Virus record (IMG/VR): IMGVR_UViG_3300032116_000124
Coordinates: 1 to 64,000 of that record
Length of the DNA stretch: 64,000 nt
Direction: 5' to 3' (one strand)
Origin: a virus
Of the stretch, positions 1-64,000 are shown one piece after another (position 1 is the stretch's first letter; the number at the start of each line of letters is the position of its first letter). The position numbers and the translations under genes are program-made. Under the pieces are notes generated by a model. That model worked only from the letters and a program-made list of their open reading frames with translations, did not search any database and had not been told where the DNA came from.

Positions 1-157
1 TTTTAAGATGAGACAGAATACCCATATACTTTTCAGCATCTTCCCTTCGATCAAATTCGGTCACAATACTTTGACCGTCACTCTTTGGCAAATTAATTGG
101 CTTACCATTTTCAGCCACCACAAACTTCTTATTCTGCTCAATAACGCTCAGACTCAT
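1..157 (-). CDS. Hypothetical protein, 3' part outside window
   Basis: Open reading frame running off the left edge; at least 52 residues beginning MSLSVIEQNKKFVV. Three ATGs stand in tandem (163, 160, 157); the one at 157 has the best spacing (6 nt) from AGGAG. It overlaps the end of the upstream gene by 20 nt, as is usual in this operon. No family recognised. Confidence 0.6.
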   Translation of the reverse strand, partial: MSLSVIEQNKKFVVAENGKPINLPKSDGQSIVTEFDRREDAEKYMGILSHLK

Positions 158-332
158 CATCATCTCCTTTTAAAAGTTCCTTAATTGTTTGACTAATATT
201 CACGCCATCAACTATAAGATCAAGTGATCCAGTATAATGTTCGTAAGGGTTTTTATTTGGACTGTGTTCTTCAACATAATCCATAGATCTACTGTAACAC
301 CAAGATAGTGCGAACTTTTCTTCTTTAGTCAT
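138..332 (-). CDS. Small hypothetical protein (64 aa)
   Basis: A 64-residue protein with an acidic end (KGDDDESERY). It overlaps both neighbours by a few bases, so it is probably translationally coupled in a leftward operon starting near 1.9 kb. No domain recognised. Confidence 0.6.
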   Translation of the reverse strand: MTKEEKFALSWCYSRSMDYVEEHSPNKNPYEHYTGSLDLIVDGVNISQTIKELLKGDDDESERY

Positions 333-510
333 TTGGATTCTTAAACTTAACAGTGATCTTATCTATTTTATCTCGTAACTTCATCAAATCATTTATGGTC
401 AGATACTTAACAGTCTTGTAATGTTCAAAATTAATATGATCTTTTGTTTTATTAAATTCCATCTGATAAGTTAAGCCGTTATCAAGAGTATAAATCAGTG
501 GATCAATCAT
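325..510 (-). CDS. Small hypothetical protein (61 aa)
   Basis: A 61-residue protein with a C-terminal helix (TINDLMKLRDKIDKI) faintly like the C-terminal helices of the paralogues at 1.1-1.9 kb. It overlaps the downstream gene by 8 nt and the upstream gene by 4 nt. Function unknown. Confidence 0.6.
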   Translation of the reverse strand: MIDPLIYTLDNGLTYQMEFNKTKDHINFEHYKTVKYLTINDLMKLRDKIDKITVKFKNPND

Positions 511-710
511 GAATTATCTTCCTTATCAAAATCTAAAAAATCAGAATTAATTAGATCAAACAAATAATCCTCAATTAAACCCATTCCCATTTCATAATCA
601 TTCCCCATAGTTTCTTTAATATCTTCCATAATTTGGGTAACGAGAATGTTTGTTCGATCAAAATCATTACGATCAAGAGTTTCTAGTTCTTTTTTAATAT
701 GTACTTGCAT
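507..710 (-). CDS. Small acidic hypothetical protein (67 aa)
   Basis: A 67-residue acidic, helix-rich protein ending FLDFDKEDNS. The stop overlaps the next start (ATGA type) and its start shares one base with the upstream stop. Function not recognised. Confidence 0.6.
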   Translation of the reverse strand: MQVHIKKELETLDRNDFDRTNILVTQIMEDIKETMGNDYEMGMGLIEDYLFDLINSDFLDFDKEDNS

Positions 711-910
711 TACTTTCCCTTATAAGAAACCACACTAATTCCACTATTAAGAACCATTACAGCGGCCCAATTAAGTAGCGAATATTCTATACCGGTCTTA
801 AATAGAGTATTAACTGCCCAAATCTGAGCAAATGGAAAGCCAAATATAATTAGAAAACAGATTACGATTATAACCAAGAATATCGGCGGATCAAGTTTTA
901 GTGAATTCAT
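710..910 (-). CDS. Small membrane protein (66 aa)
   Basis: Residues about 9-33 form a long hydrophobic stretch (PPIFLVIIVICFLIIFGFPF) and residues 45-60 a second, weaker one, so it is probably an inner-membrane protein with one or two passes. It is in the coupled leftward operon. It could affect the host envelope, but nothing specific identifies it. Confidence 0.6.
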   Translation of the reverse strand: MNSLKLDPPIFLVIIVICFLIIFGFPFAQIWAVNTLFKTGIEYSLLNWAAVMVLNSGISVVSYKGK

Positions 911-913
911 TAT

Positions 914-1111
914 TTATTCTACTTCTCTGTATAAAGGATAGTCTGTTTCATTCTTTAGGAGTTTTTCGGCCAATCCTAAAATCTCTCGCTCACTCCACCC
1001 ACTGAAATATCCCCGAAAATATATTTGGGTCAATTCATTCTTTGGAGTATTCTCATAATATTTCTGGACACATTCTATCCAAGTTTTAGTGGCTTGTTGT
1101 AGGAGATTCAT
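914..1111 (-). CDS. Small hypothetical protein (65 aa)
   Basis: A 65-residue protein with a C-terminal helix (WSEREILGLAEKLLKNE) resembling the SR.EL.GLA motif of the paralogues just upstream. It is preceded by TGGAGAATAAATAATG, the Shine-Dalgarno/start context repeated in this operon. Function unknown. Confidence 0.6.
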   Translation of the reverse strand: MNLLQQATKTWIECVQKYYENTPKNELTQIYFRGYFSGWSEREILGLAEKLLKNETDYPLYREVE

Positions 1112-1314
1112 TATTTATTCTCCAAATACTTATTAATAAAATCGGCCAACCCCTTCAAATCTTCCCTAGACACTGGCGGTTCTTCAAAGAATCCATTTCT
1201 AGGATGAAAAGCAACAACGTATTCTTTACTCTTTTGATTAATGATTGGCTTTATTCTTTTCTCAATAAAGAAATTAAGATAATCACAACTATAAGGAGGA
1301 TCAGTATATTTCAT
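1111..1314 (-). CDS. Tandem paralogue, SREDLKGLADFI family (67 aa)
   Basis: A 67-residue protein whose C-terminus (PPVSREDLKGLADFINKY, then LENK) is clearly related to the products at 1311-1481 and 1705-1896. The codons for its last residues, YLENK, contain the GGAG that serves the next gene. It overlaps the upstream gene by 4 nt. No known domain; probably arose by local duplication. Confidence 0.65.
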   Translation of the reverse strand: MKYTDPPYSCDYLNFFIEKRIKPIINQKSKEYVVAFHPRNGFFEEPPVSREDLKGLADFINKYLENK

Positions 1315-1481
1315 TCTCCACTCTCAATAAAAGAATCAATAAATTTGGCTAATTCCCACAGTTCTTTCCTACTAATTGGAGGATTAACATAATGACTACT
1401 CAAACTAATTTCAACATTATTATCCTCAGTCTTAAAGATATGAAAGATAAACTGTTTGCCAGTATAAGAAAGTTTTTCCAT
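1311..1481 (-). CDS. Tandem paralogue, 56 aa
   Basis: Translated directly: 56 residues from MEKLSYTGKQF to FIDSFIESGE. PPISRKELWELAKFID matches PPVSREDLKGLADFIN of the next gene. Start at 1481 follows TTGGAGAATAACTA; the stop overlaps the next ATG (ATGA). Clear short member of the local paralogue family; function unknown. Confidence 0.7.
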   Translation of the reverse strand: MEKLSYTGKQFIFHIFKTEDNNVEISLSSHYVNPPISRKELWELAKFIDSFIESGE

Positions 1482-1495
1482 TAGTTATTCTCCAA

Positions 1496-1705
1496 TTAGA
1501 TATTAAATTCGTTACTTTGGTCATTAACATAAGTTAAAGCATCAATAAGAAATTTGATAGAACTTTCTCTATTAAGTCCTATTTCTGCCAAAAACTTACC
1601 AAATTCACGACCAAACAAATTCTTCATAAGACGATCATAATTCTCATCATGTTTAGATGAATCTTCTGGAAAAATGCCGGTTTTTTCAATCCAGTAATTA
1701 CTCAT
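1496..1705 (-). CDS. Small hypothetical protein (69 aa)
   Basis: A 69-residue, predicted mainly helical protein. Its ribosome-binding site (TTGGAG) lies inside the codons for the YLENN tail of the upstream gene, and the stop and start share one base, so translation is probably coupled. No recognised domain. Confidence 0.6.
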   Translation of the reverse strand: MSNYWIEKTGIFPEDSSKHDENYDRLMKNLFGREFGKFLAEIGLNRESSIKFLIDALTYVNDQSNEFNI

Positions 1706-1896
1706 TAGTTATTCTCCAAGTAGTTATTAATAAAATCGGCCAAACCCCTTAGTTCATTCTTACTAAATTTCATCCTCATCCAATCCCAAGAGATAGTATT
1801 ATTAATAGTCAGATCAAATAGACCATTAACTCTCTCCAAATGAAATTTGAAAACATCGGTTTTATAAAAGTCTTTTTTGATTAGTGGATTATTCAT
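1705..1896 (-). CDS. Tandem paralogue, ends YLENN (63 aa)
   Basis: The C-terminal part (KFSKNELRGLADFINNY, then LENN) matches the products at 1111-1314 and 1311-1481. It looks like the first gene of the coupled set, with TTGGAGAATAACTAATG at its start. A small GGGTT-CTT-AACCC hairpin lies just upstream. Function unknown. Confidence 0.65.
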   Translation of the reverse strand: MNNPLIKKDFYKTDVFKFHLERVNGLFDLTINNTISWDWMRMKFSKNELRGLADFINNYLENN

Positions 1897-1968
1897 TAGT
1901 TATTCTCCAATTTGCGGGTTAAGAACCCATTAAGGTTTGATTGTTTTGATTTCTTGCCCATTTCATCC

Positions 1969-2145
1969 CTATTTACCATAATTAAAGAATTGATTATTAG
2001 AAACTAGGGGCTTGATTTCTCTTAGACGGTTATGAATAATGGTCAAATTTTTGGCTTCTGACACAAGTTTTTCGTGCAAAGTATCACCAATAATTCTTTT
2101 CAGGAGACAAATTTCCTTATCGGTTAGCAAAACTGTCCTATACAT
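1969..2145 (-). CDS. Possible small protein (58 aa)
   Basis: Direct translation gives 58 residues (MYRTVLLTDKEICLLKRIIG to QFFNYGK), a plausible soluble helical protein. Only a weak purine stretch (GGGG) lies about 13 nt before the ATG, so the start is uncertain. No family recognised. Confidence 0.45.
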   Translation of the reverse strand: MYRTVLLTDKEICLLKRIIGDTLHEKLVSEAKNLTIIHNRLREIKPLVSNNQFFNYGK

Positions 2146-2338
2146 AAAAGTTCATTTTCCCCGTTAAATATTAAGAAAACTACCATTACCACTAGTAGCG
2201 AGTATACCACAGAACCAAACGCTTGTCAATAGGGTTTATCGGCCATTTCCTATAGTGGCCTTTAATCCATTTCTACCACGGCCATATTCAATAAGTAAAA
2301 ATTGCTCGATTTTTTTGTCAAACTGATCGTATAAACTA

Positions 2339-2515
2339 TTATTCCCCTGCTTTTGCAGTATTGTACGATGGTGATCCTGTATATTCCTGGGAGTATTGGT
2401 ATGACTGATAGAGTTTAGGAATATAAAAATGTGCGAAAGTCATGGTAAAAACAGTGACTAATGCAACTACTACGAGACTTTTGATAAAAGGAACATGAAA
2501 TTCATCGTTTTTCAT
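2339..2515 (-). CDS. Small single-pass membrane protein (58 aa)
   Basis: Direct translation: MKNDEFHVPFIK then a hydrophobic segment (SLVVVALVTVFTMTFAHF, residues 13-30) and a Tyr/Ser-rich tail. One transmembrane segment is likely, with a short basic cytoplasmic end. Its start overlaps the stop of the 31-residue membrane protein upstream (ATGA), so the two are coupled. Confidence 0.6.
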   Translation of the reverse strand: MKNDEFHVPFIKSLVVVALVTVFTMTFAHFYIPKLYQSYQYSQEYTGSPSYNTAKAGE

Positions 2516-2607
2516 TTTTCGGCCCTGATTATAAAAAAGGATACTATTGTGCAGAAAAGGTAAAGGGTTCCCAAAAAAGTCCAGACTAAAATTTCTTGAT
2601 CACTCAT
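2512..2607 (-). CDS. Tiny membrane peptide (31 aa)
   Basis: Reads MSDQEILVWTFLGTLYLF then CTIVSFFIIRAEK, essentially one transmembrane helix with a charged tail. It overlaps the next gene by 4 nt. Very small membrane proteins often act on the host envelope, but there is no direct sign here. Confidence 0.5.
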   Translation of the reverse strand: MSDQEILVWTFLGTLYLFCTIVSFFIIRAEK

Positions 2608-2698
2608 ATGGATAACCATAAACATGATGCAGATATGAAACAAAAGATGCTTGGCCCATAGTAAGAACATACATTATTAGTAGGCCGTAATCTTGCAT
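2600..2698 (-). CDS. Possible tiny protein (32 aa)
   Basis: Reads MQDYGLLIMYVLTMGQASF, then VSYLHHVYGYPYE. It ends with an 8-nt overlap into the 31-residue membrane peptide gene, which suggests coupling. Hydrophobic, too short to classify; may simply be a leader frame. Confidence 0.35.
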   Translation of the reverse strand: MQDYGLLIMYVLTMGQASFVSYLHHVYGYPYE

Positions 2699-2711
2699 AA
2701 TTCCTAGTTCA

Positions 2712-2897
2712 TTAATTATCATGTTTGTATTCTAGTTTTGGTAAAGGACTATCTCCTGTGTGATCAATTATATTTGATATTGATACTATTAGCACCTTGT
2801 TTCTGTTGTCCGCAGAATCTTGTTGCTGTATTAGTTTCTGAATATCTCTAATTAATTTTTCCGCTTCCAAATTTTTATTCAACCTATAATATAACAT
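2712..2897 (-). CDS. Small hypothetical protein (61 aa)
   Basis: A 61-residue protein with a charged/Gln-rich N-terminal helix (EAEKLIRDIQKLIQQQDSAD) followed by VLIVSISNII. No clear Shine-Dalgarno and no known family. Confidence 0.5.
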   Translation of the reverse strand: MLYYRLNKNLEAEKLIRDIQKLIQQQDSADNRNKVLIVSISNIIDHTGDSPLPKLEYKHDN

Positions 2898-3002
2898 ACA
2901 CTTTTGCTGACTACAACCACAAAAACCAAACTTGTTAGTTATGCTGGGACAATTGACTGACTGTCTTCATGTCCGCAACTTTGTTAGATTAGATAATACA
3001 AA

Positions 3003-3089
3003 CGGAGAAAATAGGATTCGAACCTATGAAGGATTTTAACCCTTGACGGTTTAGTAAACCGTTGCATTAGACCTCTCTGCCATTTCTCC
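3003..3089 (-). tRNA. tRNA-Ser with anticodon ACU
   Basis: 87 nt with a 7-bp acceptor (GGAGAAA/TTTCTCC), discriminator G, a long variable arm (AAGG/CCTT) and a T arm with GGTTCGAATCC, all typical of serine tRNA. The anticodon stem ACGGT/ACCGT encloses loop TTACTAA, giving ACU (codon AGU). Position 34 is A instead of the usual G of tRNA-Ser(GCU). CCA is not encoded. Confidence 0.85.
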
Positions 3090-3114
3090 ACCCCGATTAT
3101 TTCAGGAAATTAAT

Positions 3115-3342
3115 TCACTGACAATGACGAGCATTGTATCGTGCAACCCTCCTTGATTTAGAATTCTGTGCCACCTTGTTGACAACTTTAAACGGTGCTG
3201 TTACAATCGCTCCAGTGGTTCGTGCAACAACAGATGCGGCAGAACGAACTGGTGTTCTTGAACAGGTTCCGTTTGTGCAGTCAGCAAAAACAACCGAGGA
3301 TGAAATTGCTGATACAACAATTGCTAGCATAAGATTCTTCAT
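3115..3342 (-). CDS. Small exported protein (75 aa)
   Basis: The N-terminus MKNLMLAIVVSAISSSVVFA, followed by DC, is a good signal peptide with a likely VFA|D cleavage site. The mature part is short, basic and Arg/Ser/Ala-rich (RTPVRSAASVVARTTG). Preceded by AGGAGATTATTT. The two cysteines (DCTNGTC) could form a disulfide. Function unknown. Confidence 0.65.
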   Translation of the reverse strand: MKNLMLAIVVSAISSSVVFADCTNGTCSRTPVRSAASVVARTTGAIVTAPFKVVNKVAQNSKSRRVARYNARHCQ

Positions 3343-3745
3343 AAATAATCTCCTAAGTTAAAATTAAATTCTTTTCATTCCGTCCAAACAGCCTAGTATT
3401 CCAATTATTACCAATAAAGCGTACATATCCAACTTTCTTTTTTTGAGGTCATCACACTCTCAGTACCATAGTAACAACGAGGCCAGATTGTGTCAGCCTC
3501 TGGTTTCTTAGGCCACTTTCTTAATAAGAGATGGTCATAAAAAATTCTTACCTTGACATACAAATTCCAAGACTCTATGTATTATGCAGCCGGTTTGTTA
3601 ATAGTTTGAGTTTGAATAACAATAATCTCTATTACTACTCTCCTGCATAACTAGTAGTAAGAAAGACTATAGTACTTCTAACAAGGGGAATAAGAAATTC
3701 TAGGTTGACCACAAATTCCACCTGACTACTATAGGGTACATCACA
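3343..3745. other. Gene-poor stretch
   Basis: No ORF over 25 residues with a ribosome-binding site was found. A 20-residue hydrophobic minus-strand frame (MYALLVIIGILGCLDGMKRI, near 3370-3435) is the only candidate and is too short to trust. Otherwise nothing recognisable. Confidence 0.4.
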
Positions 3746-3943
3746 CTACTGACTATCACCAAGTTCATCCAAGATAAGATCGTATAATATATCACAATCC
3801 ATTTTGGGCGGCGCACAAATAGTCATCATATATTCTCTAGCCTCATTACTATAATCATCACACAAGTAATATGGTTCAGAATCTATGTTGTAAGATACTG
3901 AAAGAGCCGATGAAACTATTAGGATATTTATTGGATTTAACAT
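3746..3943 (-). CDS. Small exported or membrane-anchored protein (65 aa)
   Basis: From the ATG at 3943 the protein begins MLNPINILIVSSALSVSYN, a likely signal peptide or anchor, followed by an acidic domain with cysteines (YLCDDYSNE, ICAPPKMDC). A start at 3973 is possible but would hide the signal-like end. No family recognised. Confidence 0.5.
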   Translation of the reverse strand: MLNPINILIVSSALSVSYNIDSEPYYLCDDYSNEAREYMMTICAPPKMDCDILYDLILDELGDSQ

Positions 3944-3973
3944 AATTATTATCTCTGCATAAGGACCATACAT

Positions 3974-4018
3974 TTTCGCTGACTACCAGCAACGGCAGCA
4001 AATCTGAAAGATTAGGTA
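3974..4018 (-). repeat. R2 repeat, GCTGACTAC...ATTAGG
   Basis: On the minus strand it reads CCTAATCTTTCAGATTTG, then a variable block and GTAGTCAGCGAAA. The same order of blocks recurs at 10522-10564 and 14120-14162; partial copies lie near 2901 and 4138. It lies just before a gene start. Confidence 0.6.
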
Positions 4019-4463
4019 ATACAATCTAAATATTTTTGTGCCTTACATGCGTCTTTACAATACCAGTATACCACACAGTAACAATCGTCACAAGTCCTTG
4101 GTATTCATAGACTTGTGTTCAGTCTGACTATTACTATCCGCTTGCTGACTGTTGGCATATTCGGCAAATCCGGTGGTTTTCATAGGACAAAATCATTTTA
4201 TAATCCACAATAGATTTTTGCCCTAAACCCAACAGTACCAAGCACTTACATCCATTGTATCGTCAATCAGGCGGCTCGTCCATGAGGATGTAACAGATTC
4301 TTTGACATAAACCGTTGGTATCACTTAACTTAGGACGAAATTCGCGGGCCGGTTTGCTCTAAGTCCTTTGCTGTCAAGCACTTAGGAAAAGAGCAAGGAC
4401 CGCCGCAGGTTATTCCCACTGTCCCTACGGCGGCCCCGCTCCATCACGCACCCCACGAAAGGA
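4019..4463. other. Intergenic region, no certain gene
   Basis: Holds a partial R2 motif near 4138, a doubtful 31-residue frame (4088-4183), a large GC-rich inverted repeat (CCGCCGTAGG against CCTGCGGCGG, 4398-4433) and an R1 stem-loop (4356-4386) after the stop of the DUF932 gene. The inverted repeats are probably its transcription terminator. Confidence 0.5.
4088..4183 (-). CDS. Doubtful 31-aa ORF
   Basis: Reads MKTTGFAEYANSQQADSNSQ, then TEHKSMNTKDL: polar and with a natural composition, but no Shine-Dalgarno is visible. Could be a real micro-protein or chance. Confidence 0.25.
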   Translation of the reverse strand: MKTTGFAEYANSQQADSNSQTEHKSMNTKDL

Positions 4464-5411
4464 CTAGATGGCGTTGGCAAAATCCAGAGCCTTTGCCAGA
4501 GCCTTATTGTTGTCGTTAGCATTAACACCGAACCACAGAGAGTCGAGGCGGTTATCCTCGGTGCGACCCTTGTTGTAGTTCAGATATTCGTTGAAGCCGT
4601 TATAAGCGGCCCACCAAGTACCCCGAACATTGGTTGCACTCTGCTTCGGACCCTCAACGAGAGCCAGAATCTCGTCCATGATATTGCGGGTACGAGTCTT
4701 AATATCGCCATCCGCAGTACCTTCGATGCCCAGCATCACTTTCACATACCGACGAATATCGGCCTGATTGAAGTTCTTCGACGCGAGGAATCGGTACTGT
4801 TCCGCAGTAGCCTCAAACCCAGCATTGATATTGTCCATGATATCACGAACCTGTTCCAGATTATTCTTGCTGGAACGAGTGTGACGAATACGAATCAGTT
4901 TGCTGTCCGCGTGACTGTGAGCAAACGCGAGCGTATTCACACAGACCACCCGAATGGGGGTATAGCCCACGCGAATGGCGGTTGTGCCATCGTGCGAGTT
5001 GCTGAGCAGAATGAACTTGCACACTTCATCACCCGGAACAATCTCGCTATTGTCGCGGTTGAGTTGAGCAAGCACCCAAACCTTTTGACCGCTATGGAGC
5101 GATCCGGCAGTATGGATTCCACACTCGCCAGCATCGAGAAACGGCTGGAACCAATCAAACGCCTCACGATTCTGGAGCGGAGTATAACGCGGCCCAACAA
5201 CGCCAAGGATGCTACCGTCGCTCTTGCGATAGGTGGCACGATGGTTGACCGGAACACCGTCAACGGTCTGCAAGTCCTTCAGACCCACTTCCCAATCCAG
5301 ACCAGCGGACACAATCGCGTCCTCAATACCGATATCGGCTTCGACCTTGTTGCCAAGGCCATGCCAAGGGGTGGTACCAACAAACATCATCTGTTCAACA
5401 GCAGCGGGCAT
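4464..5411 (-). CDS. DUF932 / phage-plasmid-like protein (TIGR03299 type)
   Basis: A 315-residue protein with the pattern of DUF932 proteins: an N-terminal TTPWHGLGNKV motif, then GVVGPRYTPLQNREAFDWF and a central KFILLSNSHDGTTAIRVG...RVVCVNTL block. Such proteins are common on large phages and plasmids; function is unproven, and a role in DNA metabolism is only suspected. It has its own promoter at 5454-5481 and AAGGAG before ATG. It is more GC-rich than the genes left of 4 kb. Confidence 0.85.
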   Translation of the reverse strand: MPAAVEQMMFVGTTPWHGLGNKVEADIGIEDAIVSAGLDWEVGLKDLQTVDGVPVNHRATYRKSDGSILGVVGPRYTPLQNREAFDWFQPFLDAGECGIHTAGSLHSGQKVWVLAQLNRDNSEIVPGDEVCKFILLSNSHDGTTAIRVGYTPIRVVCVNTLAFAHSHADSKLIRIRHTRSSKNNLEQVRDIMDNINAGFEATAEQYRFLASKNFNQADIRRYVKVMLGIEGTADGDIKTRTRNIMDEILALVEGPKQSATNVRGTWWAAYNGFNEYLNYNKGRTEDNRLDSLWFGVNANDNNKALAKALDFANAI

Positions 5412-5453
5412 ATCTAACTCCTTCGTGGTTGTGATTCTCGTTCTGATACGCTG

Positions 5454-5481
5454 ATTCTACACTATGGTATCGGCTTGTCAA
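5454..5481 (-). promoter_or_regulatory. Sigma-70 promoter for DUF932 gene
   Basis: TTGACA, 16-nt spacer, TAGAAT. The spacer carries CCGATA, a sequence shared by many promoters in this arm. Confidence 0.8.
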
Positions 5482-5507
5482 GAGTCAAAACTTGCGAAAA
5501 TCTTTTT

Positions 5508-5541
5508 TGCTCTAAGTCGTTGTGCTGTAAGGGTTTGCGTC
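5508..5541 (-). repeat. R1 3'-end stem-loop
   Basis: Copy of the R1 family (CTAAG...CAAGG/AAGGG...TTTRNG on the plus strand) followed, in the minus direction, by AAAAAAGATTTT. Lies between the promoter at 5454 and the stop of the PRTase-like gene. Confidence 0.6.
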
Positions 5542-5562
5542 GAGCGGGCCCGCCGCCTCGAT

Positions 5563-5591
5563 CCTAAACCCTTGGCTTGCAAGGATTTAGG
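5563..5591 (-). repeat. Stop-codon hairpin of the PRTase-like gene
   Basis: CCTAAA...TTTAGG arms with CCTTG...CAAGG inside make a strong hairpin. The stop codon TAG (5564-5566) is part of one arm, so the end of the coding region and the hairpin are fused. Confidence 0.7.
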
Positions 5592-6070
5592 AAAGGCAGA
5601 TTAAAATCTCTTTCAAAGAGTTTTACTGTTTCGGTATTATAGGCACATTCTTCTGGTATATAACAATATAGTCCTACACACCTTGCCCTCTCATGTTCAT
5701 CAGAGATACTCCGTTGTATATGCCGCACAGTATTACCACTACATATAAGATCGTCAAGGATAATGTACCTAAATGGTGCTACTCCCTCTATGGTAAAGTC
5801 CGAATAACATTTGTCATTTTTTTTACGAATAACAATAATATGCTTATTCAGTAGTTCAGCAACTTGCGGAACAACCATAAGGCCACTAGTCCCGCAGCAA
5901 GCAATACTATCAAAATCTTCAGATATCTTTCTCAAATCGCATACAGCCTTGATAATAATCTTATTTCTAACCTTATGGTTTAGAACATGGCAAGTATGAC
6001 TAGCACCTTGAATGATTTTTCCATCTAAAGTTTTACGAATATCGTCGATAGTATTGTTTAATACGTTCAT
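5564..6070 (-). CDS. Phosphoribosyltransferase-like protein
   Basis: A 168-residue protein from the ATG at 6070. The PRPP-binding loop signature is visible as YIILDDLICSGNTV (about residues 102-115), like VLVVDDVLATGGT in type I PRTases; CCGTSGLMVVPQVAELL upstream fits the PRTase fold. Which base or nucleotide it uses cannot be read. A longer frame to 6100 only reads back into the tRNA-like element. Could act in nucleotide salvage, or recruit a PRTase domain for another purpose. Confidence 0.75.
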   Translation of the reverse strand: MNVLNNTIDDIRKTLDGKIIQGASHTCHVLNHKVRNKIIIKAVCDLRKISEDFDSIACCGTSGLMVVPQVAELLNKHIIVIRKKNDKCYSDFTIEGVAPFRYIILDDLICSGNTVRHIQRSISDEHERARCVGLYCYIPEECAYNTETVKLFERDFNLPFLNPCKPRV

Positions 6071-6076
6071 AGTGAA

Positions 6077-6150
6077 AACAGACGGATGGATTCGAACCAT
6101 CTAATAGAAAGAGAGATAATAGAATACTTGTCCCACCAAGTTGCGTCTGT
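6077..6150 (-). tRNA. tRNA-like element without a foldable anticodon arm
   Basis: Perfect 7-bp acceptor (ACAGACG/CGTCTGT), T arm GATGG-TTCGAAT-CCATC and D arm ACTT/AAGT, but the 24 nt between the D and T arms contain the direct repeat TTCTATTA rather than a 5-bp stem. I cannot assign an anticodon. Either a decayed tRNA gene or a tRNA mimic. It lies 7 nt before the PRTase-like gene. Confidence 0.55.
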
Positions 6151-6160
6151 TGCAGAGAAG

Positions 6161-6313
6161 TTAATCGTCCACTAGTTCGTCGGTTAGATTATGATAGTTA
6201 TATTCCCACGAATCCTGGGAATCTTGTTCGTTTTCACAAAAAACGTATTCATCGTCATACAACTCATCAATGTTGTTGTAATCAAGATAATCACGATCAT
6301 CATAATAAAGCAT
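6161..6313 (-). CDS. Acidic Tyr/Asp-rich protein (50 aa)
   Basis: Direct translation: MLYYDDRDYLDYNNIDELYD, followed by DEYVFCENEQDSQDS and a tail ending LTDELVDD. Very acidic, good AAGGAGAG ribosome-binding site. It resembles the acidic product of 15691-15933 in composition. DNA-mimic proteins have this sort of composition, but there is no direct evidence for that. Confidence 0.7.
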   Translation of the reverse strand: MLYYDDRDYLDYNNIDELYDDEYVFCENEQDSQDSWEYNYHNLTDELVDD

Positions 6314-6335
6314 AAGTCTCTCCTTCTTTGCTTCT

Positions 6336-6364
6336 ATTCTACACCAAACCGGTCAAACTGTCAA
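6336..6364 (-). promoter_or_regulatory. Sigma-70 promoter
   Basis: TTGACA, 17 nt, TAGAAT; drives the 50-residue acidic protein and probably the tRNA-like element and PRTase-like gene. Confidence 0.8.
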
Positions 6365-6365
6365 G

Positions 6366-6439
6366 TGGGCCTCCCGGGACTCGAACCCGGAACTTACGGT
6401 TTAAAAGACCGCTACTCTAACCAGTTGAGTTAGAGGCCC
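6366..6439 (-). tRNA. tRNA-Lys (UUU)
   Basis: 74 nt. Acceptor GGGCCTC/GAGGCCC, discriminator A, anticodon loop CTTTTAA in stem GCGGT/ACCGT, T arm CCGGG-TTCGAGT-CCCGG. Reads AAA/AAG. Confidence 0.95.
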
Positions 6440-6450
6440 ATGTGAGACTG

Positions 6451-6479
6451 ATTATACAGGAGCCTCAACCTGTTGTCAA
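6451..6479 (-). promoter_or_regulatory. Consensus sigma-70 promoter for tRNA-Lys
   Basis: TTGACA, 17 nt, TATAAT: a perfect consensus pair 5-12 nt before the tRNA. Confidence 0.85.
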
Positions 6480-6494
6480 GCGTCAGCCTCCGAG

Positions 6495-6570
6495 TAGGGC
6501 GAGTAGGAGTCGAACCTACCTATGAACACCTTATAAGAGTGTCGGATGCAACCGGCTTACCTTCCGCCCC
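6495..6570 (-). tRNA. tRNA-Ile (UAU), probable
   Basis: 76 nt. Acceptor GGGGCGG/TCGCCCT includes two G-U pairs; T arm GTAGG-TTCGACT-CCTAC is clear. Anticodon stem ACACT/GGTGT holds loop CTTATAA, giving UAU for AUA codons. The D stem is weak, so a decayed or unusual tRNA is possible. Confidence 0.7.
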
Positions 6571-6578
6571 GTGTTGTG

Positions 6579-6606
6579 ATTATACTATAGTTATCGGCGT
6601 TGTCAA
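6579..6606 (-). promoter_or_regulatory. Sigma-70 promoter for tRNA-Ile
   Basis: TTGACA, 16-nt spacer with CCGATA, TATAAT. Confidence 0.85.
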
Positions 6607-6624
6607 GAGTAAACTTTAATCTAA

Positions 6625-6696
6625 CTGGCTCGGTAGGACTCGAACCTACAACCGGGCGGTTAACAGCCGCCAGCTCGACCATTGAGCTACGAGCCA
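6625..6696 (-). tRNA. tRNA-Asn (GUU)
   Basis: 72 nt. Acceptor TGGCTCG/CGAGCCA, discriminator G, anticodon stem GGCGG/CCGCC with loop CTGTTAA, T arm GTAGG-TTCGAGT-CCTAC. Begins 6 nt after tRNA-Gln, so both come from one transcript. Confidence 0.93.
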
Positions 6697-6701
6697 ATAA
6701 G

Positions 6702-6772
6702 TTCCGGGGCTAGGATTCGAACCCAGACAAAGAGAACCAAAATCTCTGGTGCTACCGTTACACTACCCCGGA
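6702..6772 (-). tRNA. tRNA-Gln (UUG)
   Basis: 71 nt. Acceptor TCCGGGG/CCCCGGA, discriminator A, anticodon stem AGAGA/TCTCT with loop TTTTGGT. First of a Gln-Asn pair. Confidence 0.93.
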
Positions 6773-6774
6773 GT

Positions 6775-6939
6775 CTACATATCATACTCACGACGCCACT
6801 GTTTGTCAACGGCCTTGCGGGTACGCTGTCGCTTGGGGCGATTGTCGAACGTAGTATCCGTTTTGTGTTCCCTGTGTCCCTGACGCATTTCCCACGGCAT
6901 AACCTTCTTGATTTTGATTACGTTGCGGCGTGGCCTCAT
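6775..6939 (-). CDS. Basic hypothetical protein overlapping the next gene
   Basis: Very basic protein (about 54 aa from ATG 6939; 41 aa if it starts at 6903) with DNRPKRQRTRKAVDKQWRRE near its end. Overlaps the C-terminal third of the membrane-anchored protein at 6806-7165 in another minus-strand frame. The composition looks genuine and RNA- or DNA-binding-like, but there is no convincing ribosome-binding site. One of the two frames may be chance. Confidence 0.4.
   Translation of the reverse strand: MRPRRNVIKIKKVMPWEMRQGHREHKTDTTFDNRPKRQRTRKAVDKQWRREYDM
6781..6809 (-). promoter_or_regulatory. Sigma-70 promoter for tRNA-Gln/Asn
   Basis: TTGACA, 17 nt, TATGAT, 9 nt before tRNA-Gln and inside the 3' end of the overlapping coding frames. 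Confidence 0.8.
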
Positions 6940-7165
6940 ATCGTCGTTGTTGTGGAGGGTAATCATACCATGTACCATTTTCGTGTTGGTAATAAACCTT
7001 ATTTGTGTTAGGATCGTAAGCCATCAAACAATACTGAATCGGATAGTTAGTTTTTACACTATCGGTTTGATTTGTCAAGGGTTTGAGTTGACCGTTTGAA
7101 TAATCCTTATACCCATTATAAACAAAACCCAATAATGCCAAAACTATTGGAATCCATTGTACCAT
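6806..7165 (-). CDS. Membrane-anchored hypothetical protein (119 aa)
   Basis: From ATG 7165 (AAAGGG 7 nt upstream) the protein starts MVQWIPIVLALLGFVYNGY, one transmembrane helix, followed by a polar domain and a low-complexity Gln/Gly/Tyr-rich tail. An upstream ATG at 7201 would add 12 residues. A TTGACA...TACAAT pair overlaps the start codon, which would put transcription inside the gene, so that pair is probably fortuitous. Confidence 0.6.
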   Translation of the reverse strand: MVQWIPIVLALLGFVYNGYKDYSNGQLKPLTNQTDSVKTNYPIQYCLMAYDPNTNKVYYQHENGTWYDYPPQQRRYEATPQRNQNQEGYAVGNASGTQGTQNGYYVRQSPQATAYPQGR

Positions 7166-7273
7166 ACCGTTTCCCTTTGTCAAGAGCCGCTTCGTTCCCA
7201 TACCCTAGTATCGACATTCTGTAGACATCACTTTAAAAAATCTTTGGCATGGTATTCGCCGCCCGCGGATTTG

Positions 7274-7303
7274 CCCTAAGTCCTTTATGGCCAAAGGTTT
7301 AGG
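7274..7303 (-). repeat. R1 stem-loop copy
   Basis: CCCTAAG...TTTAGG outer arms and CCTTT...AAAGG inner arms, then a GC-rich block and GATTTTTT in the minus direction. It follows tRNA-Arg directly and so probably terminates its transcript. Confidence 0.7.
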
Positions 7304-7305
7304 AA

Positions 7306-7377
7306 TAGCCCCAAGAGGAATCGAACCTCTAACCAGTGCTTAGAAGGCACTTGTTATATCCATTTAACTATGGGGCC
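7306..7377 (-). tRNA. tRNA-Arg (UCU)
   Basis: 72 nt. Acceptor GGCCCCA/TGGGGCT (G-U first pair), D stem GTTA/TAAC, anticodon stem AGTGC/GCACT with loop CTTCTAA, T arm AGAGG-TTCGATT-CCTCT. Reads AGA, the dominant arginine codon of the structural genes to the right. Confidence 0.92.
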
Positions 7378-7382
7378 GTCAA

Positions 7383-7596
7383 CGCCGCAAGCCCCGGTGG
7401 CGTCCCACCGAGGCTATGCGGTTCGATAGTGTTGTCATCTTACTATCTTATATAGTAATAATCTCTAAAGGGTAGACAACTTCGTGGTTACCATCCACTT
7501 ATCTGGTTGGTTAGACCCCTTTAGGTTGCACCTTTGGCCTTGCAACGAGCCATCTTACCTATTACGCGGGAGTTACCCCGCCGCACTATGCCTAAA
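7383..7596 (-). ncRNA. Putative structured RNA upstream of tRNA-Arg
   Basis: About 210 nt between the promoter at 7602-7631 and tRNA-Arg, with no gene. On the minus strand there are several perfect helices: GCGGG/CCCGC, GTTGCA/TGCAAC, CTAAAGGG/CCCTTTAG enclosing GTGG/CCAC, GTTGTC/GACAAC crossing the previous helix, TTACTAT/ATAGTAA, and a long GC hairpin at 7384-7423. Crossing helices suggest a pseudoknot or two alternative folds. No known RNA family is recognised. A 10-residue frame (MARCKAKGAT) is included. Confidence 0.55.
7384..7423 (-). terminator. Strong GC hairpin before tRNA-Arg
   Basis: CCGCA and CCACCG-type arms form a stem of about 15 bp with a 4-nt loop. No T-run follows; tRNA-Arg starts 7 nt later. 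It may be a processing or pausing hairpin rather than a true terminator. Confidence 0.5.
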
Positions 7597-7621
7597 ATCT
7601 ATTTATACTGGCATAGTCCAG
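7562..7621 (-). promoter_or_regulatory. Promoter/inverted-repeat cassette, copy 1
   Basis: About 60 bp nearly identical to 7784-7842. In the minus direction ACTATGCC and GGCATAGT flank the -10 (TATAAA), and a GCGGG...CCCGC hairpin follows. The inverted repeat straddling the -10 looks like an operator or a 5'-end RNA hairpin. Confidence 0.65.
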
Positions 7622-7631
7622 TGATATTCAA
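7602..7631 (-). promoter_or_regulatory. Sigma-70 promoter of the 7.4-kb RNA
   Basis: TTGAAT, 18 nt, TATAAA. The -35 overlaps the stop codon of the 44-residue gene. Confidence 0.6.
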
Positions 7632-7762
7632 CTTTCGATAAGCGTAGCCTTGGTTTCGGTTCCAGTAGCATCATTTGCAAGATTCAACTGGTCATTCAAC
7701 CATCGAACAAACTCGCTCTTATCAAAATCTTGATTATCTGTAATCTCAACTGTAAACTTCAT
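7628..7762 (-). CDS. Small hypothetical protein (44 aa)
   Basis: Direct translation: MKFTVEITDNQDFDKSEFVR, then WLNDQLNLANDATGTETKAT and LIES. The ribosome-binding site is AAGAAAGAGAG. The N-terminus (MKFTVEI) resembles MQKFSFNVDV of the next upstream protein, so the two may be related. Function unknown. Confidence 0.7.
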   Translation of the reverse strand: MKFTVEITDNQDFDKSEFVRWLNDQLNLANDATGTETKATLIES

Positions 7763-7783
7763 AATATTCTCTCTTTCTTATTA

Positions 7784-7842
7784 CGCGGGTCGAAACCCGC
7801 CGCACTATGCCTAAAACCTGTTTATACTGGCATAGTCCAGTT
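7784..7842 (-). promoter_or_regulatory. Promoter/inverted-repeat cassette, copy 2
   Basis: Second copy of the 60-bp cassette, differing at a few positions from 7562-7621; the hairpin loop differs (GTCGAAAC versus AGTTACC) while the GCGGG/CCCGC stem is kept. Confidence 0.65.
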
Positions 7843-7849
7843 TTGTCAA
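7821..7849 (-). promoter_or_regulatory. Sigma-70 promoter for the 44-aa gene
   Basis: TTGACA, 17 nt, TATAAA; the spacer holds one arm of the ACTATGCC/GGCATAGT inverted repeat. The TTGACA overlaps the end of the upstream gene. Confidence 0.75.
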
Positions 7850-8106
7850 GCGGTAGCCTCCGCAGTCTCACGCTTAGACTTTTTCGGATTCGCGGAATCA
7901 CCCGCAGCATCCGCAGTCACGCCGGTCACCCTGGCACGCCAAACCTTGTAACCCTGCTCCGAAAACGCCTTGACTTCTCCAGCCTTGACGCTCGCGTGAA
8001 CGTCACCGGGAAGCGTATCGGCCAGACACTCACGAATAGCCTCAGTCACAACTTCGCGGTCGAGAGCATCGGCAACAACGTCAACATTGAAAGAAAACTT
8101 CTGCAT
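7846..8106 (-). CDS. Small hypothetical protein (86 aa)
   Basis: From ATG 8106 (GGAG 9 nt upstream): MQKFSFNVDVVADALDREVV and so on. It ends in an Ala/Lys-rich low-complexity tail (NPKKSKRETAEATA). A longer frame to 8175 only reads through the promoter. Possibly related to the 44-residue protein downstream. Function unknown. Confidence 0.65.
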   Translation of the reverse strand: MQKFSFNVDVVADALDREVVTEAIRECLADTLPGDVHASVKAGEVKAFSEQGYKVWRARVTGVTADAAGDSANPKKSKRETAEATA

Positions 8107-8146
8107 GATAAAAACTCCAAAAAGTGTAATCGAACCAAGTAAAGTA

Positions 8147-8175
8147 ATGATACCCAAACCATCATCACTTGTCAA
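8147..8175 (-). promoter_or_regulatory. Sigma-70 promoter
   Basis: TTGACA, 17 nt, TATCAT, 40 nt before the 86-residue gene. Confidence 0.75.
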
Positions 8176-8234
8176 GTGCTAGACCGAACTTTTTGGCGTT
8201 GCGGTTGGTTAGCGTCTTGTCGTGTGATGCTATC

Positions 8235-8262
8235 AGTATACCACTGTTATCGGCACTGTCAA
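8235..8262 (-). promoter_or_regulatory. Second, upstream sigma-70 promoter
   Basis: TTGACA, 16 nt with CCGATA, TATACT. Tandem with the promoter at 8147; the roughly 60 nt between them holds no ORF. Confidence 0.7.
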
Positions 8263-8290
8263 CACCGCTTCATGAATCTTTTTTTGATTT

Positions 8291-8321
8291 GCTGTAAGTT
8301 GTTGTGTAGCAAGGGTTTACG
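8291..8321 (-). repeat. R1 stem-loop copy
   Basis: R1 element (GTAAG...CAAGG...TTTACG) after the stop of 8345-8587, followed by AAAAAAAGATTC in the minus direction. Confidence 0.6.
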
Positions 8322-8344
8322 TCAAGGCGGCCGGCCGCCCTCGC

Positions 8345-8587
8345 CTATTCTTCGTCGCCCCTAGATAGTTCCCAACCCGCAGCCCTTACAATACTTTTAG
8401 TAGCGATCACATTAGTTTGTGGATCAGCACTAACATAATCCCTATAGCCACGTTCATCAACATAGAAATACTCGTCGATAGTATCAAACTTATTAGTCAA
8501 TAACAATCCACTAATCGCAGCCTCAAGAGCATCTCTTTTACTTAGTGTAACTTCTAGTGTGCCAGATTTGATATAAAACTTACCCAT
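8345..8587 (-). CDS. Small hypothetical protein (80 aa)
   Basis: Starts MGKFYIKSGTLEVTLSKRDA. ATG 8587 has GGAG 6 nt upstream, placed inside the last codons of the preceding gene, so translation is coupled. Mixed alpha/beta look, acidic end (SRGDEE). No known family. Confidence 0.65.
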   Translation of the reverse strand: MGKFYIKSGTLEVTLSKRDALEAAISGLLLTNKFDTIDEYFYVDERGYRDYVSADPQTNVIATKSIVRAAGWELSRGDEE

Positions 8588-8589
8588 GG

Positions 8590-8814
8590 TCAACTCCCAA
8601 GGCTAATAAGAATATCGTCGTCAAAATCGCCAAAATCCAAATCCTCGTCAATATCCAGCAGAGCATTTAGCCAGTAACCATGAATAAGTGTGTCGGCATT
8701 AGTACCAAAACTTATATCACTATTAGAAATAGCGTCCATTACATCGTCATAGTCTAACTTATTATGATCGCACACATCCTTCAAGGCCAGACATTCGTGA
8801 GTAAAACTTTTCAT
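8590..8814 (-). CDS. Small acidic hypothetical protein (74 aa)
   Basis: Strongly acidic C-terminal half (DIDEDLDFGDFDDDILISLG). AGGAG lies 5 nt before ATG 8814. Middle gene of a three-gene unit with 8823-9527 upstream. Function unknown. Confidence 0.65.
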   Translation of the reverse strand: MKSFTHECLALKDVCDHNKLDYDDVMDAISNSDISFGTNADTLIHGYWLNALLDIDEDLDFGDFDDDILISLGS

Positions 8815-8822
8815 TACAACTC

Positions 8823-9527
8823 CTAGTGAGAGGGAAACAACACGTTAGCCAAACCGCGAACACACAAGTTACAGTCTACACTACCCTTAGTCGGAGTGCA
8901 AGTCACAACGCCACGACCACGGCGGATTTCGGGACAAGTCACAAACTTCTCTCCGTCGATGATTACCAGTTTAGGCAGACTCTTACGCCACACTTCCGCA
9001 GCGGCTTTACGCTTGGGACGCTTTTTGGCAATCTTTTCGTCACTATCGCACCACGCGAACAGTTTGAAACCCGCCAGCGATGCCGTAGCCTTGTCATTAG
9101 CATTATGCACACTGGCATAGACTGCCATATACTTATCCATCATGCTAAGGCGAGGATCATAGATATGGGTATAAAACCACATATCGGGAAGCGTAGCACC
9201 ATCGGCAAGAATACTCTCGCAAGCCCACACTACATTGTCAACGTAGTCGGTGTCTAGTTCGCCATTGAGAAACCAATCGCCACGCTCATGCCAACGAATA
9301 CTCTTACCTTGACGAATAGCGTCCAGAATCATGGAGCGAATACGTCCACGCTCAGTAATGACGTTTTGCATACCAGCAGGACGAACATTAGGATACATTT
9401 TCTCAGTCTGCTCGGCATAACAACCGTTACCGAGAAACTCACACGTTGACGGACAAGTATCGCCAACTGGCCTAGAAACGACCAAACAACCCTTGCCCAA
9501 CTTGTCATTACCGTTTGCAACTTTCAT
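8823..9527 (-). CDS. Cysteine-rich phage protein (DUF7227-like)
   Basis: A 234-residue protein with GDTCPSTCEFLGNGCYAEQ near residue 23 and a C-terminal pair (VTCPEIRRGRGVVTCTPTKG...DCNLC). The NGNDKLGKGC...RPVGDTCP start and the cysteine spacing are those of a protein family widespread in phages and mycobacteria, with suspected metal- or FeS-binding (SPL/radical-SAM-like) function. I am fairly sure of the family resemblance, not of the activity. Driven by its own consensus promoter. Confidence 0.65.
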   Translation of the reverse strand: MKVANGNDKLGKGCLVVSRPVGDTCPSTCEFLGNGCYAEQTEKMYPNVRPAGMQNVITERGRIRSMILDAIRQGKSIRWHERGDWFLNGELDTDYVDNVVWACESILADGATLPDMWFYTHIYDPRLSMMDKYMAVYASVHNANDKATASLAGFKLFAWCDSDEKIAKKRPKRKAAAEVWRKSLPKLVIIDGEKFVTCPEIRRGRGVVTCTPTKGSVDCNLCVRGLANVLFPSH

Positions 9528-9551
9528 GATTCTCTCCTAGCGTGTCTCGTG

Positions 9552-9580
9552 ATTCTACACTAGATTATCGGCACTGTCAA
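9552..9580 (-). promoter_or_regulatory. Sigma-70 promoter
   Basis: TTGACA, 17-nt spacer with CCGATAAT, TAGAAT; drives 8823-9527 and the two genes after it. Confidence 0.85.
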
Positions 9581-9600
9581 GCGGTTTTCTTTAGAAAAAG

Positions 9601-9660
9601 TTTGGCACGGTATTCGCGCCCGCCGCCTTGCCCTAAGTTGTTTAGCAGCAAGGCTTTAGG
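9601..9660 (-). terminator. R1 stem-loop plus intrinsic terminator
   Basis: Directly after the stop of 9661-10053. CCTAAAG/CTTAGG and CCTTGC/GCAAGG arms interleave (alternative hairpins), then GGCGCG-AATAC-CGTGCC with AAACTTTTT makes a terminator. Confidence 0.75.
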
Positions 9661-10053
9661 TCAAGAGAGATAACCCTCACAACCCAAATCGACCAGTTCT
9701 CGCAGCAGATTCTCAGCCGCTTCGGGAGTTGCAAGAGAGATGCTGTGCTTTGCTCCAACCTTAGCCGGAACAAACTTATCATACTTCCAACCGCCAACCA
9801 GATAGTCGGTCCATTCCTTGGCTTCCCTCAGTCCCCAGCCAGTATGGATACGAATAGCCTTGATGCACTTGATTCTGTTATCAAGGCTCAAGCCGCCGGT
9901 AATGGTAACGATCTTGTTCTGGTTCACACCCAACGCCACTTCGATAGCGTTGATGATGCGATCACGAAGGCTTCTGCCCTCATCACCACCGTAGTTGTCG
10001 CACTGGTTAGCGAACAGAACAGCCTCACGCACAGTCAAATCAACCTTGATCAT
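9661..10053 (-). CDS. Protein with ribosomal L7/L12 C-terminal-like domain
   Basis: A 130-residue protein. The C-terminal part (RIKCIKAIRIHTGWGLREAKEWTDYLVGG...ATPEAAENLLRELVDLGCEG) follows the L7/L12 C-terminal fold pattern (KI.VIKAVRE.TGLGLKEAK...EEAE.....L...GA). In ribosomes this domain binds translation factors; here it may contact host translation GTPases, which is inference. The N-terminal 45 residues are unassigned. Confidence 0.7.
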   Translation of the reverse strand: MIKVDLTVREAVLFANQCDNYGGDEGRSLRDRIINAIEVALGVNQNKIVTITGGLSLDNRIKCIKAIRIHTGWGLREAKEWTDYLVGGWKYDKFVPAKVGAKHSISLATPEAAENLLRELVDLGCEGYLS

Positions 10054-10475
10054 TCTCTTTCCTCTAAAATGTAGACTTGTTTACCGTTAGTAATCAGTGT
10101 TGCGTATTCAGTCTCATCCCACACAAACTCATTACTATCACTCTCACGACGCCAGTATGGATCACGAATGGGATTATAGTATAACTTCTCAAGGTTGTCA
10201 ACAGGCAAAATCGGATAAAAATCCTTGCGAAGCATAACCTCTTGGCACTTTACCCACCCACTCACATCATGCACACCACTCTCAAATACTTGCTTGGCTT
10301 TATTGGGCCGATTGCGAAGTCTACAACCCCTCATTTCCAACTGATATTCATTAGGGTCATAATAATACTCATCGACCTTCTTACTACCCTGCATAACCTT
10401 GATTTGCCAGTGCATAAAATGCTTTCCACCACCAAGATGGAATCGCACCTCACCGTACATTGGTTTCTGTTTCAT
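10050..10475 (-). CDS. Hypothetical protein (141 aa), apparently leaderless
   Basis: Begins MKQKPMYGEVRFHLGGGKHF; aromatic-rich, with KDFYPILPVDNLEKLYYNP. The TATACT box of its promoter ends 7 nt before ATG 10475, so the expected transcription start is the A of the ATG itself. An ATG at 10481 would lie before that point. It overlaps the L7/L12-like gene by 4 nt. No family recognised. Confidence 0.65.
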   Translation of the reverse strand: MKQKPMYGEVRFHLGGGKHFMHWQIKVMQGSKKVDEYYYDPNEYQLEMRGCRLRNRPNKAKQVFESGVHDVSGWVKCQEVMLRKDFYPILPVDNLEKLYYNPIRDPYWRRESDSNEFVWDETEYATLITNGKQVYILEERE

Positions 10476-10481
10476 GCTCAT

Positions 10482-10510
10482 AGTATACCTTATCGACCAA
10501 TGGTTGTCAA
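10482..10510 (-). promoter_or_regulatory. Sigma-70 promoter of a leaderless gene
   Basis: TTGACA, 17 nt, TATACT, with no room for a 5' leader. Confidence 0.8.
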
Positions 10511-10627
10511 GACCTTTAATCTTTCGCTGACTACAGCCACCCCAGCCAAATCCGAAGGATTAGGAAAAACAAGCGTTGGGTTGAGCCATACTCGACCGCC
10601 ATTTAACCGTGGCTTCTTTGATATCAT
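10490..10627 (-). CDS. Doubtful 45-aa ORF
   Basis: Reads MISKKPRLNGGRVWLNPTLV and ends TTIGR. It follows a good promoter (10659) but lacks a Shine-Dalgarno, runs through an R2 repeat and overlaps the next promoter. The stretch may instead be a non-coding leader. Confidence 0.25.
   Translation of the reverse strand: MISKKPRLNGGRVWLNPTLVFPNPSDLAGVAVVSERLKVLTTIGR
10522..10564 (-). repeat. R2 repeat copy
   Basis: Minus strand: CCTAATCC-TTC-GGATTTGG, variable block, GTAGTCAGCGAAAG. The AATCC/GGATT arms form a tight hairpin. Confidence 0.65.
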
Positions 10628-10658
10628 TCTGCCAACGGCCCACCCACTTGTCTCTCTA

Positions 10659-10687
10659 AGTATACTCTATTATCGGGCATTCGTCAA
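10659..10687 (-). promoter_or_regulatory. Sigma-70 promoter without a clear gene
   Basis: TTGACG, 17-nt spacer with CCGATAATA, TATACT. The roughly 140 nt transcribed before the next promoter hold only the doubtful 45-residue frame and an R2 repeat. Confidence 0.7.
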
Positions 10688-10696
10688 GCATCTCTT

Positions 10697-10723
10697 TAAA
10701 AAATCTTTGGCACAAAACGTGCC
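10697..10723 (-). terminator. Intrinsic terminator
   Basis: GGCAC-GTTTT-GTGCC hairpin followed by AAAGATTTTTT in the minus direction; ends the 11.5-10.7 kb operon. Confidence 0.8.
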
Positions 10724-10731
10724 CGCGGCCT

Positions 10732-10765
10732 CGCCCTAAGTGCTTTAGGAGCAAGGCTTTGCGTC
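10732..10765 (-). repeat. R1 stem-loop copy
   Basis: CCTTGC-T-CCTAA...TTAGG-GCGAGG, a nested 11-bp stem abutting the stop codon of 10764-10979. Confidence 0.75.
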
Positions 10766-10979
10766 AGATCACTAGATCGGCAGAGTTCTGTATGGATACT
10801 CTCTCTCTGGCCGCTCCGACTTTCTGGATCACCACCCTGTGGTCACCGAGAAACTCCACCGTACCATCCTCGCCCAGTGCGATCCACGCCTGACCACCGC
10901 CGCCATCGGCCGGATGGAAGAAAAACAGCGTCTCGCCCTCCTCCTCAAAATCGCTCCGAACCCACTTGCCATTGCTCAT
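10764..10979 (-). CDS. Small hypothetical protein (71 aa)
   Basis: Beta-rich protein (MSNGKWVRSDFEEEGETLFF...AWIALGEDGTVEFLGDHRVV). GC-rich coding sequence. Its start overlaps the stop of the upstream gene by 4 nt. No known family. Confidence 0.65.
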   Translation of the reverse strand: MSNGKWVRSDFEEEGETLFFFHPADGGGGQAWIALGEDGTVEFLGDHRVVIQKVGAARERVSIQNSADLVI

Positions 10980-11146
10980 CGCTTCTCCTCCACTACTTGA
11001 TACCGATGCTCATTGATGGTAATCGTACCACCAAACATACTCCAAGTCAACTCCTCTTTCATCGCTCGCTTGTGGGCCTTGAGCAGAGCAGGGTAGTCCT
11101 GCTGAAACTGCTCGTCGGTCGCATCAGTCCAGATTATTTGCATCAT
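10976..11146 (-). CDS. Small hypothetical protein (56 aa)
   Basis: From ATG 11146 (GGAG 7 nt upstream; second ATG at 11143): MMQIIWTDATDEQFQQDYPA and so on. The longer frame to 11197 has no ribosome-binding site. Coupled on both sides in a four-gene operon from promoter 11580. Confidence 0.6.
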   Translation of the reverse strand: MMQIIWTDATDEQFQQDYPALLKAHKRAMKEELTWSMFGGTITINEHRYQVVEEKR

Positions 11147-11297
11147 TTGTGATCTCCTTGAGTTCTGCCAGACGAGCATCCTTCTCGGTCCCGTCATCGT
11201 ATTCGACCCACGCGGCCCAACGCCCGATCAGTTGCACTACGGTTCCCTCATGGCCGATAATGCCGTTCCAACGAATCCGACTTCCAACGGTAATCAT
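11124..11297 (-). CDS. SH3/KOW-like small protein (57 aa)
   Basis: MITVGSRIRWNGIIGHEGTV, VQLIGRWAAWVEYDDGTE...: a small beta-barrel pattern (VGsrV...GHeGtVv......W...yDDG) also seen in the products at 17467, 18009 and 18303. Its ATG overlaps the stop of the upstream gene (ATGA), which rules out the longer frame. Such barrels bind nucleic acid or protein partners; the role here is unknown. Confidence 0.65.
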   Translation of the reverse strand: MITVGSRIRWNGIIGHEGTVVQLIGRWAAWVEYDDGTEKDARLAELKEITNDANNLD

Positions 11298-11557
11298 TCG
11301 ACGTTCACTCCGTATTTGTGACACTGAAACCTTTCGTCCACCTGTTCCGGCTCGTCGCACGGCTCGATCATTATCGAAATGCCGTTTGGTGCGGTGAACA
11401 CGGTGCGATAGGGACCATCTTCCCAATCCGGCATATCGTTGTTCACGCCGATCTGATCCATTACCAGTGCGTCGGCATGGAACGTGGCTAGATCGAAGTT
11501 GCGGAACGCCTTGACATGGATCACCCTGTCTCCCGTCACCATCAACACCAGATGCAT
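11294..11557 (-). CDS. Small hypothetical protein (87 aa)
   Basis: MHLVLMVTGDRVIHVKAFRN and so on; a mixed alpha/beta protein rich in Asp/Glu. First gene of the operon, AAGGAGAAGGG before ATG. No family recognised. Confidence 0.65.
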   Translation of the reverse strand: MHLVLMVTGDRVIHVKAFRNFDLATFHADALVMDQIGVNNDMPDWEDGPYRTVFTAPNGISIMIEPCDEPEQVDERFQCHKYGVNVE

Positions 11558-11579
11558 AACCCTTCTCCTTGTGATGCTA

Positions 11580-11607
11580 AGTCTACCATCTATTATCGGC
11601 CTGTCAA
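11580..11607 (-). promoter_or_regulatory. Sigma-70 promoter of a four-gene operon
   Basis: TTGACA, 16-nt spacer with CCGATAATAGA, TAGACT. Confidence 0.8.
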
Positions 11608-11619
11608 GAGGCTTTCTTT

Positions 11620-11690
11620 AAAAAAGTTTTGGCACGGCATTCGCGCCCGCGGCCTCGCTGTAAGTTATTTACTAGCAAGGCTTTATGGCG
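11620..11690 (-). terminator. R1 stem-loop plus terminator
   Basis: The stop codon TAA of 11683-11943 is the TAA of the R1 motif (CATAAAGCC...). Then GCGAGG, a GGCGCG...CGTGCC hairpin and AAAACTTTTTT. Confidence 0.75.
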
Positions 11691-11943
11691 ACCACGGATA
11701 ATCCTTTGGATATGGTTCGCTAGGCGGTTGCGGCTTGTCCTGTCCCTCGTCGGGCATCCACCACGGAGCATCCATATAATCTACATTTCCCCAAGATTCC
11801 CCACAATAGATATTATGAATACAAAACTTATCCTCATAGTTTATCTTATAAACCCCACGCCACACACCAATAGCCTCACCATAATAGATGATCTTTTGGC
11901 CGTTGATTGGGCGACGAGGCCCGTGAAAACTAATCCACTCCAT
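11683..11943 (-). CDS. Small hypothetical protein (86 aa)
   Basis: Trp/Tyr/Pro-rich (MEWISFHGPRRPINGQKIIY...APWWMPDEG...YPKDYPWSP). Such short tryptophan-rich proteins of the form ..WI.......P.dGq.vi.. are common on phages and resemble DUF551-type proteins, but the match is loose. Shares one base with the upstream stop. Confidence 0.65.
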   Translation of the reverse strand: MEWISFHGPRRPINGQKIIYYGEAIGVWRGVYKINYEDKFCIHNIYCGESWGNVDYMDAPWWMPDEGQDKPQPPSEPYPKDYPWSP

Positions 11944-12104
11944 TATACCCTCATTGCTATCTTTTCGTATTCACTAATCAAATCTGCTACCGTTATACCA
12001 TGCTCTTCTGCTAAAGTCAATGCCTCTTTCTTAGCAGGACTCATAATCAACATGGCATTCTTTAGAACCCTGAGAATCTTAAATATTGCTTCTTCTTTAG
12101 TCAT
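11943..12104 (-). CDS. Small helical protein (53 aa)
   Basis: MTKEEAIFKILRVLKNAMLI, then SPAKKEALTLAEEHGITVAD..., two predicted helices. The ATG at 12104 overlaps the stop of the upstream gene (ATGA), which fixes the start. Function unknown. Confidence 0.65.
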   Translation of the reverse strand: MTKEEAIFKILRVLKNAMLIMSPAKKEALTLAEEHGITVADLISEYEKIAMRV

Positions 12105-12364
12105 TCTTCCTCCGGTGGAAACAACCTGTTCCAAGCCTCATCATCGTTACCCGTCATCAGAATCTCACGCTGCTCCGCAGTCAGATGCGGAAAGCATTCT
12201 TGAATCAAACCACCATTAGCCCAACGATTAGCCTCGTCAAGATACGTCACAATAGAAAAACTATTACCGCTATTTGTAGTGCCACTAAAAGTCACGGTGC
12301 CACCATCATGGCTAACCCAACGCTCAACACGATCACTCAAACCAAATCTCTGAAAGCCAAGCAT
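12101..12364 (-). CDS. Phage protein of a widespread unknown family (87 aa)
   Basis: The C-terminal part (LIQECFPHLTAEQREILMTG, then NDDEAWNRLFPPEEE) fits the ..FP.L...qREflmTG....W...F pattern common in phage proteins of unknown function. AAGGAGAAAAGTT before ATG; own promoter at 12386. Confidence 0.65.
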   Translation of the reverse strand: MLGFQRFGLSDRVERWVSHDGGTVTFSGTTNSGNSFSIVTYLDEANRWANGGLIQECFPHLTAEQREILMTGNDDEAWNRLFPPEEE

Positions 12365-12385
12365 AACTTTTCTCCTTGTGCTACC

Positions 12386-12414
12386 ATTCTACTCTAGTAT
12401 TATCGTCAAGTCAA
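12386..12414 (-). promoter_or_regulatory. Sigma-70 promoter
   Basis: TTGACT, 17 nt, TAGAAT; lies just past the terminator of the structured RNA. Confidence 0.75.
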
Positions 12415-12418
12415 TAGG

Positions 12419-12462
12419 AAAAAACCAGCGAATCTTTTACGCCCCGATTCTATTGTCCTGGT
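12419..12462 (-). terminator. Intrinsic terminator of the 12.5-kb RNA
   Basis: ACCAG/CTGGT enclosing GAATC/GATTC, followed by six Ts in the minus direction. Confidence 0.8.
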
Positions 12463-12693
12463 GGCTACCCTGTTACGGACCATAGGAAACCGCCCACGGA
12501 AATCCTTCCTAGGCATAGTTCATGACTCATGCTGTCTGGCTCTTGGGAACGGTTACTGGTTGTATTGTAATGAGTTTAGGCTGCTCTCGCCGTTTCCGTG
12601 CTGCGCTTTCCTAGTTGGCTCTTTTATACGTTATTTATCCAACTAGCCTACTCATTGTATTACTCGTGGTCTGGATGCAATCCCACATAGATT
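12419..12693 (-). ncRNA. Putative structured non-coding RNA (275-400 nt)
   Basis: No ORF of note, yet flanked by two sigma-70 promoters (12700-12727 and 12825-12852) and a clear terminator. Expected start about 12693, or about 12818 from the outer promoter. Helices seen: AATGAGT/ACTCATT (12650-12656 with 12569-12575) plus AGGC/GCCT closing a multi-branch domain; CCTAGTTGG/CCAACTAG (12610-12646) inside it; TAGGAA/TTCCTA near 12484-12511; the terminator stem. I see no tmRNA, RNase P or group I intron core signature. Large phage RNAs such as GOLLD or ROOL are known, but no resemblance can be claimed by eye. Confidence 0.65.
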
Positions 12694-12818
12694 AGCACTA
12701 CTATACAGCGTATAAGCCCGCTGTCAACCCACAGCCCGATGTGACGGTAGGTTTATCGTAATGGCTTATCCTAATCTAGTCCCTCAGCATGGACCCACGG
12801 ATGTTTGTTTTGTCTTAC
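12694..12818 (-). other. Upstream leader of the structured RNA
   Basis: Transcribed only from the outer promoter. Contains a GTCC...GGAC hairpin and no ORF with a ribosome-binding site. Confidence 0.4.
12700..12727 (-). promoter_or_regulatory. Inner promoter of the structured RNA
   Basis: TTGACA, 16 nt, TATAGT. Confidence 0.75.
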
Positions 12819-12824
12819 TCTTTC

Positions 12825-12852
12825 ATTCTACACTCTATTATCGGCCTGTCAA
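12825..12852 (-). promoter_or_regulatory. Outer promoter of the structured RNA
   Basis: TTGACA, 16-nt spacer with CCGATAATAGA, TAGAAT: the arm's standard form. Confidence 0.8.
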
Positions 12853-12897
12853 GAGCATGATCGTGAGAAAATAAAAGATTCCGCCCGCCCGCGGCCT

Positions 12898-12930
12898 CGC
12901 CCTAAGTCCTTTGTTTCCAAAGGGTTAGGG
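12898..12930 (-). repeat. R1 stem-loop copy
   Basis: One of the best copies: CCCTAA...TTAGGG outside and CCTTTG...CAAAGG inside. Preceded and followed by the usual GC block and ATCTTTTATTTTC. Confidence 0.75.
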
Positions 12931-12955
12931 TTAGAGGCTTTAGCGAGAAGACGGC

Positions 12956-13363
12956 TTAGAACATCATTGCCGCAACACCGCTCTTGAACAGAGCCCCACC
13001 CAAGAGGGGGCGACGGCAGTTCACAACGCGCTCTGCGTAGAAGTTGCGAACAGTACCATCGGGACTCTCACCAGTAATAAGGTGATGAGTACGCTTGAAC
13101 TTACTATCATTTCGTCGGTAGTTGCTAGTAGCATTCAGCCGACTAATCTGATTATCATTCAGCGTACAAACATCACGCACCTTGACCATATAACGCTCAG
13201 GATCACCCTTGTGAGGCTGGAGATACTCAAAGTTATACACTTCTCCAACCCTAGCCGAACTCAGACTAGCGTTCACGCCAGAGTAAACATGAAACAACAC
13301 AAAAGCAACAACAACACCAACCACACCAACGGCAAACAGACCATAAGAAAAAACATCAGTCAT
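12956..13363 (-). CDS. Membrane-anchored hypothetical protein (135 aa)
   Basis: Residues 7-27 (YGLFAVGVVGVVVAFVLFHV) are one transmembrane helix. The soluble part (GEVYNFEYLQPHKGDPERYM, VKVRDVCTLNDNQISRLN..., TVRNFYAERVVNCRRPLLGG) is beta-rich. Own promoter whose -35 overlaps the stop of the upstream gene. Role unknown. Confidence 0.65.
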   Translation of the reverse strand: MTDVFSYGLFAVGVVGVVVAFVLFHVYSGVNASLSSARVGEVYNFEYLQPHKGDPERYMVKVRDVCTLNDNQISRLNATSNYRRNDSKFKRTHHLITGESPDGTVRNFYAERVVNCRRPLLGGALFKSGVAAMMF

Positions 13364-13398
13364 TTAGAACCCTTTCGTTGAAATGAAACCTTTTCTAG

Positions 13399-13427
13399 AG
13401 TATACCACACCAAACCACGCTTGTCAA
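13399..13427 (-). promoter_or_regulatory. Promoter fused to the upstream stop codon
   Basis: TTGACA, 17 nt, TATACT. The TGA inside TTGACA is the stop codon of 13424-13711. Confidence 0.8.
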
Positions 13428-13711
13428 TCTTCTTTCCACTGAATCGTGGGAGTTGACGGACCATAATATCGATACAGATATTCAAAGTCCATATTTCCAT
13501 ACCGCTCATAGTTCAGGATCAAATCACTCACCCTGCACTGGTACAGCGTAGGAGGAGTCATCTTGCTCCACTTGTAGGTACGATAACCATCCTTTGTGAT
13601 GCAAGTAATCCAATCCTTACCAAACTTCAAAATAGTACCCCAAACATTCTTACCATTATAGGTAAAGTTTAGGGTGTTGCTAACCCAGTAGGGCCAATAG
13701 GGATTGCTCAT
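13424..13711 (-). CDS. Hypothetical protein (95 aa)
   Basis: Trp/Tyr-rich (MSNPYWPYWVSNTLNFTYNG...): beta-strand-like, with an NVWGTILKFGKDWITCITKD block that could be a small barrel. Its TGA stop is part of the next gene's -35 box, so no intergenic space exists. Function unknown. Confidence 0.65.
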   Translation of the reverse strand: MSNPYWPYWVSNTLNFTYNGKNVWGTILKFGKDWITCITKDGYRTYKWSKMTPPTLYQCRVSDLILNYERYGNMDFEYLYRYYGPSTPTIQWKED

Positions 13712-13746
13712 CTTTTCACTCTCTTTCTTCTACTTCTATTATCGAC

Positions 13747-13775
13747 ATTCTACCACGGGAACTTTAGCCCGTCAA
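13747..13775 (-). promoter_or_regulatory. Sigma-70 promoter
   Basis: TTGACG, 17 nt, TAGAAT. Confidence 0.75.
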
Positions 13776-13809
13776 GCAGAAAATAAAAAATTTTGGCGGC
13801 CGGCCAGCT

Positions 13810-13847
13810 TGCCCTAAGTCATTGTGTTTAAACAACTTAGAGCGAGC
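13810..13847 (-). repeat. R1 stem-loop copy
   Basis: CTCTAAGTTGTTTAAAC... against ACTTAGGGC, next to the GGCCGGCC block and AAAATTTTTTATTTTC; follows the stop of 13852-14058. Confidence 0.65.
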
Positions 13848-13851
13848 CGTT

Positions 13852-14058
13852 TTAGTTTGTGGACGGAGTTGACTTTTCCACACACTTCTCCACAATCTTT
13901 CCCATAACCATCTTATGAAAAAGTTGTTCTGCAATCATAATAGCATCTGCCCTCATTTCGGCAGGATACTCCCTCATTTCGGTCAAACGCACCACGGTGG
14001 CCGTAAAGTTCATAATGTCAATCATCATCTGCTCATGCTCGGTCACAACGGCTTTCAT
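13852..14058 (-). CDS. Small helical protein (68 aa)
   Basis: From ATG 14058 (AGGAG 9 nt upstream): MKAVVTEHEQMMIDIMNFTA, rich in Met and predicted helical. Function unknown. Confidence 0.65.
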   Translation of the reverse strand: MKAVVTEHEQMMIDIMNFTATVVRLTEMREYPAEMRADAIMIAEQLFHKMVMGKIVEKCVEKSTPSTN

Positions 14059-14080
14059 CTCTTTTTCTCCTAGTAAGACC

Positions 14081-14109
14081 ATTCTACTCTGCTAAAGACC
14101 GCTTGTCAA
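14081..14109 (-). promoter_or_regulatory. Sigma-70 promoter
   Basis: TTGACA, 17 nt, TAGAAT. Confidence 0.8.
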
Positions 14110-14119
14110 CACCAAAAAC

Positions 14120-14162
14120 TTTCGCTGACTACGCCCACGCCGCCCAAATCCGTAGGATTAGG
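14120..14162 (-). repeat. R2 repeat after tRNA-Glu
   Basis: Minus strand: CCTAATCC-TAC-GGATTTGG, GC block, GTAGTCAGCGAAAGTTTTT. Here it follows a tRNA and ends in a T-run, so it may be a terminator. Confidence 0.65.
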
Positions 14163-14172
14163 CAGGACAAAA

Positions 14173-14245
14173 TGACCCCACGGGGATTCGAACCCCGGTA
14201 AACGGAACGAAAATCCGTTGTCCTAGGCCACTAGACGATGGGGCC
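14173..14245 (-). tRNA. tRNA-Glu (UUC)
   Basis: 73 nt. Acceptor GGCCCCA/TGGGGTC, discriminator A, anticodon stem ACGGA/TCCGT with loop TTTTCGT, T arm CGGGG-TTCGAAT-CCCCG. Starts 2 nt after the upstream gene's stop, so it is co-transcribed with it. Confidence 0.95.
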
Positions 14246-14247
14246 AA

Positions 14248-14406
14248 TCAACCAAAAATCGTTTCTTCAATCCTTAGATCGCTACCATACTTGTCCTTTG
14301 CTTTTTGCCAAGCATCATAGCGACTAAAAGCCACCACATAACCAACGAATCGGCCATGCTTGAATACTCTCCACGACGTTCCGGCAAGGCATTGAGCAGT
14401 GGTCAT
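14248..14406 (-). CDS. Small hypothetical protein (52 aa)
   Basis: From ATG 14406 (GGAG 8 nt upstream): MTTAQCLAGTSWRVFKHGRF, then VGYVVAFSRYDAWQKAKDKY. The form W.V...G...G.v.A.s..dA...A...Y is a small phage domain of unknown role. Shares its transcript with tRNA-Glu. Confidence 0.65.
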   Translation of the reverse strand: MTTAQCLAGTSWRVFKHGRFVGYVVAFSRYDAWQKAKDKYGSDLRIEETIFG

Positions 14407-14425
14407 GAGCAATCTCCTTTGCCGG

Positions 14426-14453
14426 ATTATACACATTATCGACGCATTGTCAA
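14426..14453 (-). promoter_or_regulatory. Sigma-70 promoter
   Basis: TTGACA, 16 nt, TATAAT. Confidence 0.8.
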
Positions 14454-14500
14454 CACTAACTTTAGAAAAAATTTGGCACAGATTTCGCGGGCGCGCCGCC

Positions 14501-14534
14501 TTAGCGTAACCCTTTATGTCTCAAGAGTTTACGA
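14501..14534 (-). repeat. R1 stem-loop copy
   Basis: CGTAAAC...GGGTTACG arms. The last codons and stop of the 22-residue peptide gene lie inside it. Confidence 0.6.
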
Positions 14535-14589
14535 TCCATGCCGCAACGCAACCCGCCACGAATGATACAACCAAAACAATCTTATCCAT
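14521..14589 (-). CDS. Tiny membrane peptide (22 aa)
   Basis: MDKIVLVVSFVAGC, then VAAWIVNS: one hydrophobic helix with a VAGC motif reminiscent of a lipobox. AAGGA lies 7 nt before ATG. Second in a pair with the 33-residue membrane protein; very short, hence moderate confidence. Confidence 0.5.
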   Translation of the reverse strand: MDKIVLVVSFVAGCVAAWIVNS

Positions 14590-14592
14590 TTA

Positions 14593-14694
14593 CTAATCCT
14601 TTTTTATTGGAAAAACAAGATCAGAAACAATGTAACAACCAACAATGCCAGCAATAAATCCCACACCAATCTGTACCCAGTTTATATCGACCAT
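14593..14694 (-). CDS. Tiny membrane protein (33 aa)
   Basis: MVDINWVQIGVGFIAGIVGC, then YIVSDLVFPIKKD: one transmembrane helix with GxxxG-like spacing (GVGFIAGIVG). AAAGGGG 7 nt upstream. Lies 15 nt after the 108-residue gene. Confidence 0.6.
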   Translation of the reverse strand: MVDINWVQIGVGFIAGIVGCYIVSDLVFPIKKD

Positions 14695-14709
14695 CCGTGG
14701 CCCCTTTCT

Positions 14710-15036
14710 TTAAGGAATAACAAGATATTCATTTGTAACCAGCATATTATCTTCAAACTCTGGCTCGTTTCCAGCATTAACATACCATGTATAGTTTTTC
14801 TGGTAAACTTTAACAGGGCTATACTGATTAATACGCTTTTTAGTGGTACTGGTACGATATCCCCCACTATTCAACTTATAAAGCCCGTTAGGGTAGATCA
14901 CCACCACCTTAGTACCGTGGAGTTCAATCGCCACACTGCCATCGTGTTCAATGTAAGCGTAGGTATTATTTCCAACCTTACGCTGGCTGCGATTACGCTT
15001 GCCCAAAACCATCTTTGTCGCTTCGGCGTGAGTCAT
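14710..15036 (-). CDS. Widespread phage protein of unknown function (108 aa)
   Basis: The block NNTYAYIEHDGSVAIELHGT...NSGGYRTSTTKKRINQY is the signature of a protein family found in many unrelated phages (nNTyl...dg.iaVrLH.T.vv.....g...l..GGyrT.TTk.RiN). Function unknown. Own promoter at 15064. Confidence 0.75.
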   Translation of the reverse strand: MTHAEATKMVLGKRNRSQRKVGNNTYAYIEHDGSVAIELHGTKVVVIYPNGLYKLNSGGYRTSTTKKRINQYSPVKVYQKNYTWYVNAGNEPEFEDNMLVTNEYLVIP

Positions 15037-15063
15037 TTTCTTTTCCTTTGGGATGATGCTCTA

Positions 15064-15091
15064 AGTCTACAGGATATCATCGGCCTGTCAA
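15064..15091 (-). promoter_or_regulatory. Sigma-70 promoter
   Basis: TTGACA, 16-nt spacer with CCGATGATA, TAGACT; overlaps the end of the upstream membrane protein gene. Confidence 0.75.
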
Positions 15092-15324
15092 GCGTTTTTC
15101 TTGAAAAAATGTTGGATCATTCCACAGATATCGAAAACGATTCCCCAGATCGTGAACGCGATGGTTGAAGTACCTACTAGCATCATCCACCAACCCAGAT
15201 ACGTTTCGCCCTCACCCGTCAACACGTTAGGCTCACCATATCCCAAAGCCCACATGCACACCACGATCACGCACAGGGCAGCACTATAAACCAAACCAAC
15301 GCCGGTCATGAACAGAGTATTCAT
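15088..15324 (-). CDS. Multi-pass membrane protein (78 aa)
   Basis: Three hydrophobic segments (about residues 5-27, 42-60 and 55-72) with MWALGYGEPN between the first two. Probably an inner-membrane protein. Neither holin nor antiholin character can be shown; there is no lysin nearby. Confidence 0.65.
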   Translation of the reverse strand: MNTLFMTGVGLVYSAALCVIVVCMWALGYGEPNVLTGEGETYLGWWMMLVGTSTIAFTIWGIVFDICGMIQHFFKKNA

Positions 15325-15358
15325 TTCTTTTCCCTTTTGTGTTACTACTTATATCGGT

Positions 15359-15387
15359 ATTCTACAGGCCAAAACTTTACCTGTCAA
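15359..15387 (-). promoter_or_regulatory. Sigma-70 promoter
   Basis: TTGACA, 17 nt, TAGAAT. Confidence 0.8.
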
Positions 15388-15420
15388 CAACAAAATAAAA
15401 GATTCCGCGGCCCCGCCCGC

Positions 15421-15455
15421 TCGCCCTAAGTGCTTATGCACAAAGGGTTTGCGGC
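15421..15455 (-). repeat. R1 stem-loop copy
   Basis: GCAAACCCTTTGTGC...GCACTTAGGGC type element right after the stop of 15461-15691. Confidence 0.65.
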
Positions 15456-15460
15456 AAGCG

Positions 15461-15691
15461 TCACTCAAAATCCACGAAGATTACTTGAGCATATCCTCGT
15501 GGCCTGATGGTGATACTATCCCCATAATCATAGGTGTCAGCCCTTACTCCCGTCATATTGGCGAGAGCCTTAGCCCTCCTCACAATAGTACGCTGAGAAA
15601 CATCATCAGTCACATTGAACTGGTGAAAGTTAACCCACCCATAGTTAGCCTCACCACCGAAAGTATCAGTAACTGTAACAGCACATTTCAT
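15461..15691 (-). CDS. Hypothetical protein (76 aa)
   Basis: From ATG 15691, which shares a base with the upstream TGA: MKCAVTVTDTFGGEANYGWV, then NFHQFNVTDDVSQRTIVRRA. The pattern v.Vtd.fGGeaNY.W is seen in other phage small proteins. Function unknown. Confidence 0.65.
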   Translation of the reverse strand: MKCAVTVTDTFGGEANYGWVNFHQFNVTDDVSQRTIVRRAKALANMTGVRADTYDYGDSITIRPRGYAQVIFVDFE

Positions 15692-15933
15692 CAGAAATCC
15701 TCCCCGTAGTAACCGTAGTCCTCGTCGGTCCCCCAACCGGCGGATTCCATCGCGGAATCGTGGTCGCCGTCCATGCTATCGTCGTAATCGTCGTAAAAAT
15801 CGTTATCGTCCATTTCCGGCTCGTCGCCGTAGAAATCGTCGCTGTAATCGTAGTGGTAATCCGTGAAGTTGCTGACCATACCATCCTCCTCGTGAGAGTT
15901 ATCGGGATCGAAACAGGGATCGGGGTGACTCAT
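15691..15933 (-). CDS. Highly acidic Asp/Tyr-rich protein (80 aa)
   Basis: Begins MSHPDPCFDPDNSHEEDG and continues with dense Asp/Glu/Tyr (DDFYGDEPEMDDNDFYDDYD). AGGAG 6 nt before ATG 15933. Low complexity, probably disordered or DNA-mimic-like. Resembles 6161-6313 only in composition. Confidence 0.65.
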   Translation of the reverse strand: MSHPDPCFDPDNSHEEDGMVSNFTDYHYDYSDDFYGDEPEMDDNDFYDDYDDSMDGDHDSAMESAGWGTDEDYGYYGEDF

Positions 15934-15946
15934 GACTTTCTCCTTT

Positions 15947-16147
15947 TCAGTAAACATACCACGGAACACCGTTCTCGTCAACCATCATTTCCGGCTCGGG
16001 GTACATCTCGTCGGCCAGACCCGTGACTTCGGCCCAATCCATCGGGTCGCAAGTCGGCTCGTCAATCGGCTCAACCATCGGCTCCAGCGTACCCTGCTCC
16101 GCAAGGTCGGCCAGGATCGCATTCACATCGTCGAAGGCATTGAACAT
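15947..16147 (-). CDS. Small acidic hypothetical protein (66 aa)
   Basis: MFNAFDDVNAILADLAEQGT..., with EPMVEPIDEPTCDP in the middle. The ATG at 16147 is 8 nt from GGAG; an in-frame ATG at 16153 is only 2 nt away. First gene of a three-gene unit. Confidence 0.6.
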   Translation of the reverse strand: MFNAFDDVNAILADLAEQGTLEPMVEPIDEPTCDPMDWAEVTGLADEMYPEPEMMVDENGVPWYVY

Positions 16148-16173
16148 GGTCATTTCTCCGGGGTGATGCTCTG

Positions 16174-16201
16174 ATTCTACAGAGTATTATCGGCGTGTCA
16201 A
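16174..16201 (-). promoter_or_regulatory. Sigma-70 promoter
   Basis: TTGACA, 16-nt spacer with CCGATAATA, TAGAAT. Confidence 0.8.
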
Positions 16202-16238
16202 CAAACAAAAATCCAGAAAATAAAAGATTTTGTTATTC

Positions 16239-16272
16239 GCTCTAAGGTGTTGATACCAAAGGGTTTACGCCG
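16239..16272 (-). repeat. R1 stem-loop copy
   Basis: GTAAACCCTTTGG...CACCTTAGAGC, then ATCTTTTATTTTC; near the change-over from R1 to C-run/G-run hairpins. Confidence 0.65.
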
Positions 16273-16295
16273 CAGCGGCGGGCGGCTGTCAACCC

Positions 16296-16338
16296 CCACA
16301 CAGAGGGGATATTGTCAACCCCTCCAGCCGAAGGGGGA
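16296..16338 (-). repeat. Two C-run/G-run hairpins at a stop codon
   Basis: CCCCT...AGGGG lies in the last codons of 16315-16647 and is followed at once by TGA; a second CCCC-N8-GGGG hairpin follows about 8 nt later. Confidence 0.7.
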
Positions 16339-16647
16339 GACTTCCTCACCAGCGGCCAAAATGGCGGCGTACTGCTCGGCCAGTGCGGCCTTGCGTTCCG
16401 GCGAACCCGGCTTGCCCACCTTCACGATCATGGTATCTTCACCCCCCACCATGCGGGGATCGGCCTTCTCAACCTTCACACCCCCCTTGCGACGGAGAGC
16501 CTTGCGATTGAACTTGAGAACCTTTTCGCTGCGGATCGGACCATACTCGCCGTTTGCGAGTCGGGGCTGGTGAGGGATTGCGATGCCGAGAAAGCACATA
16601 CGAGCCTGACGCTTGGCATCTTCGATGATCTTGAACTTGGTAGCCAT
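16315..16647 (-). CDS. Basic hypothetical protein (110 aa)
   Basis: From ATG 16647 (AAGGA upstream): MATKFKIIEDAKRQARMCFL...; Lys/Arg-rich in the middle (RSEKVLKFNRKALRRKGGVK). The longer frame to 16770 has no support. Could bind nucleic acid; no family recognised. Confidence 0.65.
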   Translation of the reverse strand: MATKFKIIEDAKRQARMCFLGIAIPHQPRLANGEYGPIRSEKVLKFNRKALRRKGGVKVEKADPRMVGGEDTMIVKVGKPGSPERKAALAEQYAAILAAGEEVSPFGWRG

Positions 16648-16674
16648 TTTCTTTTTCCTTTTGGTGATGATGGT

Positions 16675-16703
16675 AGTATATGAAACTTTTTCCGCCGCCG
16701 CAA
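16675..16703 (-). promoter_or_regulatory. Sigma-70-like promoter
   Basis: TTGCGG, 17 nt, TATACT. Confidence 0.6.
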
Positions 16704-16718
16704 CCCCCCTTATTCGGG
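16704..16718 (-). repeat. Stop-enclosing hairpin
   Basis: CCCC-GAATAA-GGGG on the minus strand: the TAA stop of 16710-16841 sits in the loop. Confidence 0.75.
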
Positions 16719-16841
16719 GATCGGCCAGATTTGCACATCGGCCCCACAGTGTTCGCCACACTGAGGGCAAACGCCGTGTTCGGCGTGAATCGGGGTCATT
16801 TCAGCCCCACAGCAATCGGACACAATCAGGATATCATTCAT
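16710..16841 (-). CDS. Zinc-ribbon-like small protein (43 aa)
   Basis: MNDILIVSDCCGAEMTPIHA, then EHGVCPQCGEHCGADVQI. Cysteine pairs CC...CPQC with a further C form a zinc-ribbon pattern common in small phage proteins. An ATG at 16844 is an alternative start. Its stop codon lies in the loop of a C-run/G-run hairpin. Confidence 0.7.
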   Translation of the reverse strand: MNDILIVSDCCGAEMTPIHAEHGVCPQCGEHCGADVQIWPIPE

Positions 16842-16865
16842 CATCTTTCACTCTCACTTATCGAC

Positions 16866-16893
16866 ATTATACCCTGCATTCTTTAGATAGCAA
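16866..16893 (-). promoter_or_regulatory. Sigma-70-like promoter
   Basis: TTGCTA, 16 nt, TATAAT. Confidence 0.6.
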
Positions 16894-16910
16894 GAAAAAA
16901 AAATGTATTT

Positions 16911-16958
16911 TTTGTGGCACACGATTTGCTAATGCAAAAACCGTGCCAAAAATCGGGC
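16911..16958 (-). repeat. Large inverted repeat GGCAC...GTGCC
   Basis: GGCAC/GTGCC outer arms and TTTGC/GCAAA inner arms, flanked by A/T runs on both sides, so it could terminate in either direction. Confidence 0.65.
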
Positions 16959-16967
16959 GCGGCGATT

Positions 16968-17000
16968 AGCCCTAAGTCCTTGCCACATAACGAGTTACGC
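16968..17000 (-). repeat. R1 stem-loop copy (degenerate)
   Basis: GTAACTCGTTATGTGGCAAG, then GACTTAGGGC, with weaker pairing than the other copies. Confidence 0.5.
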
Positions 17001-17019
17001 TGGCTGTCGGTATCGTTAT

Positions 17020-17036
17020 CCGGCTAGAATAGCCGG
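17020..17036. repeat. Perfect small hairpin
   Basis: CCGGCTA-GAA-TAGCCGG, 7 bp. Confidence 0.65.
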
Positions 17037-17041
17037 TACAA

Positions 17042-17103
17042 CCCCCGCAGATAGGGGGCTACCCCCCTTTCGAGGGATAGCTCCCACACCCCCTTTCAGG
17101 TGG
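17042..17103 (-). repeat. Three tandem C-run/G-run hairpins
   Basis: CCCCC...GGGGG, CCCCCC...GGG and CACC...GGTG type units in 60 bp. The third encloses the TGA stop of 17096-17284. Confidence 0.7.
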
Positions 17104-17284
17104 CATGAATGAACACACGTTCACTTACAGTTTTGTTAGTAACAGTTACAATCCAGTTTTTACCGCTACCATCCTCTCGCATGATAGCATTGATGAGTCC
17201 AACGTGAGCGTTACCCTTCGGGTCGATCACGCTACCATACTTGCCACTCCGCATCGCGGCCAGAATCTTATCAAGGCTATTCAT
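17096..17284 (-). CDS. Small hypothetical protein (62 aa)
   Basis: MNSLDKILAAMRSGKYGSVI, then DPKGNAHVGLINAIMREDGS...: a small beta-rich domain. The ATG follows the upstream stop closely, with GGAG inside the upstream coding end. Function unknown. Confidence 0.65.
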   Translation of the reverse strand: MNSLDKILAAMRSGKYGSVIDPKGNAHVGLINAIMREDGSGKNWIVTVTNKTVSERVFIHAT

Positions 17285-17285
17285 T

Positions 17286-17408
17286 TCAGAGATTCTCCTC
17301 GTAAAAAGAAATACCAGCGTTCACACACTGGCTAAAAGCGTAGGTGATCCAAGCCGCAACGCTCAGATAGGCCACCAGAGCCATCCAATCATTGAAAGTC
17401 AGATACAT
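17286..17408 (-). CDS. Small membrane protein (40 aa)
   Basis: MYLTFNDWMALVAYLSVAAW, then ITYAFSQCVNAGISFYEENL: one transmembrane segment (residues 8-27). AAAGGG before ATG. Its last codons contain the GAGGAG serving the next gene. Confidence 0.65.
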   Translation of the reverse strand: MYLTFNDWMALVAYLSVAAWITYAFSQCVNAGISFYEENL

Positions 17409-17430
17409 GATTTCCCTTTCGTGTGAGTGT

Positions 17431-17459
17431 ATTCTACCGAAACTTTTTCGCGGCGTCAA
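17431..17459 (-). promoter_or_regulatory. Promoter abutting a stop hairpin
   Basis: TTGACG, 17 nt, TAGAAT. The G-run of the preceding hairpin runs into the -35 box. Confidence 0.75.
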
Positions 17460-17477
17460 CCCCCTCTCAGGCAGGGG
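17459..17477 (-). repeat. Stop-enclosing hairpin
   Basis: CCCCT-GCCTGAG-AGGGG on the minus strand, with the TGA stop of 17467-17625 in the loop. Confidence 0.75.
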
Positions 17478-17625
17478 TCAGTTCGCTATCGCAGAAAGTC
17501 GATATCGTCTGATCCTGCACCCTAACGACCCACACGTTTCCCTCGTCGTAGTACCACTTCACGATCACCCCCTCTTTCGGAGTGGTGTAACTGTTCACGA
17601 TAACCTTGTCGCCAACTTCGAACAC
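17467..17625 (-). CDS. SH3/KOW-like small protein (52 aa), GTG start
   Basis: The GTG at 17625 follows GAGAGG and gives (M)FEVGDKVIVNSYTTPKEGVI, then VKWYYDEGNVWVVRVQD. Upstream in-frame codons overlap the promoter (17651-17678), so the longer frame is rejected. Member of the local VGDkV...GvIv barrel family (11124, 18009, 18303). Confidence 0.65.
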   Translation of the reverse strand: MFEVGDKVIVNSYTTPKEGVIVKWYYDEGNVWVVRVQDQTISTFCDSELTPA

Positions 17626-17650
17626 GCTAGCCTCTCTTTCTCGTGAGTGT

Positions 17651-17678
17651 ATTCTACAGTATAGTATCGGCTTGTCAA
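17651..17678 (-). promoter_or_regulatory. Sigma-70 promoter
   Basis: TTGACA, 16-nt spacer with CCGATA, TAGAAT. Confidence 0.8.
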
Positions 17679-17704
17679 CAAAAAAAATCCACAAAAAATA
17701 AAAT

Positions 17705-17739
17705 CGTCACAAGTCCTTATGGCACAAGGGTTTACGTCG
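17705..17739 (-). repeat. R1 stem-loop copy (last clear one)
   Basis: GTAAACCCTTGTG...AAGGACTTGTGAC, then TTTTATTTTT. Confidence 0.6.
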
Positions 17740-17753
17740 AGGCGGCGCCCCGG

Positions 17754-17771
17754 CCACCCCCCTATTCGGGG
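17754..17771 (-). repeat. Stop-enclosing hairpin
   Basis: CCCCG-AATA-GGGGGG on the minus strand; the TAG stop of 17762-18007 starts in the loop. Confidence 0.75.
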
Positions 17772-18007
17772 TACGATTCCCCTCGCTCCACCATAGCACA
17801 GTAGTCGTTCAGTTTATCATAGAACGAATCGGCATAGTAAAGCAACACGCGGTCGGGGTGATTGTTGATGGTAACATAGTAACCACCATTGTAAGGCTGA
17901 TCCATCTTGGCATGGCCACTATGCGTGATAGAGTATTCGCAATCATCGCCCATCATTTCGTGGATAGCGTGAACGATTTCGTTGACGGTAACGTGGCGAA
18001 GCATCAT
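17762..18007 (-). CDS. Hypothetical protein (81 aa)
   Basis: From ATG 18007 (one base after the upstream stop; ATG 18004 also possible): MMLRHVTVNEIVHAIHEMMG, then DDCEYSITHSGHAKMDQP.... No known family. Coupled to the barrel protein upstream. Confidence 0.65.
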   Translation of the reverse strand: MMLRHVTVNEIVHAIHEMMGDDCEYSITHSGHAKMDQPYNGGYYVTINNHPDRVLLYYADSFYDKLNDYCAMVERGESYPE

Positions 18008-18008
18008 G

Positions 18009-18242
18009 TTAGTTGTCCCATCCGATATTTTGGTCAATGAAAGGCCCATACACCATACCCTCATCCACCCAACTCTCATTCGGCGTGGGGGTGAGAGTCA
18101 CGATATCCTTACCCGTACTGTCAAACCGAATCCGATACATAGCCTGTCGGTAATCGTTGCCGGGGATGATATCCACCACAACTCCCCGTGCGATGGTATC
18201 GTTTCGACCACCAGCACACACTCTATCACCAATCTGAATCAT
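18009..18242 (-). CDS. SH3/KOW-like small protein (77 aa)
   Basis: MIQIGDRVCAGGRNDTIARG, then VVVDIIPGNDYRQAMYRIRF: same IGDrV...GvVv pattern as its neighbours, with a longer tail. AAAGGGAAA before ATG. Confidence 0.65.
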   Translation of the reverse strand: MIQIGDRVCAGGRNDTIARGVVVDIIPGNDYRQAMYRIRFDSTGKDIVTLTPTPNESWVDEGMVYGPFIDQNIGWDN

Positions 18243-18265
18243 GTTTTCCCTTTCGTGTTGAGTGG

Positions 18266-18294
18266 ATCGTACCAGACTTTTTTCGCCCCGTCAA
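18266..18294 (-). promoter_or_regulatory. Promoter abutting a stop hairpin
   Basis: TTGACG, 17 nt, TACGAT. Its spacer matches 16 of 17 positions of the promoter at 18501-18529. Confidence 0.7.
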
Positions 18295-18311
18295 CCCCAC
18301 TATTAGGTGGG
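18295..18311 (-). repeat. Stop-enclosing hairpin
   Basis: CCAC-CTAATA-GTGG on the minus strand with the TAA stop of 18303-18479 in the loop, then GGTTGACG. Confidence 0.75.
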
Positions 18312-18479
18312 TTCCGAAAGCCATTTGTCCAGAGCATCTACGCTAGTGCAGTCAGCACGGGGGATTTCGATTTCCTCGTCGCCAACTCTGACTAGATAGG
18401 TATCGGTATCCATCTGGACGATCACGCCCGTGGCGTACATATGAGCAATCCGCACGAAAACCTTGTCACCGATTCGCAT
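18303..18479 (-). CDS. SH3/KOW-like small protein (58 aa)
   Basis: From ATG 18479: MRIGDKVFVRIAHMYATGVI, then VQMDTDTYLVRVGDEEIEIP. Same barrel pattern as 17467 and 18009. The longer frame overlaps the promoter and is rejected. Confidence 0.7.
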   Translation of the reverse strand: MRIGDKVFVRIAHMYATGVIVQMDTDTYLVRVGDEEIEIPRADCTSVDALDKWLSEPT

Positions 18480-18500
18480 GGTCTTTTTCCTCTTGTGACT

Positions 18501-18529
18501 ATTGTACCAGACTTTTTTGGCCCCGTCAA
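18501..18529 (-). promoter_or_regulatory. Promoter containing the upstream stop codon
   Basis: TTGACG, 17 nt, TACAAT. The TGA in TTGACG is the stop of 18526-18729. Confidence 0.75.
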
Positions 18530-18729
18530 GCCCCCACAACGGGGGAGCGATTCCGACGGTTGTATTCCATCATCGCCTTTTCATCCTGAATCATCCGGAC
18601 TACGCTATCCCGGAACGCGGTCACGAGCACATCGTAACCCATCTTCACATCGTACAGGTGGTAGAATCCACGAGCATCCTTCGTCAGCACGAAACCCACC
18701 TTCACGGCTTCCATCTTCAGATTTTTCAT
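18526..18729 (-). CDS. Small hypothetical protein (67 aa)
   Basis: MKNLKMEAVKVGFVLTKDAR, then GFYHLYDVKMGYDVLVTAFR: compact alpha/beta domain. The final codons (SPVVGA) are the CCCCC-GTTGT-GGGGG hairpin, and the stop lies in the next -35 box. Function unknown. Confidence 0.65.
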   Translation of the reverse strand: MKNLKMEAVKVGFVLTKDARGFYHLYDVKMGYDVLVTAFRDSVVRMIQDEKAMMEYNRRNRSPVVGA

Positions 18730-18759
18730 TTTCGTTTTTCCCTTACTTTCTATATCGGT

Positions 18760-18787
18760 ATTCTACAGTGTGAACTTTAGTTGTCAA
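18760..18787 (-). promoter_or_regulatory. Sigma-70 promoter
   Basis: TTGACA, 16 nt, TAGAAT. Confidence 0.8.
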
Positions 18788-18808
18788 ACAAAAAAAATCG
18801 GATTTGTT

Positions 18809-18875
18809 TACCCCCATAGCGAGGGGGTCGCGCTGCCCGGCCGGATTGGCTGGGACACCCCCCATTAGCGGGACA
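18809..18875 (-). repeat. Hairpin - GGATTGGCTGG - hairpin unit, copy 1
   Basis: Two C-run/G-run hairpins flank GCTGCCCGGCCGGATTGGCT; the arrangement recurs at 19490-19562 (GCTGCCCGGGCGGATTGGCT). The second hairpin encloses the TAA stop of the HNH gene. Confidence 0.7.
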
Positions 18876-19323
18876 TTTTCAAGATACGCTCCACGGTCCC
18901 GGCCTTGACCATCTTTTCCAGATGTTGCCGAATGCGGAAACCGTCAACACCTTCCGCTCGCATCGTGGCCGCGATATCGGCCAGACTACGGATTTCGGCC
19001 TTGCGAGCATCGTCGAGCATCCGCACAAAAACTTCCCGGCGATGCATGACTTCGATAGGGTTGCCGAAACCGTCGGCCATGGACAGCGGCGGAAGGATCG
19101 ACAACTCGCCGACACTGGTATTTTGCTTCCGATTGTTGCACACTCCACAAAGAGCCTGCAGATTGTCCAGACTGTCGGAACCACCCTTGCTTTCCGGCAC
19201 AATGTGATCACACTGTAGAGCATCGCGGTCGCCGATACCACAAGCACGGCAACGGCCGTTGTCGCGGGCGATAACTTGTTCGCGGATCGTCGCGGGAATC
19301 GGCTTTTTTCGTCGCATGATCAT
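18865..19323 (-). CDS. HNH endonuclease
   Basis: About 152 residues; start at ATG 19323 or 19317 (MRRKKPIPATIREQVIARDN). The HNH core is clear: CRACGIGDRDALQCDHIVPE, then SKGGSDSLDNLQALCGVCNN, with two zinc-binding CxxC pairs, catalytic DH and N. A C-terminal helical extension (residues 80-152) may bind DNA. Could be a homing-type or restriction-like enzyme. Its coding is GC-rich like its neighbours, so no recent transfer is obvious. Confidence 0.85.
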   Translation of the reverse strand: MIMRRKKPIPATIREQVIARDNGRCRACGIGDRDALQCDHIVPESKGGSDSLDNLQALCGVCNNRKQNTSVGELSILPPLSMADGFGNPIEVMHRREVFVRMLDDARKAEIRSLADIAATMRAEGVDGFRIRQHLEKMVKAGTVERILKMSR

Positions 19324-19346
19324 TTTCCCTGCTAGGTTATATCGGC

Positions 19347-19374
19347 ATTTTACCCTACGATACTTGAATGTCAA
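19347..19374 (-). promoter_or_regulatory. Sigma-70 promoter for HNH gene
   Basis: TTGACA, 16 nt, TAAAAT. Confidence 0.7.
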
Positions 19375-19415
19375 AGAAAAAAAATCTGAAAAAATAATCG
19401 CTAGAAATATCTTAT

Positions 19416-19455
19416 TTGGCACAAGGTTTGCATATGCAAATGCCATGCCAAAATA
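19416..19455. repeat. Long palindrome TTTGGCA...TGCCAAA
   Basis: 19-bp arms with a 5-bp mismatched centre section around the perfect palindrome TTTGCATATGCAAA. Similar in design to 16911-16958. Confidence 0.75.
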
Positions 19456-19489
19456 TATTATTCCGCGTAAAAGATTACATTAGGTAGTA

Positions 19490-19562
19490 CATCCCCCATA
19501 GGTGGGGGTTCGGCTGCCCGGGCGGATTGGCTGGTACAACCTATCCCCCCTAGTGGGGGATC
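19490..19562 (-). repeat. Hairpin - GGATTGGCTGG - hairpin unit, copy 2
   Basis: Same plan as 18809-18875; lies just after the stop of 19561-19785. Confidence 0.7.
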
Positions 19563-19785
19563 ATGAAACCCCCATCCAACTCGCGTTTTCCACGCAATAA
19601 TCGTAGAACATATCGTTCAAAACACGTTCGGCCGTGTTGAGTGTGATTCGCTTTTCTGTCATGATAGCGTCACACTTTGCCACGAAGCGGTTCAGACGGG
19701 GATAGTAGATGATCGACACTTCGTGAGAGTTATCTTGCCAGATGCGAGCCTTGATATTGTTCAGTTGGTTGAGCGTCTTTTCCAT
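19561..19785 (-). CDS. Small hypothetical protein (74 aa)
   Basis: MEKTLNQLNNIKARIWQDNS, then HEVSIIYYPRLNRFVAKCDA: helix-strand pattern. Stop is next to a C-run/G-run hairpin. No family recognised. Confidence 0.65.
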   Translation of the reverse strand: MEKTLNQLNNIKARIWQDNSHEVSIIYYPRLNRFVAKCDAIMTEKRITLNTAERVLNDMFYDYCVENASWMGVS

Positions 19786-19846
19786 TTTCTTTCTCTTTTC
19801 TTTGTGTTAGACTAGATTGTAAAGACCACCGAACCCTGCCGTCTAC

Positions 19847-19863
19847 CCCCCCCGATGGGGGAT
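19847..19863 (-). repeat. Stop-adjacent C-run/G-run hairpin
   Basis: TGA-TCCCCCATCGGGGGGG on the minus strand, just after 19863-20129. Confidence 0.7.
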
Positions 19864-20129
19864 CACCGGATCCCGTAGCGTGTGACCCTGCGATCCTTCA
19901 CCGCGTCGTAGCCGTCATCCGTGCTGCGGAAGGTGGGGACGAGCGGCCGAAAGATGCAATCGACAGACTTTTCCCAATAGATAGACTTGACACCATCGGC
20001 AGTCTCGACCACGAGGAGATTGCCTTTTTCCGTCTTACGCTGCGACAGCACTTTGCCAGCGTAGGGCTTGCCGTTATAGGTGCAACGGATCGAACCACCG
20101 ACGACATCGTAACCAGCACACTTGATCAT
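19863..20129 (-). CDS. Hypothetical protein (88 aa)
   Basis: From ATG 20129 (AAAGG 8 nt upstream): MIKCAGYDVVGGSIRCTYNG..., beta-rich, with repeated vxG.i.c.y.Gk style strands. The longer frame to 20315 has no ribosome-binding site and crosses the promoter. Confidence 0.65.
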   Translation of the reverse strand: MIKCAGYDVVGGSIRCTYNGKPYAGKVLSQRKTEKGNLLVVETADGVKSIYWEKSVDCIFRPLVPTFRSTDDGYDAVKDRRVTRYGIR

Positions 20130-20159
20130 GTCAAAACCTTTCGTAGTAGTGATGCCCCG

Positions 20160-20187
20160 ATTATACAGTATGGTATCGTCAACGCAA
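20160..20187 (-). promoter_or_regulatory. Sigma-70-like promoter
   Basis: TTGCGT, 16 nt, TATAAT. Confidence 0.6.
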
Positions 20188-20284
20188 GAAAAAAAAATGA
20201 GAAAATCTTTTTCTTTCGATATTGTAAGGATTGGATTTTTGGCATAGGTTTTGCTGCCAGATTGGATTAGGTAATCCATAGGAT

Positions 20285-20545
20285 ACTCTCCCTCGTTAGG
20301 GGGGAATCGTATCATTGTGGGATTGTATCCCCCTATTGGGGGGTATACGCTTGTTCATCCTCCTATTGGGGGGTAGGATCCCTCTGGCGTGGTAGTGTAC
20401 ACTTGTGATCCCTCTGTCGGGGGGTATCTCCCTCTCCCTCTATTGGGGGGAGTCTCCCCTCCCCTCTCGCGGGGGGTATGTAGCGTTCCCCCAACTAGGG
20501 GGGTTTTTCTGTTTCCCCCACGAATAGGGGGGTTTTCGGCCGGGG
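20285..20545. repeat. Array of about nine C-run/G-run hairpins
   Basis: Units close to TCCCYCTATTGGGGGGTA at about 25-30-bp spacing (near 20289, 20330, 20360, 20388, 20419, 20440, 20459, 20488, 20516); one (20388) is degenerate. Gene-free, between 20129 and the terminator at 20601. Each can fold on either strand. Confidence 0.8.
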
Positions 20546-20600
20546 CGGCCGGTGGTCCAAAAAAAATAAGCACCCCCATATAAAAATTGGCCAGTTTATA

Positions 20601-20640
20601 AAAAAAGAGGCGAGTGTTGCCACCCGCCCCTTTTGAACCA
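20601..20640 (-). terminator. Intrinsic terminator after the exported repeat protein
   Basis: AGGGGCGGGT...ACTCGCCTCT stem with two mismatches, followed by TTTTTTT on the minus strand. Confidence 0.8.
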
Positions 20641-20655
20641 AGGGTCGAAACTATT

Positions 20656-20916
20656 TTAGTAGCGATATCGAACCCAAGGATTATAAACGTAAACAGGATA
20701 AGTAGCCACGGGTTGAGAATAAACCACAACCGGTTGTGGCTGATATACTACCACAGGCACATAAACCACTTGAGGCCGCACTTCCTGCACAACCACACAC
20801 TGAGGTTGAACAACAATAACTTGTGGTTTTTGACAAGATGTCCATTCACAAGCAAAACAACTATTTGCACAGTATGCTACCATGAAAATAGCGCAAAATA
20901 ATGAAGCCTTAACCAT
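20656..20916 (-). CDS. Exported Val/Pro/Tyr-repeat protein (86 aa)
   Basis: From ATG 20916: MVKASLFCAIFMVAYCANSC, then FACEW, a signal peptide (likely FA|C). The mature part is made of short VV-P-VVVYQPQP-type repeats and ends YNPWVRYRY. Such repeats suggest an extended secreted or surface chain. An upstream ATG (20940) is less likely. Confidence 0.65.
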   Translation of the reverse strand: MVKASLFCAIFMVAYCANSCFACEWTSCQKPQVIVVQPQCVVVQEVRPQVVYVPVVVYQPQPVVVYSQPVATYPVYVYNPWVRYRY

Positions 20917-21133
20917 TGATATCACCAGAAGTTTGAGCAACCTTAATCTTTGGTGGTCTGCCTCGTTTCTTCTTAATATCTAACTTGCGCCTTTGACGGC
21001 GTATCATGCTTCGAGTAATATTTTGACCCGTCATCTCACTTAGTTTTATGGCCAAAACCTCATCATTCATTAGATCCTGATTGTTTCTAATAAATTCTAG
21101 TTCACTATCAAGCCATTTCTTATAATTCGCCAT
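20909..21133 (-). CDS. Putative DNA-binding protein (74 aa)
   Basis: From ATG 21133 (GGAGG 7 nt upstream): MANYKKWLDSELEFIRNNQD, then a helix-turn-helix-like stretch (DEVLAIKLSEMTGQNITRSM) and a basic end (KKKRGRPPKIK, AT-hook-like GRP). First gene of the leftward arm at the divergent switch and so a candidate regulator of it. Resembles the N-terminus of the small-terminase-like protein (SLDEEKFIRDN...). Confidence 0.7.
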   Translation of the reverse strand: MANYKKWLDSELEFIRNNQDLMNDEVLAIKLSEMTGQNITRSMIRRQRRKLDIKKKRGRPPKIKVAQTSGDING

Positions 21134-21211
21134 TTTATAACCTCCATAAATTGCACAAAATGTGTAACTGTTTATTATAGTATTGTTGACCAGAATAGCA
21201 AGAGGGCAATT
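21134..21211. promoter_or_regulatory. Divergent promoter region
   Basis: Only 78 nt separate the arms. Leftward: TTGCTA, 16 nt, TATAAT. Rightward: TTGCAC, 16 nt, TATTAT. The two overlap, so one may hinder the other. Confidence 0.6.
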
Positions 21212-21364
21212 ATGATAAACGACCAAAATCCACAATTTGTTGATAGCGTACTAGAAACCAAAGCAGAAGCCTCTTTAAACGAACAAATACAAAAAGATTT
21301 AGAATTACCAGAGGGTAAATCTATAGCGGAACTATTAGATGACCAAGAAAAATCAGAAAAATAA
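21212..21364 (+). CDS. Small hypothetical protein (50 aa)
   Basis: MINDQNPQFVDSVLETKAEA, then SLNEQIQKDLELPEGKSIAE and LLDDQEKSEK: acidic, helical. First rightward gene; AGAGGG before ATG. It overlaps the sigma-like gene by 26 nt and may couple its translation. Confidence 0.65.
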   Translation: MINDQNPQFVDSVLETKAEASLNEQIQKDLELPEGKSIAELLDDQEKSEK

Positions 21365-21995
21365 TATTTATGAACAATATGGCGTTACTGAACAAGATTT
21401 TTTGAACGTATTAGACAACATTAGTAAACGATTAGCATATAAATTTAAATTTGGATATCATGAATATGAGGACATGAAGCAACAAGCCGCTATATTTGCT
21501 ATAGAGGGTTTGCAGAAGTATGATCAAAAACGCCCACTAGAAAACTTTCTTTGGACCCACGTTCGTAACAGATTATTTAATTACAAACGAAATAATTATC
21601 AGCGCCCAGATAAACCGTGCTTAACCTGTCCACTATTTGACAAGTCCAGAGCAAGCCAGTGTTCAGAGTATGATAATAAAAATGATTGTGAATTATATTC
21701 AAATTGGAAAAACAGAAACGAAAATAAAAAAAATATTATGAGGCCCCAAAGCATTCATAAAGATGCTGACAACGAAGATACCCCAATAGCAGACAAACAC
21801 GACTCATCAACTTTTCTGCAAAACCAGGAAATAATAAACTTTCTAGATTCACATATAGTTAGCACAGAATATAGAGAAATTTATTTAAAATTGAAACATG
21901 GAGTAAAAGTAAATAAGCCCCTATTAGATAAACTAAAAATCCATATAGAAACATTATTGAAAGATTACCAATGTCAAAAAAACGAGGACAATTAA
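21339..21995 (+). CDS. Sigma-70 region 2-like late transcription factor (T4 gp55-like)
   Basis: A 218-residue protein. Residues about 40-90 (YEDMKQQAAIFAIEGLQKYD, then KRPLENFLWTHVRNRLFNYK) match sigma region 2 (dl.Qea...l..Ai..fd....FstfL...vrnrl..y.r). A four-cysteine insert follows (CLTCP...C...C, about 95-118), likely zinc-binding. There is no full region 4. In T4, gp55 directs RNA polymerase to late promoters; the position at the head of the structural arm supports that role. Confidence 0.7.
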   Translation: MTKKNQKNNIYEQYGVTEQDFLNVLDNISKRLAYKFKFGYHEYEDMKQQAAIFAIEGLQKYDQKRPLENFLWTHVRNRLFNYKRNNYQRPDKPCLTCPLFDKSRASQCSEYDNKNDCELYSNWKNRNENKKNIMRPQSIHKDADNEDTPIADKHDSSTFLQNQEIINFLDSHIVSTEYREIYLKLKHGVKVNKPLLDKLKIHIETLLKDYQCQKNEDN

Positions 21996-22786
21996 GCTTA
22001 GACGAAGAAAAATTTATTCGTGATAATGTTAATACTTTACCAATTGAAAATATTGCTGATCAACTAAACAGAAGCGAAGCTCCAGTAAAGAGATACATAG
22101 AAGAAAATAATCTTTATCTAAGCAATGATGAAAAAAAGGATAATGAAACATTACGATACAAATTATATAGCAAAACATTTTGGCCAGAAATCGCCCGTCA
22201 GTTTGATGAAGATAGCGGAGAACTAGAATACTTTGAGAACACATGGATTGGTCTTATTAAACAGTTCAGAGAGGATGTGCTTCCTGCTGAAGAATTACAG
22301 ATCAAACAATTCATCACCATAGATATTCTTATTAACCGAAGCATGAAAGAACGAAAGCGCCACATAGCCATGACAGAAAAACTTCAACGAGAAGTAGACA
22401 AAGAATATGAAAAGCCAGAAGATCAAAGAGATGTTCCAAAATTGATGAATATGGAAACCCAATTAAGTTTTGCTCGAAATAGCATTGCTAATTATACTAA
22501 TGAGTATACCAAACTGCTCAACGAACAACAAAAAATTAGCAAGGATTTAAAAGCCACAAGAGAGCAAAGAATCAAAAGAATAGAGGATGGAAAGAGTTCG
22601 TGGGTTGGCCTAATTAGAATGTTAGAGGAGGAACAAGTAAGAGAAAGAGAAGGACGAGAAATGGAAATACTTAAATTGGCCACGGAAAGATCAAAAAATA
22701 AATTAGAAGAATATCATAATTATGCAGACAATTCAGTAGACCGACCATTTTTTACACCCGAAAGCGTACTAAAGGAAGAATCATGA
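21971..22786 (+). CDS. Probable terminase small subunit
   Basis: A 271-residue protein. The N-terminus (SLDEEKFIRDNVNTLPIENI, then ADQLNRSEAPVKRYI) looks like a helix-turn-helix; the rest is charged and helical, with coiled-coil segments around residues 130-230. Position upstream of the large terminase and the HTH-plus-coil make-up fit TerS, which binds viral DNA to start packaging. Identity is inferred from context. Confidence 0.55.
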   Translation: MSKKRGQLSLDEEKFIRDNVNTLPIENIADQLNRSEAPVKRYIEENNLYLSNDEKKDNETLRYKLYSKTFWPEIARQFDEDSGELEYFENTWIGLIKQFREDVLPAEELQIKQFITIDILINRSMKERKRHIAMTEKLQREVDKEYEKPEDQRDVPKLMNMETQLSFARNSIANYTNEYTKLLNEQQKISKDLKATREQRIKRIEDGKSSWVGLIRMLEEEQVREREGREMEILKLATERSKNKLEEYHNYADNSVDRPFFTPESVLKEES

Positions 22787-23763
22787 AAAAAGCAATTATA
22801 ACAGGAATCAATGGACAGGATGGAAGTTATTTGGCCGATCTTTTATTAGAGAAAAATTATAAGGTAGTTGGCCTATTTCGCCGCAGTAGCACAAACACCC
22901 TAAACAGAGTATCTCATCTGCTCAACAATCCAAATTTTATTTTAGAAGAATTTGATTTGACAGATCCATCTAATATCAACAATATCCTATCAGAACACAA
23001 ACCAGATGAACTATATAATCTTGCTGCTCAGAGTCATGTGGCAACCAGTTTCAAACAGCCCACCACAACTTTTGAAATAGACACTCTTGGCGTTGTGAAT
23101 CTCCTAGAAGCCATTAAAAATTATTCATTTAAAACCAAATTTTATCAGGCAAGTACTAGTGAGATGTTTGGGTTTAATTATAGCTCAACTGATTTTAAGG
23201 GTAAATATCAGGACGAAAACACACCAATGTTGCCACAGAGTCCATATGGAGTGGCAAAGCTAGCAGCGCACAATATGGTGCGAATATATCGTTCTGGCTA
23301 TGGAGTATTTGGTTGTTGTGGCATTCTATTTAATCACGAAAGTCCGCGACGAGGAGAAAACTTTGTTACTCGTAAAATTACTAAATATATTGGTCAAGTT
23401 AAAAGAGGAGAAACAACAGAAAAACTCAAACTTGGAAATCTTAATGCTCAAAGAGACTGGGGACACGCTAAAGATTATGTTAGAGCAATGTGGTTAATGC
23501 TACAGCAGTCAGAACCTTCTGATTATGTCATTGCCACAGGACACACATGGAGCGTACAAGAATTCTTGGATACCGCATTTAAATATGCTGAATTAGATCC
23601 CACAAATTATGTTGAGATAGATCCTGAATTATATAGACCAGCAGAAGTAGAATATCTTAAGGGCGTATCAACCAAAGCAAAAAACGATCTTGATTGGTAT
23701 CCAGAGATATCTTTCACACAGTTAGTTAAAGATATGGTGGATCATGACATTCAGAAATTATAA
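22783..23763 (+). CDS. gmd: GDP-mannose 4,6-dehydratase
   Basis: A 326-residue short-chain dehydrogenase. NAD(P)-binding TGINGQDGSYLADLL (residues 7-21), the catalytic TSEM (T125, S126, E127) and YGVAK (Y155, K159), and typical RRSS, RGENFVTRKI and RDWGHAKDYV blocks are all present. Converts GDP-mannose to GDP-4-keto-6-deoxymannose for fucose- or rhamnose-type sugars. Its stop and start overlap both neighbours, so it is locked into the packaging operon. It may alter host surface sugars or decorate virion proteins. Slightly shorter than bacterial Gmd. Confidence 0.93.
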   Translation: MKKAIITGINGQDGSYLADLLLEKNYKVVGLFRRSSTNTLNRVSHLLNNPNFILEEFDLTDPSNINNILSEHKPDELYNLAAQSHVATSFKQPTTTFEIDTLGVVNLLEAIKNYSFKTKFYQASTSEMFGFNYSSTDFKGKYQDENTPMLPQSPYGVAKLAAHNMVRIYRSGYGVFGCCGILFNHESPRRGENFVTRKITKYIGQVKRGETTEKLKLGNLNAQRDWGHAKDYVRAMWLMLQQSEPSDYVIATGHTWSVQEFLDTAFKYAELDPTNYVEIDPELYRPAEVEYLKGVSTKAKNDLDWYPEISFTQLVKDMVDHDIQKL

Positions 23764-24019
23764 AGATCCATTATATAAACAATGGAGAGAAAATGTTTAC
23801 GCAAGAGATAAGTATACTTGTCAGTGGCCCGGGTGTACTAAAAAGACAGGATTAAATGCTCATCATATTAAAACTTGGGCAGAATACCCTGGTTTAAGGT
23901 TTTTAGTAGACAATGGTATAACATTGTGTAGATTACATCATAAATTTATTAAGGGTATGGAAGACATATATGAATCTGTATTCTATAAAATAGTGGCTAA
24001 AAATAATGGTAGACTATAA
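23744..24019 (+). CDS. HNH endonuclease next to terminase
   Basis: A 91-residue protein with CQWPGC and the HNH core LNAHHIKTW...NGITLCRLHH. HNH genes beside the terminase are common in phages that cut packaged DNA at specific sites, where they help the terminase nick. Overlaps gmd by 20 nt and the ERCC4 gene by 14 nt. Confidence 0.85.
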   Translation: MTFRNYKDPLYKQWRENVYARDKYTCQWPGCTKKTGLNAHHIKTWAEYPGLRFLVDNGITLCRLHHKFIKGMEDIYESVFYKIVAKNNGRL

Positions 24020-24488
24020 TAAATTCAAAGTAATTATCGATACACGAGAACAACAGCCGTGGATCTTTGAAAGAACAACAGCAGAAAATAAAAAACTTGA
24101 CACAGGAGACTACAGTGTTGAGGGATACGAAAATATTTTATGCATAGAACGTAAAAAAAGTGTTAGCGAAATAGCTAATAATATTACAGAAAGCAGATTT
24201 AAAGATGTAATAGAAAGAATGAATAGCTATAAATATGCATTTCTTATTTTAGAATTTAATTTGAATGATATATACCGATATCCTGTGGGAAGCAATGTTC
24301 CAAAACACATGTGGAGTAAGATTAAAATCTCTTCTGGTTTTATTATAAAAAATTTACTAGAACTACAAATTAAAAATAATATTAAAATTTTATTTTGTGA
24401 TAATGCTATAAATGCTAGTAAAATAGCTTTGTCTTTAATGAAAAAGGTATATGAAATTGAAGAATCAAACAAATCAGAAAATATTTGA
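24006..24488 (+). CDS. ERCC4 (XPF-type) nuclease-domain protein
   Basis: A 160-residue protein with the ERCC4 nuclease signature: IIDTREQQPW (D12), LDTGDYSVEG (GDY 34-36) and CIERKKS (ERK 48-50). Such enzymes cut branched or flap DNA. In the packaging operon it may resolve branched DNA before or during packaging, as T4 endonuclease VII does; this is inference. No helix-hairpin-helix domain is evident. Confidence 0.85.
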   Translation: MVDYNKFKVIIDTREQQPWIFERTTAENKKLDTGDYSVEGYENILCIERKKSVSEIANNITESRFKDVIERMNSYKYAFLILEFNLNDIYRYPVGSNVPKHMWSKIKISSGFIIKNLLELQIKNNIKILFCDNAINASKIALSLMKKVYEIEESNKSENI

Positions 24489-26487
24489 TGACGCATGGTT
24501 AGGTCTAGGAGACCTTTCTTTATTAAGCATTGATCGCAATCTTATGATCAATCGAGATAAAGAAGATATAGAAAATCCAGATCTACATCTTATGCGTATC
24601 ATAAAAAATCCTCAATACTTTGGCATCACATGTAAACTTTTATTTGGTATAGAATTACATCCCATTCAAATAGCCATCTTACAGGAATTCTGGGATAGAC
24701 CATTTCCTATGTATATTGCTAGCCGAGGCTTTGGTAAAAGTTTCATGTTATCCCTGTATGCTGTATTAAAATGTATTTTTGTTCCTGGTACCAAAATAGT
24801 TATTGTGGGAGCAGCTTTTAGACAGAGTAAAGTTATTTTTGAATATATGGAAACTATTTGGAGAAATAGTCCCATATTAAGAAGCATATATAGTGGAAAC
24901 GATGATGGTCCACGACGAGATGTTGATAGATGCACATTAAGACTTGGTGAAAGTTGGGCAATGGCAATTCCAATGGGCGATGGTAGTAAAATTAGAGGAC
25001 TAAGAGCACATATTATCATTGCAGACGAATTTGCATCTATATCTCCAGATATTTATGAGACAGTAGTTTCTGGTTTCGCTGCGGTATCTGCCAATCCAAT
25101 ACAGAACGTTAAAGAACAAGCTAAAAAACAAGCTATGATTGAAAATGGAATATGGAATGCAGATCTAGAATCGTTAGACAAAAAAATGGGCAATCAAGCT
25201 ATTATAGCAGGAACTGCTGATTATAGTTTTAAGCATTTTGCCCAATATTGGAACAGATATCATACCATAATAGAAAGTAAAGGAGATACTAGAAAACTCG
25301 AAGAAATGTTTAAAGGAGAGATTCCTGTAAATTTTAATTGGAAAGATTATAGTATCATTCGAATACCATATGAACTTATTCCAAAAGGCTTTATGGATGA
25401 CAAACAAGTTAGTAGAGCAAAAGCCACAATACATACTGGCATATATAATATGGAGTATGCTGCTTGTTTTACCAAAGATAGCGATGGATTCTTTAAACGA
25501 AGTTTAATAGAAAGCTGTGTTGTTAGCGAAGCAAAACCCATATATATTGGAGATAAAAATATTATATTTGATCCTATGGTAAAAGGAAACTTAAACCATA
25601 AATATATCTATGGAATAGATCCTGCAAGCGAACAAGATAATTTTAGTATCACTATACTAGAGGCTCATCATGATCATACAAGGATAGTATATTGTTGGAC
25701 AACAAATAGAAATAACTTTAAAGAAAGACAAAAAACTGGATTAGTACAAGAGCATGATTTTTATGGTTTTTGTGCTAGAAAAATTAGAAATTTAATGAAA
25801 ATATTTCCATGCGAGAGAATTGGTATGGATGCTCAGGGAGGTGGAGTTGCTATCGAAGAAGCTTTGCATGATCCATCAAAACTAGAAGAAGGAGAAAATC
25901 TTCTATGGCCAGTAATAGATTATGACAAGCCAAAAGATACAGACGATCAACAAGGTTTACATATCATTGAATTAGTACAGTTTGCCAAGGCAGATTGGAC
26001 GAGTCAAGCAAACCATGGATTAAGAAAAGATTTAGAGGATAAAGTTTTATTATTTCCCAGATTTGATAATTTAACTCTCGGTTTGGCGCTTGATGCAGAA
26101 GGTAAGGATATCATGGGTTCTAACTTAGAAAATTTATATGATAGTTTAAGCGAATGTATTTTAGAAATAGAAGAACTCAAAAATGAATTAACCACAATTG
26201 TAATGACACAAACTAGCACAGGACCAAATGCTAGAGATCGGTGGGATACTCCAGAAGTAAAATTACAAAATGGTAAAAAGGGTAGATTAAGAAAAGACCG
26301 TTATAGCTCATTATTAATAGCAAATATGCTAGCAAGACAAATCACCAGAACTTTACAGCCAATTAATTATGATATAGTTGGAGGAAATATGAAAGATATG
26401 GTCAAACAAGATGGTCAAATGTACAAAGGACCGGAATGGTTTACATCTGGAGCTAATGATTCAATATATTGTAGTATAAGAAAATAA
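24451..26487 (+). CDS. Terminase large subunit
   Basis: A 678-residue packaging motor. ATPase: Walker A SRGFGKS (residues 91-97), Walker B IIIADEF (D192, E193). Nuclease: GIDPAS (D390) and GMDAQGGG (D460) fit the RNase H-like TerL metal site. The T4/SPP1-type layout is complete. The start overlaps the ERCC4 gene by 38 nt. Confidence 0.93.
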   Translation: MKLKNQTNQKIFDDAWLGLGDLSLLSIDRNLMINRDKEDIENPDLHLMRIIKNPQYFGITCKLLFGIELHPIQIAILQEFWDRPFPMYIASRGFGKSFMLSLYAVLKCIFVPGTKIVIVGAAFRQSKVIFEYMETIWRNSPILRSIYSGNDDGPRRDVDRCTLRLGESWAMAIPMGDGSKIRGLRAHIIIADEFASISPDIYETVVSGFAAVSANPIQNVKEQAKKQAMIENGIWNADLESLDKKMGNQAIIAGTADYSFKHFAQYWNRYHTIIESKGDTRKLEEMFKGEIPVNFNWKDYSIIRIPYELIPKGFMDDKQVSRAKATIHTGIYNMEYAACFTKDSDGFFKRSLIESCVVSEAKPIYIGDKNIIFDPMVKGNLNHKYIYGIDPASEQDNFSITILEAHHDHTRIVYCWTTNRNNFKERQKTGLVQEHDFYGFCARKIRNLMKIFPCERIGMDAQGGGVAIEEALHDPSKLEEGENLLWPVIDYDKPKDTDDQQGLHIIELVQFAKADWTSQANHGLRKDLEDKVLLFPRFDNLTLGLALDAEGKDIMGSNLENLYDSLSECILEIEELKNELTTIVMTQTSTGPNARDRWDTPEVKLQNGKKGRLRKDRYSSLLIANMLARQITRTLQPINYDIVGGNMKDMVKQDGQMYKGPEWFTSGANDSIYCSIRK

Positions 26488-26538
26488 GGTGTATATCATT
26501 AATTATATTACATTAGAATTACAATCAAATTAAATAAT
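26488..26538 (+). promoter_or_regulatory. Candidate late promoter with GGTGTAT
   Basis: GGTGTAT at 26488-26494, 45 nt before the portal ATG, in an AT-rich gap. The same heptamer precedes five other late starts. Confidence 0.35.
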
Positions 26539-28722
26539 ATGGCTAAAAAATATCCAAAAAGCGAAGCTATTCAGGACGCATCTTTGATAGGAGCAGAAGC
26601 ATATGTTGCTTGGGGTGATGATTTAGCAAGTAAAAGAGAAGCATTAAAAGCATCTTCTGAATCCTTAACAGAATTTACTGGAGTACAAAAAAGTTCCGCT
26701 GGCATGACCGCCAGATTTAGAGACTATTCTGGTTTGACCACAAATACTGATGGAAGACCAGGATTTTTAAAATCTGACTATGATTATTTTAGACCAGATG
26801 AAGCTGTTCCTGTAAAGCAAAAAGAAATTATAGCAAGAGCGGAACAAATTTATCAAAGAGTTGGTTTAGTTAAAAATATCATTGATCTCATGGGAGATTT
26901 TGCTGTCCAAGGAATCAGACTTTCTCATAAAAATAAAAGAATAGAAAGATTCTATAGAAGATGGTTTAAAAAAGTTAATGGTAAAGATCGAAGCGAAAGA
27001 TTTTTAAATAATCTATATAAAACTGGCAATGTTATTATCAATAAACAAACAGCAAAAATCAGTTTAAAGGTGACAGAAAATCTTTACAAGAGTTTAGGAT
27101 CTCCTGATTTACAGATTACAGAAATGGAAGAGATCAAAGTTGAAAAAAGAGAAATTCCTTGGAGATATACTTTTCTAGATCCTCTGGTAGTAGAGGTTGC
27201 TTCAGGACCATTAGCATCATTTGTTCAGAGAAAACAATATCAACTCTTATTGCCAGCAACGTTAAGAAAATTAATTAACTCTCCTAAAACTGATGCTGAT
27301 AGAAATATTGTAAATAATTTGCCAACTCAAATTATAGAAGCAGCAAAAAACAAAAAACCATATCCATTGGATCCAGATAAAACATTAGTGTTTCATTACA
27401 AAAAAGATGATTGGCAGCCATGGGCCTATCCAATGATTTATGCTATTATGGATGATATTAATGTAATAGAAAAACTAAAACTAGCAGATATGGCAGCTCT
27501 AGATGGTGCAATAAGTAATATTAGAATCTTTAAGCTTGGTAGTTTAGAGCATAAAATTGCCCCCACCAAAGCAGCAACAGCCAAGCTAGCACAAATTTTA
27601 GGAAATAACGTTGGTGGTGGAACAATGGATCTTGTTTGGGGGCCAGACATAGAGTTAATAGAAAGCAATACTAATGTACATAATTTCCTTGGTGAAGGAA
27701 AATATATTCCACATTTAAATAGTATATACGCTGGTCTAGGAATTCCTCCAACTCTCACAGGAACATTTGGTGCTTCTGGAACAACTAATAACTTTATATC
27801 ATTAAAGACATTAACACAAAGACTACAATATGGTAGAGATATTTTAATTTCTTTTTGGGAAGCAGAAATAGCATTAGTTCAAAAAGCAATGGGATTTAGA
27901 TATCCAGCAAAAATAGAATTTGATAGGATGGACCTAAGCAATGAGGACGCAGAGAAAGCACTATTAGTACAATTAGCTGATAGAAACTTAATTAGTGACG
28001 AATTATTGCAAACAAGATTTGGATTTGATCCAGAAATGGAAAAGAGTAGACTCAATAGAGAAAATAAAGAAAGAGATAGTGAACGCATGGTTCCAAAAGC
28101 TGGTCCATGGTATGATCCTCAGTTTGAAAATTCTTTAAAGAAAATTGCATTACAATCAGGAGCAGTATCTCCTAGTCAAGTTGGTCTTGAATTAGAAAAG
28201 AAGAAATCTGGAGAAAAAGCCGCCCTCGAAATGAAAACACCTACGAATCCAACAAAGTTGGCAAAAGATTCGCCAGAATCTTTGCCAAAAGAAGCTGGAG
28301 AAGGAAGACCCAAACTATCAAGGGACTCTCAGAAACGAAAGCAAAAAACATTTACGCCACAAACAGGCGCAAGTCTTTTGATTTGGACTAATCAAGCTCA
28401 AGATAAAATTAGTGAAACTTTAAATCCAATATTATTAGATTTTTATAATAAGAAAAATTTAAGAAGTTTATCTAAAGCTGAAATAGAGGAAGCAGAAAAT
28501 ATCAGAACAAAAATTTTGTTTAGTTTTCAGCCATTTGCCTCTATTACCGAAGAAAAAATAATTGCTGCATTCACGAATATAAATAATCCAGAGTTTACCA
28601 CGGTCATGTCAACATATAATAATTGGCTAAATAACCTTAAACATCAACTGCATAAAGAATTGTCCGTTGAAGATCTTAAACAAGCCAAAGCTTCTTTCTA
28701 TTGTTCGGTGTATTCGAAGTAA
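26539..28722 (+). CDS. Portal protein
   Basis: A 727-residue protein directly after TerL. The central part (DPLVVEVASG..., KTLVFHYKKDDWQPWAYPMI, YAGLGIPPTLTGT, FISLKTLTQRLQYGRD) has the clip/stem pattern of phage portals. The C-terminal 200 residues are charged, with a Lys/Pro-rich linker, and may be a crown or a fused module. Forms the dodecameric vertex through which DNA enters. Confidence 0.85.
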   Translation: MAKKYPKSEAIQDASLIGAEAYVAWGDDLASKREALKASSESLTEFTGVQKSSAGMTARFRDYSGLTTNTDGRPGFLKSDYDYFRPDEAVPVKQKEIIARAEQIYQRVGLVKNIIDLMGDFAVQGIRLSHKNKRIERFYRRWFKKVNGKDRSERFLNNLYKTGNVIINKQTAKISLKVTENLYKSLGSPDLQITEMEEIKVEKREIPWRYTFLDPLVVEVASGPLASFVQRKQYQLLLPATLRKLINSPKTDADRNIVNNLPTQIIEAAKNKKPYPLDPDKTLVFHYKKDDWQPWAYPMIYAIMDDINVIEKLKLADMAALDGAISNIRIFKLGSLEHKIAPTKAATAKLAQILGNNVGGGTMDLVWGPDIELIESNTNVHNFLGEGKYIPHLNSIYAGLGIPPTLTGTFGASGTTNNFISLKTLTQRLQYGRDILISFWEAEIALVQKAMGFRYPAKIEFDRMDLSNEDAEKALLVQLADRNLISDELLQTRFGFDPEMEKSRLNRENKERDSERMVPKAGPWYDPQFENSLKKIALQSGAVSPSQVGLELEKKKSGEKAALEMKTPTNPTKLAKDSPESLPKEAGEGRPKLSRDSQKRKQKTFTPQTGASLLIWTNQAQDKISETLNPILLDFYNKKNLRSLSKAEIEEAENIRTKILFSFQPFASITEEKIIAAFTNINNPEFTTVMSTYNNWLNNLKHQLHKELSVEDLKQAKASFYCSVYSK
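28707..28713 (+). promoter_or_regulatory. GGTGTAT late-motif copy
   Basis: 34 nt before the protease/scaffold ATG, at the very end of the portal gene. Confidence 0.3.
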
Positions 28723-28746
28723 TCTATCCTATAAAAAGAGGTTATC

Positions 28747-30228
28747 ATGAAAATTTTTGCTCAAGAAATTGAAGACGGCCTAGAAGAAAAATTAAAGACC
28801 TCGGCTTCTATTTCCTACGCTTCTGTTGCAGAACCATGCGATTCTGACTCAACAATTAAACATATTAAAAGTATTGCATCTATAAATGATAATGATCTTT
28901 ATTATGTTCAATCAATTTTAGTTAGTTCATCTTGGAATAAAAATGATGACATATTTGATAAAAATGAAGTTTGGGAAGCAAGAAATACTCCAGAAGATAA
29001 GCCAACAAATCTTGAGCATGATGAAAATACTATTATCGGTCATATAACATCAAATTGGCCAATCACAGAGGATGGAATTTTAATTGATGAAAATACTCCT
29101 TTAGAAAATATACCAGAAAAATTTCATATATTAACAGGATCTGTAATTTACAAATCTTTTTCCAATCCAGAACTCAAAGCCAGATCTGCACAACTTATAG
29201 AGGAAATAGAATCTGGACAAAAATTTGTTAGTATGGAATGCTATTTTAAGAATTTTGATTATGGAATAATAGATAAAACTTCAGGATCATATAAAGTTTT
29301 AGAAAGAAATGAAGATACCTCTTATTTAACAAAATTTTTAAGAGCATATGGAGGTATGGGAGAGCACGAAAACTATAAAATAGGTAGAGTATTAAGGAAT
29401 ATCACATTTTCTGGCAAAGGCTTTGTTAATAAACCAGCCAATCCAGACAGTATCATTTTTAGTAAAAATATGATCGTTGATGACAACAATAAAAATATTA
29501 CAGAAAAAACAAGCAATTTAACAAATGCAGGTGTATTTAATAATCAGTCCAATCCAAATGTGGAGAATAATACTATGAATCTAGAACAACAGATCGCTGA
29601 CCTTGCCGAAAAAGTTGCATTATTCGCGGATGCCTCAGCACTAAAAGAAAAAACAGTAGAATTAGAAAACACAATCAAGGCTCAAGAAGTTGCTTTGACT
29701 GAAGCTCAAGCTGCCATTGAAGTAGCAAATTCAGAAAAAGAATTAGCTGCTAAGAAAATGGAAGACGAAATGAAAAAGAAAGACGAAGAAATGAGCAAGG
29801 TCAAGTCAGAACTTGATTCAGCTAACGAAGTTATAGCAGGATATATGCAAAAAGAGCAAGAAATGATGAAGAAAGAGAAGAAAATGAAGAGAATGGCTTC
29901 TCTCATTGAGGCTGGGTTAGACAATGAAGCTGCTTCTGCTACAGCAGATAAGTTTGAGTCATTAGATGACGAAGCCTTTACTGCAATGACAACTCTATTT
30001 GCTGCTAAAATGCCTCCTTGGTTAGAGAAAAAGAAAAAAGATGAAGAAGCCAAACCAAAAGCTTCTGAAGTTGTTAATACAGAAGAAGCACTAGAGAATG
30101 CAGAAGCTGATACAGATCTCAATCTCAGTGTTAGTAGCGATGAAGATTCTCAAATCGAATCAACTCGCGCAGCATTAGTAGAATTCGTTTGTGCTAGACT
30201 CGGTAAAAAACTCAATAAGGGAGAATAA
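28747..30228 (+). CDS. Prohead protease fused to scaffold
   Basis: A 493-residue protein. The N-terminal 240 residues fit a prohead protease (SSSWNKNDDIFDKNEVWEAR, HDENTIIGHIT with a candidate His, FVSMECYF with a candidate Ser). Residues 277 on form a long charged coiled coil (NLEQQIADLAEKVALFADAS...KKMEDEMKKKDEEM), typical of scaffolds. Precedes the decoration and capsid genes as expected. Confidence 0.75.
   Translation: MKIFAQEIEDGLEEKLKTSASISYASVAEPCDSDSTIKHIKSIASINDNDLYYVQSILVSSSWNKNDDIFDKNEVWEARNTPEDKPTNLEHDENTIIGHITSNWPITEDGILIDENTPLENIPEKFHILTGSVIYKSFSNPELKARSAQLIEEIESGQKFVSMECYFKNFDYGIIDKTSGSYKVLERNEDTSYLTKFLRAYGGMGEHENYKIGRVLRNITFSGKGFVNKPANPDSIIFSKNMIVDDNNKNITEKTSNLTNAGVFNNQSNPNVENNTMNLEQQIADLAEKVALFADASALKEKTVELENTIKAQEVALTEAQAAIEVANSEKELAAKKMEDEMKKKDEEMSKVKSELDSANEVIAGYMQKEQEMMKKEKKMKRMASLIEAGLDNEAASATADKFESLDDEAFTAMTTLFAAKMPPWLEKKKKDEEAKPKASEVVNTEEALENAEADTDLNLSVSSDEDSQIESTRAALVEFVCARLGKKLNKGE
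29530..29536 (+). promoter_or_regulatory. GGTGTAT copy before the internal scaffold start
   Basis: Inside the protease gene, 45 nt before the internal ATG at 29575. Confidence 0.3.
29575..30228 (+). CDS. Nested scaffold protein (internal start)
   Basis: The in-frame ATG at 29575 (M277 of the fusion) has GGAG 9 nt upstream and begins exactly at the coiled coil (MNLEQQIADL). It would make a free 217-residue scaffold, as lambda C/Nu3 does. Inferred from sequence only. Confidence 0.5.
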   Translation: MNLEQQIADLAEKVALFADASALKEKTVELENTIKAQEVALTEAQAAIEVANSEKELAAKKMEDEMKKKDEEMSKVKSELDSANEVIAGYMQKEQEMMKKEKKMKRMASLIEAGLDNEAASATADKFESLDDEAFTAMTTLFAAKMPPWLEKKKKDEEAKPKASEVVNTEEALENAEADTDLNLSVSSDEDSQIESTRAALVEFVCARLGKKLNKGE

Positions 30229-30230
30229 AA

Positions 30231-30686
30231 ATGGCTCTTAAACCAGATCGTATCGAATTTCTTTCAGATATCTCATTTTTCATGACATCAACAGCTGAAC
30301 GCGGTGGTGTTGCTACTGTTGTAACAACCAGTAGCGGTGTTGGTGTCTCTATGGACGATGCTAACGCTGTAGTAAGCTATGCATCAAGTCCATCTGGCGC
30401 TAAGCCAGTAGGTATTCTATTAAATGATGTTGTTAGTCTTGATCTAACAAGACAGCACATCAACTGGCACCGTGATGAAGTACAAGTTGGCGGCAAGGTC
30501 GCTTTACTTCGCAATGGTCAGGTTACAACCAATTTAGTCGGCGGTACTCCAAGTGCTGGTGCTGATGCTTATGTTGCCGCAAGCGGCTATATTAGCTCTG
30601 TTCAAGCAACTGGTGCTGTTAAAATCGGTCAGTTTTTGAGTGCCAAAGACTCCGATGGTTACGCAAAAGTCTCTGTAAATCTTTAA
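30231..30686 (+). CDS. Head decoration protein, probable
   Basis: A 151-residue beta-rich protein (RGGVATVVTTSSGVGVSMDD, PVGILLNDVVSLDLTRQ, VQVGGKVALLRNGQVTTNLV) between scaffold and capsid genes, the usual place for a capsid-stabilising decoration protein. Pattern resembles DUF2190-type cement proteins. Confidence 0.65.
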   Translation: MALKPDRIEFLSDISFFMTSTAERGGVATVVTTSSGVGVSMDDANAVVSYASSPSGAKPVGILLNDVVSLDLTRQHINWHRDEVQVGGKVALLRNGQVTTNLVGGTPSAGADAYVAASGYISSVQATGAVKIGQFLSAKDSDGYAKVSVNL

Positions 30687-30704
30687 TCTATAAGGGAGAA
30701 AAAC

Positions 30705-31724
30705 ATGTCAGGTAACACCAAAGTATTTCAACCAACACCAGAACTAACAGATCTTCTTGTTCGTTCTGGCTCACTAAAGAAAGAAGAGGCTCTTGCGGCC
30801 AATGCTGAATTTGCAAAGGCACTAGAGTTACCACTTCGTCAAGGTATTCTAAATGGCGATATTCTTGATGGTATTTTCGAGCCAATTCAATTAGCTCAAA
30901 GTGCTACCCCAGAATTTCCATTAGACTTCCTTGCTCCTGGTACCGAAAGAAATTTCGTTGCTTATACCATTCCTAACCACGGATATATTCCAGAGCGTCA
31001 CGTTGAAGGCGATTACGTCATGGTTCCAACCTATGACATCGGCTCCTCAATCGACTATCTCTTAAAGTATGCTCGTGATGCTCGCTGGGATGTTGTTGGT
31101 CGCGCAATGGAAGTTCTAGAGGCTTCGTTTGTTAAGAAGATGAATGATGATGGCTGGCATACTTTACTTGCTGCTGGCGTTGATCGCAATATCGTAGTTT
31201 ACGATAGCGATGCTTCTGCTGGTCAGTTCACTAAGCGTTTAGTAAGTCTTATGAAGACTGTTATGAGACGTAACGGTGGCGGTAACTCTGCTAGTAACAA
31301 TCGTGGTCTACTAACAGATCTTTATGTTTCTCCAGAAGCTATGGAAGACATTCGCAACTGGGGTGTTGATCAACTTGACGAGGTTACTCGTCGTGAGATC
31401 TATACCGCTGCTGATGGTAGTGTTAACCGTATCTTCGGCGTTAATCTCCATGATCGTGATGAACTTGGAGAAGGTCAAGAATATCAACTATTCTATAGTA
31501 ATGTACTAAGTGGTACTCTTCCATCTAGTCCAAATCAGAAAGTAGAACTAGTTGTTGGTCTCGATCTACGCAAGAGAGATAGTTTCATTATGCCAGTTCG
31601 TCAAGAAGTTCAAATCTTCGAAGACGATACTCTACATCGTCAAAAGAGAGCTGGTTTCTACGGCTGGGCAGAGCAAGGCTTTGCTGTTCTAGATAACCGT
31701 AGAGTTCTATTAGGCGCTCTCTAA
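30705..31724 (+). CDS. Major capsid protein
   Basis: A 339-residue HK97-fold candidate following protease, scaffold and decoration genes. N-terminal helix region (LTDLLVRSGSLKKEEALAAN) then an E-loop/P-domain-like stretch (YIPERHVEGDYVMVPTYDIG) and C-terminal A-domain strands. Good GGGAG ribosome-binding site and a strong terminator after it, as expected for a highly expressed gene. Confidence 0.85.
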   Translation: MSGNTKVFQPTPELTDLLVRSGSLKKEEALAANAEFAKALELPLRQGILNGDILDGIFEPIQLAQSATPEFPLDFLAPGTERNFVAYTIPNHGYIPERHVEGDYVMVPTYDIGSSIDYLLKYARDARWDVVGRAMEVLEASFVKKMNDDGWHTLLAAGVDRNIVVYDSDASAGQFTKRLVSLMKTVMRRNGGGNSASNNRGLLTDLYVSPEAMEDIRNWGVDQLDEVTRREIYTAADGSVNRIFGVNLHDRDELGEGQEYQLFYSNVLSGTLPSSPNQKVELVVGLDLRKRDSFIMPVRQEVQIFEDDTLHRQKRAGFYGWAEQGFAVLDNRRVLLGAL

Positions 31725-31753
31725 TCATAACTGGCACTAGTTAGAAGAAGATA

Positions 31754-31788
31754 GGATCGGGGAGAAATCCCCGGTCCTTCTTTTTTTA
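31754..31788 (+). terminator. Intrinsic terminator after the capsid gene
   Basis: GGATCGGGGA...TCCCCGGTCC hairpin followed by TTCTTTTTTT. Confidence 0.9.
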
Positions 31789-31802
31789 TATAGTGTTTCA
31801 TT

Positions 31803-31831
31803 GGTGTATTTTATATATATAAGCGCTTATA
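31803..31831 (+). promoter_or_regulatory. Candidate late promoter with palindrome
   Basis: GGTGTAT (31803-31809) followed by the perfect palindrome TATAAGCGCTTATA (31818-31831), between the capsid terminator and the fibre module. Confidence 0.4.
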
Positions 31832-31869
31832 AAAATTAACTAGGCCATTTACAATAATAGGGCCCAATT

Positions 31870-32277
31870 ATGGCTGCAAGCAAATATGACTTTGCTATCG
31901 AACAAGGTTCATCGTTCAAAATATCATTAATCTATAAAGACCCTAATGGAGATGCTATTAATTTAACAAATTGGTGTGCTAGACTCATATGGAAAACCAA
32001 CACCAACATAACCCAGGTCTTCACAACAGAGAATGATGACTACGGTGTATATAAATTCACAATAGATGAAGTTGCTGGTAAATTAACATTAATGATTCCA
32101 GCTAGTAAAACAAATGAATTTATCTTTAACACAGCAAAATATGATCTGGAGCTTCAGTCCCCAGATGATCTATATGGTGGAGGAGGAGGTAAATATATTA
32201 TTCGTTTATTATATGGAACAATAACAATAATTAAGAGATTTAGTCAGTCTGCAACTCTATTAGAGTGTTCGCCATGA
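31870..32277 (+). CDS. BppU-like virion protein (135 aa), paralogue 1
   Basis: YDFAIEQGSSFKISLIYKDP, GDAINLTNWCARLIWK, and YDLELQSPDDLYG fit the phage domain ydf.i.qGs.f...i.....g..idLtgw.ar..........YdLel, an Ig-like baseplate/fibre attachment domain. Paralogue of 39893-40330. Begins the fibre block. Confidence 0.7.
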   Translation: MAASKYDFAIEQGSSFKISLIYKDPNGDAINLTNWCARLIWKTNTNITQVFTTENDDYGVYKFTIDEVAGKLTLMIPASKTNEFIFNTAKYDLELQSPDDLYGGGGGKYIIRLLYGTITIIKRFSQSATLLECSP

Positions 32278-32579
32278 GTTCACAATTTATAATAGAAATT
32301 GCTGAGCCAGTGACTAATACTATTCAAATAGAGACGAGCTTCTTGGATACTGTAACAGATTCTGTTGAGGTAGAAAGATATGATATTTTTAATGTTGAAA
32401 TAACAAATAATGCTATAGTTTTAGCTAGTGATTTACCAGACGATATTCCTATGACTAAAATTATTGGTAATTTATCTATACAAAGAATAGATTTTGGAGT
32501 ACCATTCGGAATTGGAATTAGCGGTTTGGGAGCATTTTTAGATGATTATGATTATGATTTTGATTGTGGCACACCATAA
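32274..32579 (+). CDS. Small virion-associated protein (101 aa)
   Basis: ATG 32274 overlaps the upstream stop (ATGA): MSSQFIIEIAEPVTNTIQIE..., beta-rich, with an acidic DDYDYDFDCG end. Pairs with the BppU-like gene as 40330 pairs with 39893. Probably a structural linker. Confidence 0.6.
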   Translation: MSSQFIIEIAEPVTNTIQIETSFLDTVTDSVEVERYDIFNVEITNNAIVLASDLPDDIPMTKIIGNLSIQRIDFGVPFGIGISGLGAFLDDYDYDFDCGTP

Positions 32580-32597
32580 CTAACCGGAGTATACAAA

Positions 32598-34589
32598 ATG
32601 CCAGTTCAAACAAGAATTCAAATAAGAAGAGGCACCACAGCTGAATGGGCCAGTTCTGCTAATAGTTTAGGCAATGGCATTTTATACCAAGGAGAGCTTG
32701 GATATGATACAGAAGCTAAGATATTCAAAATTGGAGATGGAACTACACATTGGACTAATTTAGCTTCAGCTGGAGGATCTGTTCCAGGAGCAGGAAGTGG
32801 TATGATTATTGTTCCTAGTGGGACTAATCAGTATGCTTTTCATAGCATTATAGTCCCCTCTGGAAGCGGAGTATCAGCAACACTAGTTTCCGCATCTTCT
32901 GGCTCATACTATTCGATTAATCTAAATGAAAAATTAAGAGATATTGCAGCTTTATCTTCTCAGGGCTTTATAGTTAACAATGGAGCTTCTGATGTTTACG
33001 AGAGAACACTTGCTAGTGGATCTAACATATTATTAACAAATGCTAATGGTGTTGCAGGAAATCCAACAATATCTTTAAATAGTAATTTAACTGGTATATC
33101 TAATATTAGTGCTACTGGAGGATTAACAATTAGTGGTGGCTCTGGTGGAGAGGTTACTGTAGACGATGATCTTACAGTCACTGGTTTATTAACTGTCAAT
33201 GATATATCTATTAATATTGCTGCAGAAATCTTAGCCCAAGGATCAATAACATATTCTGGTAATCCAACAAGATTTCAGGGAGATGTTTATTTTGATAATA
33301 TTCCAAAGGTTGGACCAACAGGAGATGGTGGAATATATGCTACAGGAGTTAGTTTAAGTGGACACAAGCATATATATTCAGATATTACAGATTTCTGTTC
33401 TGGTGTCGCAACGTGTGTTGATACATCTTTACTCGCTGGTACTGGTATTCAATTTATATCTGGAGCCAATTCGTTAACGATAGCGCTGTCCGGACAAGCT
33501 CTTAATTTACATAATTATACCGGCACTGGTATTATGGTTAGAGATAATGCTGGAAATTTTTATAATAGAGCTATCACAACTTCTAACAATAATATTGTAT
33601 TAACTGATGCCGATGGAGTTGCTGGAAATCCTAGTGTTAGTCTAAACAACACAATTACTGGATTAACAAGCGTCACATCAGATATCTTATCCACAACAAA
33701 TATTACCACAAACAAAGTATTTAGTAGCGGATCAACTGTCACTATTGATGCTCCAAATGTTAGTGTAACAGGCAATCTTAGTGTCGGAGGAAACGTACTA
33801 ATAAATGGAACTGGAGTATTGGTACAAAGTACTGTTGTTGTTGTTGATGATCCTATTTTTACTCTTGGTGGTTCGGGAATAGCTCTAAATGATAGTAAAG
33901 ATCGAGGTATTGAATTTAAATATAATGACGGATCCTCAAGGGTTGGATTTTTTGGATATCAAGATAGTAGCGATAAATTTATATTTTTAAGACAAGCAAC
34001 AAATACTAATGAAGTTTTTAGTGGAACAAAAGGTGAAATTGATGCTTATCTCAATTGGTCAAATCTAACTGGAAATATTCCAGATCCAACAGTAACTGTA
34101 ACTCTCAATGGAGCAGTGTCTGGTAGTGCAAACGGAACCATAACAAATCTTTCTGGTAATCCAACCATTACTATTAATGCTAGTATGGGTAATGACCAAG
34201 TGACTCTTGGCACTCATACTGTGGGTAATTATGTAGCATCAATAACTAATGGTAATTATCTTACTGGAGGAAATGGAGGTAGTGAGGGCGCAGCATTAAC
34301 ATTGGCTGTGGACGCAACATCATCAAATACTGCTAGTAAAGTAGTTGCTAGAGATTCTAATGGTAATTTTAGTGCTGGAACTATAACTGCAACTGGATTT
34401 ATTGGTAGTGGATCAGGATTAACTGATTTAAATGCATCTAATTTAACTACTGGAATAGTTTCTTCTGCTAGACTCAGTGGAACATACAACATTTCAGTCA
34501 CAGGAGTTGTTCCAGGAACAAGTGGAATGTTATTACAAAGTGATGGTGTTGTATCGTATTGGGGATGGATTAATGGTGGAACTCCTTGA
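32598..34589 (+). CDS. Tail or head fibre protein with Mtd-type N-terminal domain
   Basis: A 663-residue protein. Residues 5-57 (RIQIRRGTTAEWASSANSLG...GELGYDTEAKIFKIGDGTTH) are the RRGTtaeW..GElg.dtd...kiGDGtt.W domain seen at the N-terminus of major-tropism-determinant-like fibres. The rest is Ser/Thr/Gly/Asn-rich beta-structure with repeated ITLSGN/TISGN-like strands. Probable receptor-contacting or spacer fibre. Confidence 0.8.
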   Translation: MPVQTRIQIRRGTTAEWASSANSLGNGILYQGELGYDTEAKIFKIGDGTTHWTNLASAGGSVPGAGSGMIIVPSGTNQYAFHSIIVPSGSGVSATLVSASSGSYYSINLNEKLRDIAALSSQGFIVNNGASDVYERTLASGSNILLTNANGVAGNPTISLNSNLTGISNISATGGLTISGGSGGEVTVDDDLTVTGLLTVNDISINIAAEILAQGSITYSGNPTRFQGDVYFDNIPKVGPTGDGGIYATGVSLSGHKHIYSDITDFCSGVATCVDTSLLAGTGIQFISGANSLTIALSGQALNLHNYTGTGIMVRDNAGNFYNRAITTSNNNIVLTDADGVAGNPSVSLNNTITGLTSVTSDILSTTNITTNKVFSSGSTVTIDAPNVSVTGNLSVGGNVLINGTGVLVQSTVVVVDDPIFTLGGSGIALNDSKDRGIEFKYNDGSSRVGFFGYQDSSDKFIFLRQATNTNEVFSGTKGEIDAYLNWSNLTGNIPDPTVTVTLNGAVSGSANGTITNLSGNPTITINASMGNDQVTLGTHTVGNYVASITNGNYLTGGNGGSEGAALTLAVDATSSNTASKVVARDSNGNFSAGTITATGFIGSGSGLTDLNASNLTTGIVSSARLSGTYNISVTGVVPGTSGMLLQSDGVVSYWGWINGGTP

Positions 34590-34667
34590 TAGTATATAAT
34601 TAGACATTTTTAGTCTAATATTTACTATAAATTTATTAGGACTAACAACTAATTTAAAAGTATTATT
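34590..34667 (+). other. Intergenic inverted repeat
   Basis: ATTAGAC-N7-GTCTAAT hairpin without a T-run, between the two fibre genes; may be a weak terminator or processing site. Confidence 0.45.
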
Positions 34668-37217
34668 ATGCCAAGACACAATCTTATATCATTACGATCA
34701 GGAACAGAAAATCAATGGACTTCTACTAATCCTATTTTATCTAGTGGTGAACCAGGATTCGAAATAGATACCGGACGTGTCAAGATAGGCAATGGAACAA
34801 CAGCATGGAGTGGATTGTATTATAATTCTATTATTCCAACAGGATTAATTGCTGGAAATAATATCAATATAAATCTAGGAACAAATGGATCTACCGCAAC
34901 AATAGGGGTTAGTGGATCCGTACAACAGTCAGAGTCTTTGGTAACTAGTGTTTTTAATGAAACTGGTGCTACTCTTTCCAAGATGACTGCTGTTTATATT
35001 AATGGTGGTCACGGAGATTTGCCAACTATCCAAAAGGCTATTGCTACTAGTGATATTACTAGCGCTGGCACCTATGGACTAGTATATCAAGATATTGATA
35101 ATATGGAAATTGGTCAAGTTGTAGTTTTTGGATTAATGGGAGGAGTCAATACTGATCCTGCTCATGGAGGCATTGCTGGTGCTACAGAGGGCTCTGTGCT
35201 ATATCTTAGTCCCACAGTTTCAGGTGCTATTACAACTACGAAACCATATGCCCCTGACCATATTGTTTCTATTGGTACCGTTGTTAGAGTTCATCAAAAT
35301 GAGGGTGTTATAGAAGTTAGAGTTCAAAATGGATTTGAATTAGAAGAACTACATAATGTTGCGGTTACTGGTGCTACAAATGGTCAGTTCTTGCAATATA
35401 ATAGCGGTAGTGGATTATGGGTTCCTAGTAGTAGTGGAAACTTTACTTCACTAAGCGTTAATAATACTGGAGTTGTAGTTGGTAGCGGTGGCTCTGCTGG
35501 GTATTTAAGTAAATTTACAAACTCAAACACTATAGAGAATAGTTCAATATATCAAGAATTTTCTAATAAAATTAGAATAGGAGAAAATCAGCAAGGCTAT
35601 ATCGTTGTATCTGATGACTCTTATGGAGGAGAATTAGGAATATTAACTAATCTTGATGAAGTTATAGCAATTAAATTCCAAGATGGATCTTTTAGATATG
35701 GCGGTGGATATGTTGGTGGAGAAAATATTGTTGTTGCTTCTAATGGGAATGTTGGAATAGGAACCGACACGCCTACTGAAAAATTAACTGTTAATGGTAA
35801 TGGTAATTTTATTGGAAATCTTACTGTTAGTGGCAATCTATCTCCAGGATCCATTAGTGGAGTTGATCCTTTATACATACAGACACAAACGGCGAGTATG
35901 ATCTTAAATGATTATACTATATTCTTACAAAATGATGCTAAGTCGCAAGGTAATTTTTATCTAGAAGGACCATCAATAGTACAAGATGCTTTGCTAGTAA
36001 CAGATTCTGATAGAATCGTAACATCATTGTCTTCTCCCTCTTTAACAGAAATTGGTTATGTTGGCGGCGTTACTAGTAATATACAAACTCAATTAGATAG
36101 TAAACAAAATACACTAATAAATCCTATTACTGGTACTGGTGTAGCAAATCATATTCCTTACTGGAGTAGCACTAGCGGATTGCTTGCTGATAGTAATCAG
36201 TTGGTTTGGGATAGTACTAATAATAGGTTGGGAATAGGAACAGCTAGTCCGACCAGCACATTACAAGTTAGCGGACTAATAACGGCTAATAGTGGAACAT
36301 TTGAGTCTATTAATGTTACTGGCCCAGCCGTTTCTAGCGGTTCATTAGTATCATTTACGCATCCAGATAATACCGGCTCTTCCGATTATGATGCAATTAT
36401 TTCTGGACAATTACATCTTACTAGAAATGCAAATAATGGAATATATAATTTAGCTACAGAGGCTAGCTGGGACCAAAGTTTAAGCCCATCTGGAACAATA
36501 TGGAACAATGAAGGCTGGAGCAATCTAGAAAATTTTAAATCTAGAACATATTCTGCTTTATGGAGTGCTGTTGGTGGTCAGCTTGGATACAATCTTCCAG
36601 GTGCTGAATTGATAATGAAACACGTTGATACTAATAGATATTGGAAAGTTAAATTTACTAGCTGGACTCAAGGTGGCGGCGGCGGATTTGCTTATGAAAG
36701 ACAAGAGATATTTATTGATAATGCTATGAATGTTAGTGGTAGTTCTAATTTTAATGATTTATTAACTGCTAATAAGTTATCAGCAAGTGAATTAACTTGT
36801 GAAAAATTATCTGTTATTGGAGAAGATTTAACGGTTGGTGGTCAGACACCAAGCATAAGCCTAAAAGGATATTCATGGTTTGGTAAAGTCGATGGATCTG
36901 TGGGCATAGCAGTTTCAGTTAATAATTCTGGAACATTTGGTAGTTCGTCAGCTTTTGCTACCTTTGGTGGATTTAATGAAAGCGTAACAGCATATACTCC
37001 TATGTGTTTTGCTTCTAATTTTTCGCCACAATTATATCTAAATACTAATGGTAATGTTGGTATAAATAAAGCAACCCCATCACAAAAACTTGATGTCAAT
37101 GGAAATATTAATATTAGTGAAAATTTAATCTTCAATAACAATACATCCTTGTCAGAATCTGAGTTAACAACTATAATAAATAGTAAAAATATATACATGT
37201 GGTCTAATTATATATAG
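34668..37217 (+). CDS. Second Mtd-N-type fibre protein (849 aa)
   Basis: The N-terminal domain (NLISLRSGTENQWTSTNPIL, SSGEPGFEIDTGRVKIGNGT) is the same type as in 32598-34589. The long beta-rich shaft contains GIGTDTPTEKLTVNGNGNFI-like and GIGTASPTSTLQVSGLITAN-like repeats typical of phage fibres with C-terminal chaperone-like ends. No clear autoproteolytic end seen. Confidence 0.8.
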   Translation: MPRHNLISLRSGTENQWTSTNPILSSGEPGFEIDTGRVKIGNGTTAWSGLYYNSIIPTGLIAGNNININLGTNGSTATIGVSGSVQQSESLVTSVFNETGATLSKMTAVYINGGHGDLPTIQKAIATSDITSAGTYGLVYQDIDNMEIGQVVVFGLMGGVNTDPAHGGIAGATEGSVLYLSPTVSGAITTTKPYAPDHIVSIGTVVRVHQNEGVIEVRVQNGFELEELHNVAVTGATNGQFLQYNSGSGLWVPSSSGNFTSLSVNNTGVVVGSGGSAGYLSKFTNSNTIENSSIYQEFSNKIRIGENQQGYIVVSDDSYGGELGILTNLDEVIAIKFQDGSFRYGGGYVGGENIVVASNGNVGIGTDTPTEKLTVNGNGNFIGNLTVSGNLSPGSISGVDPLYIQTQTASMILNDYTIFLQNDAKSQGNFYLEGPSIVQDALLVTDSDRIVTSLSSPSLTEIGYVGGVTSNIQTQLDSKQNTLINPITGTGVANHIPYWSSTSGLLADSNQLVWDSTNNRLGIGTASPTSTLQVSGLITANSGTFESINVTGPAVSSGSLVSFTHPDNTGSSDYDAIISGQLHLTRNANNGIYNLATEASWDQSLSPSGTIWNNEGWSNLENFKSRTYSALWSAVGGQLGYNLPGAELIMKHVDTNRYWKVKFTSWTQGGGGGFAYERQEIFIDNAMNVSGSSNFNDLLTANKLSASELTCEKLSVIGEDLTVGGQTPSISLKGYSWFGKVDGSVGIAVSVNNSGTFGSSSAFATFGGFNESVTAYTPMCFASNFSPQLYLNTNGNVGINKATPSQKLDVNGNINISENLIFNNNTSLSESELTTIINSKNIYMWSNYI

Positions 37218-37225
37218 GAGAAGAT

Positions 37226-37609
37226 ATGGCTACAGCACCAGTTTTTTCAGTAATTCCAAGAGTTGGTTTAGGACAGGTAAGCACCGCGAATACTAATAGA
37301 GATGGTACAGGTACTATAGCTACTATTTTAACTGGTGGCTCATCTGGTACAAAAATTACAGAGATTGTTGTTGAGGCAACTGGCACAACGACCGCCGGAA
37401 TGGTTAGAATATATCTAAATGATGGAACTAATACTAGATTATTTGATGAATTTCTTGTCATAGCAGTAACTGCCGGTGCCTCAACTGTTGTTTATAGAGG
37501 ATCAAGAGTTTATGAAAACTTAACTCTTCCAAATAATTCATGGAGTATAAGAGCCTCAACTCATAACGCTGAAACATTTAATGTGTTTGTATTAGGTGCT
37601 GATTTATGA
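37226..37609 (+). CDS. Virion-associated protein (127 aa)
   Basis: Beta-rich protein (MATAPVFSVIPRVGLGQVST...IVVEATGTTTAGMVRIYLND...NNSWSIRASTHNAETFNVFV) of a type common beside phage fibres. AGGAGAAG before ATG. Exact role unknown. Confidence 0.65.
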   Translation: MATAPVFSVIPRVGLGQVSTANTNRDGTGTIATILTGGSSGTKITEIVVEATGTTTAGMVRIYLNDGTNTRLFDEFLVIAVTAGASTVVYRGSRVYENLTLPNNSWSIRASTHNAETFNVFVLGADL

Positions 37610-38529
37610 ATGATGGAATTTATTCTATAAATAAATCTACTATTGAAAGTTTTCTGTTTACAAGAAACAGTAAGCCAGACGGAGCTATTGGTTCTAATGG
37701 CACTTATTATTGGTCTATTCCAGAAAAAGCTAAATATATAGAAATAGAAGCTGTTGCTTCTGGTGGGGGCGGAGGTGGCGGTAGAAGAGGAGCTGCCGGA
37801 ACCATAAGAGGCGGCGGTGCTGGTGGGGCAACAGGAGGAAGAACAAGATATAATTTTCCAGTATCAGATATAGCAAATTTTGCTACATCAAAAATGTTAG
37901 TAATATCTGTTGGCGCTGGCGGAGGTGGTGGTGCGGCTGTTACAACAGATGACACAAATGGAAATCCTGGATCAATAGGTAACCCATCTTCTGTTAGACT
38001 CTTACAAAATGCTAATTTTTTTCTAGCATACGCTTGGCAAACAACAGCATCTACTGGTGGAACTTCTTCTGCTGGAGGAACTGGTGGAAGTCCCGCTTGG
38101 GTATCTATGTACCCTGGCGTGGTAGGAGGTGCTGGTTCTAACGGAACCTCTGCAGCAGGAAGTAACGGTGGCACAGTTGCTCAAAATCCAGGCGCGGGCG
38201 GAGGAGGAGTAAACGCATCTAATACAGCAACTGCTGGAGCAACAGCGTATGGAACAGAAATTGCGAGAACCGCACCAACAGCCTTGAATCCCGCTGGAGG
38301 AAATAATACTGGAGGGAATGGAACAAATGGAACAACAGCAATACCGGGTGGATATGGTATGGGTGGTGGCGGCGGAGGAGGAAACCCTTCTGGCGCTGGC
38401 GGAAGCGGAGGAAACGGAGGTTTTCCGGGTGGAGGCGGAGGCGGCGGCGGCGGAGGCTTAAATGGTTTTACTGGTGGGGCCGGAGGCAACGGGGCCGATG
38501 GCATGGTTCGCATTTATGTGTGGTATTAA
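37606..38529 (+). CDS. Glycine-rich adhesin-like protein (307 aa)
   Basis: The N-terminal 55 residues lead into long Gly-rich runs (GGGGGGG, GGAGG..GG) interrupted by VGAGGGGG and GNGGFPGGGG. It ends GADGMVRIYVWY. Such polyglycine sandwich regions form receptor-binding tips in T4 gp38-like adhesins. GC-rich for this arm because of the Gly codons. Overlaps its upstream gene by 4 nt. Confidence 0.75.
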   Translation: MNDGIYSINKSTIESFLFTRNSKPDGAIGSNGTYYWSIPEKAKYIEIEAVASGGGGGGGRRGAAGTIRGGGAGGATGGRTRYNFPVSDIANFATSKMLVISVGAGGGGGAAVTTDDTNGNPGSIGNPSSVRLLQNANFFLAYAWQTTASTGGTSSAGGTGGSPAWVSMYPGVVGGAGSNGTSAAGSNGGTVAQNPGAGGGGVNASNTATAGATAYGTEIARTAPTALNPAGGNNTGGNGTNGTTAIPGGYGMGGGGGGGNPSGAGGSGGNGGFPGGGGGGGGGGLNGFTGGAGGNGADGMVRIYVWY

Positions 38530-38531
38530 TT

Positions 38532-38942
38532 ATGGGAAATAATCAAAATTCATGGGCATTAATTCGTCCAGACGGCTTAGTTGAAACTTTTTTAAGAATA
38601 GACTTACCAGAAAATTGGGAACCGCCAGAAGGATACAGCGTTCTTCCTGACGATGAACTTCCCGAAAATTGGCAAAAATTTGTTGAACCAAACATTGTGC
38701 CACAGAGCATATCTGCTAGACAGATTAGATTATGGTTGATTAAAAATGGTTTTAGTTTATCAGATATTGAAATAGCTATTAATAGTATCCAAGATCAAGC
38801 TGTAAGAGATATGACTTTAGTGGAATGGGAATACGCCCCATATGTTGAAAGAAATCATCCTATGGTTTCAGCAATTGCTAATGCTCTTGGCTTAAACAAT
38901 GAACAAATTGATACATCTTTTATAGAAGCCTCTCGGCTTTGA
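38532..38942 (+). CDS. Fibre-associated protein (136 aa)
   Basis: From ATG 38532, two bases after the upstream stop: MGNNQNSWALIRPDGLVETF.... The C-terminal part (SARQIRLWLIKNGFSLSDIE, WEYAPYVERNHPMVSAIANA, LGLNNEQID) is the small domain frequently found at phage tail-fibre loci, perhaps an assembly chaperone. A GTG at 38520 is possible but overlaps the upstream gene. Confidence 0.65.
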   Translation: MGNNQNSWALIRPDGLVETFLRIDLPENWEPPEGYSVLPDDELPENWQKFVEPNIVPQSISARQIRLWLIKNGFSLSDIEIAINSIQDQAVRDMTLVEWEYAPYVERNHPMVSAIANALGLNNEQIDTSFIEASRL

Positions 38943-38952
38943 TTAATAAATA

Positions 38953-39300
38953 ATTAAAAAAAATAGTATAAGCATATTAAACTCTCAACCAGCACAAACT
39001 ATTGCAAATGATTTAAAGAATTCTACAAAACAAATCTTTATGATGATAAAGAACGCTTTTAATGCTGGGTCCATAAATTTTTGGAATAATCCTAAAGCAA
39101 CTCCAACCCAAATTGCGGACGCACTCGGAACAGATGCCAAAGAAGTATTTGAATTACACTATGCTCTTGGTCAATTAATTGGTTCAGTAAAACCACAAGT
39201 AATATCATCAGGATTAAGTTTAATTGGTCAATTTACAATGAACGAAGATGGCACTGTTACTATTACTGAACAAATTCCAGGCCCTTCTGGACCACCATAA
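38953..39300 (+). CDS. Hypothetical protein, possible non-AUG start
   Basis: The first ATG is at 39040 (86 residues), but the same frame is open upstream and looks coding (ILNSQPAQTIANDLKNSTKQ). All frames are closed just before 38950, so a start at ATT 38953 or ATA nearby is proposed; no ATG/GTG/TTG exists there and no Shine-Dalgarno is visible. The body (ATPTQIADALGTDAKEVFEL) looks like a small helix-turn-helix-like domain. Ends in Pro/Gly. Confidence 0.5.
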   Translation: MKKNSISILNSQPAQTIANDLKNSTKQIFMMIKNAFNAGSINFWNNPKATPTQIADALGTDAKEVFELHYALGQLIGSVKPQVISSGLSLIGQFTMNEDGTVTITEQIPGPSGPP

Positions 39301-39309
39301 ACACTATTG

Positions 39310-39316
39310 GGTGTAT
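39310..39316 (+). promoter_or_regulatory. GGTGTAT late-motif copy
   Basis: 38 nt before the connector gene. Confidence 0.35.
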
Positions 39317-39353
39317 TCAATAATATTGAAATTTCTTTCAGAAAGGCCATATT

Positions 39354-39878
39354 ATGTCATGGAATCTAGAACTACCAATTATAGTACGAACTTTAATTAA
39401 TGATTGGTCAGACAATCCAACATACTCTGATGAAAGAATAGTACAAGTATTAACTGTAGCAGCTAAATATGTTCAATTTGATGTAGTTTTAGATCATACA
39501 TATGAAGTTGATGTGACTAATAATACCATTTCTCCTGATCCAACGGAAGATGGTGATAAGGATGAAATTTTTGTTAGTTTACTTGCTCTTAAAGCAGCAT
39601 GTATTATAGATCAAAGCACATTCAGAACAAAAGCCACTATGGAGGGGTTGAGAGCATCTCTTGGTCCAGCAGCATTTTCTGTTGGAGGAAGTTTGGCTGG
39701 ATGGAAAGAAATTTTAGAAAAAGGACCATGCGCTTTGTATAATGACTTTGTTGAGCACTGGGATGTTGCAAATGCTTCTTCTGTTAAAGCTATACTCAGT
39801 CCATTTGCTGGAAATAAATTTGATCCAAGCATCCTTGGTATGTATTCGAGTCAAAGAGGTAGAACATTTTTCTCCTAA
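39354..39878 (+). CDS. Head-tail connector protein, probable
   Basis: A 174-residue protein (LPIIVRTLINDWSDNPTYSD..., SLLALKAACIIDQSTFRTKA) mainly helical at its centre, like head-tail adaptor proteins. Position after capsid and fibre block and before tail genes supports this. Identity by context. Confidence 0.6.
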   Translation: MSWNLELPIIVRTLINDWSDNPTYSDERIVQVLTVAAKYVQFDVVLDHTYEVDVTNNTISPDPTEDGDKDEIFVSLLALKAACIIDQSTFRTKATMEGLRASLGPAAFSVGGSLAGWKEILEKGPCALYNDFVEHWDVANASSVKAILSPFAGNKFDPSILGMYSSQRGRTFFS

Positions 39879-39892
39879 TTAGGTAATAAATT

Positions 39893-40330
39893 ATGTCAGC
39901 AGCAGAATACAATTTTAACTTAGATAAAGGATCTATTTTTTATATATCTTTTTCTTATCTAGATGATTCAAGCCAAATCATTAACTTAACAAATTGGCTT
40001 GGAAGATTCAGCTTTACACCTGTTGATGGATCGTTTGTTAATACAACAACAACATATTTTACAGGCAATACTAATGCTAATTATAGTTTCTTAATAGATG
40101 AAGATAATGGTAAGTTAATTTTAAGACTACCTTCGTCCACAACTTCTTCTTTTGATTTTTCTGCCGCTAGATATGATCTTGATCTCAAGGCGCCAAACGA
40201 ATTATATAGTGGCGCTGGAGACAATATATTTAAACTTGTAAAAGGAACAATAACAATTTTACCAGGAAATTCTACTAGTCCGCAAGACTTTCCTATTAGT
40301 GAGGAAGAAACCCCTTGTGAGGGCTGCTAA
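39893..40330 (+). CDS. BppU-like virion protein (145 aa), paralogue 2
   Basis: YNFNLDKGSIFYISFSYLDD, IINLTNWLGRFSFTP and ARYDLDLKAPNELYSG match the paralogue at 31870-32277. The C-terminal tail ends ETPCEGC. Shares its stop with the start of the next gene. Confidence 0.7.
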   Translation: MSAAEYNFNLDKGSIFYISFSYLDDSSQIINLTNWLGRFSFTPVDGSFVNTTTTYFTGNTNANYSFLIDEDNGKLILRLPSSTTSSFDFSAARYDLDLKAPNELYSGAGDNIFKLVKGTITILPGNSTSPQDFPISEEETPCEGC

Positions 40331-40608
40331 TGAGCAATGTAATAGTCAACACATCTCAATCATATATAAATGTAACATCATCGGATGTGGATGGAAATTT
40401 AATAACTAATACTGTTGTGGCTGACAATATGCCACAAATCCAAATTGTTGATACCAACTCTCAGTCAATGTCTCGCTTAATAGGAGGATCTGCTCCTCAA
40501 TCCTCAGTTGATGTTGGTCAACCAGGAGAAATTAGATGGGACAGTAATTATTTGTATCTGTGCGTATCTGCAAACAGATGGAAAAAAATAACTTTATTGG
40601 AACTATAA
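40330..40608 (+). CDS. Small fibre-type protein (92 aa)
   Basis: The C-terminus (VGQPGEIRWDSNYLYLCVSA, then NRWKKITL) is the phage fibre module G.irwDsnylY.Cva.n.Wkr..l. Paired with the BppU-like gene. Likely a virion component. Confidence 0.65.
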   Translation: MSNVIVNTSQSYINVTSSDVDGNLITNTVVADNMPQIQIVDTNSQSMSRLIGGSAPQSSVDVGQPGEIRWDSNYLYLCVSANRWKKITLLEL

Positions 40609-40609
40609 T

Positions 40610-41131
40610 ATGAATATATTTAATGGATTAATAAATGCAGAATTTAAAAATCTGTATAATCAAGCAATAGAGAGTCTGTTGGATTCTACAGCACTATCTG
40701 TTGCCTGTAAATTAAAATATAATACCACGGACAGATCATTTTGTACGAATTGCGTATATAATCCTATCTTAGAAAAATCATTTAATAAATATAATGGCAC
40801 TGGTCCAGTGTCTTTTGCTGAAGGTTCAATCTGTCCTGTTTGCGGAGGATTTGGTAAGATTATATATGACGCAGAAGAAATAGTTTATCTTGGAGTTATA
40901 TTTGATAGTAAATATTGGTTAAATTGGGGACCTAAAAATATACAGATTCCAAATCTCGCCGCTCAAACCCTATGCGCTATTTCTTTGATGCCAAAACTAC
41001 AAAATGCTACTCAAATGATTGTTGCAGATAATGAATCGTATGATAACAATTTATATTCTAAGGCCGGACCACCAATTCCCATGGGACTTGGAGAACACAA
41101 GTTTATTCTTACAAACTGGACAAGGCCATGA
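40610..41131 (+). CDS. Zinc-binding virion morphogenesis protein (173 aa)
   Basis: Contains FCTNC (residues ~44-48) and ICPVCGGFGKI (~75), a two-knuckle zinc site, followed by a beta-rich part (IVYLGVIFDSKYWLNWG). This type of protein is common between connector and tail genes of phages; head-completion is likely, not shown. Confidence 0.65.
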   Translation: MNIFNGLINAEFKNLYNQAIESLLDSTALSVACKLKYNTTDRSFCTNCVYNPILEKSFNKYNGTGPVSFAEGSICPVCGGFGKIIYDAEEIVYLGVIFDSKYWLNWGPKNIQIPNLAAQTLCAISLMPKLQNATQMIVADNESYDNNLYSKAGPPIPMGLGEHKFILTNWTRP

Positions 41132-41778
41132 CATTAAAATTTAGTTTGAAGCTTATAGAATCTGATACTCAGATTAAAAAAGTTATTTTATCTAGCATAA
41201 GAGATATTCTAGACACAGCCCTGTCAAAATCCTTACCGTCAATAAAACAGCAGTTACAACAAGTTATAATTGATGCAATTAAAAATGAATCAGAATATAT
41301 GTCATTAAAAAGTGGTCAGCTCAGATATGAATTTGGTATTCCTGACGTGTCAATTATTGATAAAGTAATAGAAGATATGTGTCAAGGACAAGCAATCAAA
41401 CTTCCAATAAATATAAATTCTAGAGGAATATCTGGAGGATTAAAATATATTGTTATAGATGGTGAAAAAGTATCTCAAACAATAGAAGATCCAAGTAATT
41501 TTGTTAGAGATATTAAGGGATATGCTATGCCATGGTTAAAGTGGCTATTAACACATGGAACAAACACAATAGTTAAAAATTTTGAAGTTCGATTGGGCCC
41601 GAATCCCAGGTCAAGAAGTGGTATGGCAATCATGGTTGAGTCATCAGGATCACAGTGGTACGTTCCTGCTCAATTTGCTGGAACAACATCAAATAATTGG
41701 ATAACCAGAGCTATTAATAGGCTTAATGATGACAGTTTTTCTAAAATCATTCAAAACAATATTGAGAAAAATATATGA
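41128..41778 (+). CDS. Tail-completion-position protein (216 aa)
   Basis: Helical N-terminal third, then a beta-rich region (FEVRLGPNPRSRSGMAIMVE, SSGSQWYVPAQFAGTTSNNW). Overlaps its neighbours by 4 nt. The position suggests neck or tail completion; no firm homologue recognised. Confidence 0.55.
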   Translation: MTLKFSLKLIESDTQIKKVILSSIRDILDTALSKSLPSIKQQLQQVIIDAIKNESEYMSLKSGQLRYEFGIPDVSIIDKVIEDMCQGQAIKLPININSRGISGGLKYIVIDGEKVSQTIEDPSNFVRDIKGYAMPWLKWLLTHGTNTIVKNFEVRLGPNPRSRSGMAIMVESSGSQWYVPAQFAGTTSNNWITRAINRLNDDSFSKIIQNNIEKNI

Positions 41779-42740
41779 GCTGTAATGAAAATCCATATAA
41801 ATTACATGGAATAAGTAGTCTTCAAGATAATACCTTAATTCCAACAGTAGAAGAAAATTTAAAAAGTTTTTTTGATTATGGATTACTCCATATAGGAGGA
41901 TTCATTAATGTCAATATTCCAACGTCTGGACTTTATAAAACAACTTTTCATACTTTAAAACCATCAAAAGATCCTTCGTATGTTGCTAATACCGTGTGGC
42001 AAACACCAAAAAAAGATTGGATATGGGAATCTGGAATTTCTTATAATAATACTCAACCAATTAATATTAGTGGAATAAAAATAGCAAATACTTTTTATCC
42101 AGCACCTAGTGGATCTGGCACAATAGAATTTAGATTAGATTATGAAAATGGTCAAGTAATTTTTAATAAAGCAATTAATTCATCGTCTAAAGTTGAAATG
42201 AATTATAGTTATAGATGGTGTCAGATTATTAAATCTAATCATAATATGTGGCAAACTCTTCAAACAATGACATATCAGCCAAATCCTCAAATAAGTCAGG
42301 CTGATAAAGGAGATTACTCAATATCAGCATCTCATAGATTACAATTACCAGCAATAGTTATTGAGACCATACCAAGGAATTCTAATACTCCATACGAATT
42401 AGGATCATTAGTTTCATATAGACAACAAGATATATTATGTCATATTTATGCTGAAAATATTAATGATTGTAATATTCTAATGGATATACTAAGATTACAA
42501 AAAGACAAAACAATATTACTATATGATCTTAAAAAAGTTATAAATAATAATTTTTATGGCTTAAATAATAATGGGTCAAAAAATAATAATGGATTAAATT
42601 ATGGTCAAATTGTAAGCAATCCTAATCTTACATGGAATCGTTTATATATAAAAGATGTCAATTTTTTGGATATACAAAAAAATACATCCTCAAGCATGGT
42701 TTGGTGTATCACTAGATTAACAGTCGAAGTTATCGTCTAA
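41775..42740 (+). CDS. Neck or tail structural protein (321 aa)
   Basis: Beta-rich (GSGTIEFRLDYENGQVIFNK, SKVEMNYSYRWCQII) with an N-terminal ENPYKLHGISS. Immediately before the tail-tube-like gene, so perhaps tail terminator or tail-completion. No known family recognised. Confidence 0.55.
   Translation: MSCNENPYKLHGISSLQDNTLIPTVEENLKSFFDYGLLHIGGFINVNIPTSGLYKTTFHTLKPSKDPSYVANTVWQTPKKDWIWESGISYNNTQPINISGIKIANTFYPAPSGSGTIEFRLDYENGQVIFNKAINSSSKVEMNYSYRWCQIIKSNHNMWQTLQTMTYQPNPQISQADKGDYSISASHRLQLPAIVIETIPRNSNTPYELGSLVSYRQQDILCHIYAENINDCNILMDILRLQKDKTILLYDLKKVINNNFYGLNNNGSKNNNGLNYGQIVSNPNLTWNRLYIKDVNFLDIQKNTSSSMVWCITRLTVEVIV
42703..42709 (+). promoter_or_regulatory. GGTGTAT late-motif copy
   Basis: 50 nt before the tail-tube-like gene, inside the end of the upstream gene. 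Confidence 0.35.
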
Positions 42741-42758
42741 TACAAAAACGAGGTTATC

Positions 42759-43820
42759 ATGGCAGCAAATAATCGTATTTTCTATGCCGTTCAAGCAGTA
42801 AAAGTTAAACCATGTCGCTCAGTCAATGGCTCATATACCTATGGAAGCGAATCAATATTAAAAGGTATTCAAAGCGTTGGTATGACCACCAACTTCAATC
42901 TAGAGCAAGTTTATCAATTAGGTCAATTAGAACTATATGATAATGTTGAAGAAGTTCCTGATATTGAAGTAACATTAAATAAAGTATTGGACGGAACAAG
43001 ACTTGTATATAATCTAGCTTTAGACGGCAACGTAGCTAATAGCAGCGATAATCTTACGCTCACAGAAATTTCTGATCGCAGATGTGATGTTGCTTTAGGC
43101 ATTTGGGACGATACTGCTACTGGCGCTAGCGGAGCAGCAAAATATTATGTTGTTTGCACAGGTATGTATGTTAGTAGTGTAAGTTATAACTTTACTAGTG
43201 ATGGTAATTTTACAGAAGATGTGACCTTGGTAGGTAATCATAAAAAGTGGGGATTAACTGGCGGCGGTGGTATAGGTGGCTTCTCAACAGGTCTTGTTGA
43301 TAGTGGAGACCAAACCAAGAGAGTATCAAAGAGATGGTCATTTAGTAAAACCGATAGTGTTCTACCTAGTGGTAGTGGCGGTATTCCAGGTAGCTTTGCT
43401 GCTGGCTCAGGCTTGCATGTAAATAGTGTTACTCTTTCTTGCAATCTAGGAAGAGAAGCTATTAATGAACTTGGTAAGAGAAGTCCATATTACAGATATA
43501 TTCAATTCCCAGTAGAAATAACTTCTGAAATTGAAATTACTGCTACTGAAGGAGATCAGGTTGATGCTGATGACTTTGAGTCAGCAACCGGTTGCAGTGC
43601 TGCGTCAAAGAGTAATCTTACAAATAAGTCAATTAAAGTTGCTGTTTGTGATGCTAATAATGCAGACGGCAGTATCGATTATATGATTGATTTAGGTAGT
43701 AAAAATAAACTAACTTCAGTTAATTACACTGGTGGTGACACGGGTGGTGGAAATGCTACTATAACATATAGCTTCCAAACCTTTAATACCTTTAAGGTTA
43801 GTGGCGTAGCCGCCAGCTGA
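42759..43820 (+). CDS. Major tail tube protein, probable
   Basis: A 353-residue protein: ILKGIQSVGMTTNFNLEQVY, QLGQLELYDNVEEVPDIEVT, then SVSYNFTSDGNFTEDVTLVG fit the beta-sandwich tube proteins (GVQSvg.....e.v.elG....y.n...v......i...l). Own ribosome-binding site (GAGG) and a candidate late motif. No sheath gene lies nearby, so the tail is non-contractile as far as visible. Confidence 0.75.
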   Translation: MAANNRIFYAVQAVKVKPCRSVNGSYTYGSESILKGIQSVGMTTNFNLEQVYQLGQLELYDNVEEVPDIEVTLNKVLDGTRLVYNLALDGNVANSSDNLTLTEISDRRCDVALGIWDDTATGASGAAKYYVVCTGMYVSSVSYNFTSDGNFTEDVTLVGNHKKWGLTGGGGIGGFSTGLVDSGDQTKRVSKRWSFSKTDSVLPSGSGGIPGSFAAGSGLHVNSVTLSCNLGREAINELGKRSPYYRYIQFPVEITSEIEITATEGDQVDADDFESATGCSAASKSNLTNKSIKVAVCDANNADGSIDYMIDLGSKNKLTSVNYTGGDTGGGNATITYSFQTFNTFKVSGVAAS

Positions 43821-43855
43821 TTGTAGTTAGTATTCGGAAATAATAGGAGGACACA

Positions 43856-44005
43856 ATGGACCAAGATCAGATGTTTAATTTAATAGGTAGATTATATACA
43901 GACGCTTTTGCGGCACAAAGAGTAATAGAAATGCTGCAAAAAAAATTACAAGAAAAAGAAAAGGAACTGATAGAACTAGAAAAAATAGTTAAAAAAGATA
44001 TTTAG
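43856..44005 (+). CDS. Small coiled-coil protein (49 aa)
   Basis: MDQDQMFNLIGRLYTDAFAA, then QRVIEMLQKKLQEKEKELIE and LEKIVKKDI: a clear heptad-like coiled coil. AGGAGG 5 nt before ATG. Lies where tail assembly chaperones usually sit. Confidence 0.75.
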   Translation: MDQDQMFNLIGRLYTDAFAAQRVIEMLQKKLQEKEKELIELEKIVKKDI

Positions 44006-44010
44006 GATGA

Positions 44011-45030
44011 ATGAATACGGACAATATACAGCTTCTTATTCATAGAATAAGTCTTGGAAAATTGTATTTTAAACATAAACACAAAGAGTATGTTTATACT
44101 AGTCCATCAACAGAGATAAAATATCAAGCAGAATTATTATATCAGCAAGTATTAGAAGACAACAAATTTGAATCTTGGATGACACAAAAGGATCTTGATA
44201 ATTTTTTGGACAAAATTGAGATATGGGACGAACAAGATCAACAACTTTTAAAAACTACTGAAAAAAATCTAGAAAAGCTTAAACTTAGTCTTTATCTTAA
44301 TAGATTACAAAAAGAAAAAATAACTAAAATTAAAAAAGATATAGAATGGTCTAAAGAATCTATTAATAAGTTGTTAAAAAGAAAACATAGTTTTGATTAT
44401 CTAACTTTAGAGGAATATGCATCATTTCAAAAAAATGAATTTATTTTTATAAACACTATTTATTACAAAAAAAATAATAAGAAAGTTTTTAAAGGTAATC
44501 CAGAATATGAACTATTTATGGCAATAACTTCTTATATCACTAATAATTTTATTAATATTGAACAATATAAAAAAATTGCCAGAAGTGAATATTGGAAAAC
44601 ATTATGGAATAGCAATAAAAATAATGTTTTTAATAAAGCAGCATATGAATTGACAGATGAACAAAAAACTCTTATTAATATAAGTATAATGTATGATAGA
44701 ATATATGAAAATGTTGAGTGTCCTCCAGACTTTGTTATAGAAGATGATGATATGCTGGACGGATGGATGTTGGACCAGAAACAAAAAATGGAAAATTTGA
44801 AAAAAGAAAAAACGGGTGACGAACTATTATCTAAACACAAAAATGCAAAAGAAGTCTTTGTAGTATCAAATAAAGAAGATGCTGAAAATATTTTTAATTT
44901 AAATTCTACTGATTCTAGCAGGATTATAAAACAAAGAACAAAAGCAATAATTAATTCTAAAGATGGAATAGATGAATGCCAATTGCCTGATGTACAAAGA
45001 GAACTTTTAATGAAAGTTAATACAAAATAG
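44011..45030 (+). CDS. Hypothetical protein in chaperone position (339 aa)
   Basis: Lys/Glu-rich helical protein (LKTTEKNLEKLKLSLYLNRL, QKEKITKIKKDIEWSKESIN). Five bases after the coiled-coil gene. Between tail tube and tape measure, where assembly chaperones and tail-tape partners occur, but no slippery frameshift is visible. Confidence 0.6.
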   Translation: MNTDNIQLLIHRISLGKLYFKHKHKEYVYTSPSTEIKYQAELLYQQVLEDNKFESWMTQKDLDNFLDKIEIWDEQDQQLLKTTEKNLEKLKLSLYLNRLQKEKITKIKKDIEWSKESINKLLKRKHSFDYLTLEEYASFQKNEFIFINTIYYKKNNKKVFKGNPEYELFMAITSYITNNFINIEQYKKIARSEYWKTLWNSNKNNVFNKAAYELTDEQKTLINISIMYDRIYENVECPPDFVIEDDDMLDGWMLDQKQKMENLKKEKTGDELLSKHKNAKEVFVVSNKEDAENIFNLNSTDSSRIIKQRTKAIINSKDGIDECQLPDVQRELLMKVNTK

Positions 45031-45039
45031 GACTAAAAT

Positions 45040-45360
45040 ATGAATCAAGAACAAATAATATCACAATTAGCAGTTAAAAGATTAGAAACCACAATGATCG
45101 GAGCTTTAGCAAGATTCGAAAATGTTTTTGGATATTTATGGGGACATCATAAAAATATAGATGAGCCACTATCAGAATCAGAAATACATTTTGATAATAT
45201 GTGGCAAGATGTTAGGAATAATATTCTTAATCATGGAAATCAGCAAATAAGAGCAATAACAGATGATATATCCAGAAATCTAAGAAATGGACCGGATGTA
45301 AAATTTAATTACAAATTTAAAGTTAAACCGTTAAACAAGGAGAATGACAATGCAAACTAG
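45040..45360 (+). CDS. Small hypothetical protein (106 aa)
   Basis: MNQEQIISQLAVKRLETTMI..., helical, ends VKFNYKFKVKPLNKENDNAN. Overlaps the next gene's start. Tail-assembly neighbourhood; function unknown. Confidence 0.65.
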   Translation: MNQEQIISQLAVKRLETTMIGALARFENVFGYLWGHHKNIDEPLSESEIHFDNMWQDVRNNILNHGNQQIRAITDDISRNLRNGPDVKFNYKFKVKPLNKENDNAN

Positions 45361-46216
45361 ATCTTTTACTGCTAAAGCCAACGATAAGGACTCTGAATTC
45401 CTAGTAAAATCCCCTTCTTTAAATGATCAGAGAGAAGCACAAAAGGTTTATAACCAAGCCTTTACTGACGCAATAAAGAGTAAGAGTGTTGTAAGAGCAA
45501 AGCTAGATGATCTTCTAAGAGATCAAGGATTATGGAATGATGAAAAACAGGCCGAATACTCCACTATGCAAAAACAACTATTAGATGGAGAAAGACGATT
45601 AGCTAAGGGCGGATTTGGTATTAATGAGGCCAAGCAGTTAGCATTTGAGATGCAAGAAATTAGAGATAAAATAAAAGACCTTATTAGTGTTAGAACTAGT
45701 TTAGATAATCATAGCGCTGAAGGACAGGCAGATAATGCTAGATTTAACTACTTAGTATCTGTGTGCGTGGTGTATAAAGATAGTGGAGAAAAATATTTTT
45801 CAAGCTTAGAGGATTATCTAAATAAGTCAACAGATCCTGTTGCTATTAGTGGTGCTCAAAATTTGGCTAATATGATATATGGCTTGGATAATAATTTTGA
45901 AAAAAATCTTCCAGAAAACAAATTTTTATGCAAGTATAAGTTTGTTGATGAAAAACTAAGAAGAATAGATAAAAAGGGAAGGCTGATAGATGCTGATGGA
46001 CGCTTAGTAGATGAAAATGGCAGAATAATAGATGAAAATGGTAATTTTATAGATAGAGATGGCAACAGAGTAGACGAAACAGGAGAATATGTTGTTGAAT
46101 CAAAACCATTTTTGGACGAGGAAGGCAACCCAATATTGCCACCAGACGAAATTAAGCAACCAGAAAAGCCAGTTGCTATTGCCTCTTCACAGCCAGAGAC
46201 AAAGCAAGACTCTTGA
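45350..46216 (+). CDS. Tail-module protein with DxxGRxID repeats (288 aa)
   Basis: From ATG 45350 (AAGGAG 7 nt upstream): MQTRSFTAKANDKDSEFLVK.... Residues about 203-243 hold seven tandem 7-8-residue repeats (DKKGRLI, DADGRLV, DENGRII, DENGNFI, DRDGNRV, DETGEYV, then DEEGNPI), likely a small beta-solenoid or hairpin stack. Pro-rich end. Precedes a terminator and the tape measure. Confidence 0.7.
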   Translation: MQTRSFTAKANDKDSEFLVKSPSLNDQREAQKVYNQAFTDAIKSKSVVRAKLDDLLRDQGLWNDEKQAEYSTMQKQLLDGERRLAKGGFGINEAKQLAFEMQEIRDKIKDLISVRTSLDNHSAEGQADNARFNYLVSVCVVYKDSGEKYFSSLEDYLNKSTDPVAISGAQNLANMIYGLDNNFEKNLPENKFLCKYKFVDEKLRRIDKKGRLIDADGRLVDENGRIIDENGNFIDRDGNRVDETGEYVVESKPFLDEEGNPILPPDEIKQPEKPVAIASSQPETKQDS

Positions 46217-46246
46217 TAGTTTTGTAAATTTTGCTTTTTCATTTGT

Positions 46247-46290
46247 AACGCCGGTCATCAACAAAGATGATTCGGCGTTATATTTTTAAT
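46247..46290 (+). terminator. Intrinsic terminator before the tape measure
   Basis: AACGCCG...CGGCGTT with TCATC...GATGA inside, followed by ATATTTTTAAT. Confidence 0.75.
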
Positions 46291-46301
46291 AGGTAATAAA
46301 T

Positions 46302-49300
46302 ATGTCAAGATCTTTTAATTTAACAGCAGAATTAAATTTAAGAGGACCATCTAATATTCGGCCGATCATTGCTGATATTAGAAGGCAGTTGACTGGTATA
46401 ACAGCAAATGTTAATGTAACAGTTAATAATACGACTACTCGTAATGTCAATAATCTACAACAGTCTGTTACTAGATTAAACACCGCCCTCACCGCAACAA
46501 GAGGAACAGCAACAAATGCTACCGCAGCACTAAATGCTTTTGCAAGAGCAGCGGCAAATGTTAATAATAATATTGGAAATATACCTCGTAATTTAACTAG
46601 AATTAATACAGGTGCTGGTGCAACAACTACTACTCTTAATCAAGTTACTAGAGCCACTCAGCAAGCAACAGTTGGTTTTGAAGACTTTGGTAGACAATCA
46701 GCATTGGCTGTTAGACGTTTTGCTGCTTTTGCAACCGTGACTAGCGTAATATATAGATTCTCTAATGCGGTTACTTCTGCAACATCAGAATTCATAGATT
46801 TTAATAGAGAACTTGTTAGAGTTGCACAAGTTACTGATTCTAGTTTGTCAGAACTTAGACCACTAGTCTCTCAGATCACTAATTTGTCTACTAGCTTAGG
46901 CGTAGCATCTAAAGATTTGATTCAAGTTTCTAGTACATTAGCACAGGCTGGTTTAAGTGCAAGAGACACAGAAAAAGCTCTTAGGGCTCTTGCTCTTAGT
47001 GCGTTAGCCCCGTCGTTTGATAGCCTAAGCGATACAGTAGAAGGATCTATTGCTTTAATGAGACAGTTCGGCATTAGTGCAGGAGATTTAGAGGATGCAT
47101 TGGGTAGTGTAAATTCTGTTGCTGCAAAGTTCGCAGTTGAAGCAAGCGACTTAATTACTGCTATTCAGCGTACCGGCGGTGTGTTTGCAACAGCAAGTAA
47201 AGGTGTTAGCGAGGGCAAGGATGCTCTTAATGAGTTTTTAGCTGTATTTACAAGTATTCGTGCTACTACTCGTGAAAGCGCAGAAACTATTGCTACAGGC
47301 TTAAGAACTATTTTTACTCGTATTCAAAGAGCGGATACTATTGATGCATTAAAAGCATTCGGAGTTACTCTTACTGATCTAGAAGGTAAATTCGTTGGTC
47401 CATATGAAGCTGTAAGGAGACTAAGCGAAGGATTAAGCAGACTCGATCCTAGAGATTTAAGATTTTCTCAAATTGTTGAAGAACTTGGCGGTTTTCGACA
47501 GATTGGTAAAGTGATTCCACTTATTCAGCAGTTTGCCACAGCACAAGCAGCGCTAAAGGTTGCTCAACAAGGACAAGGATCATTAGCAAAAGACGCATCA
47601 ACTGCACAACAAAGTTTAGCAAATCAAATTGCTAAAGTACGAGAAGAATTTACTGCTCTTATAAGATCATTAGGAGAAAGTTCCACATTTCAAACATTCG
47701 TTAGATTAAGTTTGGATCTTGCTAGCGCATTAATTAGATTGGCTGATAGTGCTAAAACTGTATTACCAGCATTAACTGCTATTGCTGCATTTAGGGGCGT
47801 CTCCGCTCTTACAAGGTTTGGTGCTGGATTTGCTGGTGGACTAAGAAGACAAAATAATGGAGGTCCAGTAAGAGGATTTGCTAGGGGAGGAATAGTTCCA
47901 GGGGTAGGCAGCGGAGACACTGTTCCAGCTATGTTAGAAGCTGGAGAATTTGTAATTAGAAAAAAAGCAGTAGAAAAAATTGGAGCTGGTAATTTACATA
48001 AAATAAATAAATATGCCACTGGAGGTAAGGTCAAAGATCTTTTATTAGATAAGCCACTACTAAAAGCTAAATATGATACATCTAATATTGAGGATCTATA
48101 TAGTTTTATAAGGATAGATAGGAGCAAACAAAATAAATTATCACAAAGTAGAGAAAAATATAGAGATAAAGCAGAACAAATATGGAGTCAAGCATCTTCT
48201 GCTTACTCTTCTAAGGGATCTCTTTCTGGTGCTAATACTTTAATAAGAAGAAAAACTGGAATAAATCTTCCATCTAAATTAAGTAGTAAAGATTTAAATC
48301 CAAATAATAAAGATAGTCAAAGACTAAATAAAATTCAAGGATCATTGGCAGAAAAAGAAGTCTATAATAAAATGGGTAATCTAAAACAATTACCAACAAA
48401 AGCTGGTGCTGACTTTACAATTGGTGGATCCGCAATCAACTTTGTTGAAGTTAAAAATAGACTAGAACCAACATCAGATAATGATTTAAGAGGAAAAGCA
48501 TTACTAGGTCATCAATACCTTAGTGGAAAACAATATCTTAATAATAAGTTAGATAAAACTCCTAGACTAACTATTTCTTTATTTTCTAGCAATGAAGGAG
48601 ATTATAAGAAAAAAAACTTTGGAGGATTAATTCAAAAATTTGCTCTCGGAGGAAAAGGAAGAGCATTAGGAGCACGAAGTAAATTTAAAGAATTAGACGC
48701 AAGCGAATTAGATAAACTTAGTACAGCTGATTTAATTAAGTATGCAAAAAGACAGGCTCGTGATATTTTTAGTACAGGCGGGGCTGGGATGGCGATGCGT
48801 AGCAGATTTATTGAAACCCCAGCAAATAAAATAATTCCAGAATTAGAGCCTCATTTAACATCATATATGGGGAAAAAAGGATTTTGGAGAGAAGAGATTG
48901 CCCCCTTTGGAAGACCATCAAAACAACAAGCAGCGAAAGCATCAAAAACAGGAAGAGAAGCAGCTCTTAAAAAACAAGAAGCAAGACAAGCAGACGAAGT
49001 TGCGGCCAGAGCACAACAGTGGAAATTAATACGATCAGGATCTAAAATAGATTCTTATTTACTGTCTTCTTTAAAAGATCCTATTTTATCTGACTACAAG
49101 TCAGCCAAAGCTGGGCAGCCGCTAGCAAAAGCTTTTCATGATACTAGATTAAGACAAGCTGTTAATCAAGCATTAGATAATTATGATGATTTTGATTATT
49201 CTCCAGCAAAGATCGATAAACTAGTTAGTGGAATGGCATCAAAAAGATTTGCAATAGGAGGATCTGTAGAAGATAAAGTTCCGGCACTATTAACTCCTGG

Positions 49301-52300
49301 TGAATTTGTAATTAATAAAAAAGCTGCTAGCAGAATAGGAGCTAGTAGACTACATCAATTAAATAGAGCAGATAGAATTAAAGGATTTAATAAGGGCGGA
49401 GCTGTTGGAGGAATTCAGAAACTTGCTGCCGGCGGCTTTCCAACGGCTTTAACACCAGCTATGAGTGGACTATCCGCAAAAGAAACGGCTAGATTAAGTT
49501 CTGCTATAATGAATAATGTTGATGCTTTTAATACTTTGGAGGCTCAAGTTTCTGCTCTTCCAACAGATCAAATGTTGAAAGCTATGAGAATATTTGCCTC
49601 TAAACTTGAGGGAGGAGCAACAGATATAGACCGAGCGGCTACAGAAGCGGCAACATTGGCTCAATCTGGCGGTGGAGGAAGTAGACAGTCTAAAAAAGCA
49701 AGAGTAGCAAATTCTGGAGTTACGGTTGGGCCAGCGAATCCAACAACCGGAATAGTAGAAACAAGACCGACAACTAATCCTGCTGTTAGCGGTTTTGCTG
49801 CAAGTCAAGCTAGAATAAATCAAATATCTGCAAACGTTGGACAATATCAGGCTGGTCAAGATGTTGTTAGTCGTAGAGATACTGTATTAGGTGGTACTAC
49901 TTCAGGAAATCTATCAAACGCTGGAATGCAACGACTTGCTCAACTAAACCAAACAGGAGGAGGATTTGCTCAAAGAGGTCAAGATTATGCTCAAAGAGCA
50001 CAGGTCTCATCTCAAAAAACTTATTCTGCAAGTTCTTTTGATCCAACACAAATTTATCAAGGATTGGCTAAATTAAATCAGGGAATTGCAACAGCAGCTA
50101 ATGGTTTAACTAGCTTAACTACAGCATCTAAAACTGCTGGTAGTGGTATAATGTCTTTAGGCAAAGGAGCATTAGGAGCAGTTGGACGAGGAGCAGGAGG
50201 ATTAGTTAGTAAAATTGGAGGAGGAGCTTTAAATATGGTGGGACTTGGAGGATTAGCTTCCAAAGGAGCAGGAGCAGCAATGGGTGGTGGTGGCGGTGGT
50301 GGAATGATGGGCATGGTGGCTATGATGGCAGCAGGGCCATTATTGGAAGCTGCAAGTCAGTCAATGGGAGGAGAAAAAACAGAAGCTGGAAGAAATACTA
50401 CTGCTGTTGGTGGCGCTATGATGAATTATGCTGCTATTGGAGCAACACTAGGAAGTGTTATTCCTGGAGTTGGAACCGCTTTGGGAGGAGTTGTTGGAGC
50501 AGCGGCTGGTCTTGTTGTGGGTCTTCAGGATGCCACAAAAGCTAATGAAGAATATGCACAGAGTCAAAGAGAAGCAAAGGCCGCAACAGCATCAGATAAG
50601 AGTGGAAAAGCACTAGAAGCATACATGGCCAAACCTGGAGCTGCTCAAAAACAAGCTTTCATGAGTTCATTTGCTGCCACATCAGAAGCAGAAGCAGCCG
50701 TAAAAGCAGGAACAAAAAGACAAACAGCTAGTAGTTTTGGAAAAATGTTAGGATACCAAGATGAAAATATAAATGATTTTGCAGCAAGAACGGCTAAAAC
50801 ACAAACAGCAGGAGCCGATCAAGCCAAGCAATTTTTAACTGCTGAGATGATGAGAACCGGTAAAAATTTTGGTGAAATTAGTAAAACTATGAGTCCAGAA
50901 CAGTTTAAAACTCTAGCGACTAATATTGCAGAAGCAGATGAAACATATGCTTATTTCCAGATCCAAAGAGCTAATGAAATTAAAAAACTTAGAGATAGTG
51001 GTCGAGGAGCAGAGGCAGATGCTTTACAAGCACAGACCAATGCTGAACAAGAAAATTTAGCTAAAAATATTGCTGAACGTCAATTAGCAGAAGCATCAGC
51101 GGCCGCTCAGGCCAAAGCAGCATCAGAAGCTTCTAAAAAGCTAAATATGGTAATGATGCAAGCTGTTATGAGTCTTGAAAAATCATTTAATACAATGGAA
51201 GAGGTATTAAATAGATCAAGTTTTGAACTTGGACAAATATCTGGCAAAGCAGATGAAATTTTCAGTGGCAAAGCATCATTAACTAGCTCTACTTTTGCAC
51301 AAACAAATAATGTTCTTCAAAATCCAAATGCTTACTCTGCGAAAGAAAGACAAAATGCTATAAATAGTTCTGCCGCCAGAATGGGACCAGCCGGGGCATT
51401 AGTTGGTCGAGTAGCCACATTTGGTGCTCAAGCAACAGAAGAGGCTTCTAGAAGGGCTAATGCTGTGTTCAATGGTGGAGGAGATAACGAAGCTGTTGGT
51501 AATGAGGTTACTAGAAGTTTAACAAATAATATTCTTGCCACGTTTGGTCCAAATAGTTCCATGTCCCAAACCCTGATTGATGGTGTTAAACGAAGCGTAG
51601 ACGAGGCAGTAAAAACAGCAAAAGAAAATGGAGAAACGCTCGATCCAAATGAATTGGTAGAAAAAGCCACAGGACCACTAAATAGAGCTGCTCAACAAGC
51701 GGGTCAATTGTTAATTAAAAATAATGAGAATGTTGCTAAACACTTAGAAGAGTTGGGTAAGGTTGCTGAAAGAGTAGTAGAAATAGAAAATAGAAGAGTA
51801 GAAAGAACAGCAGCATTGGTAGAAATGCAAGCTCAGGGAGGAATATCAACCAAAGAAGCACTAGGACAAAAAGTTTCTTTAGACGAAAGAATGAGCGCAA
51901 GATTTGCAGGAAGTAGAGCGAGATTAGGAATACAGGACCAAGCTAATTTTACTCCTCAAAATATTGCCAATATGAGATCTCAAGCTCAAAGAGAGCAAGC
52001 TGCATTACAATCACAAATAGATAGAAGATCAAAAGATGTTGGATCAGACCCAACTGGCAGAGCAGCGAGAGAGGTTGCTAATTTACAACTAAAACTTGCT
52101 AAGGTAAATTCCACAATAGAACAAACTAATAAAGAATTAGAAGATTTACCAGGAGCATTAGAAGGAGCTATTAGTGATGTAACATCAGAGATTCAAAATA
52201 GAGTAGCAAAATTAGATGCTCAAAAACAAGCATCAGGAGCTTTTGCTGAAAAATTAGTAGGAAGCACTCCACAGGAATTGGCTGAATTAGGTAGAACATT

Positions 52301-55300
52301 TAATTTATTAGATTCTACTCTTAGAGGACAAATAACAACAGTGCAGCAATCACAAGTTGCTCAACAAGCATATATTCAATCTATACAAGAAGGAAAAACA
52401 GCACAAGAAGCAATGACTGATGCTCAAGCAGCATTTGCTAATGAAAATAAAAAAGCATTAAGCTTATTTGGAGAATTGACTCAGATCGCCGGAATAGAAG
52501 GCCCAGAACTTGACTTAATGAAAGCAGATTTATTAGAAAATTTTGCAAAAGCACAAGGAGCAGGACTAGAAAATAATCCATTCTTCCAAAGATTGTTAGG
52601 AATACTTAGACAAGATCCTGCTCAAAGAGCACAAAACGATCCAGTCTTAAAAGCTTTACAAGCAAGAATGACAGAACTAAGAGAGCAGCAAGTAGAAGCT
52701 GTAAGACTACAAAACGAAGCTGATAGAGGTATTCAAAAACAACTATTAGAACAAGTTGGTCAAAATATTATAACAAGTTTGGAAGCTACGCAAAGAGCAT
52801 TTGTTGCAGCAATGAACGATATAGCAATGAGAATGGGAGCGGCTCCTCCTAGACCAATGCCAGCCAGACCTCGTTCTACCGGAGGATTAATATACGCATC
52901 AAATGGACAATATGTTAATTTTCAACCAAAAGGAACAGACACAGTTCCTGCTATGTTAACTCCGGGCGAATTTGTGGTTAATGCTAAATCCACAAAGGAA
53001 AATTTAGGTTTATTAATGTCTATAAATAATAGTCGCGGAGGCAGAATAAGTTATCTTGCTGATGGCGGAATGTCTGATATTTCCGGAGTCTCATCAAGAA
53101 CTCAGTCTGCAAAACAAGAAGATATGGCCAGAAGTGGATTAATTAACCAAAGAGCACTAAGTAATAAAATTGATACCGTTAAAAGCTTATCTAATAATAT
53201 TAATTCTACCACATCATTTACTAAAGATAATCAAATTCCATCATTAGATGGATCAATAGATAACAATCAATCAATTAATAATAAACAATTTAAATCATTA
53301 TTAATTGGAGTAGATAAAATTTCCAAAGTTATAGAGAATAAGAGTTCTAAGGGATTATCTAGAGGAGGAGTCGTTTATGCCAGCAGCGGAGGATACATAG
53401 GCAACGGCACTCCCGCTATGCTTTCGCCGGGAGAGTTTGTGGTCAACCAAGCTTCTGCTAAAAAATATGGTGGAGTTTTACAAGCTATAAATAGACAAGA
53501 TGGTGGAGGCACACCATTTAGCGTTCCTGTATTAGATATGACTAAAGATAATAAAGATGGTGTTTTTGTCAGAAGTCGTTACAGAGGACCGAGAGATAAG
53601 TTTATGTCCGCTAGAGAAGCAGCATCCGCTGGCATACCGTATAGCACTGGCACAGGATTTAATACAACTTATTTTGGAAAAAATACAGGAATTACTAAGG
53701 CAGACTTTGATGCTTTAACTAAACAAGACGAAAAAGATTTTTCTATATTCAATCATCCAACATTGGTTTCTCAAGGAAGACAAGCAGCTTTTACTGCTGG
53801 CTTGGCAGAAGGAGTGCCGGTCGGTGTCGCTTCATCAACAGCCGGAACCGCAGCAGCCGCTGGAACAGGAGTTGCGGCTACGGCACTAGGAGTAACAGCA
53901 CCAGCATGGCTACCAGTGGCTTTAGCAATAACTGCTGCGATTGGAGCAGGATATGCTATGTCAAAATTGGCAAGAGCAACTTCTAATAAAGCTCTTGCAG
54001 CAGGAGGCAGTAATGTTACGATGGATATGATGCAGGAAGATTATCCGTTATCTTTTATGGCTGGATCAACACTTGGAGACGCAATTGGTGGAGTAGGCGG
54101 GTCTAAATTAGGCTCACAAGCGTTCTCTGGAACATTATCTAAACAACAAGAGAAATTATTAAGACTAAAAACTATAAAAGAACGTAAAGAAGTTAACGCT
54201 GCGATATCTGAATTTAGAGAAAGAGTTGTAGCAAGATGGGAGGATATGTCTGAATTGGAAGCCTCAGCAATTTCTAGAATGTCAGGGCGTAAAACAGATT
54301 TAACTGGTCAAGAAATAATTGATTCAGCTACAGCAAGATTAAAATTATTAAATCCAAAAGCTAATCCAGATGACTATCTTCCAATAGATTTAGACACAAG
54401 GGTTATTAAGGATCCTTTTGGTGATGGTACTATTGGATGGCACAGAAGGAAAGGTAGAAAAGGAACACCAGAAATACGAACAACAGATCCTCAAGATTTA
54501 ACTGTTTTACCTCATGAAGCTATTCATGCTATGATTGGAGAAAATCCTCAAATCCGTGATCTAACGATGGATTTCATCATCAAACATGAAGATTTAATTC
54601 AAGAATGGTTATCTAAAACAAAAATGACTGGATATAATTTAGATACTATGAAATATGGGACTTCATACAGAATGAGGCAACTTGAGACGAAAATTAATTA
54701 TACAGATATTCCATCGGTAATTGAAACAGAAAAACTTTTTGCTAGAGCTTTAAGCGGTAAAGAAACTGCTTCATTAGATTTTATACAAAACACAAAAGGT
54801 GGATTAGAATATATTGATAGATTATTAAAACAACAGTCTTCCAGAAGTTTTTTCACAGATGAGTCAGAAATAATAAAATGGGTTGATAAAAAATGGGATA
54901 GATCTAGTTTAGATTCCCTCAAAAAAACCATAGATGATTTTAGAAATAGAGATAAAAAACTTTATGAAGATATAATGACACATATGGGACCTGGAGGGTA
55001 TCCCGGAGTTGGAACAAAAAGACTTCCAAAAGATTTGTTAGAATCTTTGAACGAAATATTTTCTCCACATGCCTCCAGAGCTGGGCCAGAAGAATTTTTA
55101 GCAACATTAGCTCAAGATGATTTAACAGGAAATGCTGCTGGTCAACAGTTGCAAAGACTCGTACAAAGAGAAATATTTGAAAAAGCCGATCAAATAAAAT
55201 ATAAATTTATGGGCTTTCCTGAACGACCCATTGTTGGAGTACCAGAAGGATTAGAAGGATTTAATAATGGTGGTATGGTATATGCTTCAGAAGGCAAATA

Positions 55301-57083
55301 CATAAATTTCAAACCAAAGGGCACGGACACTGTTCCCGCGATGCTAACTCCAGGAGAGTTTGTTGTTAATGCTAAAGCCACTAAAGATAATTTATCGACA
55401 TTGCAAGCTATTAATACTGGATACTATGAAAGAGGTGGAATTGCTGGTGTTGATCCTAGTCCAAGTAATTTTGCAAGAAGTATTGTTGGCATGAGAGGAG
55501 CCAGAATTAACCAATTAGCACAACAGGGTAAATATTATGTTTATGAGGGTAATACAGCAATATTAGATGATGATAATGGTAGATTTCCTAATAGATATGC
55601 GTCTGTTAGCGGAGCCAGAAATATACAAGAAGCAATTGAGCTTGCTAAACAGAAATATGAATGGTTCGAAGGAGGCGGATATTCCCTTAAAGAAGCCTCT
55701 GCGATTGAAAGAGGACGTATGGGTTCGACAACATTGGCAGATAAAATAATAGACGAATTACAAGATCAGATAATTGAGGGTGGTCCAAGATTATTTACCT
55801 CAACAGGATTTAATCAAAAAAATAAACAAGATAAAATTAATGAAATTATAAAAAAAATAGATGAACAAGGCGCAAATCCTCAAGAATTATATAGGAAAGC
55901 CACCAAAAGACAAAATTATTTAAGACAAGTTGAAAATAATACTAGACTTGGTCTTAATGTAATAGCAGGATCTGATAGAACAATAAATCTCGGAGGAAGA
56001 AGAGAACTATTAGCAACAAAGCTTCTAGAATTACAAAGAGATTATGCTCAAAAAGAATTAAGTCTTATACCTAGAGTTTGGGATGATATAGCCACAATGA
56101 AAGGATATCAAGGCTTACCAAGAGATTACACAACATCTTTTAATGCTCTTAATCCTAGTAGTCTTCCTGGTCCTGAATATTTTAGTTCTGGCGGCATGTC
56201 AATGCCTAAAAAATTTGATAAAACAACCGATCCGGCAGATCGTATTTTGCAAAGAGCTAATGAAGCAAGATTAAACAACTTTTCGAATATATACGAGTCC
56301 CTTTTAGTGAAAAAATATGGAAAATCTATCAAGCCATTTCGTAATACTGATGTTTTAGAAAATCTAAGACAATATCAAGAATTTGATTCTCTTTCTGATG
56401 AAGAACTAAGAAGTCTAGAAACACAACATATACAATCAAAAATAAATAAACAATCAAGATTAAATAAATTCAACTCAGGAGGAATAGTATACGCAAACAA
56501 AGGAACTTTAGTTCCTTATCAGCCCAAAGGCACAGATACTGTTCCAGCAATGTTAACTCCAGGAGAGTTTGTAATAAATAGACAAGCATCTCAAAAACAT
56601 CTTGGATTATTACAATCTATCAACAATGGTAACTATTCAAGAGGAGGTCCTGTTTACCTTGCCGAAGGAACACAAGGAACACAAGCGTTTGATGCTAACA
56701 TGACCTATTTATCGGATATCTTGAAAAAAGGAGCAGATACTCTAAATACAGCATTTATAGAAGCTGTTAGAAAATTAAATAATATTGCTGATAATTCTCC
56801 TCAAATAAGACAGGGTACATCAAACGGTGTATCTAATAATCAGAGCAATCCTTTGGCTAATATAGAAGCATTGGGCAATAGATTAGACCAGTTTATAGAA
56901 CAACTAAAAAATGCGGTGCCTTCAACAGTAACTCTAGAGGTTCCAACAGCTATTCCAGTTAATGTTAATATAAATGGAGCAAGCATTCTTAAAGATGTTC
57001 TTGGTGGACCAATAGGAAATATCGTACAAAAAGCTATCAAAGATGCATTTGATGCAAAAAGTAGACAAAATGAAGGGTATTAA
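46302..57083 (+). CDS. Tape measure protein with embedded enzyme-like domains
   Basis: A 3593-residue protein. The first 450 residues (VGFEDFGRQSALAVRRFAAF, RTGGVFATASKGVSEGKDAL) are a TP901-type phage tail tape measure core. Six AGEFV/PGEFV modules (about residues 547, 998, 2220, 2375, 3016, 3419; T(P)AMLTPGEFVVN..., then a Gly/Lys linker) separate further regions. Between modules 1 and 2: GADFTIGG...NFVEVKNR (D704, E716, K718), a PD-(D/E)xK nuclease-like motif. Between 4 and 5: a hydrophobic stretch (about 2506-2553) and PHEAIHAMIGE (H2738, E2739, H2742), a zincin HExxH, with GPEEFLATLAQ later as possible third ligand. Length sets tail length; the extra domains may act on DNA ejection or the cell wall/membrane. 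Confidence 0.85.
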   Translation: MSRSFNLTAELNLRGPSNIRPIIADIRRQLTGITANVNVTVNNTTTRNVNNLQQSVTRLNTALTATRGTATNATAALNAFARAAANVNNNIGNIPRNLTRINTGAGATTTTLNQVTRATQQATVGFEDFGRQSALAVRRFAAFATVTSVIYRFSNAVTSATSEFIDFNRELVRVAQVTDSSLSELRPLVSQITNLSTSLGVASKDLIQVSSTLAQAGLSARDTEKALRALALSALAPSFDSLSDTVEGSIALMRQFGISAGDLEDALGSVNSVAAKFAVEASDLITAIQRTGGVFATASKGVSEGKDALNEFLAVFTSIRATTRESAETIATGLRTIFTRIQRADTIDALKAFGVTLTDLEGKFVGPYEAVRRLSEGLSRLDPRDLRFSQIVEELGGFRQIGKVIPLIQQFATAQAALKVAQQGQGSLAKDASTAQQSLANQIAKVREEFTALIRSLGESSTFQTFVRLSLDLASALIRLADSAKTVLPALTAIAAFRGVSALTRFGAGFAGGLRRQNNGGPVRGFARGGIVPGVGSGDTVPAMLEAGEFVIRKKAVEKIGAGNLHKINKYATGGKVKDLLLDKPLLKAKYDTSNIEDLYSFIRIDRSKQNKLSQSREKYRDKAEQIWSQASSAYSSKGSLSGANTLIRRKTGINLPSKLSSKDLNPNNKDSQRLNKIQGSLAEKEVYNKMGNLKQLPTKAGADFTIGGSAINFVEVKNRLEPTSDNDLRGKALLGHQYLSGKQYLNNKLDKTPRLTISLFSSNEGDYKKKNFGGLIQKFALGGKGRALGARSKFKELDASELDKLSTADLIKYAKRQARDIFSTGGAGMAMRSRFIETPANKIIPELEPHLTSYMGKKGFWREEIAPFGRPSKQQAAKASKTGREAALKKQEARQADEVAARAQQWKLIRSGSKIDSYLLSSLKDPILSDYKSAKAGQPLAKAFHDTRLRQAVNQALDNYDDFDYSPAKIDKLVSGMASKRFAIGGSVEDKVPALLTPGEFVINKKAASRIGASRLHQLNRADRIKGFNKGGAVGGIQKLAAGGFPTALTPAMSGLSAKETARLSSAIMNNVDAFNTLEAQVSALPTDQMLKAMRIFASKLEGGATDIDRAATEAATLAQSGGGGSRQSKKARVANSGVTVGPANPTTGIVETRPTTNPAVSGFAASQARINQISANVGQYQAGQDVVSRRDTVLGGTTSGNLSNAGMQRLAQLNQTGGGFAQRGQDYAQRAQVSSQKTYSASSFDPTQIYQGLAKLNQGIATAANGLTSLTTASKTAGSGIMSLGKGALGAVGRGAGGLVSKIGGGALNMVGLGGLASKGAGAAMGGGGGGGMMGMVAMMAAGPLLEAASQSMGGEKTEAGRNTTAVGGAMMNYAAIGATLGSVIPGVGTALGGVVGAAAGLVVGLQDATKANEEYAQSQREAKAATASDKSGKALEAYMAKPGAAQKQAFMSSFAATSEAEAAVKAGTKRQTASSFGKMLGYQDENINDFAARTAKTQTAGADQAKQFLTAEMMRTGKNFGEISKTMSPEQFKTLATNIAEADETYAYFQIQRANEIKKLRDSGRGAEADALQAQTNAEQENLAKNIAERQLAEASAAAQAKAASEASKKLNMVMMQAVMSLEKSFNTMEEVLNRSSFELGQISGKADEIFSGKASLTSSTFAQTNNVLQNPNAYSAKERQNAINSSAARMGPAGALVGRVATFGAQATEEASRRANAVFNGGGDNEAVGNEVTRSLTNNILATFGPNSSMSQTLIDGVKRSVDEAVKTAKENGETLDPNELVEKATGPLNRAAQQAGQLLIKNNENVAKHLEELGKVAERVVEIENRRVERTAALVEMQAQGGISTKEALGQKVSLDERMSARFAGSRARLGIQDQANFTPQNIANMRSQAQREQAALQSQIDRRSKDVGSDPTGRAAREVANLQLKLAKVNSTIEQTNKELEDLPGALEGAISDVTSEIQNRVAKLDAQKQASGAFAEKLVGSTPQELAELGRTFNLLDSTLRGQITTVQQSQVAQQAYIQSIQEGKTAQEAMTDAQAAFANENKKALSLFGELTQIAGIEGPELDLMKADLLENFAKAQGAGLENNPFFQRLLGILRQDPAQRAQNDPVLKALQARMTELREQQVEAVRLQNEADRGIQKQLLEQVGQNIITSLEATQRAFVAAMNDIAMRMGAAPPRPMPARPRSTGGLIYASNGQYVNFQPKGTDTVPAMLTPGEFVVNAKSTKENLGLLMSINNSRGGRISYLADGGMSDISGVSSRTQSAKQEDMARSGLINQRALSNKIDTVKSLSNNINSTTSFTKDNQIPSLDGSIDNNQSINNKQFKSLLIGVDKISKVIENKSSKGLSRGGVVYASSGGYIGNGTPAMLSPGEFVVNQASAKKYGGVLQAINRQDGGGTPFSVPVLDMTKDNKDGVFVRSRYRGPRDKFMSAREAASAGIPYSTGTGFNTTYFGKNTGITKADFDALTKQDEKDFSIFNHPTLVSQGRQAAFTAGLAEGVPVGVASSTAGTAAAAGTGVAATALGVTAPAWLPVALAITAAIGAGYAMSKLARATSNKALAAGGSNVTMDMMQEDYPLSFMAGSTLGDAIGGVGGSKLGSQAFSGTLSKQQEKLLRLKTIKERKEVNAAISEFRERVVARWEDMSELEASAISRMSGRKTDLTGQEIIDSATARLKLLNPKANPDDYLPIDLDTRVIKDPFGDGTIGWHRRKGRKGTPEIRTTDPQDLTVLPHEAIHAMIGENPQIRDLTMDFIIKHEDLIQEWLSKTKMTGYNLDTMKYGTSYRMRQLETKINYTDIPSVIETEKLFARALSGKETASLDFIQNTKGGLEYIDRLLKQQSSRSFFTDESEIIKWVDKKWDRSSLDSLKKTIDDFRNRDKKLYEDIMTHMGPGGYPGVGTKRLPKDLLESLNEIFSPHASRAGPEEFLATLAQDDLTGNAAGQQLQRLVQREIFEKADQIKYKFMGFPERPIVGVPEGLEGFNNGGMVYASEGKYINFKPKGTDTVPAMLTPGEFVVNAKATKDNLSTLQAINTGYYERGGIAGVDPSPSNFARSIVGMRGARINQLAQQGKYYVYEGNTAILDDDNGRFPNRYASVSGARNIQEAIELAKQKYEWFEGGGYSLKEASAIERGRMGSTTLADKIIDELQDQIIEGGPRLFTSTGFNQKNKQDKINEIIKKIDEQGANPQELYRKATKRQNYLRQVENNTRLGLNVIAGSDRTINLGGRRELLATKLLELQRDYAQKELSLIPRVWDDIATMKGYQGLPRDYTTSFNALNPSSLPGPEYFSSGGMSMPKKFDKTTDPADRILQRANEARLNNFSNIYESLLVKKYGKSIKPFRNTDVLENLRQYQEFDSLSDEELRSLETQHIQSKINKQSRLNKFNSGGIVYANKGTLVPYQPKGTDTVPAMLTPGEFVINRQASQKHLGLLQSINNGNYSRGGPVYLAEGTQGTQAFDANMTYLSDILKKGADTLNTAFIEAVRKLNNIADNSPQIRQGTSNGVSNNQSNPLANIEALGNRLDQFIEQLKNAVPSTVTLEVPTAIPVNVNINGASILKDVLGGPIGNIVQKAIKDAFDAKSRQNEGY

Positions 57084-57085
57084 TT

Positions 57086-59860
57086 ATGACAGTATACTAT
57101 TACGATAATAATCTTGGCAACACAACAAGTAGCGATGGTCTAAATGATCTTTTGCTTGGAGCAGCTATATCTTATCATACTTCTTTGGAGGCATTATTAG
57201 ATAAATATGTTCCATATTATTTAAAACATAACTCATTAGAAGAATGGGAATATGGTTTAGGCAAAGTGATCAACAGCGAAGGACAAATAATATTAGCCAG
57301 AGGAGGCTATGATAGTTCCACAACAATCTACAAGTCTTCCAATTCTAACGCTAAAGTATCACTAAGTGCTGGAACAAAAACTGTCACAGCCATTATAAAT
57401 GCTGAAAGAATCAATCACGGCGGGAATAATTTTACTCTTAAGAATTCTAATTTCACCGCGGATACTGTTCAAACAATATATGGTGTGACCGCTAGTGGAT
57501 CCAATGTAACAGCCTCTCTCCCTTCTGCTTCTGGTAATAAAAATTTAGTACTATCTTTTAGATCATTAAATTCATCAACGAATAATGTGATAATAACCCC
57601 ATCTGGATCACAACTTATTGATGGATCATCATCATTAACTTTAACTCCAGATACCAAATTTACATCTATAATATCTGATGGATCAGGATGGTATGAACTA
57701 AATAATGAAATTCAAGTTGATAGTGCTGGCTTGCCAGCGGGATCTTCTGGAAATATACAGTTTAAACTTAATTCAGTAGATTTTGGAGCATCAAATAATC
57801 TTCATTGGAATGGATCTGGTTTATTAATTGGCGGATCAACCAGTGGTACAGCAAACATAATGCTTCCATCTGTATCTGGCCAAAACACAATTATTAATAA
57901 TCAAGCCTATGATGCGGACTTTCAAGTTAAAGGCACAGGAACTATAAATCAATTATATTTTGATGCGTCAACAGGACGATTAGGCATCAACACTAATAAT
58001 CCCTCTTCTATTTTACATCTTGTTGGTAAATGCGCTAATGAGACATTGAGATTAGAAACATCAACAGAATGCCCAAGTGGGACAGCTCTAACTCTATATC
58101 ATAATTCTAGTATCGGCTCTCAAGTTGGAGACTACCCCGCGATTATTAATCTTGCTGGAAGAAATAGTAATGGTCAACAAGTAAATTATGCTCAAATTAA
58201 GAGTAGAGTTTTAGGTACCTCCATCAATAATACTAGTGGAGAGTTACTATTCTATGTTGATTTATCAGGAGTCTCCACAAATATATTATCTGTTCATCCC
58301 ACAAGAACCAGTATCGGTTTGAATAATCAAAGTAATAATAATAATAACATACTAATTGGTAATCAAGTAAATAATAGTGGATATAATAATTTTGTTGCTG
58401 GAAATAATGTTACCATAACAGGTTCTGGATCAAATACATCAACCGTAATGGGTAATGGAAATATTATAAATGGTAGTAATAACATAGTCGCTGGACACTC
58501 TTCTGTTGCTTCTGGCAATAATCTGTATGTTATAGGATCAGATGTGGTTTATGGATCATCTGGCGTAGTAATAGGCAACAATTCTTCTGTATCAGGAACC
58601 TATATAACAGCCGCCGGATATGGTATTTATGCTACTGGAAATTATATTTCTAGCGTTGGACATAATAATACTGTTATTGGAAATTCTGGAAGCACAATAG
58701 GATTAAATAATACAGTTAATCAGCTCTCTACATCTGTTGGTATTGGTTCTAATGTTTCTGGAGCTTATTCAACATCTGTTGGTTATCTTAATTCAGTTAG
58801 TGGAGCAGATGTTAATAACTTAGGAAATATTAATACTATAAATGGAAATAATAATATAGTTGTTGGAAATAATATCAGTCTGAGTGGAATTAGTGGCATT
58901 ATTATAGGTCATAATATTACTTCTACAAATAATAACAATATTGTTATTGGCATTAATAATCCATCCATAAGCATACTTCCATCTAGTATAGTTGTAAATT
59001 CAGGACTAATAGACTCTGTGTCAATTTATGGGGCTTCATCGTCTTCTGGAATATTTATTACCAAAAGTGGAATTGGACTGAATAAAATTCCATCCTCATA
59101 TTCATTAGATGTTAGTGGCACAATATCCACAGATTCAATATATACTCAAAATATAATTATTAATTCAGGATCTTCTCCGGCCCCCGTTTCTGGCGCTATT
59201 GCTACATACCAGCCGAATGGTTATGTGTCATTTGTTCCGCCATCTGCTGTAATTCCAAGTGATACTGCACAGTTATCTTCAGTTATGTCTAGTGGAGCCA
59301 TGTTGATTTATAATGGATCGAGACTAGTTTCTACTACTGGAGTATATTGGAATTCTACAAGTGGAGTATATTTTGGTGATTTAAATACAGTATTTCCAAC
59401 AGGACAAGGCACGGTATTGATAAATAATAATAAAGCATCATTGACAAATGCTTTTAATATACTTGGATCTACTAATAATAATTTATTTGTCGTAAATAGC
59501 GAATATAATAGAGTTGGCATTAATGTTAGTCCAAGTTATAATTTACATGTATCAGGAACAACAAGACTTTTTAATAGCACATATTATTTTGTTGAATACA
59601 ATAATGATCAATTTACAATATCTTACGACACCGGCCCATCGTCCCCTAATAGATTTGCTGTAACATCTTCTGGCTTGTATATCAACCAAGGAGCCGGAGA
59701 AGGTATTTTACCACAACAAACATATGCTACATCATATCCAACAACCACAACAGCAAATAATATTAAAATGACAGTATTTGATACTACTAACAATAAATTA
59801 GCTTATGCAGAAACAATTGTGGCCGGATATGGGGCATTTTCAGGAACATCAGATACTTAA
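57086..59860 (+). CDS. Tail fibre/baseplate protein with YadA-like beta-roll (924 aa)
   Basis: The N-terminal 150 residues are a virion attachment-like domain. Residues about 415-640 repeat SVG..n.vsG...i..g-type units (NNILIGNQV, NIVAGHSSVASG, SVGIGSNVSGAYSTSVGYLN), the left-handed beta-roll of YadA-like trimeric adhesin heads. The C-terminus has the GIGLNKIPSSYSLDVSGTIS-type fibre repeat. Probably a trimeric adhesin. Confidence 0.75.
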   Translation: MTVYYYDNNLGNTTSSDGLNDLLLGAAISYHTSLEALLDKYVPYYLKHNSLEEWEYGLGKVINSEGQIILARGGYDSSTTIYKSSNSNAKVSLSAGTKTVTAIINAERINHGGNNFTLKNSNFTADTVQTIYGVTASGSNVTASLPSASGNKNLVLSFRSLNSSTNNVIITPSGSQLIDGSSSLTLTPDTKFTSIISDGSGWYELNNEIQVDSAGLPAGSSGNIQFKLNSVDFGASNNLHWNGSGLLIGGSTSGTANIMLPSVSGQNTIINNQAYDADFQVKGTGTINQLYFDASTGRLGINTNNPSSILHLVGKCANETLRLETSTECPSGTALTLYHNSSIGSQVGDYPAIINLAGRNSNGQQVNYAQIKSRVLGTSINNTSGELLFYVDLSGVSTNILSVHPTRTSIGLNNQSNNNNNILIGNQVNNSGYNNFVAGNNVTITGSGSNTSTVMGNGNIINGSNNIVAGHSSVASGNNLYVIGSDVVYGSSGVVIGNNSSVSGTYITAAGYGIYATGNYISSVGHNNTVIGNSGSTIGLNNTVNQLSTSVGIGSNVSGAYSTSVGYLNSVSGADVNNLGNINTINGNNNIVVGNNISLSGISGIIIGHNITSTNNNNIVIGINNPSISILPSSIVVNSGLIDSVSIYGASSSSGIFITKSGIGLNKIPSSYSLDVSGTISTDSIYTQNIIINSGSSPAPVSGAIATYQPNGYVSFVPPSAVIPSDTAQLSSVMSSGAMLIYNGSRLVSTTGVYWNSTSGVYFGDLNTVFPTGQGTVLINNNKASLTNAFNILGSTNNNLFVVNSEYNRVGINVSPSYNLHVSGTTRLFNSTYYFVEYNNDQFTISYDTGPSSPNRFAVTSSGLYINQGAGEGILPQQTYATSYPTTTTANNIKMTVFDTTNNKLAYAETIVAGYGAFSGTSDT

Positions 59861-59871
59861 AAGGTTAAAAC

Positions 59872-61164
59872 ATGAGTAAATATTTTCATAGAACAAATCT
59901 AAACACAAATACTACTCCATCTGCTGGAGAAATGACAGAAGGCGAAATTGCTATAAATGCTTCTACTCTGGGTTCTGCATCTAATGGATTTAATAATGGT
60001 AGACTATATATTAAACTTAGTAATGGTGAAATTAGAAGATTTATTGGTTTAGGTTTACCAGGAACATCAGAAGAAGCATTTAAAACCAAATATGGTGGAA
60101 CCAATAATTCTTTTAGCGGAGCAACTGCCCCGTCTGTTGGCAACTCAAAGCCATTAATGTATTTTAACTATAATGCTAATGGTAACCATACTATTGATAA
60201 GGCCACCAATGACACATTAACATGGAATCCAAGTACAGGAAGATTGAATGTTAATAGATCAACAGAAGCTCTGGCCACCCTAGATGTTGGCGGAGATGTA
60301 AGGATACAAACTGTGCCAGACTGGACAACAGGATTTGCCGAGTCATTCAAAATAATTGGCTGGAGTAGTTCAAATCAAAATGTTTATGGTCTGACCTCTA
60401 CGTCTTTTATGAGCAATCTATCCGATAATTCATTACCTCCTGTAAAAATATCTGGCGCTGTTGGGGTAACAAAGGGAGGTACGGGCGCTGATTTGTCTGC
60501 TTTAACTACTCAGGAGGGCAATGTATTCTTTTACAATTCTTCCTCAAGTAGATTTGATGTGTCAAGCAGTTTAAGATGGGACAACTCATATAATATACTA
60601 AAAATATCTGGAACTATTGAGAATGAATGTCCAACAGATAGCACAACATCCGCCATACCATTAGGTCTTAATAGTTCTAATAGAATCGTTAAGTTATCAT
60701 CAGACAATATAAACAATACTTGCTTTAAAAATATACTAGTTAGTGGTGTTGTTGTAGAAACTTTAGTGGCTGATTCTAATCAAGATACACTAATAATAAA
60801 AGCCGGAGATGGTATATCAATAGATGGAAATGCTTCTACAGATACTGTTACAATTTCTAATACTTTCGTTCCTGCTGCTATTAGAGTAACATCATTAACT
60901 ATGACCACTGGCTTAAATTTAAATATTAGTTCTGACAAATATCAATTTTTGAATCCAGGAGGATCAAATAGAGATGTATTTTTACTGTTTACTGTTTCGG
61001 AAGGGTCTGAATTCTTGATTAGAAACACAGACACGACATATAATTTAGATGTATACAATGGACCAACAACTTCAGAATTATTGATAACATTGGATTCAAG
61101 TTATCCAGCAGCATCTTTTGTTAACGATGGATCTAACTGGAGATTAACGTTGAAATCAACTTGA
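59872..61164 (+). CDS. Fibre protein (430 aa)
   Basis: The start (FHRTNLNTNTTPSAGEMTEG, then EIAINAS) resembles the GE.a.n....kly.g.g domain of fibre N-termini. Contains LATLDVGGDVRIQT, a standard fibre shaft motif. Follows the 924-residue gene closely. Confidence 0.7.
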   Translation: MSKYFHRTNLNTNTTPSAGEMTEGEIAINASTLGSASNGFNNGRLYIKLSNGEIRRFIGLGLPGTSEEAFKTKYGGTNNSFSGATAPSVGNSKPLMYFNYNANGNHTIDKATNDTLTWNPSTGRLNVNRSTEALATLDVGGDVRIQTVPDWTTGFAESFKIIGWSSSNQNVYGLTSTSFMSNLSDNSLPPVKISGAVGVTKGGTGADLSALTTQEGNVFFYNSSSSRFDVSSSLRWDNSYNILKISGTIENECPTDSTTSAIPLGLNSSNRIVKLSSDNINNTCFKNILVSGVVVETLVADSNQDTLIIKAGDGISIDGNASTDTVTISNTFVPAAIRVTSLTMTTGLNLNISSDKYQFLNPGGSNRDVFLLFTVSEGSEFLIRNTDTTYNLDVYNGPTTSELLITLDSSYPAASFVNDGSNWRLTLKST

Positions 61165-61184
61165 TATAATAATAAGGACTTTAT

Positions 61185-62945
61185 ATGGCTAATTCTGTTA
61201 ATATAAGATATGGAGGATCTCTTTTTAGCATTCCTCCTGCTTCTGGAAGAGCTATTCCTCTTGTAACAATAGATACAGTTGCGAATAGAGATATAGATAA
61301 TAATATTTTATCTTATAAATCTACACTACAGTTAGAAGGTACTATTATTGGCACAGGACTAAGCCATTGCCTATCCCAATATAGTGGAATAGAAACATAC
61401 TTTTCTGATCCAGCAAAACAAAATAAAACTTTTGAAATAATTTGTGATGGATTTCAATTAAGCAGCTACTCTGGAACATACTTTGTTTCTAGCAATGCAG
61501 CAAGAAGTGAAAACAATTGGGTTGTGACTCTTCCGTATTCTATTAGTTTAGAAAGTATATACGCGACAGGAAACAGTGTTATAGAATCATATGATGATAG
61601 TTGGACAATAGAGCCTTTGGAAGAGGTTTATTATTTTGATTATACTCCAAAAACAACATTGTATGAATATAAATCTTCTAGTACTATAGATGTTTCAAAA
61701 GCTCCTAGTCAAACAGATTTAGAAACAAAAATTGTAGATATTCCAATGCGTAACTTTTTACAGTATAGAATTACACACAGACTTAGTGCTGTTGGCAAAG
61801 CAATTGACAGATCAAATCCAAATAATCCAAATAATCCAGGGTTAAATAGTAAAGCATATCATGAGGCTGCTAAATGGGTTAAAGAGAGAGCAGATGTGGC
61901 ATATGGTCCATTTGTGTCAAGTACTCCGCCAACAGGAATTCAGATATATAATAAGCCTTATGGAACAACTGAGAATGGTTTAAGATTATATAATCATATG
62001 AGGACAGTAGAATCAAATGTTTCTGCTGGATCGTATGGTATTACAGATACTTGGCTTGCTCTTGGAACCGGAGTTAAATATACTGAAGATTTTACATGGG
62101 AAATTTCTACAGACGATAAGTTCTTAAAAACAGTTGCTATTAATGGAACAATAAAAGGATTAGAAGAAGCTCCAAATGGTTATGTAATTTTTCCTAGTTC
62201 TTTAATGACAGGGTATATTTCAGATGAATTTTTACCATCGTTTAAAGATCAAACTAAAACAAACAATAAATTTATTAATGCTATTAATGGCTATATGTCT
62301 GGAGTCAAACCATATTTATATGAAAGGGCATCAGCCGCTTTATCTTCTGTGCCTAGTCCAAATGCTCCACAAGGAAGAACATTGCCTGTTAGATGGATTG
62401 GTGCTAAAAATATAGTTCCATTAAATATTACGCCATTAACTTATACTGAAACTTTAAATCCTATTGCTGGTTCCATAAGTTATAATGTGTCTTATAATAA
62501 TAAGCCGGGGTCATGGTTATCTGGCGTATTGTCGTCAACATTAAATATAACGGACAATAGGCAATCAGATGTTGTTGCAGAAACATTCGTTCTTGGTAGG
62601 CCATTGGGTCCAATTTTAGAAAAAGTGGGTAATTCAAAATCCGAAAGAAGAGTGAATCTTGAAGTTTTGTTCCCAGTACCAACAGGATTTAAGTCTAGTC
62701 ATCCACAATCTCCAGAATGTGTAATCTATAGAGATAGGGCAGAATATAAACAAATGAAAGAATTAATGGATGCCTTTAAGCCAATTGGAGCGGCAACTTT
62801 TGCGTCACTAGTTCCAACCTCTTCTTATTCATTAGCAGATGTTGGAATAGTATTTAAAACTAGTGATTCTCAAACCTGGACACCGTTTGAAGGGAGATTT
62901 AGTTGGGATATAACATGGGTTTATACCTCCGGATTCTGCTCATAA
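61185..62945 (+). CDS. Distal tail/baseplate protein (586 aa)
   Basis: Beta-rich (MANSVNIRYGGSLFSIPPAS...; LQLEGTIIGTGLSH; YSGIETYFSDPAKQNKTFEI). The pattern resembles large distal tail proteins found downstream of the tape measure in siphophages. A GRFSWDITWVYTSGFCS end. Family not certain. Confidence 0.6.
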   Translation: MANSVNIRYGGSLFSIPPASGRAIPLVTIDTVANRDIDNNILSYKSTLQLEGTIIGTGLSHCLSQYSGIETYFSDPAKQNKTFEIICDGFQLSSYSGTYFVSSNAARSENNWVVTLPYSISLESIYATGNSVIESYDDSWTIEPLEEVYYFDYTPKTTLYEYKSSSTIDVSKAPSQTDLETKIVDIPMRNFLQYRITHRLSAVGKAIDRSNPNNPNNPGLNSKAYHEAAKWVKERADVAYGPFVSSTPPTGIQIYNKPYGTTENGLRLYNHMRTVESNVSAGSYGITDTWLALGTGVKYTEDFTWEISTDDKFLKTVAINGTIKGLEEAPNGYVIFPSSLMTGYISDEFLPSFKDQTKTNNKFINAINGYMSGVKPYLYERASAALSSVPSPNAPQGRTLPVRWIGAKNIVPLNITPLTYTETLNPIAGSISYNVSYNNKPGSWLSGVLSSTLNITDNRQSDVVAETFVLGRPLGPILEKVGNSKSERRVNLEVLFPVPTGFKSSHPQSPECVIYRDRAEYKQMKELMDAFKPIGAATFASLVPTSSYSLADVGIVFKTSDSQTWTPFEGRFSWDITWVYTSGFCS

Positions 62946-62970
62946 TTCATAAATTAATAGGATAAAACAA

Positions 62971-64000
62971 ATGGTTTGTTCGACAATTTTAAATATACCA
63001 GGAAAACAAGGAGGAGATACAAAAACATATAATATTTGTTGTACTAAAGTGTATAGTCAAACACTATTTTTAGGAGGTAGCGTAAAAGCATTCAATGCGT
63101 CTTTAGCATGGGGATCAGAAGCGAGTAAATTAACTGTTGAAATTAGTGTTGACAAATGCGACTACCCTGTTCAAAAAGATCTAAATGGAAATATTGTATT
63201 AGTAATGCCAGAAGCAAATAGCTATACTGTCAATAGATTAAATAATACATTTCAAAAAGATGAAAACGGTAACTCTCTTATTCCAGCAAAAGTTTATTAT
63301 AAACCCTACTATGATACAACTAAAAAAAGTGGATATTTAGCATCATACTATTGGACTGGTTCTGATCCAGGATTTTATGGAGAAATATTTGATGCATATG
63401 GAAATGTAGATGTTGCAAAGAGTGTGGATATTGTTGGTTGCGCAGTATATTTTAAATATGATGATTTTGAGTTTTATGGCATTGTTAAAGGATGGCAACG
63501 ACAAGGAGGATCAAGTGGCACAATAACTTATTCCATAGATATAGAATCTCCATCATTTTTATTAACTCAAACTCAAATGATTTTGTCAGATTATAATGGA
63601 GCTATTTTTTCTAAAACCAATGGATCTGATGGTTCTCAATTTACAAAATTTGGCTTTCCAAAAACAAATGCCGGAACCTACACCGGAGCCATATCTGAAC
63701 AAAATATTCCAAACCTAATAAATGTATTTGGATATCTCGAAGATTCTGCAGCAATCACCTCTGCAACACCGGCTTATAGGTATGGTCGCTCTGAAAGAAA
63801 TGATCAAGGAATATCAGCTTTATATATTATGCAAGGAATTTATGATCTACTAAATAGTACTAAGCCAGTTACATCTAATAAACAAAAAATTCTCAGATAC
63901 TCACCATATGGAAGAATTGTTGGGAAAGCTCCAAAATTTAAATCATCATTAAATGATGTATTTGTATCATTGAATGACTTAGAGCAAAAACCATATTCTT
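62971..64000 (+). CDS. Tail hub-like protein, cut by window end
   Basis: At least 343 residues, open to the last base: MVCSTILNIPGKQGGDTKTY.... Contains SGYLASYYWTGSDPGFYGEI and VDIVGCAVYFKYDDFEFYGI, then SSGTITYSIDIESPSFLLTQ. The beta-rich hub-like pattern and its place after the distal tail protein suggest a baseplate hub. The last visible part is LNDVFVSLNDLEQKPYS. Confidence 0.6.
   Translation, partial: MVCSTILNIPGKQGGDTKTYNICCTKVYSQTLFLGGSVKAFNASLAWGSEASKLTVEISVDKCDYPVQKDLNGNIVLVMPEANSYTVNRLNNTFQKDENGNSLIPAKVYYKPYYDTTKKSGYLASYYWTGSDPGFYGEIFDAYGNVDVAKSVDIVGCAVYFKYDDFEFYGIVKGWQRQGGSSGTITYSIDIESPSFLLTQTQMILSDYNGAIFSKTNGSDGSQFTKFGFPKTNAGTYTGAISEQNIPNLINVFGYLEDSAAITSATPAYRYGRSERNDQGISALYIMQGIYDLLNSTKPVTSNKQKILRYSPYGRIVGKAPKFKSSLNDVFVSLNDLEQKPYS

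Follow-up and report, generated by a model that had tools for sequence, protein, structure and literature searches.

Large structured RNAs such as GOLLD and ROOL are encoded by phages, and to our knowledge no function has been established for either of them. Phages also carry RNAs that mimic ToxI (PMC3475682) and CRISPR repeats (PMC10651486), and phage tRNAs counter defences that cleave tRNA (PMC10264068, PMC11555353). CRISPR effectors that cut tRNA tails are known as well (PMC12851939). No description of an array like the one reported here was found in the literature, in a survey whose coverage left out most subscription papers and preprints. As far as nucleotide sequences allow, it can be held with near certainty that the minus strand from 12818 to 12419 of the DNA examined is a non-coding RNA transcription unit. 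With the same confidence it folds as a string of independent closed domains, A-C-B, and is a member of a family of phage RNA arrays in which a near-constant A...B pair is accompanied by interchangeable extra domains, or beads. Module A is a tRNA-like four-way junction with a pseudoknotted domain at the place of the anticodon arm, and several of the extra domains appear to be pseudo-tRNAs that lack a normal anticodon arm.

The stretch of DNA analysed here, termed the window, is a 64-kb part of the 75-kb record of an uncultivated virus. The RNA lies in a 591-nt gap devoid of open reading frames, put at 590 nt in the preliminary description, between a start codon at 12364 and a stop codon at 12956 of flanking genes that are both on the minus strand. 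From the minus-strand promoter at 12852-12825, transcription is inferred to start near 12818; the earlier limits of 12419 and 12818 coincide exactly with the predicted 400-nt transcript, which runs from the promoter to a hairpin and T6 (Table 1). The clear terminator noted previously was located as a hairpin followed by T6, reading GAATC (12450-12446)...GATTC-GCTGG-TTTTTT and ending at 12419. Two promoters had been proposed as well: the one at 12852-12825 (11/12 matches) is upheld, and the other, TTGACA 12727...TATAGT 12700, lies inside module A and is rejected. Its letters belong to conserved helices of that module and other A lineages have TTGCCT there, so that on the strength of these alignments it is probably not a promoter. 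The leader GTAAGACAAAACAAA, the same as in the window, recurs in many relatives. A plus-strand RNA was rejected, as promoter, terminator and the conserved module order in relatives are all on the minus strand. No conserved reading frame was found in the array, the longest open reading frame within the window's copy being 21 aa.

Table 1. Coordinates of the predicted features of the RNA array and of the adjoining promoter in the window.
Feature	Position	Strand	Basis
Array promoter, TTGACA-16-TAGAAT	12825..12852	-	11/12 matches; same promoter type (TTGACA..CGATA..TAGAAT-like) upstream of 44 distinct arrays
5' leader, GTAAGACAAAACAA	12805..12818	-	Sequence; start site inferred
Module A, tRNA-like cloverleaf junction	12660..12804	-	Covariation; RNAalifold; 145 bits with covariance model R1
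Linker A-C, AGTAATACA	12656..12664	-	Sequence; AATACAA linker recurs between modules
Module C, optional closed domain between A and B, ATGAGTAGGCTAGTTGG...CAGCCTAAACTCAT	12569..12655	-	Fold z -2.9
Linker C-B, ACAATACA	12561..12568	-	Sequence; recurrent linker
Module B, closed junction	12424..12560	-	99.7% of cells paired; 5/15 pairs two-sided
Terminator, module B arm 3 + GCTGG + T6	12419..12450	-	Sequence
Promoter of next gene (start codon 12364), TTGACT-17-TAGAAT	12386..12414	-	10/12 matches

Rfam 15 yields no match to the RNA at the gathering score when the window is scanned, and no hit of any kind emerges even at E<=10 when 12350-12960 is scanned alone. The same applies, at the same two settings, to the covariance models of GOLLD and ROOL, and neither RNase P RNA, group I intron nor any other Rfam 15 family matches at the locus. 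For tmRNA there is no match with Rfam or ARAGORN and no tag reading frame. The preliminary description had been unable to recognize tmRNA, RNase P or a group I intron by eye, and Rfam 15 finds none either. Tandem near-identical short repeats of the ToxI type are absent from the array, whose beads belong to different families, and a reading as a tandem-repeat, ToxI-like array is thereby ruled out. The minimum free energy of the whole region is no better than that of shuffles on either strand (z -0.66 and -1.01), and single-sequence folding energy was dropped as evidence for structure. On energy and the null result with Rfam alone the case for an RNA would have been weak. The evidence for a structured RNA is comparative and consists of covariation among relatives.

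Module A was aligned from 43 distinct copies by sequence only, and a structure drawn by hand from L046, one of the numbered related loci, was counted on all of them. Pairing is possible in 95.6% of cells, as against 88.7% in shuffles, and 22 of the 43 pairs, pseudoknot included, show two-sided changes compared with 10.0 in shuffles. The covariation score is 0.226, which falls to 0.109 on shuffling and to no more than 0.073 when the partners are slid; not one of 500 shuffles attains any of the observed values. When the partners are slid by 1-3 columns, pairing falls to 34-40%. The shuffles do not remove relatedness; the slide control retains it, but somewhat favours a structure drawn from one aligned sequence. 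RNAalifold, working without the hand-drawn structure, returns the same four-way junction with 28 pairs, 14 of them with two-sided changes, and adds a covarying acceptor pair that has 13 such changes. For the three core helices of module B, counted on 43 distinct copies, shuffles give 0.9 two-sided pairs against the five observed, and the covariation score is 0.123 compared with 0.080 after shuffling and at most 0.046 after sliding. Covariation beyond composition and relatedness controls, the general criterion for a structured RNA, is met by both modules. The earlier proposal of a new structured non-coding RNA is consequently borne out by strong covariation in 43 distinct relatives together with the lack of an Rfam match, so that neither of the two sequence-based grounds named in advance for rejecting it applies, and the helix said to close a multi-branch domain proved to be real: it is that of module A (12804-12660).

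The junction of module A is made up of an acceptor-like helix (CGTGG/CCACG), a D-like hairpin (GTC/GAC), a connector (TAGATTAG/CTAATCTA) and a T-like hairpin that abuts the 3' acceptor strand. In place of an anticodon arm, the connector leads to a pseudoknotted domain, whose pseudoknot helix (ATAAGC x GCTTAT) is paired in 100% of cells and shows a swap from G-C to C-G in 16 copies. Several lineages have a T-arm-like stem with a 7-nt T-type loop: CTGGG-TTTGATT-CCCAG in L014 (hairpin CTGGGTTTGATTCCCAG), GGGGG-TGCGATT-CCCCT in L080 (hairpin GGGGGTGCGATTCCCCT) and AAGG-TGCGAAT-CCTT in L044. The loop at this position is shorter in the main lineage, which includes the window. Neither Rfam nor ARAGORN calls module A a tRNA in the window or in the relatives scanned, and the cloverleaf topology itself is supported; since no program makes the call, 'tRNA-like' denotes topology and not family membership. 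Three kinds of bead in relatives, t1 to t3, score 28.7-33.3 bits with the Rfam tRNA model (gathering score 29). Their anticodon arm is replaced or enlarged, the anticodon region of t1 consisting of several hairpins, and ARAGORN calls only one of the t beads scanned (L061 1054-1131, tRNA-Glu TTC). There is a slim chance that the tRNA-like beads are unusual tRNAs or translation factors that, like tmRNA, are aminoacylated or act on the ribosome, a reading that could draw on the acceptor/T-arm-like stacking in modules A and F, on the CCA (ACCA/GCCA) that follows the acceptor end in many A copies and on the tRNA genes nearby. However, module A matches neither tmRNA nor tRNA, a tag reading frame is absent, many A copies have no CCA, anticodon arms are replaced and many beads are not tRNA-like at all.

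Module B is composed of a closing helix P1 (ACCAG/CTGGT), arm 1 (ACCG/CGGT), an optional arm 2 and arm 3 (GAATC-GGGGCGTAAAA-GATTC). The inner hairpins of arm 1 are interchangeable between copies, and arm 2 is missing in L012, L042, L052, L069 and L081. Module C is absent in L012; outside the window, a pattern search found it in L052 only, as a distant homologue, C2, placed before A. The linkers that join A, C and B are unpaired and of the AATACAA type. A U-tract and then a new promoter come after B in the window and about 20 relatives, which indicates that the last arm of B also serves as a terminator; in the other loci, about half of the arrays, what comes next is the start of a gene or a further RNA module. 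As a linker, a ribosome-binding site and an ATG come directly after B in roughly half of the arrays, the RNA might be regarded as acting in cis, as a 5' leader or riboswitch, on the gene that follows. This is very improbable, given the U-tract endings in the window and about 20 relatives, where the next gene has its own promoter, and given that the following genes vary from phage to phage.

A neighbouring protein led to seven related contigs, one of which (L012) shares promoter, leader and both the first and the last domain with the window and lacks about 100 nt of the middle. Contigs were then searched with exact patterns from the first domain (A), followed by the last (B), and modules A and/or B were found in about 74 other IMG/VR contigs of up to 233 kb, a number counted from the locus list. 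Exact patterns miss divergent relatives, and the counts are hence lower bounds. The array RNA was not found in GenBank phages and plasmids, matches of 25-30 nt to GenBank phages being attributable to chance, and exact 21- and 22-mers of A and B have no match in GTDB species genomes.

When 44 distinct stretches from promoter to B were cut into modules, an A-type module preceded the final B in every one (in L061 it was recovered by the covariance model and not by the seeds). The other modules fall into about 30 families, with zero to five before A and zero to two between A and B. Examples are A-C-B in the window, A-B in L012, G-H-A-E-B in L017, P-Q-A-F-D-B in L053 and P-V-I2-t1-S-A4-B in L076. 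The arrays were defined through B and the promoter, and many contigs had been found through A, so that B and promoter are present by construction; contigs found through B alone also carry A, with the exception of L070 and of L079, a contig-end fragment. Across 34 module representatives the mean fold z is -2.1, better than shuffles on average; covariation was computed for A and B only, and the other modules rest on this measure. Module T, in L014 (8600-8707), L069 and L078, is a recurrent RNA module outside the A...B pair, and module R, located after B in L046, L061, L069 and L078, ends with CGTAAAACTATC, which resembles the CGTAAAA loop of B arm 3. Modules G, H and S upstream of A (e.g. in L017, L048 and L065) hold promoter-like TTGAYR-17-TAYAMT in their 3' halves, which may be chance or nested promoters for the next module.

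An identical A allele occurs in different arrays, namely A-D-B (L015), G-A-B (L024), G-A-F-B (L040) and G-H-A-B (L043), and module Q has one slot in L053 and L080 and another in L072 and L088. A is duplicated in L044, L049 and L073, and B in L091; A stands without B in L035 and in L087, where B is degraded, and B without A in L070. Truncated copies of B are found in L082 and L087. To judge from these arrangements, beads are exchanged between phages, and the mosaic of exchangeable domains around a near-constant A...B core, several of them tRNA-like, goes beyond what the preliminary description could see. RNA-gene cassettes that are selfish or mobile, have no function in common and spread through recombination at the promoters and short linkers would leave recurrent short linkers, mosaic combinations, the same linkers beside genes and tRNAs, and truncated B copies such as those just mentioned. 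Such cassettes are nonetheless an unlikely explanation: selection acts strongly on the structure of A and B, and their order A...B is kept.

The strongest rival is a single large ornate RNA of the GOLLD/ROOL kind, perhaps self-assembling, in which A and B would be the 5' and 3' core and the variable beads peripheral or linker cargo. It owes its standing to the near constancy of A and B, which nearly always occur together and in the same order, and to the variable linker that separates the conserved domains of GOLLD and ROOL, which in GOLLD sometimes contains tRNAs; both of these RNAs also come from phages and lie near tRNA islands (PMC12286853). It is somewhat doubtful even so. Besides the absence of an Rfam match, A and B have a closing helix each and are often only a few unpaired bases apart, no pairing between them was found in a search that was not systematic, and the solitary and duplicated copies of A and B described above do not sit well with one indivisible core.

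The same RNA is found on contigs of up to 233 kb, from which it is inferred that the window is probably only part of a longer genome. In the left 20 kb of the window, seven tRNA genes and two Pistol ribozymes accompany small genes of the minus strand, many of which have a TTGACA/TATAAT-type promoter to themselves; the right part encodes terminase, head, tail and further structural proteins on the plus strand. There, a 3593-aa reading frame (46302-57083) probably encodes a giant tape-measure protein with inserted domains. The small proteins neighbouring the array belong to no Pfam family. Host assignment through related phages fails: the best matches of the terminase, from Bacillus phages and the Microcystis phage MaeS, share only about 25% identity with it, no cultivated phage is close, and the only match of the capsid is a remote one, to phage G. 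Beside the array of L048 a PEP-CTERM protein is encoded (6692-7039, minus strand; NCBIfam TIGR02595, 24.4 bits with a cut-off of 16; Pfam PF07589), and similar sequence is present beside L055 and L060. A C-terminal PEP-CTERM sorting signal is unusual for a phage protein, and its occurrence beside L048 suggests a host with exosortase-type sorting, presumably from a group such as Planctomycetota or Verrucomicrobiota.

The two Pistol self-cleaving ribozymes (7560-7622 and 7779-7841, minus strand; 54.3 and 57.1 bits) lie about 220 nt apart, where they flank a small reading frame and adjoin tRNA genes; a further Pistol is present in L061 (5102-5164). An ORF-poor segment between the second Pistol and tRNA-Arg (7380-7555, minus strand) displays apparent hairpins, CGTTGCAAGGCC...GGTGCAACC, and is possibly another structured RNA. 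Directly after tRNA-Glu lies a conserved element without an Rfam match, TAATCCTACGGATTTGGGCGGCGTGGGCGTAGTCAGC (14120-14165, minus strand), which is near-identical after a tRNA in L008, L009, L010, L011 and L013 and is found without a tRNA in L012. A hairpin, CCCTAAGTCCTTTGTTTCCAAAGGGTTAGGG, with a GC-rich tail recurs on the minus strand at 7259-7303, 11582-11610, 12890-12935, 13778-13829 and 15392-15449; hairpins of this type sit between small minus-strand genes, have similar counterparts in relatives and are probably shared terminators.

Taken as a whole, the array looks like a fast-evolving RNA tool that acts on the host cell, its job being inferred. The reading favoured here, held only tentatively, is a processed array of RNA decoys directed against RNA-acting or defence proteins of the host, for which expression, linker cutting and action in trans are all inferences. 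The array would be transcribed during infection from its strong host-type promoter and cut within the AATACAA linkers; the tRNA-processing enzymes of the host might do this at the tRNA-like ends. Once freed, the beads would work in trans, mimicking RNAs so as to bind host RNA-acting proteins and keep them occupied; the most plausible targets are defence factors that target tRNA or make other use of RNA. Modules A and B might have a binding surface of their own and in addition contribute to stability, to processing and to the formation of the 3' end, and the remaining beads could be swapped as opponents change. Three points favour decoys: the set of beads changes between close relatives while structure is preserved, several beads resemble tRNAs that are unable to decode, and the use of RNA mimics (PMC3475682, PMC10651486) and tRNAs (PMC10264068, PMC11555353) against defences has precedents in phages. 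Fast modular turnover combined with constrained structure would be the expected trace of an arms race. Against decoys, most beads have no recognized cellular RNA to mimic, and there are no data on expression, processing or targets. The near-constant A...B order argues for a core machine and not a loose collection of decoys, and what stands after B in about half of the arrays is not a terminator but a gene or a further RNA.

It is conceivable, without being probable, that the array represents a type of viral genetic element not known before. Such a combinatorial array, with RNA domains that fold independently, many of them tRNA-like, being put together and traded by phages around the near-constant A...B core, would be to RNA what anti-defence islands are to proteins. 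The existence of about 30 small, separable and naturally shuffled domains makes domain-by-domain binding tests of such RNAs possible. Should the beads be decoys, nature would supply in them a library of RNAs that inhibit RNA-acting bacterial defences, and in module A a new fold joining a tRNA-like junction to a pseudoknot.

Among the systems described to date, ToxI and phage pseudo-ToxI also comprise phage-borne arrays of structured units with single-stranded linkers, and ToxI works by mimicry (PMC3475682); its repeats are near-identical and 36 nt long, whereas the array lacks tandem repeats, and its beads, about 52-150 nt in size, belong to different families. RNA anti-CRISPRs (Racrs) are likewise small phage RNAs that mimic a host RNA to block defence (PMC10651486), but they are solitary mimics of CRISPR repeats and the beads are larger folded domains. 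A tRNA-like end joined to pseudoknots is a feature shared with tmRNA, from which the array differs in the lack of an Rfam or ARAGORN match and of a tag reading frame and in its very different size and order. Like phage tRNA arrays and anti-defence tRNAs, it presents transcribed tRNA-like units near genuine tRNA genes in large phages, for which a counter-defence role has been suggested (PMC10264068, PMC11555353); in contrast with them, the pseudoknotted domain of module A replaces the anticodon arm, and most beads are not tRNAs and cannot decode. GOLLD and ROOL are, as here, large structured phage RNAs of unknown function, located near tRNA genes and containing pseudoknots, with conserved domains and a variable linker region that in GOLLD sometimes holds tRNAs (PMC12286853). 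The array, which matches neither Rfam model, is distinguished from both by separate closed beads on short linkers, by about 30 swappable families and by a tRNA-like core domain.
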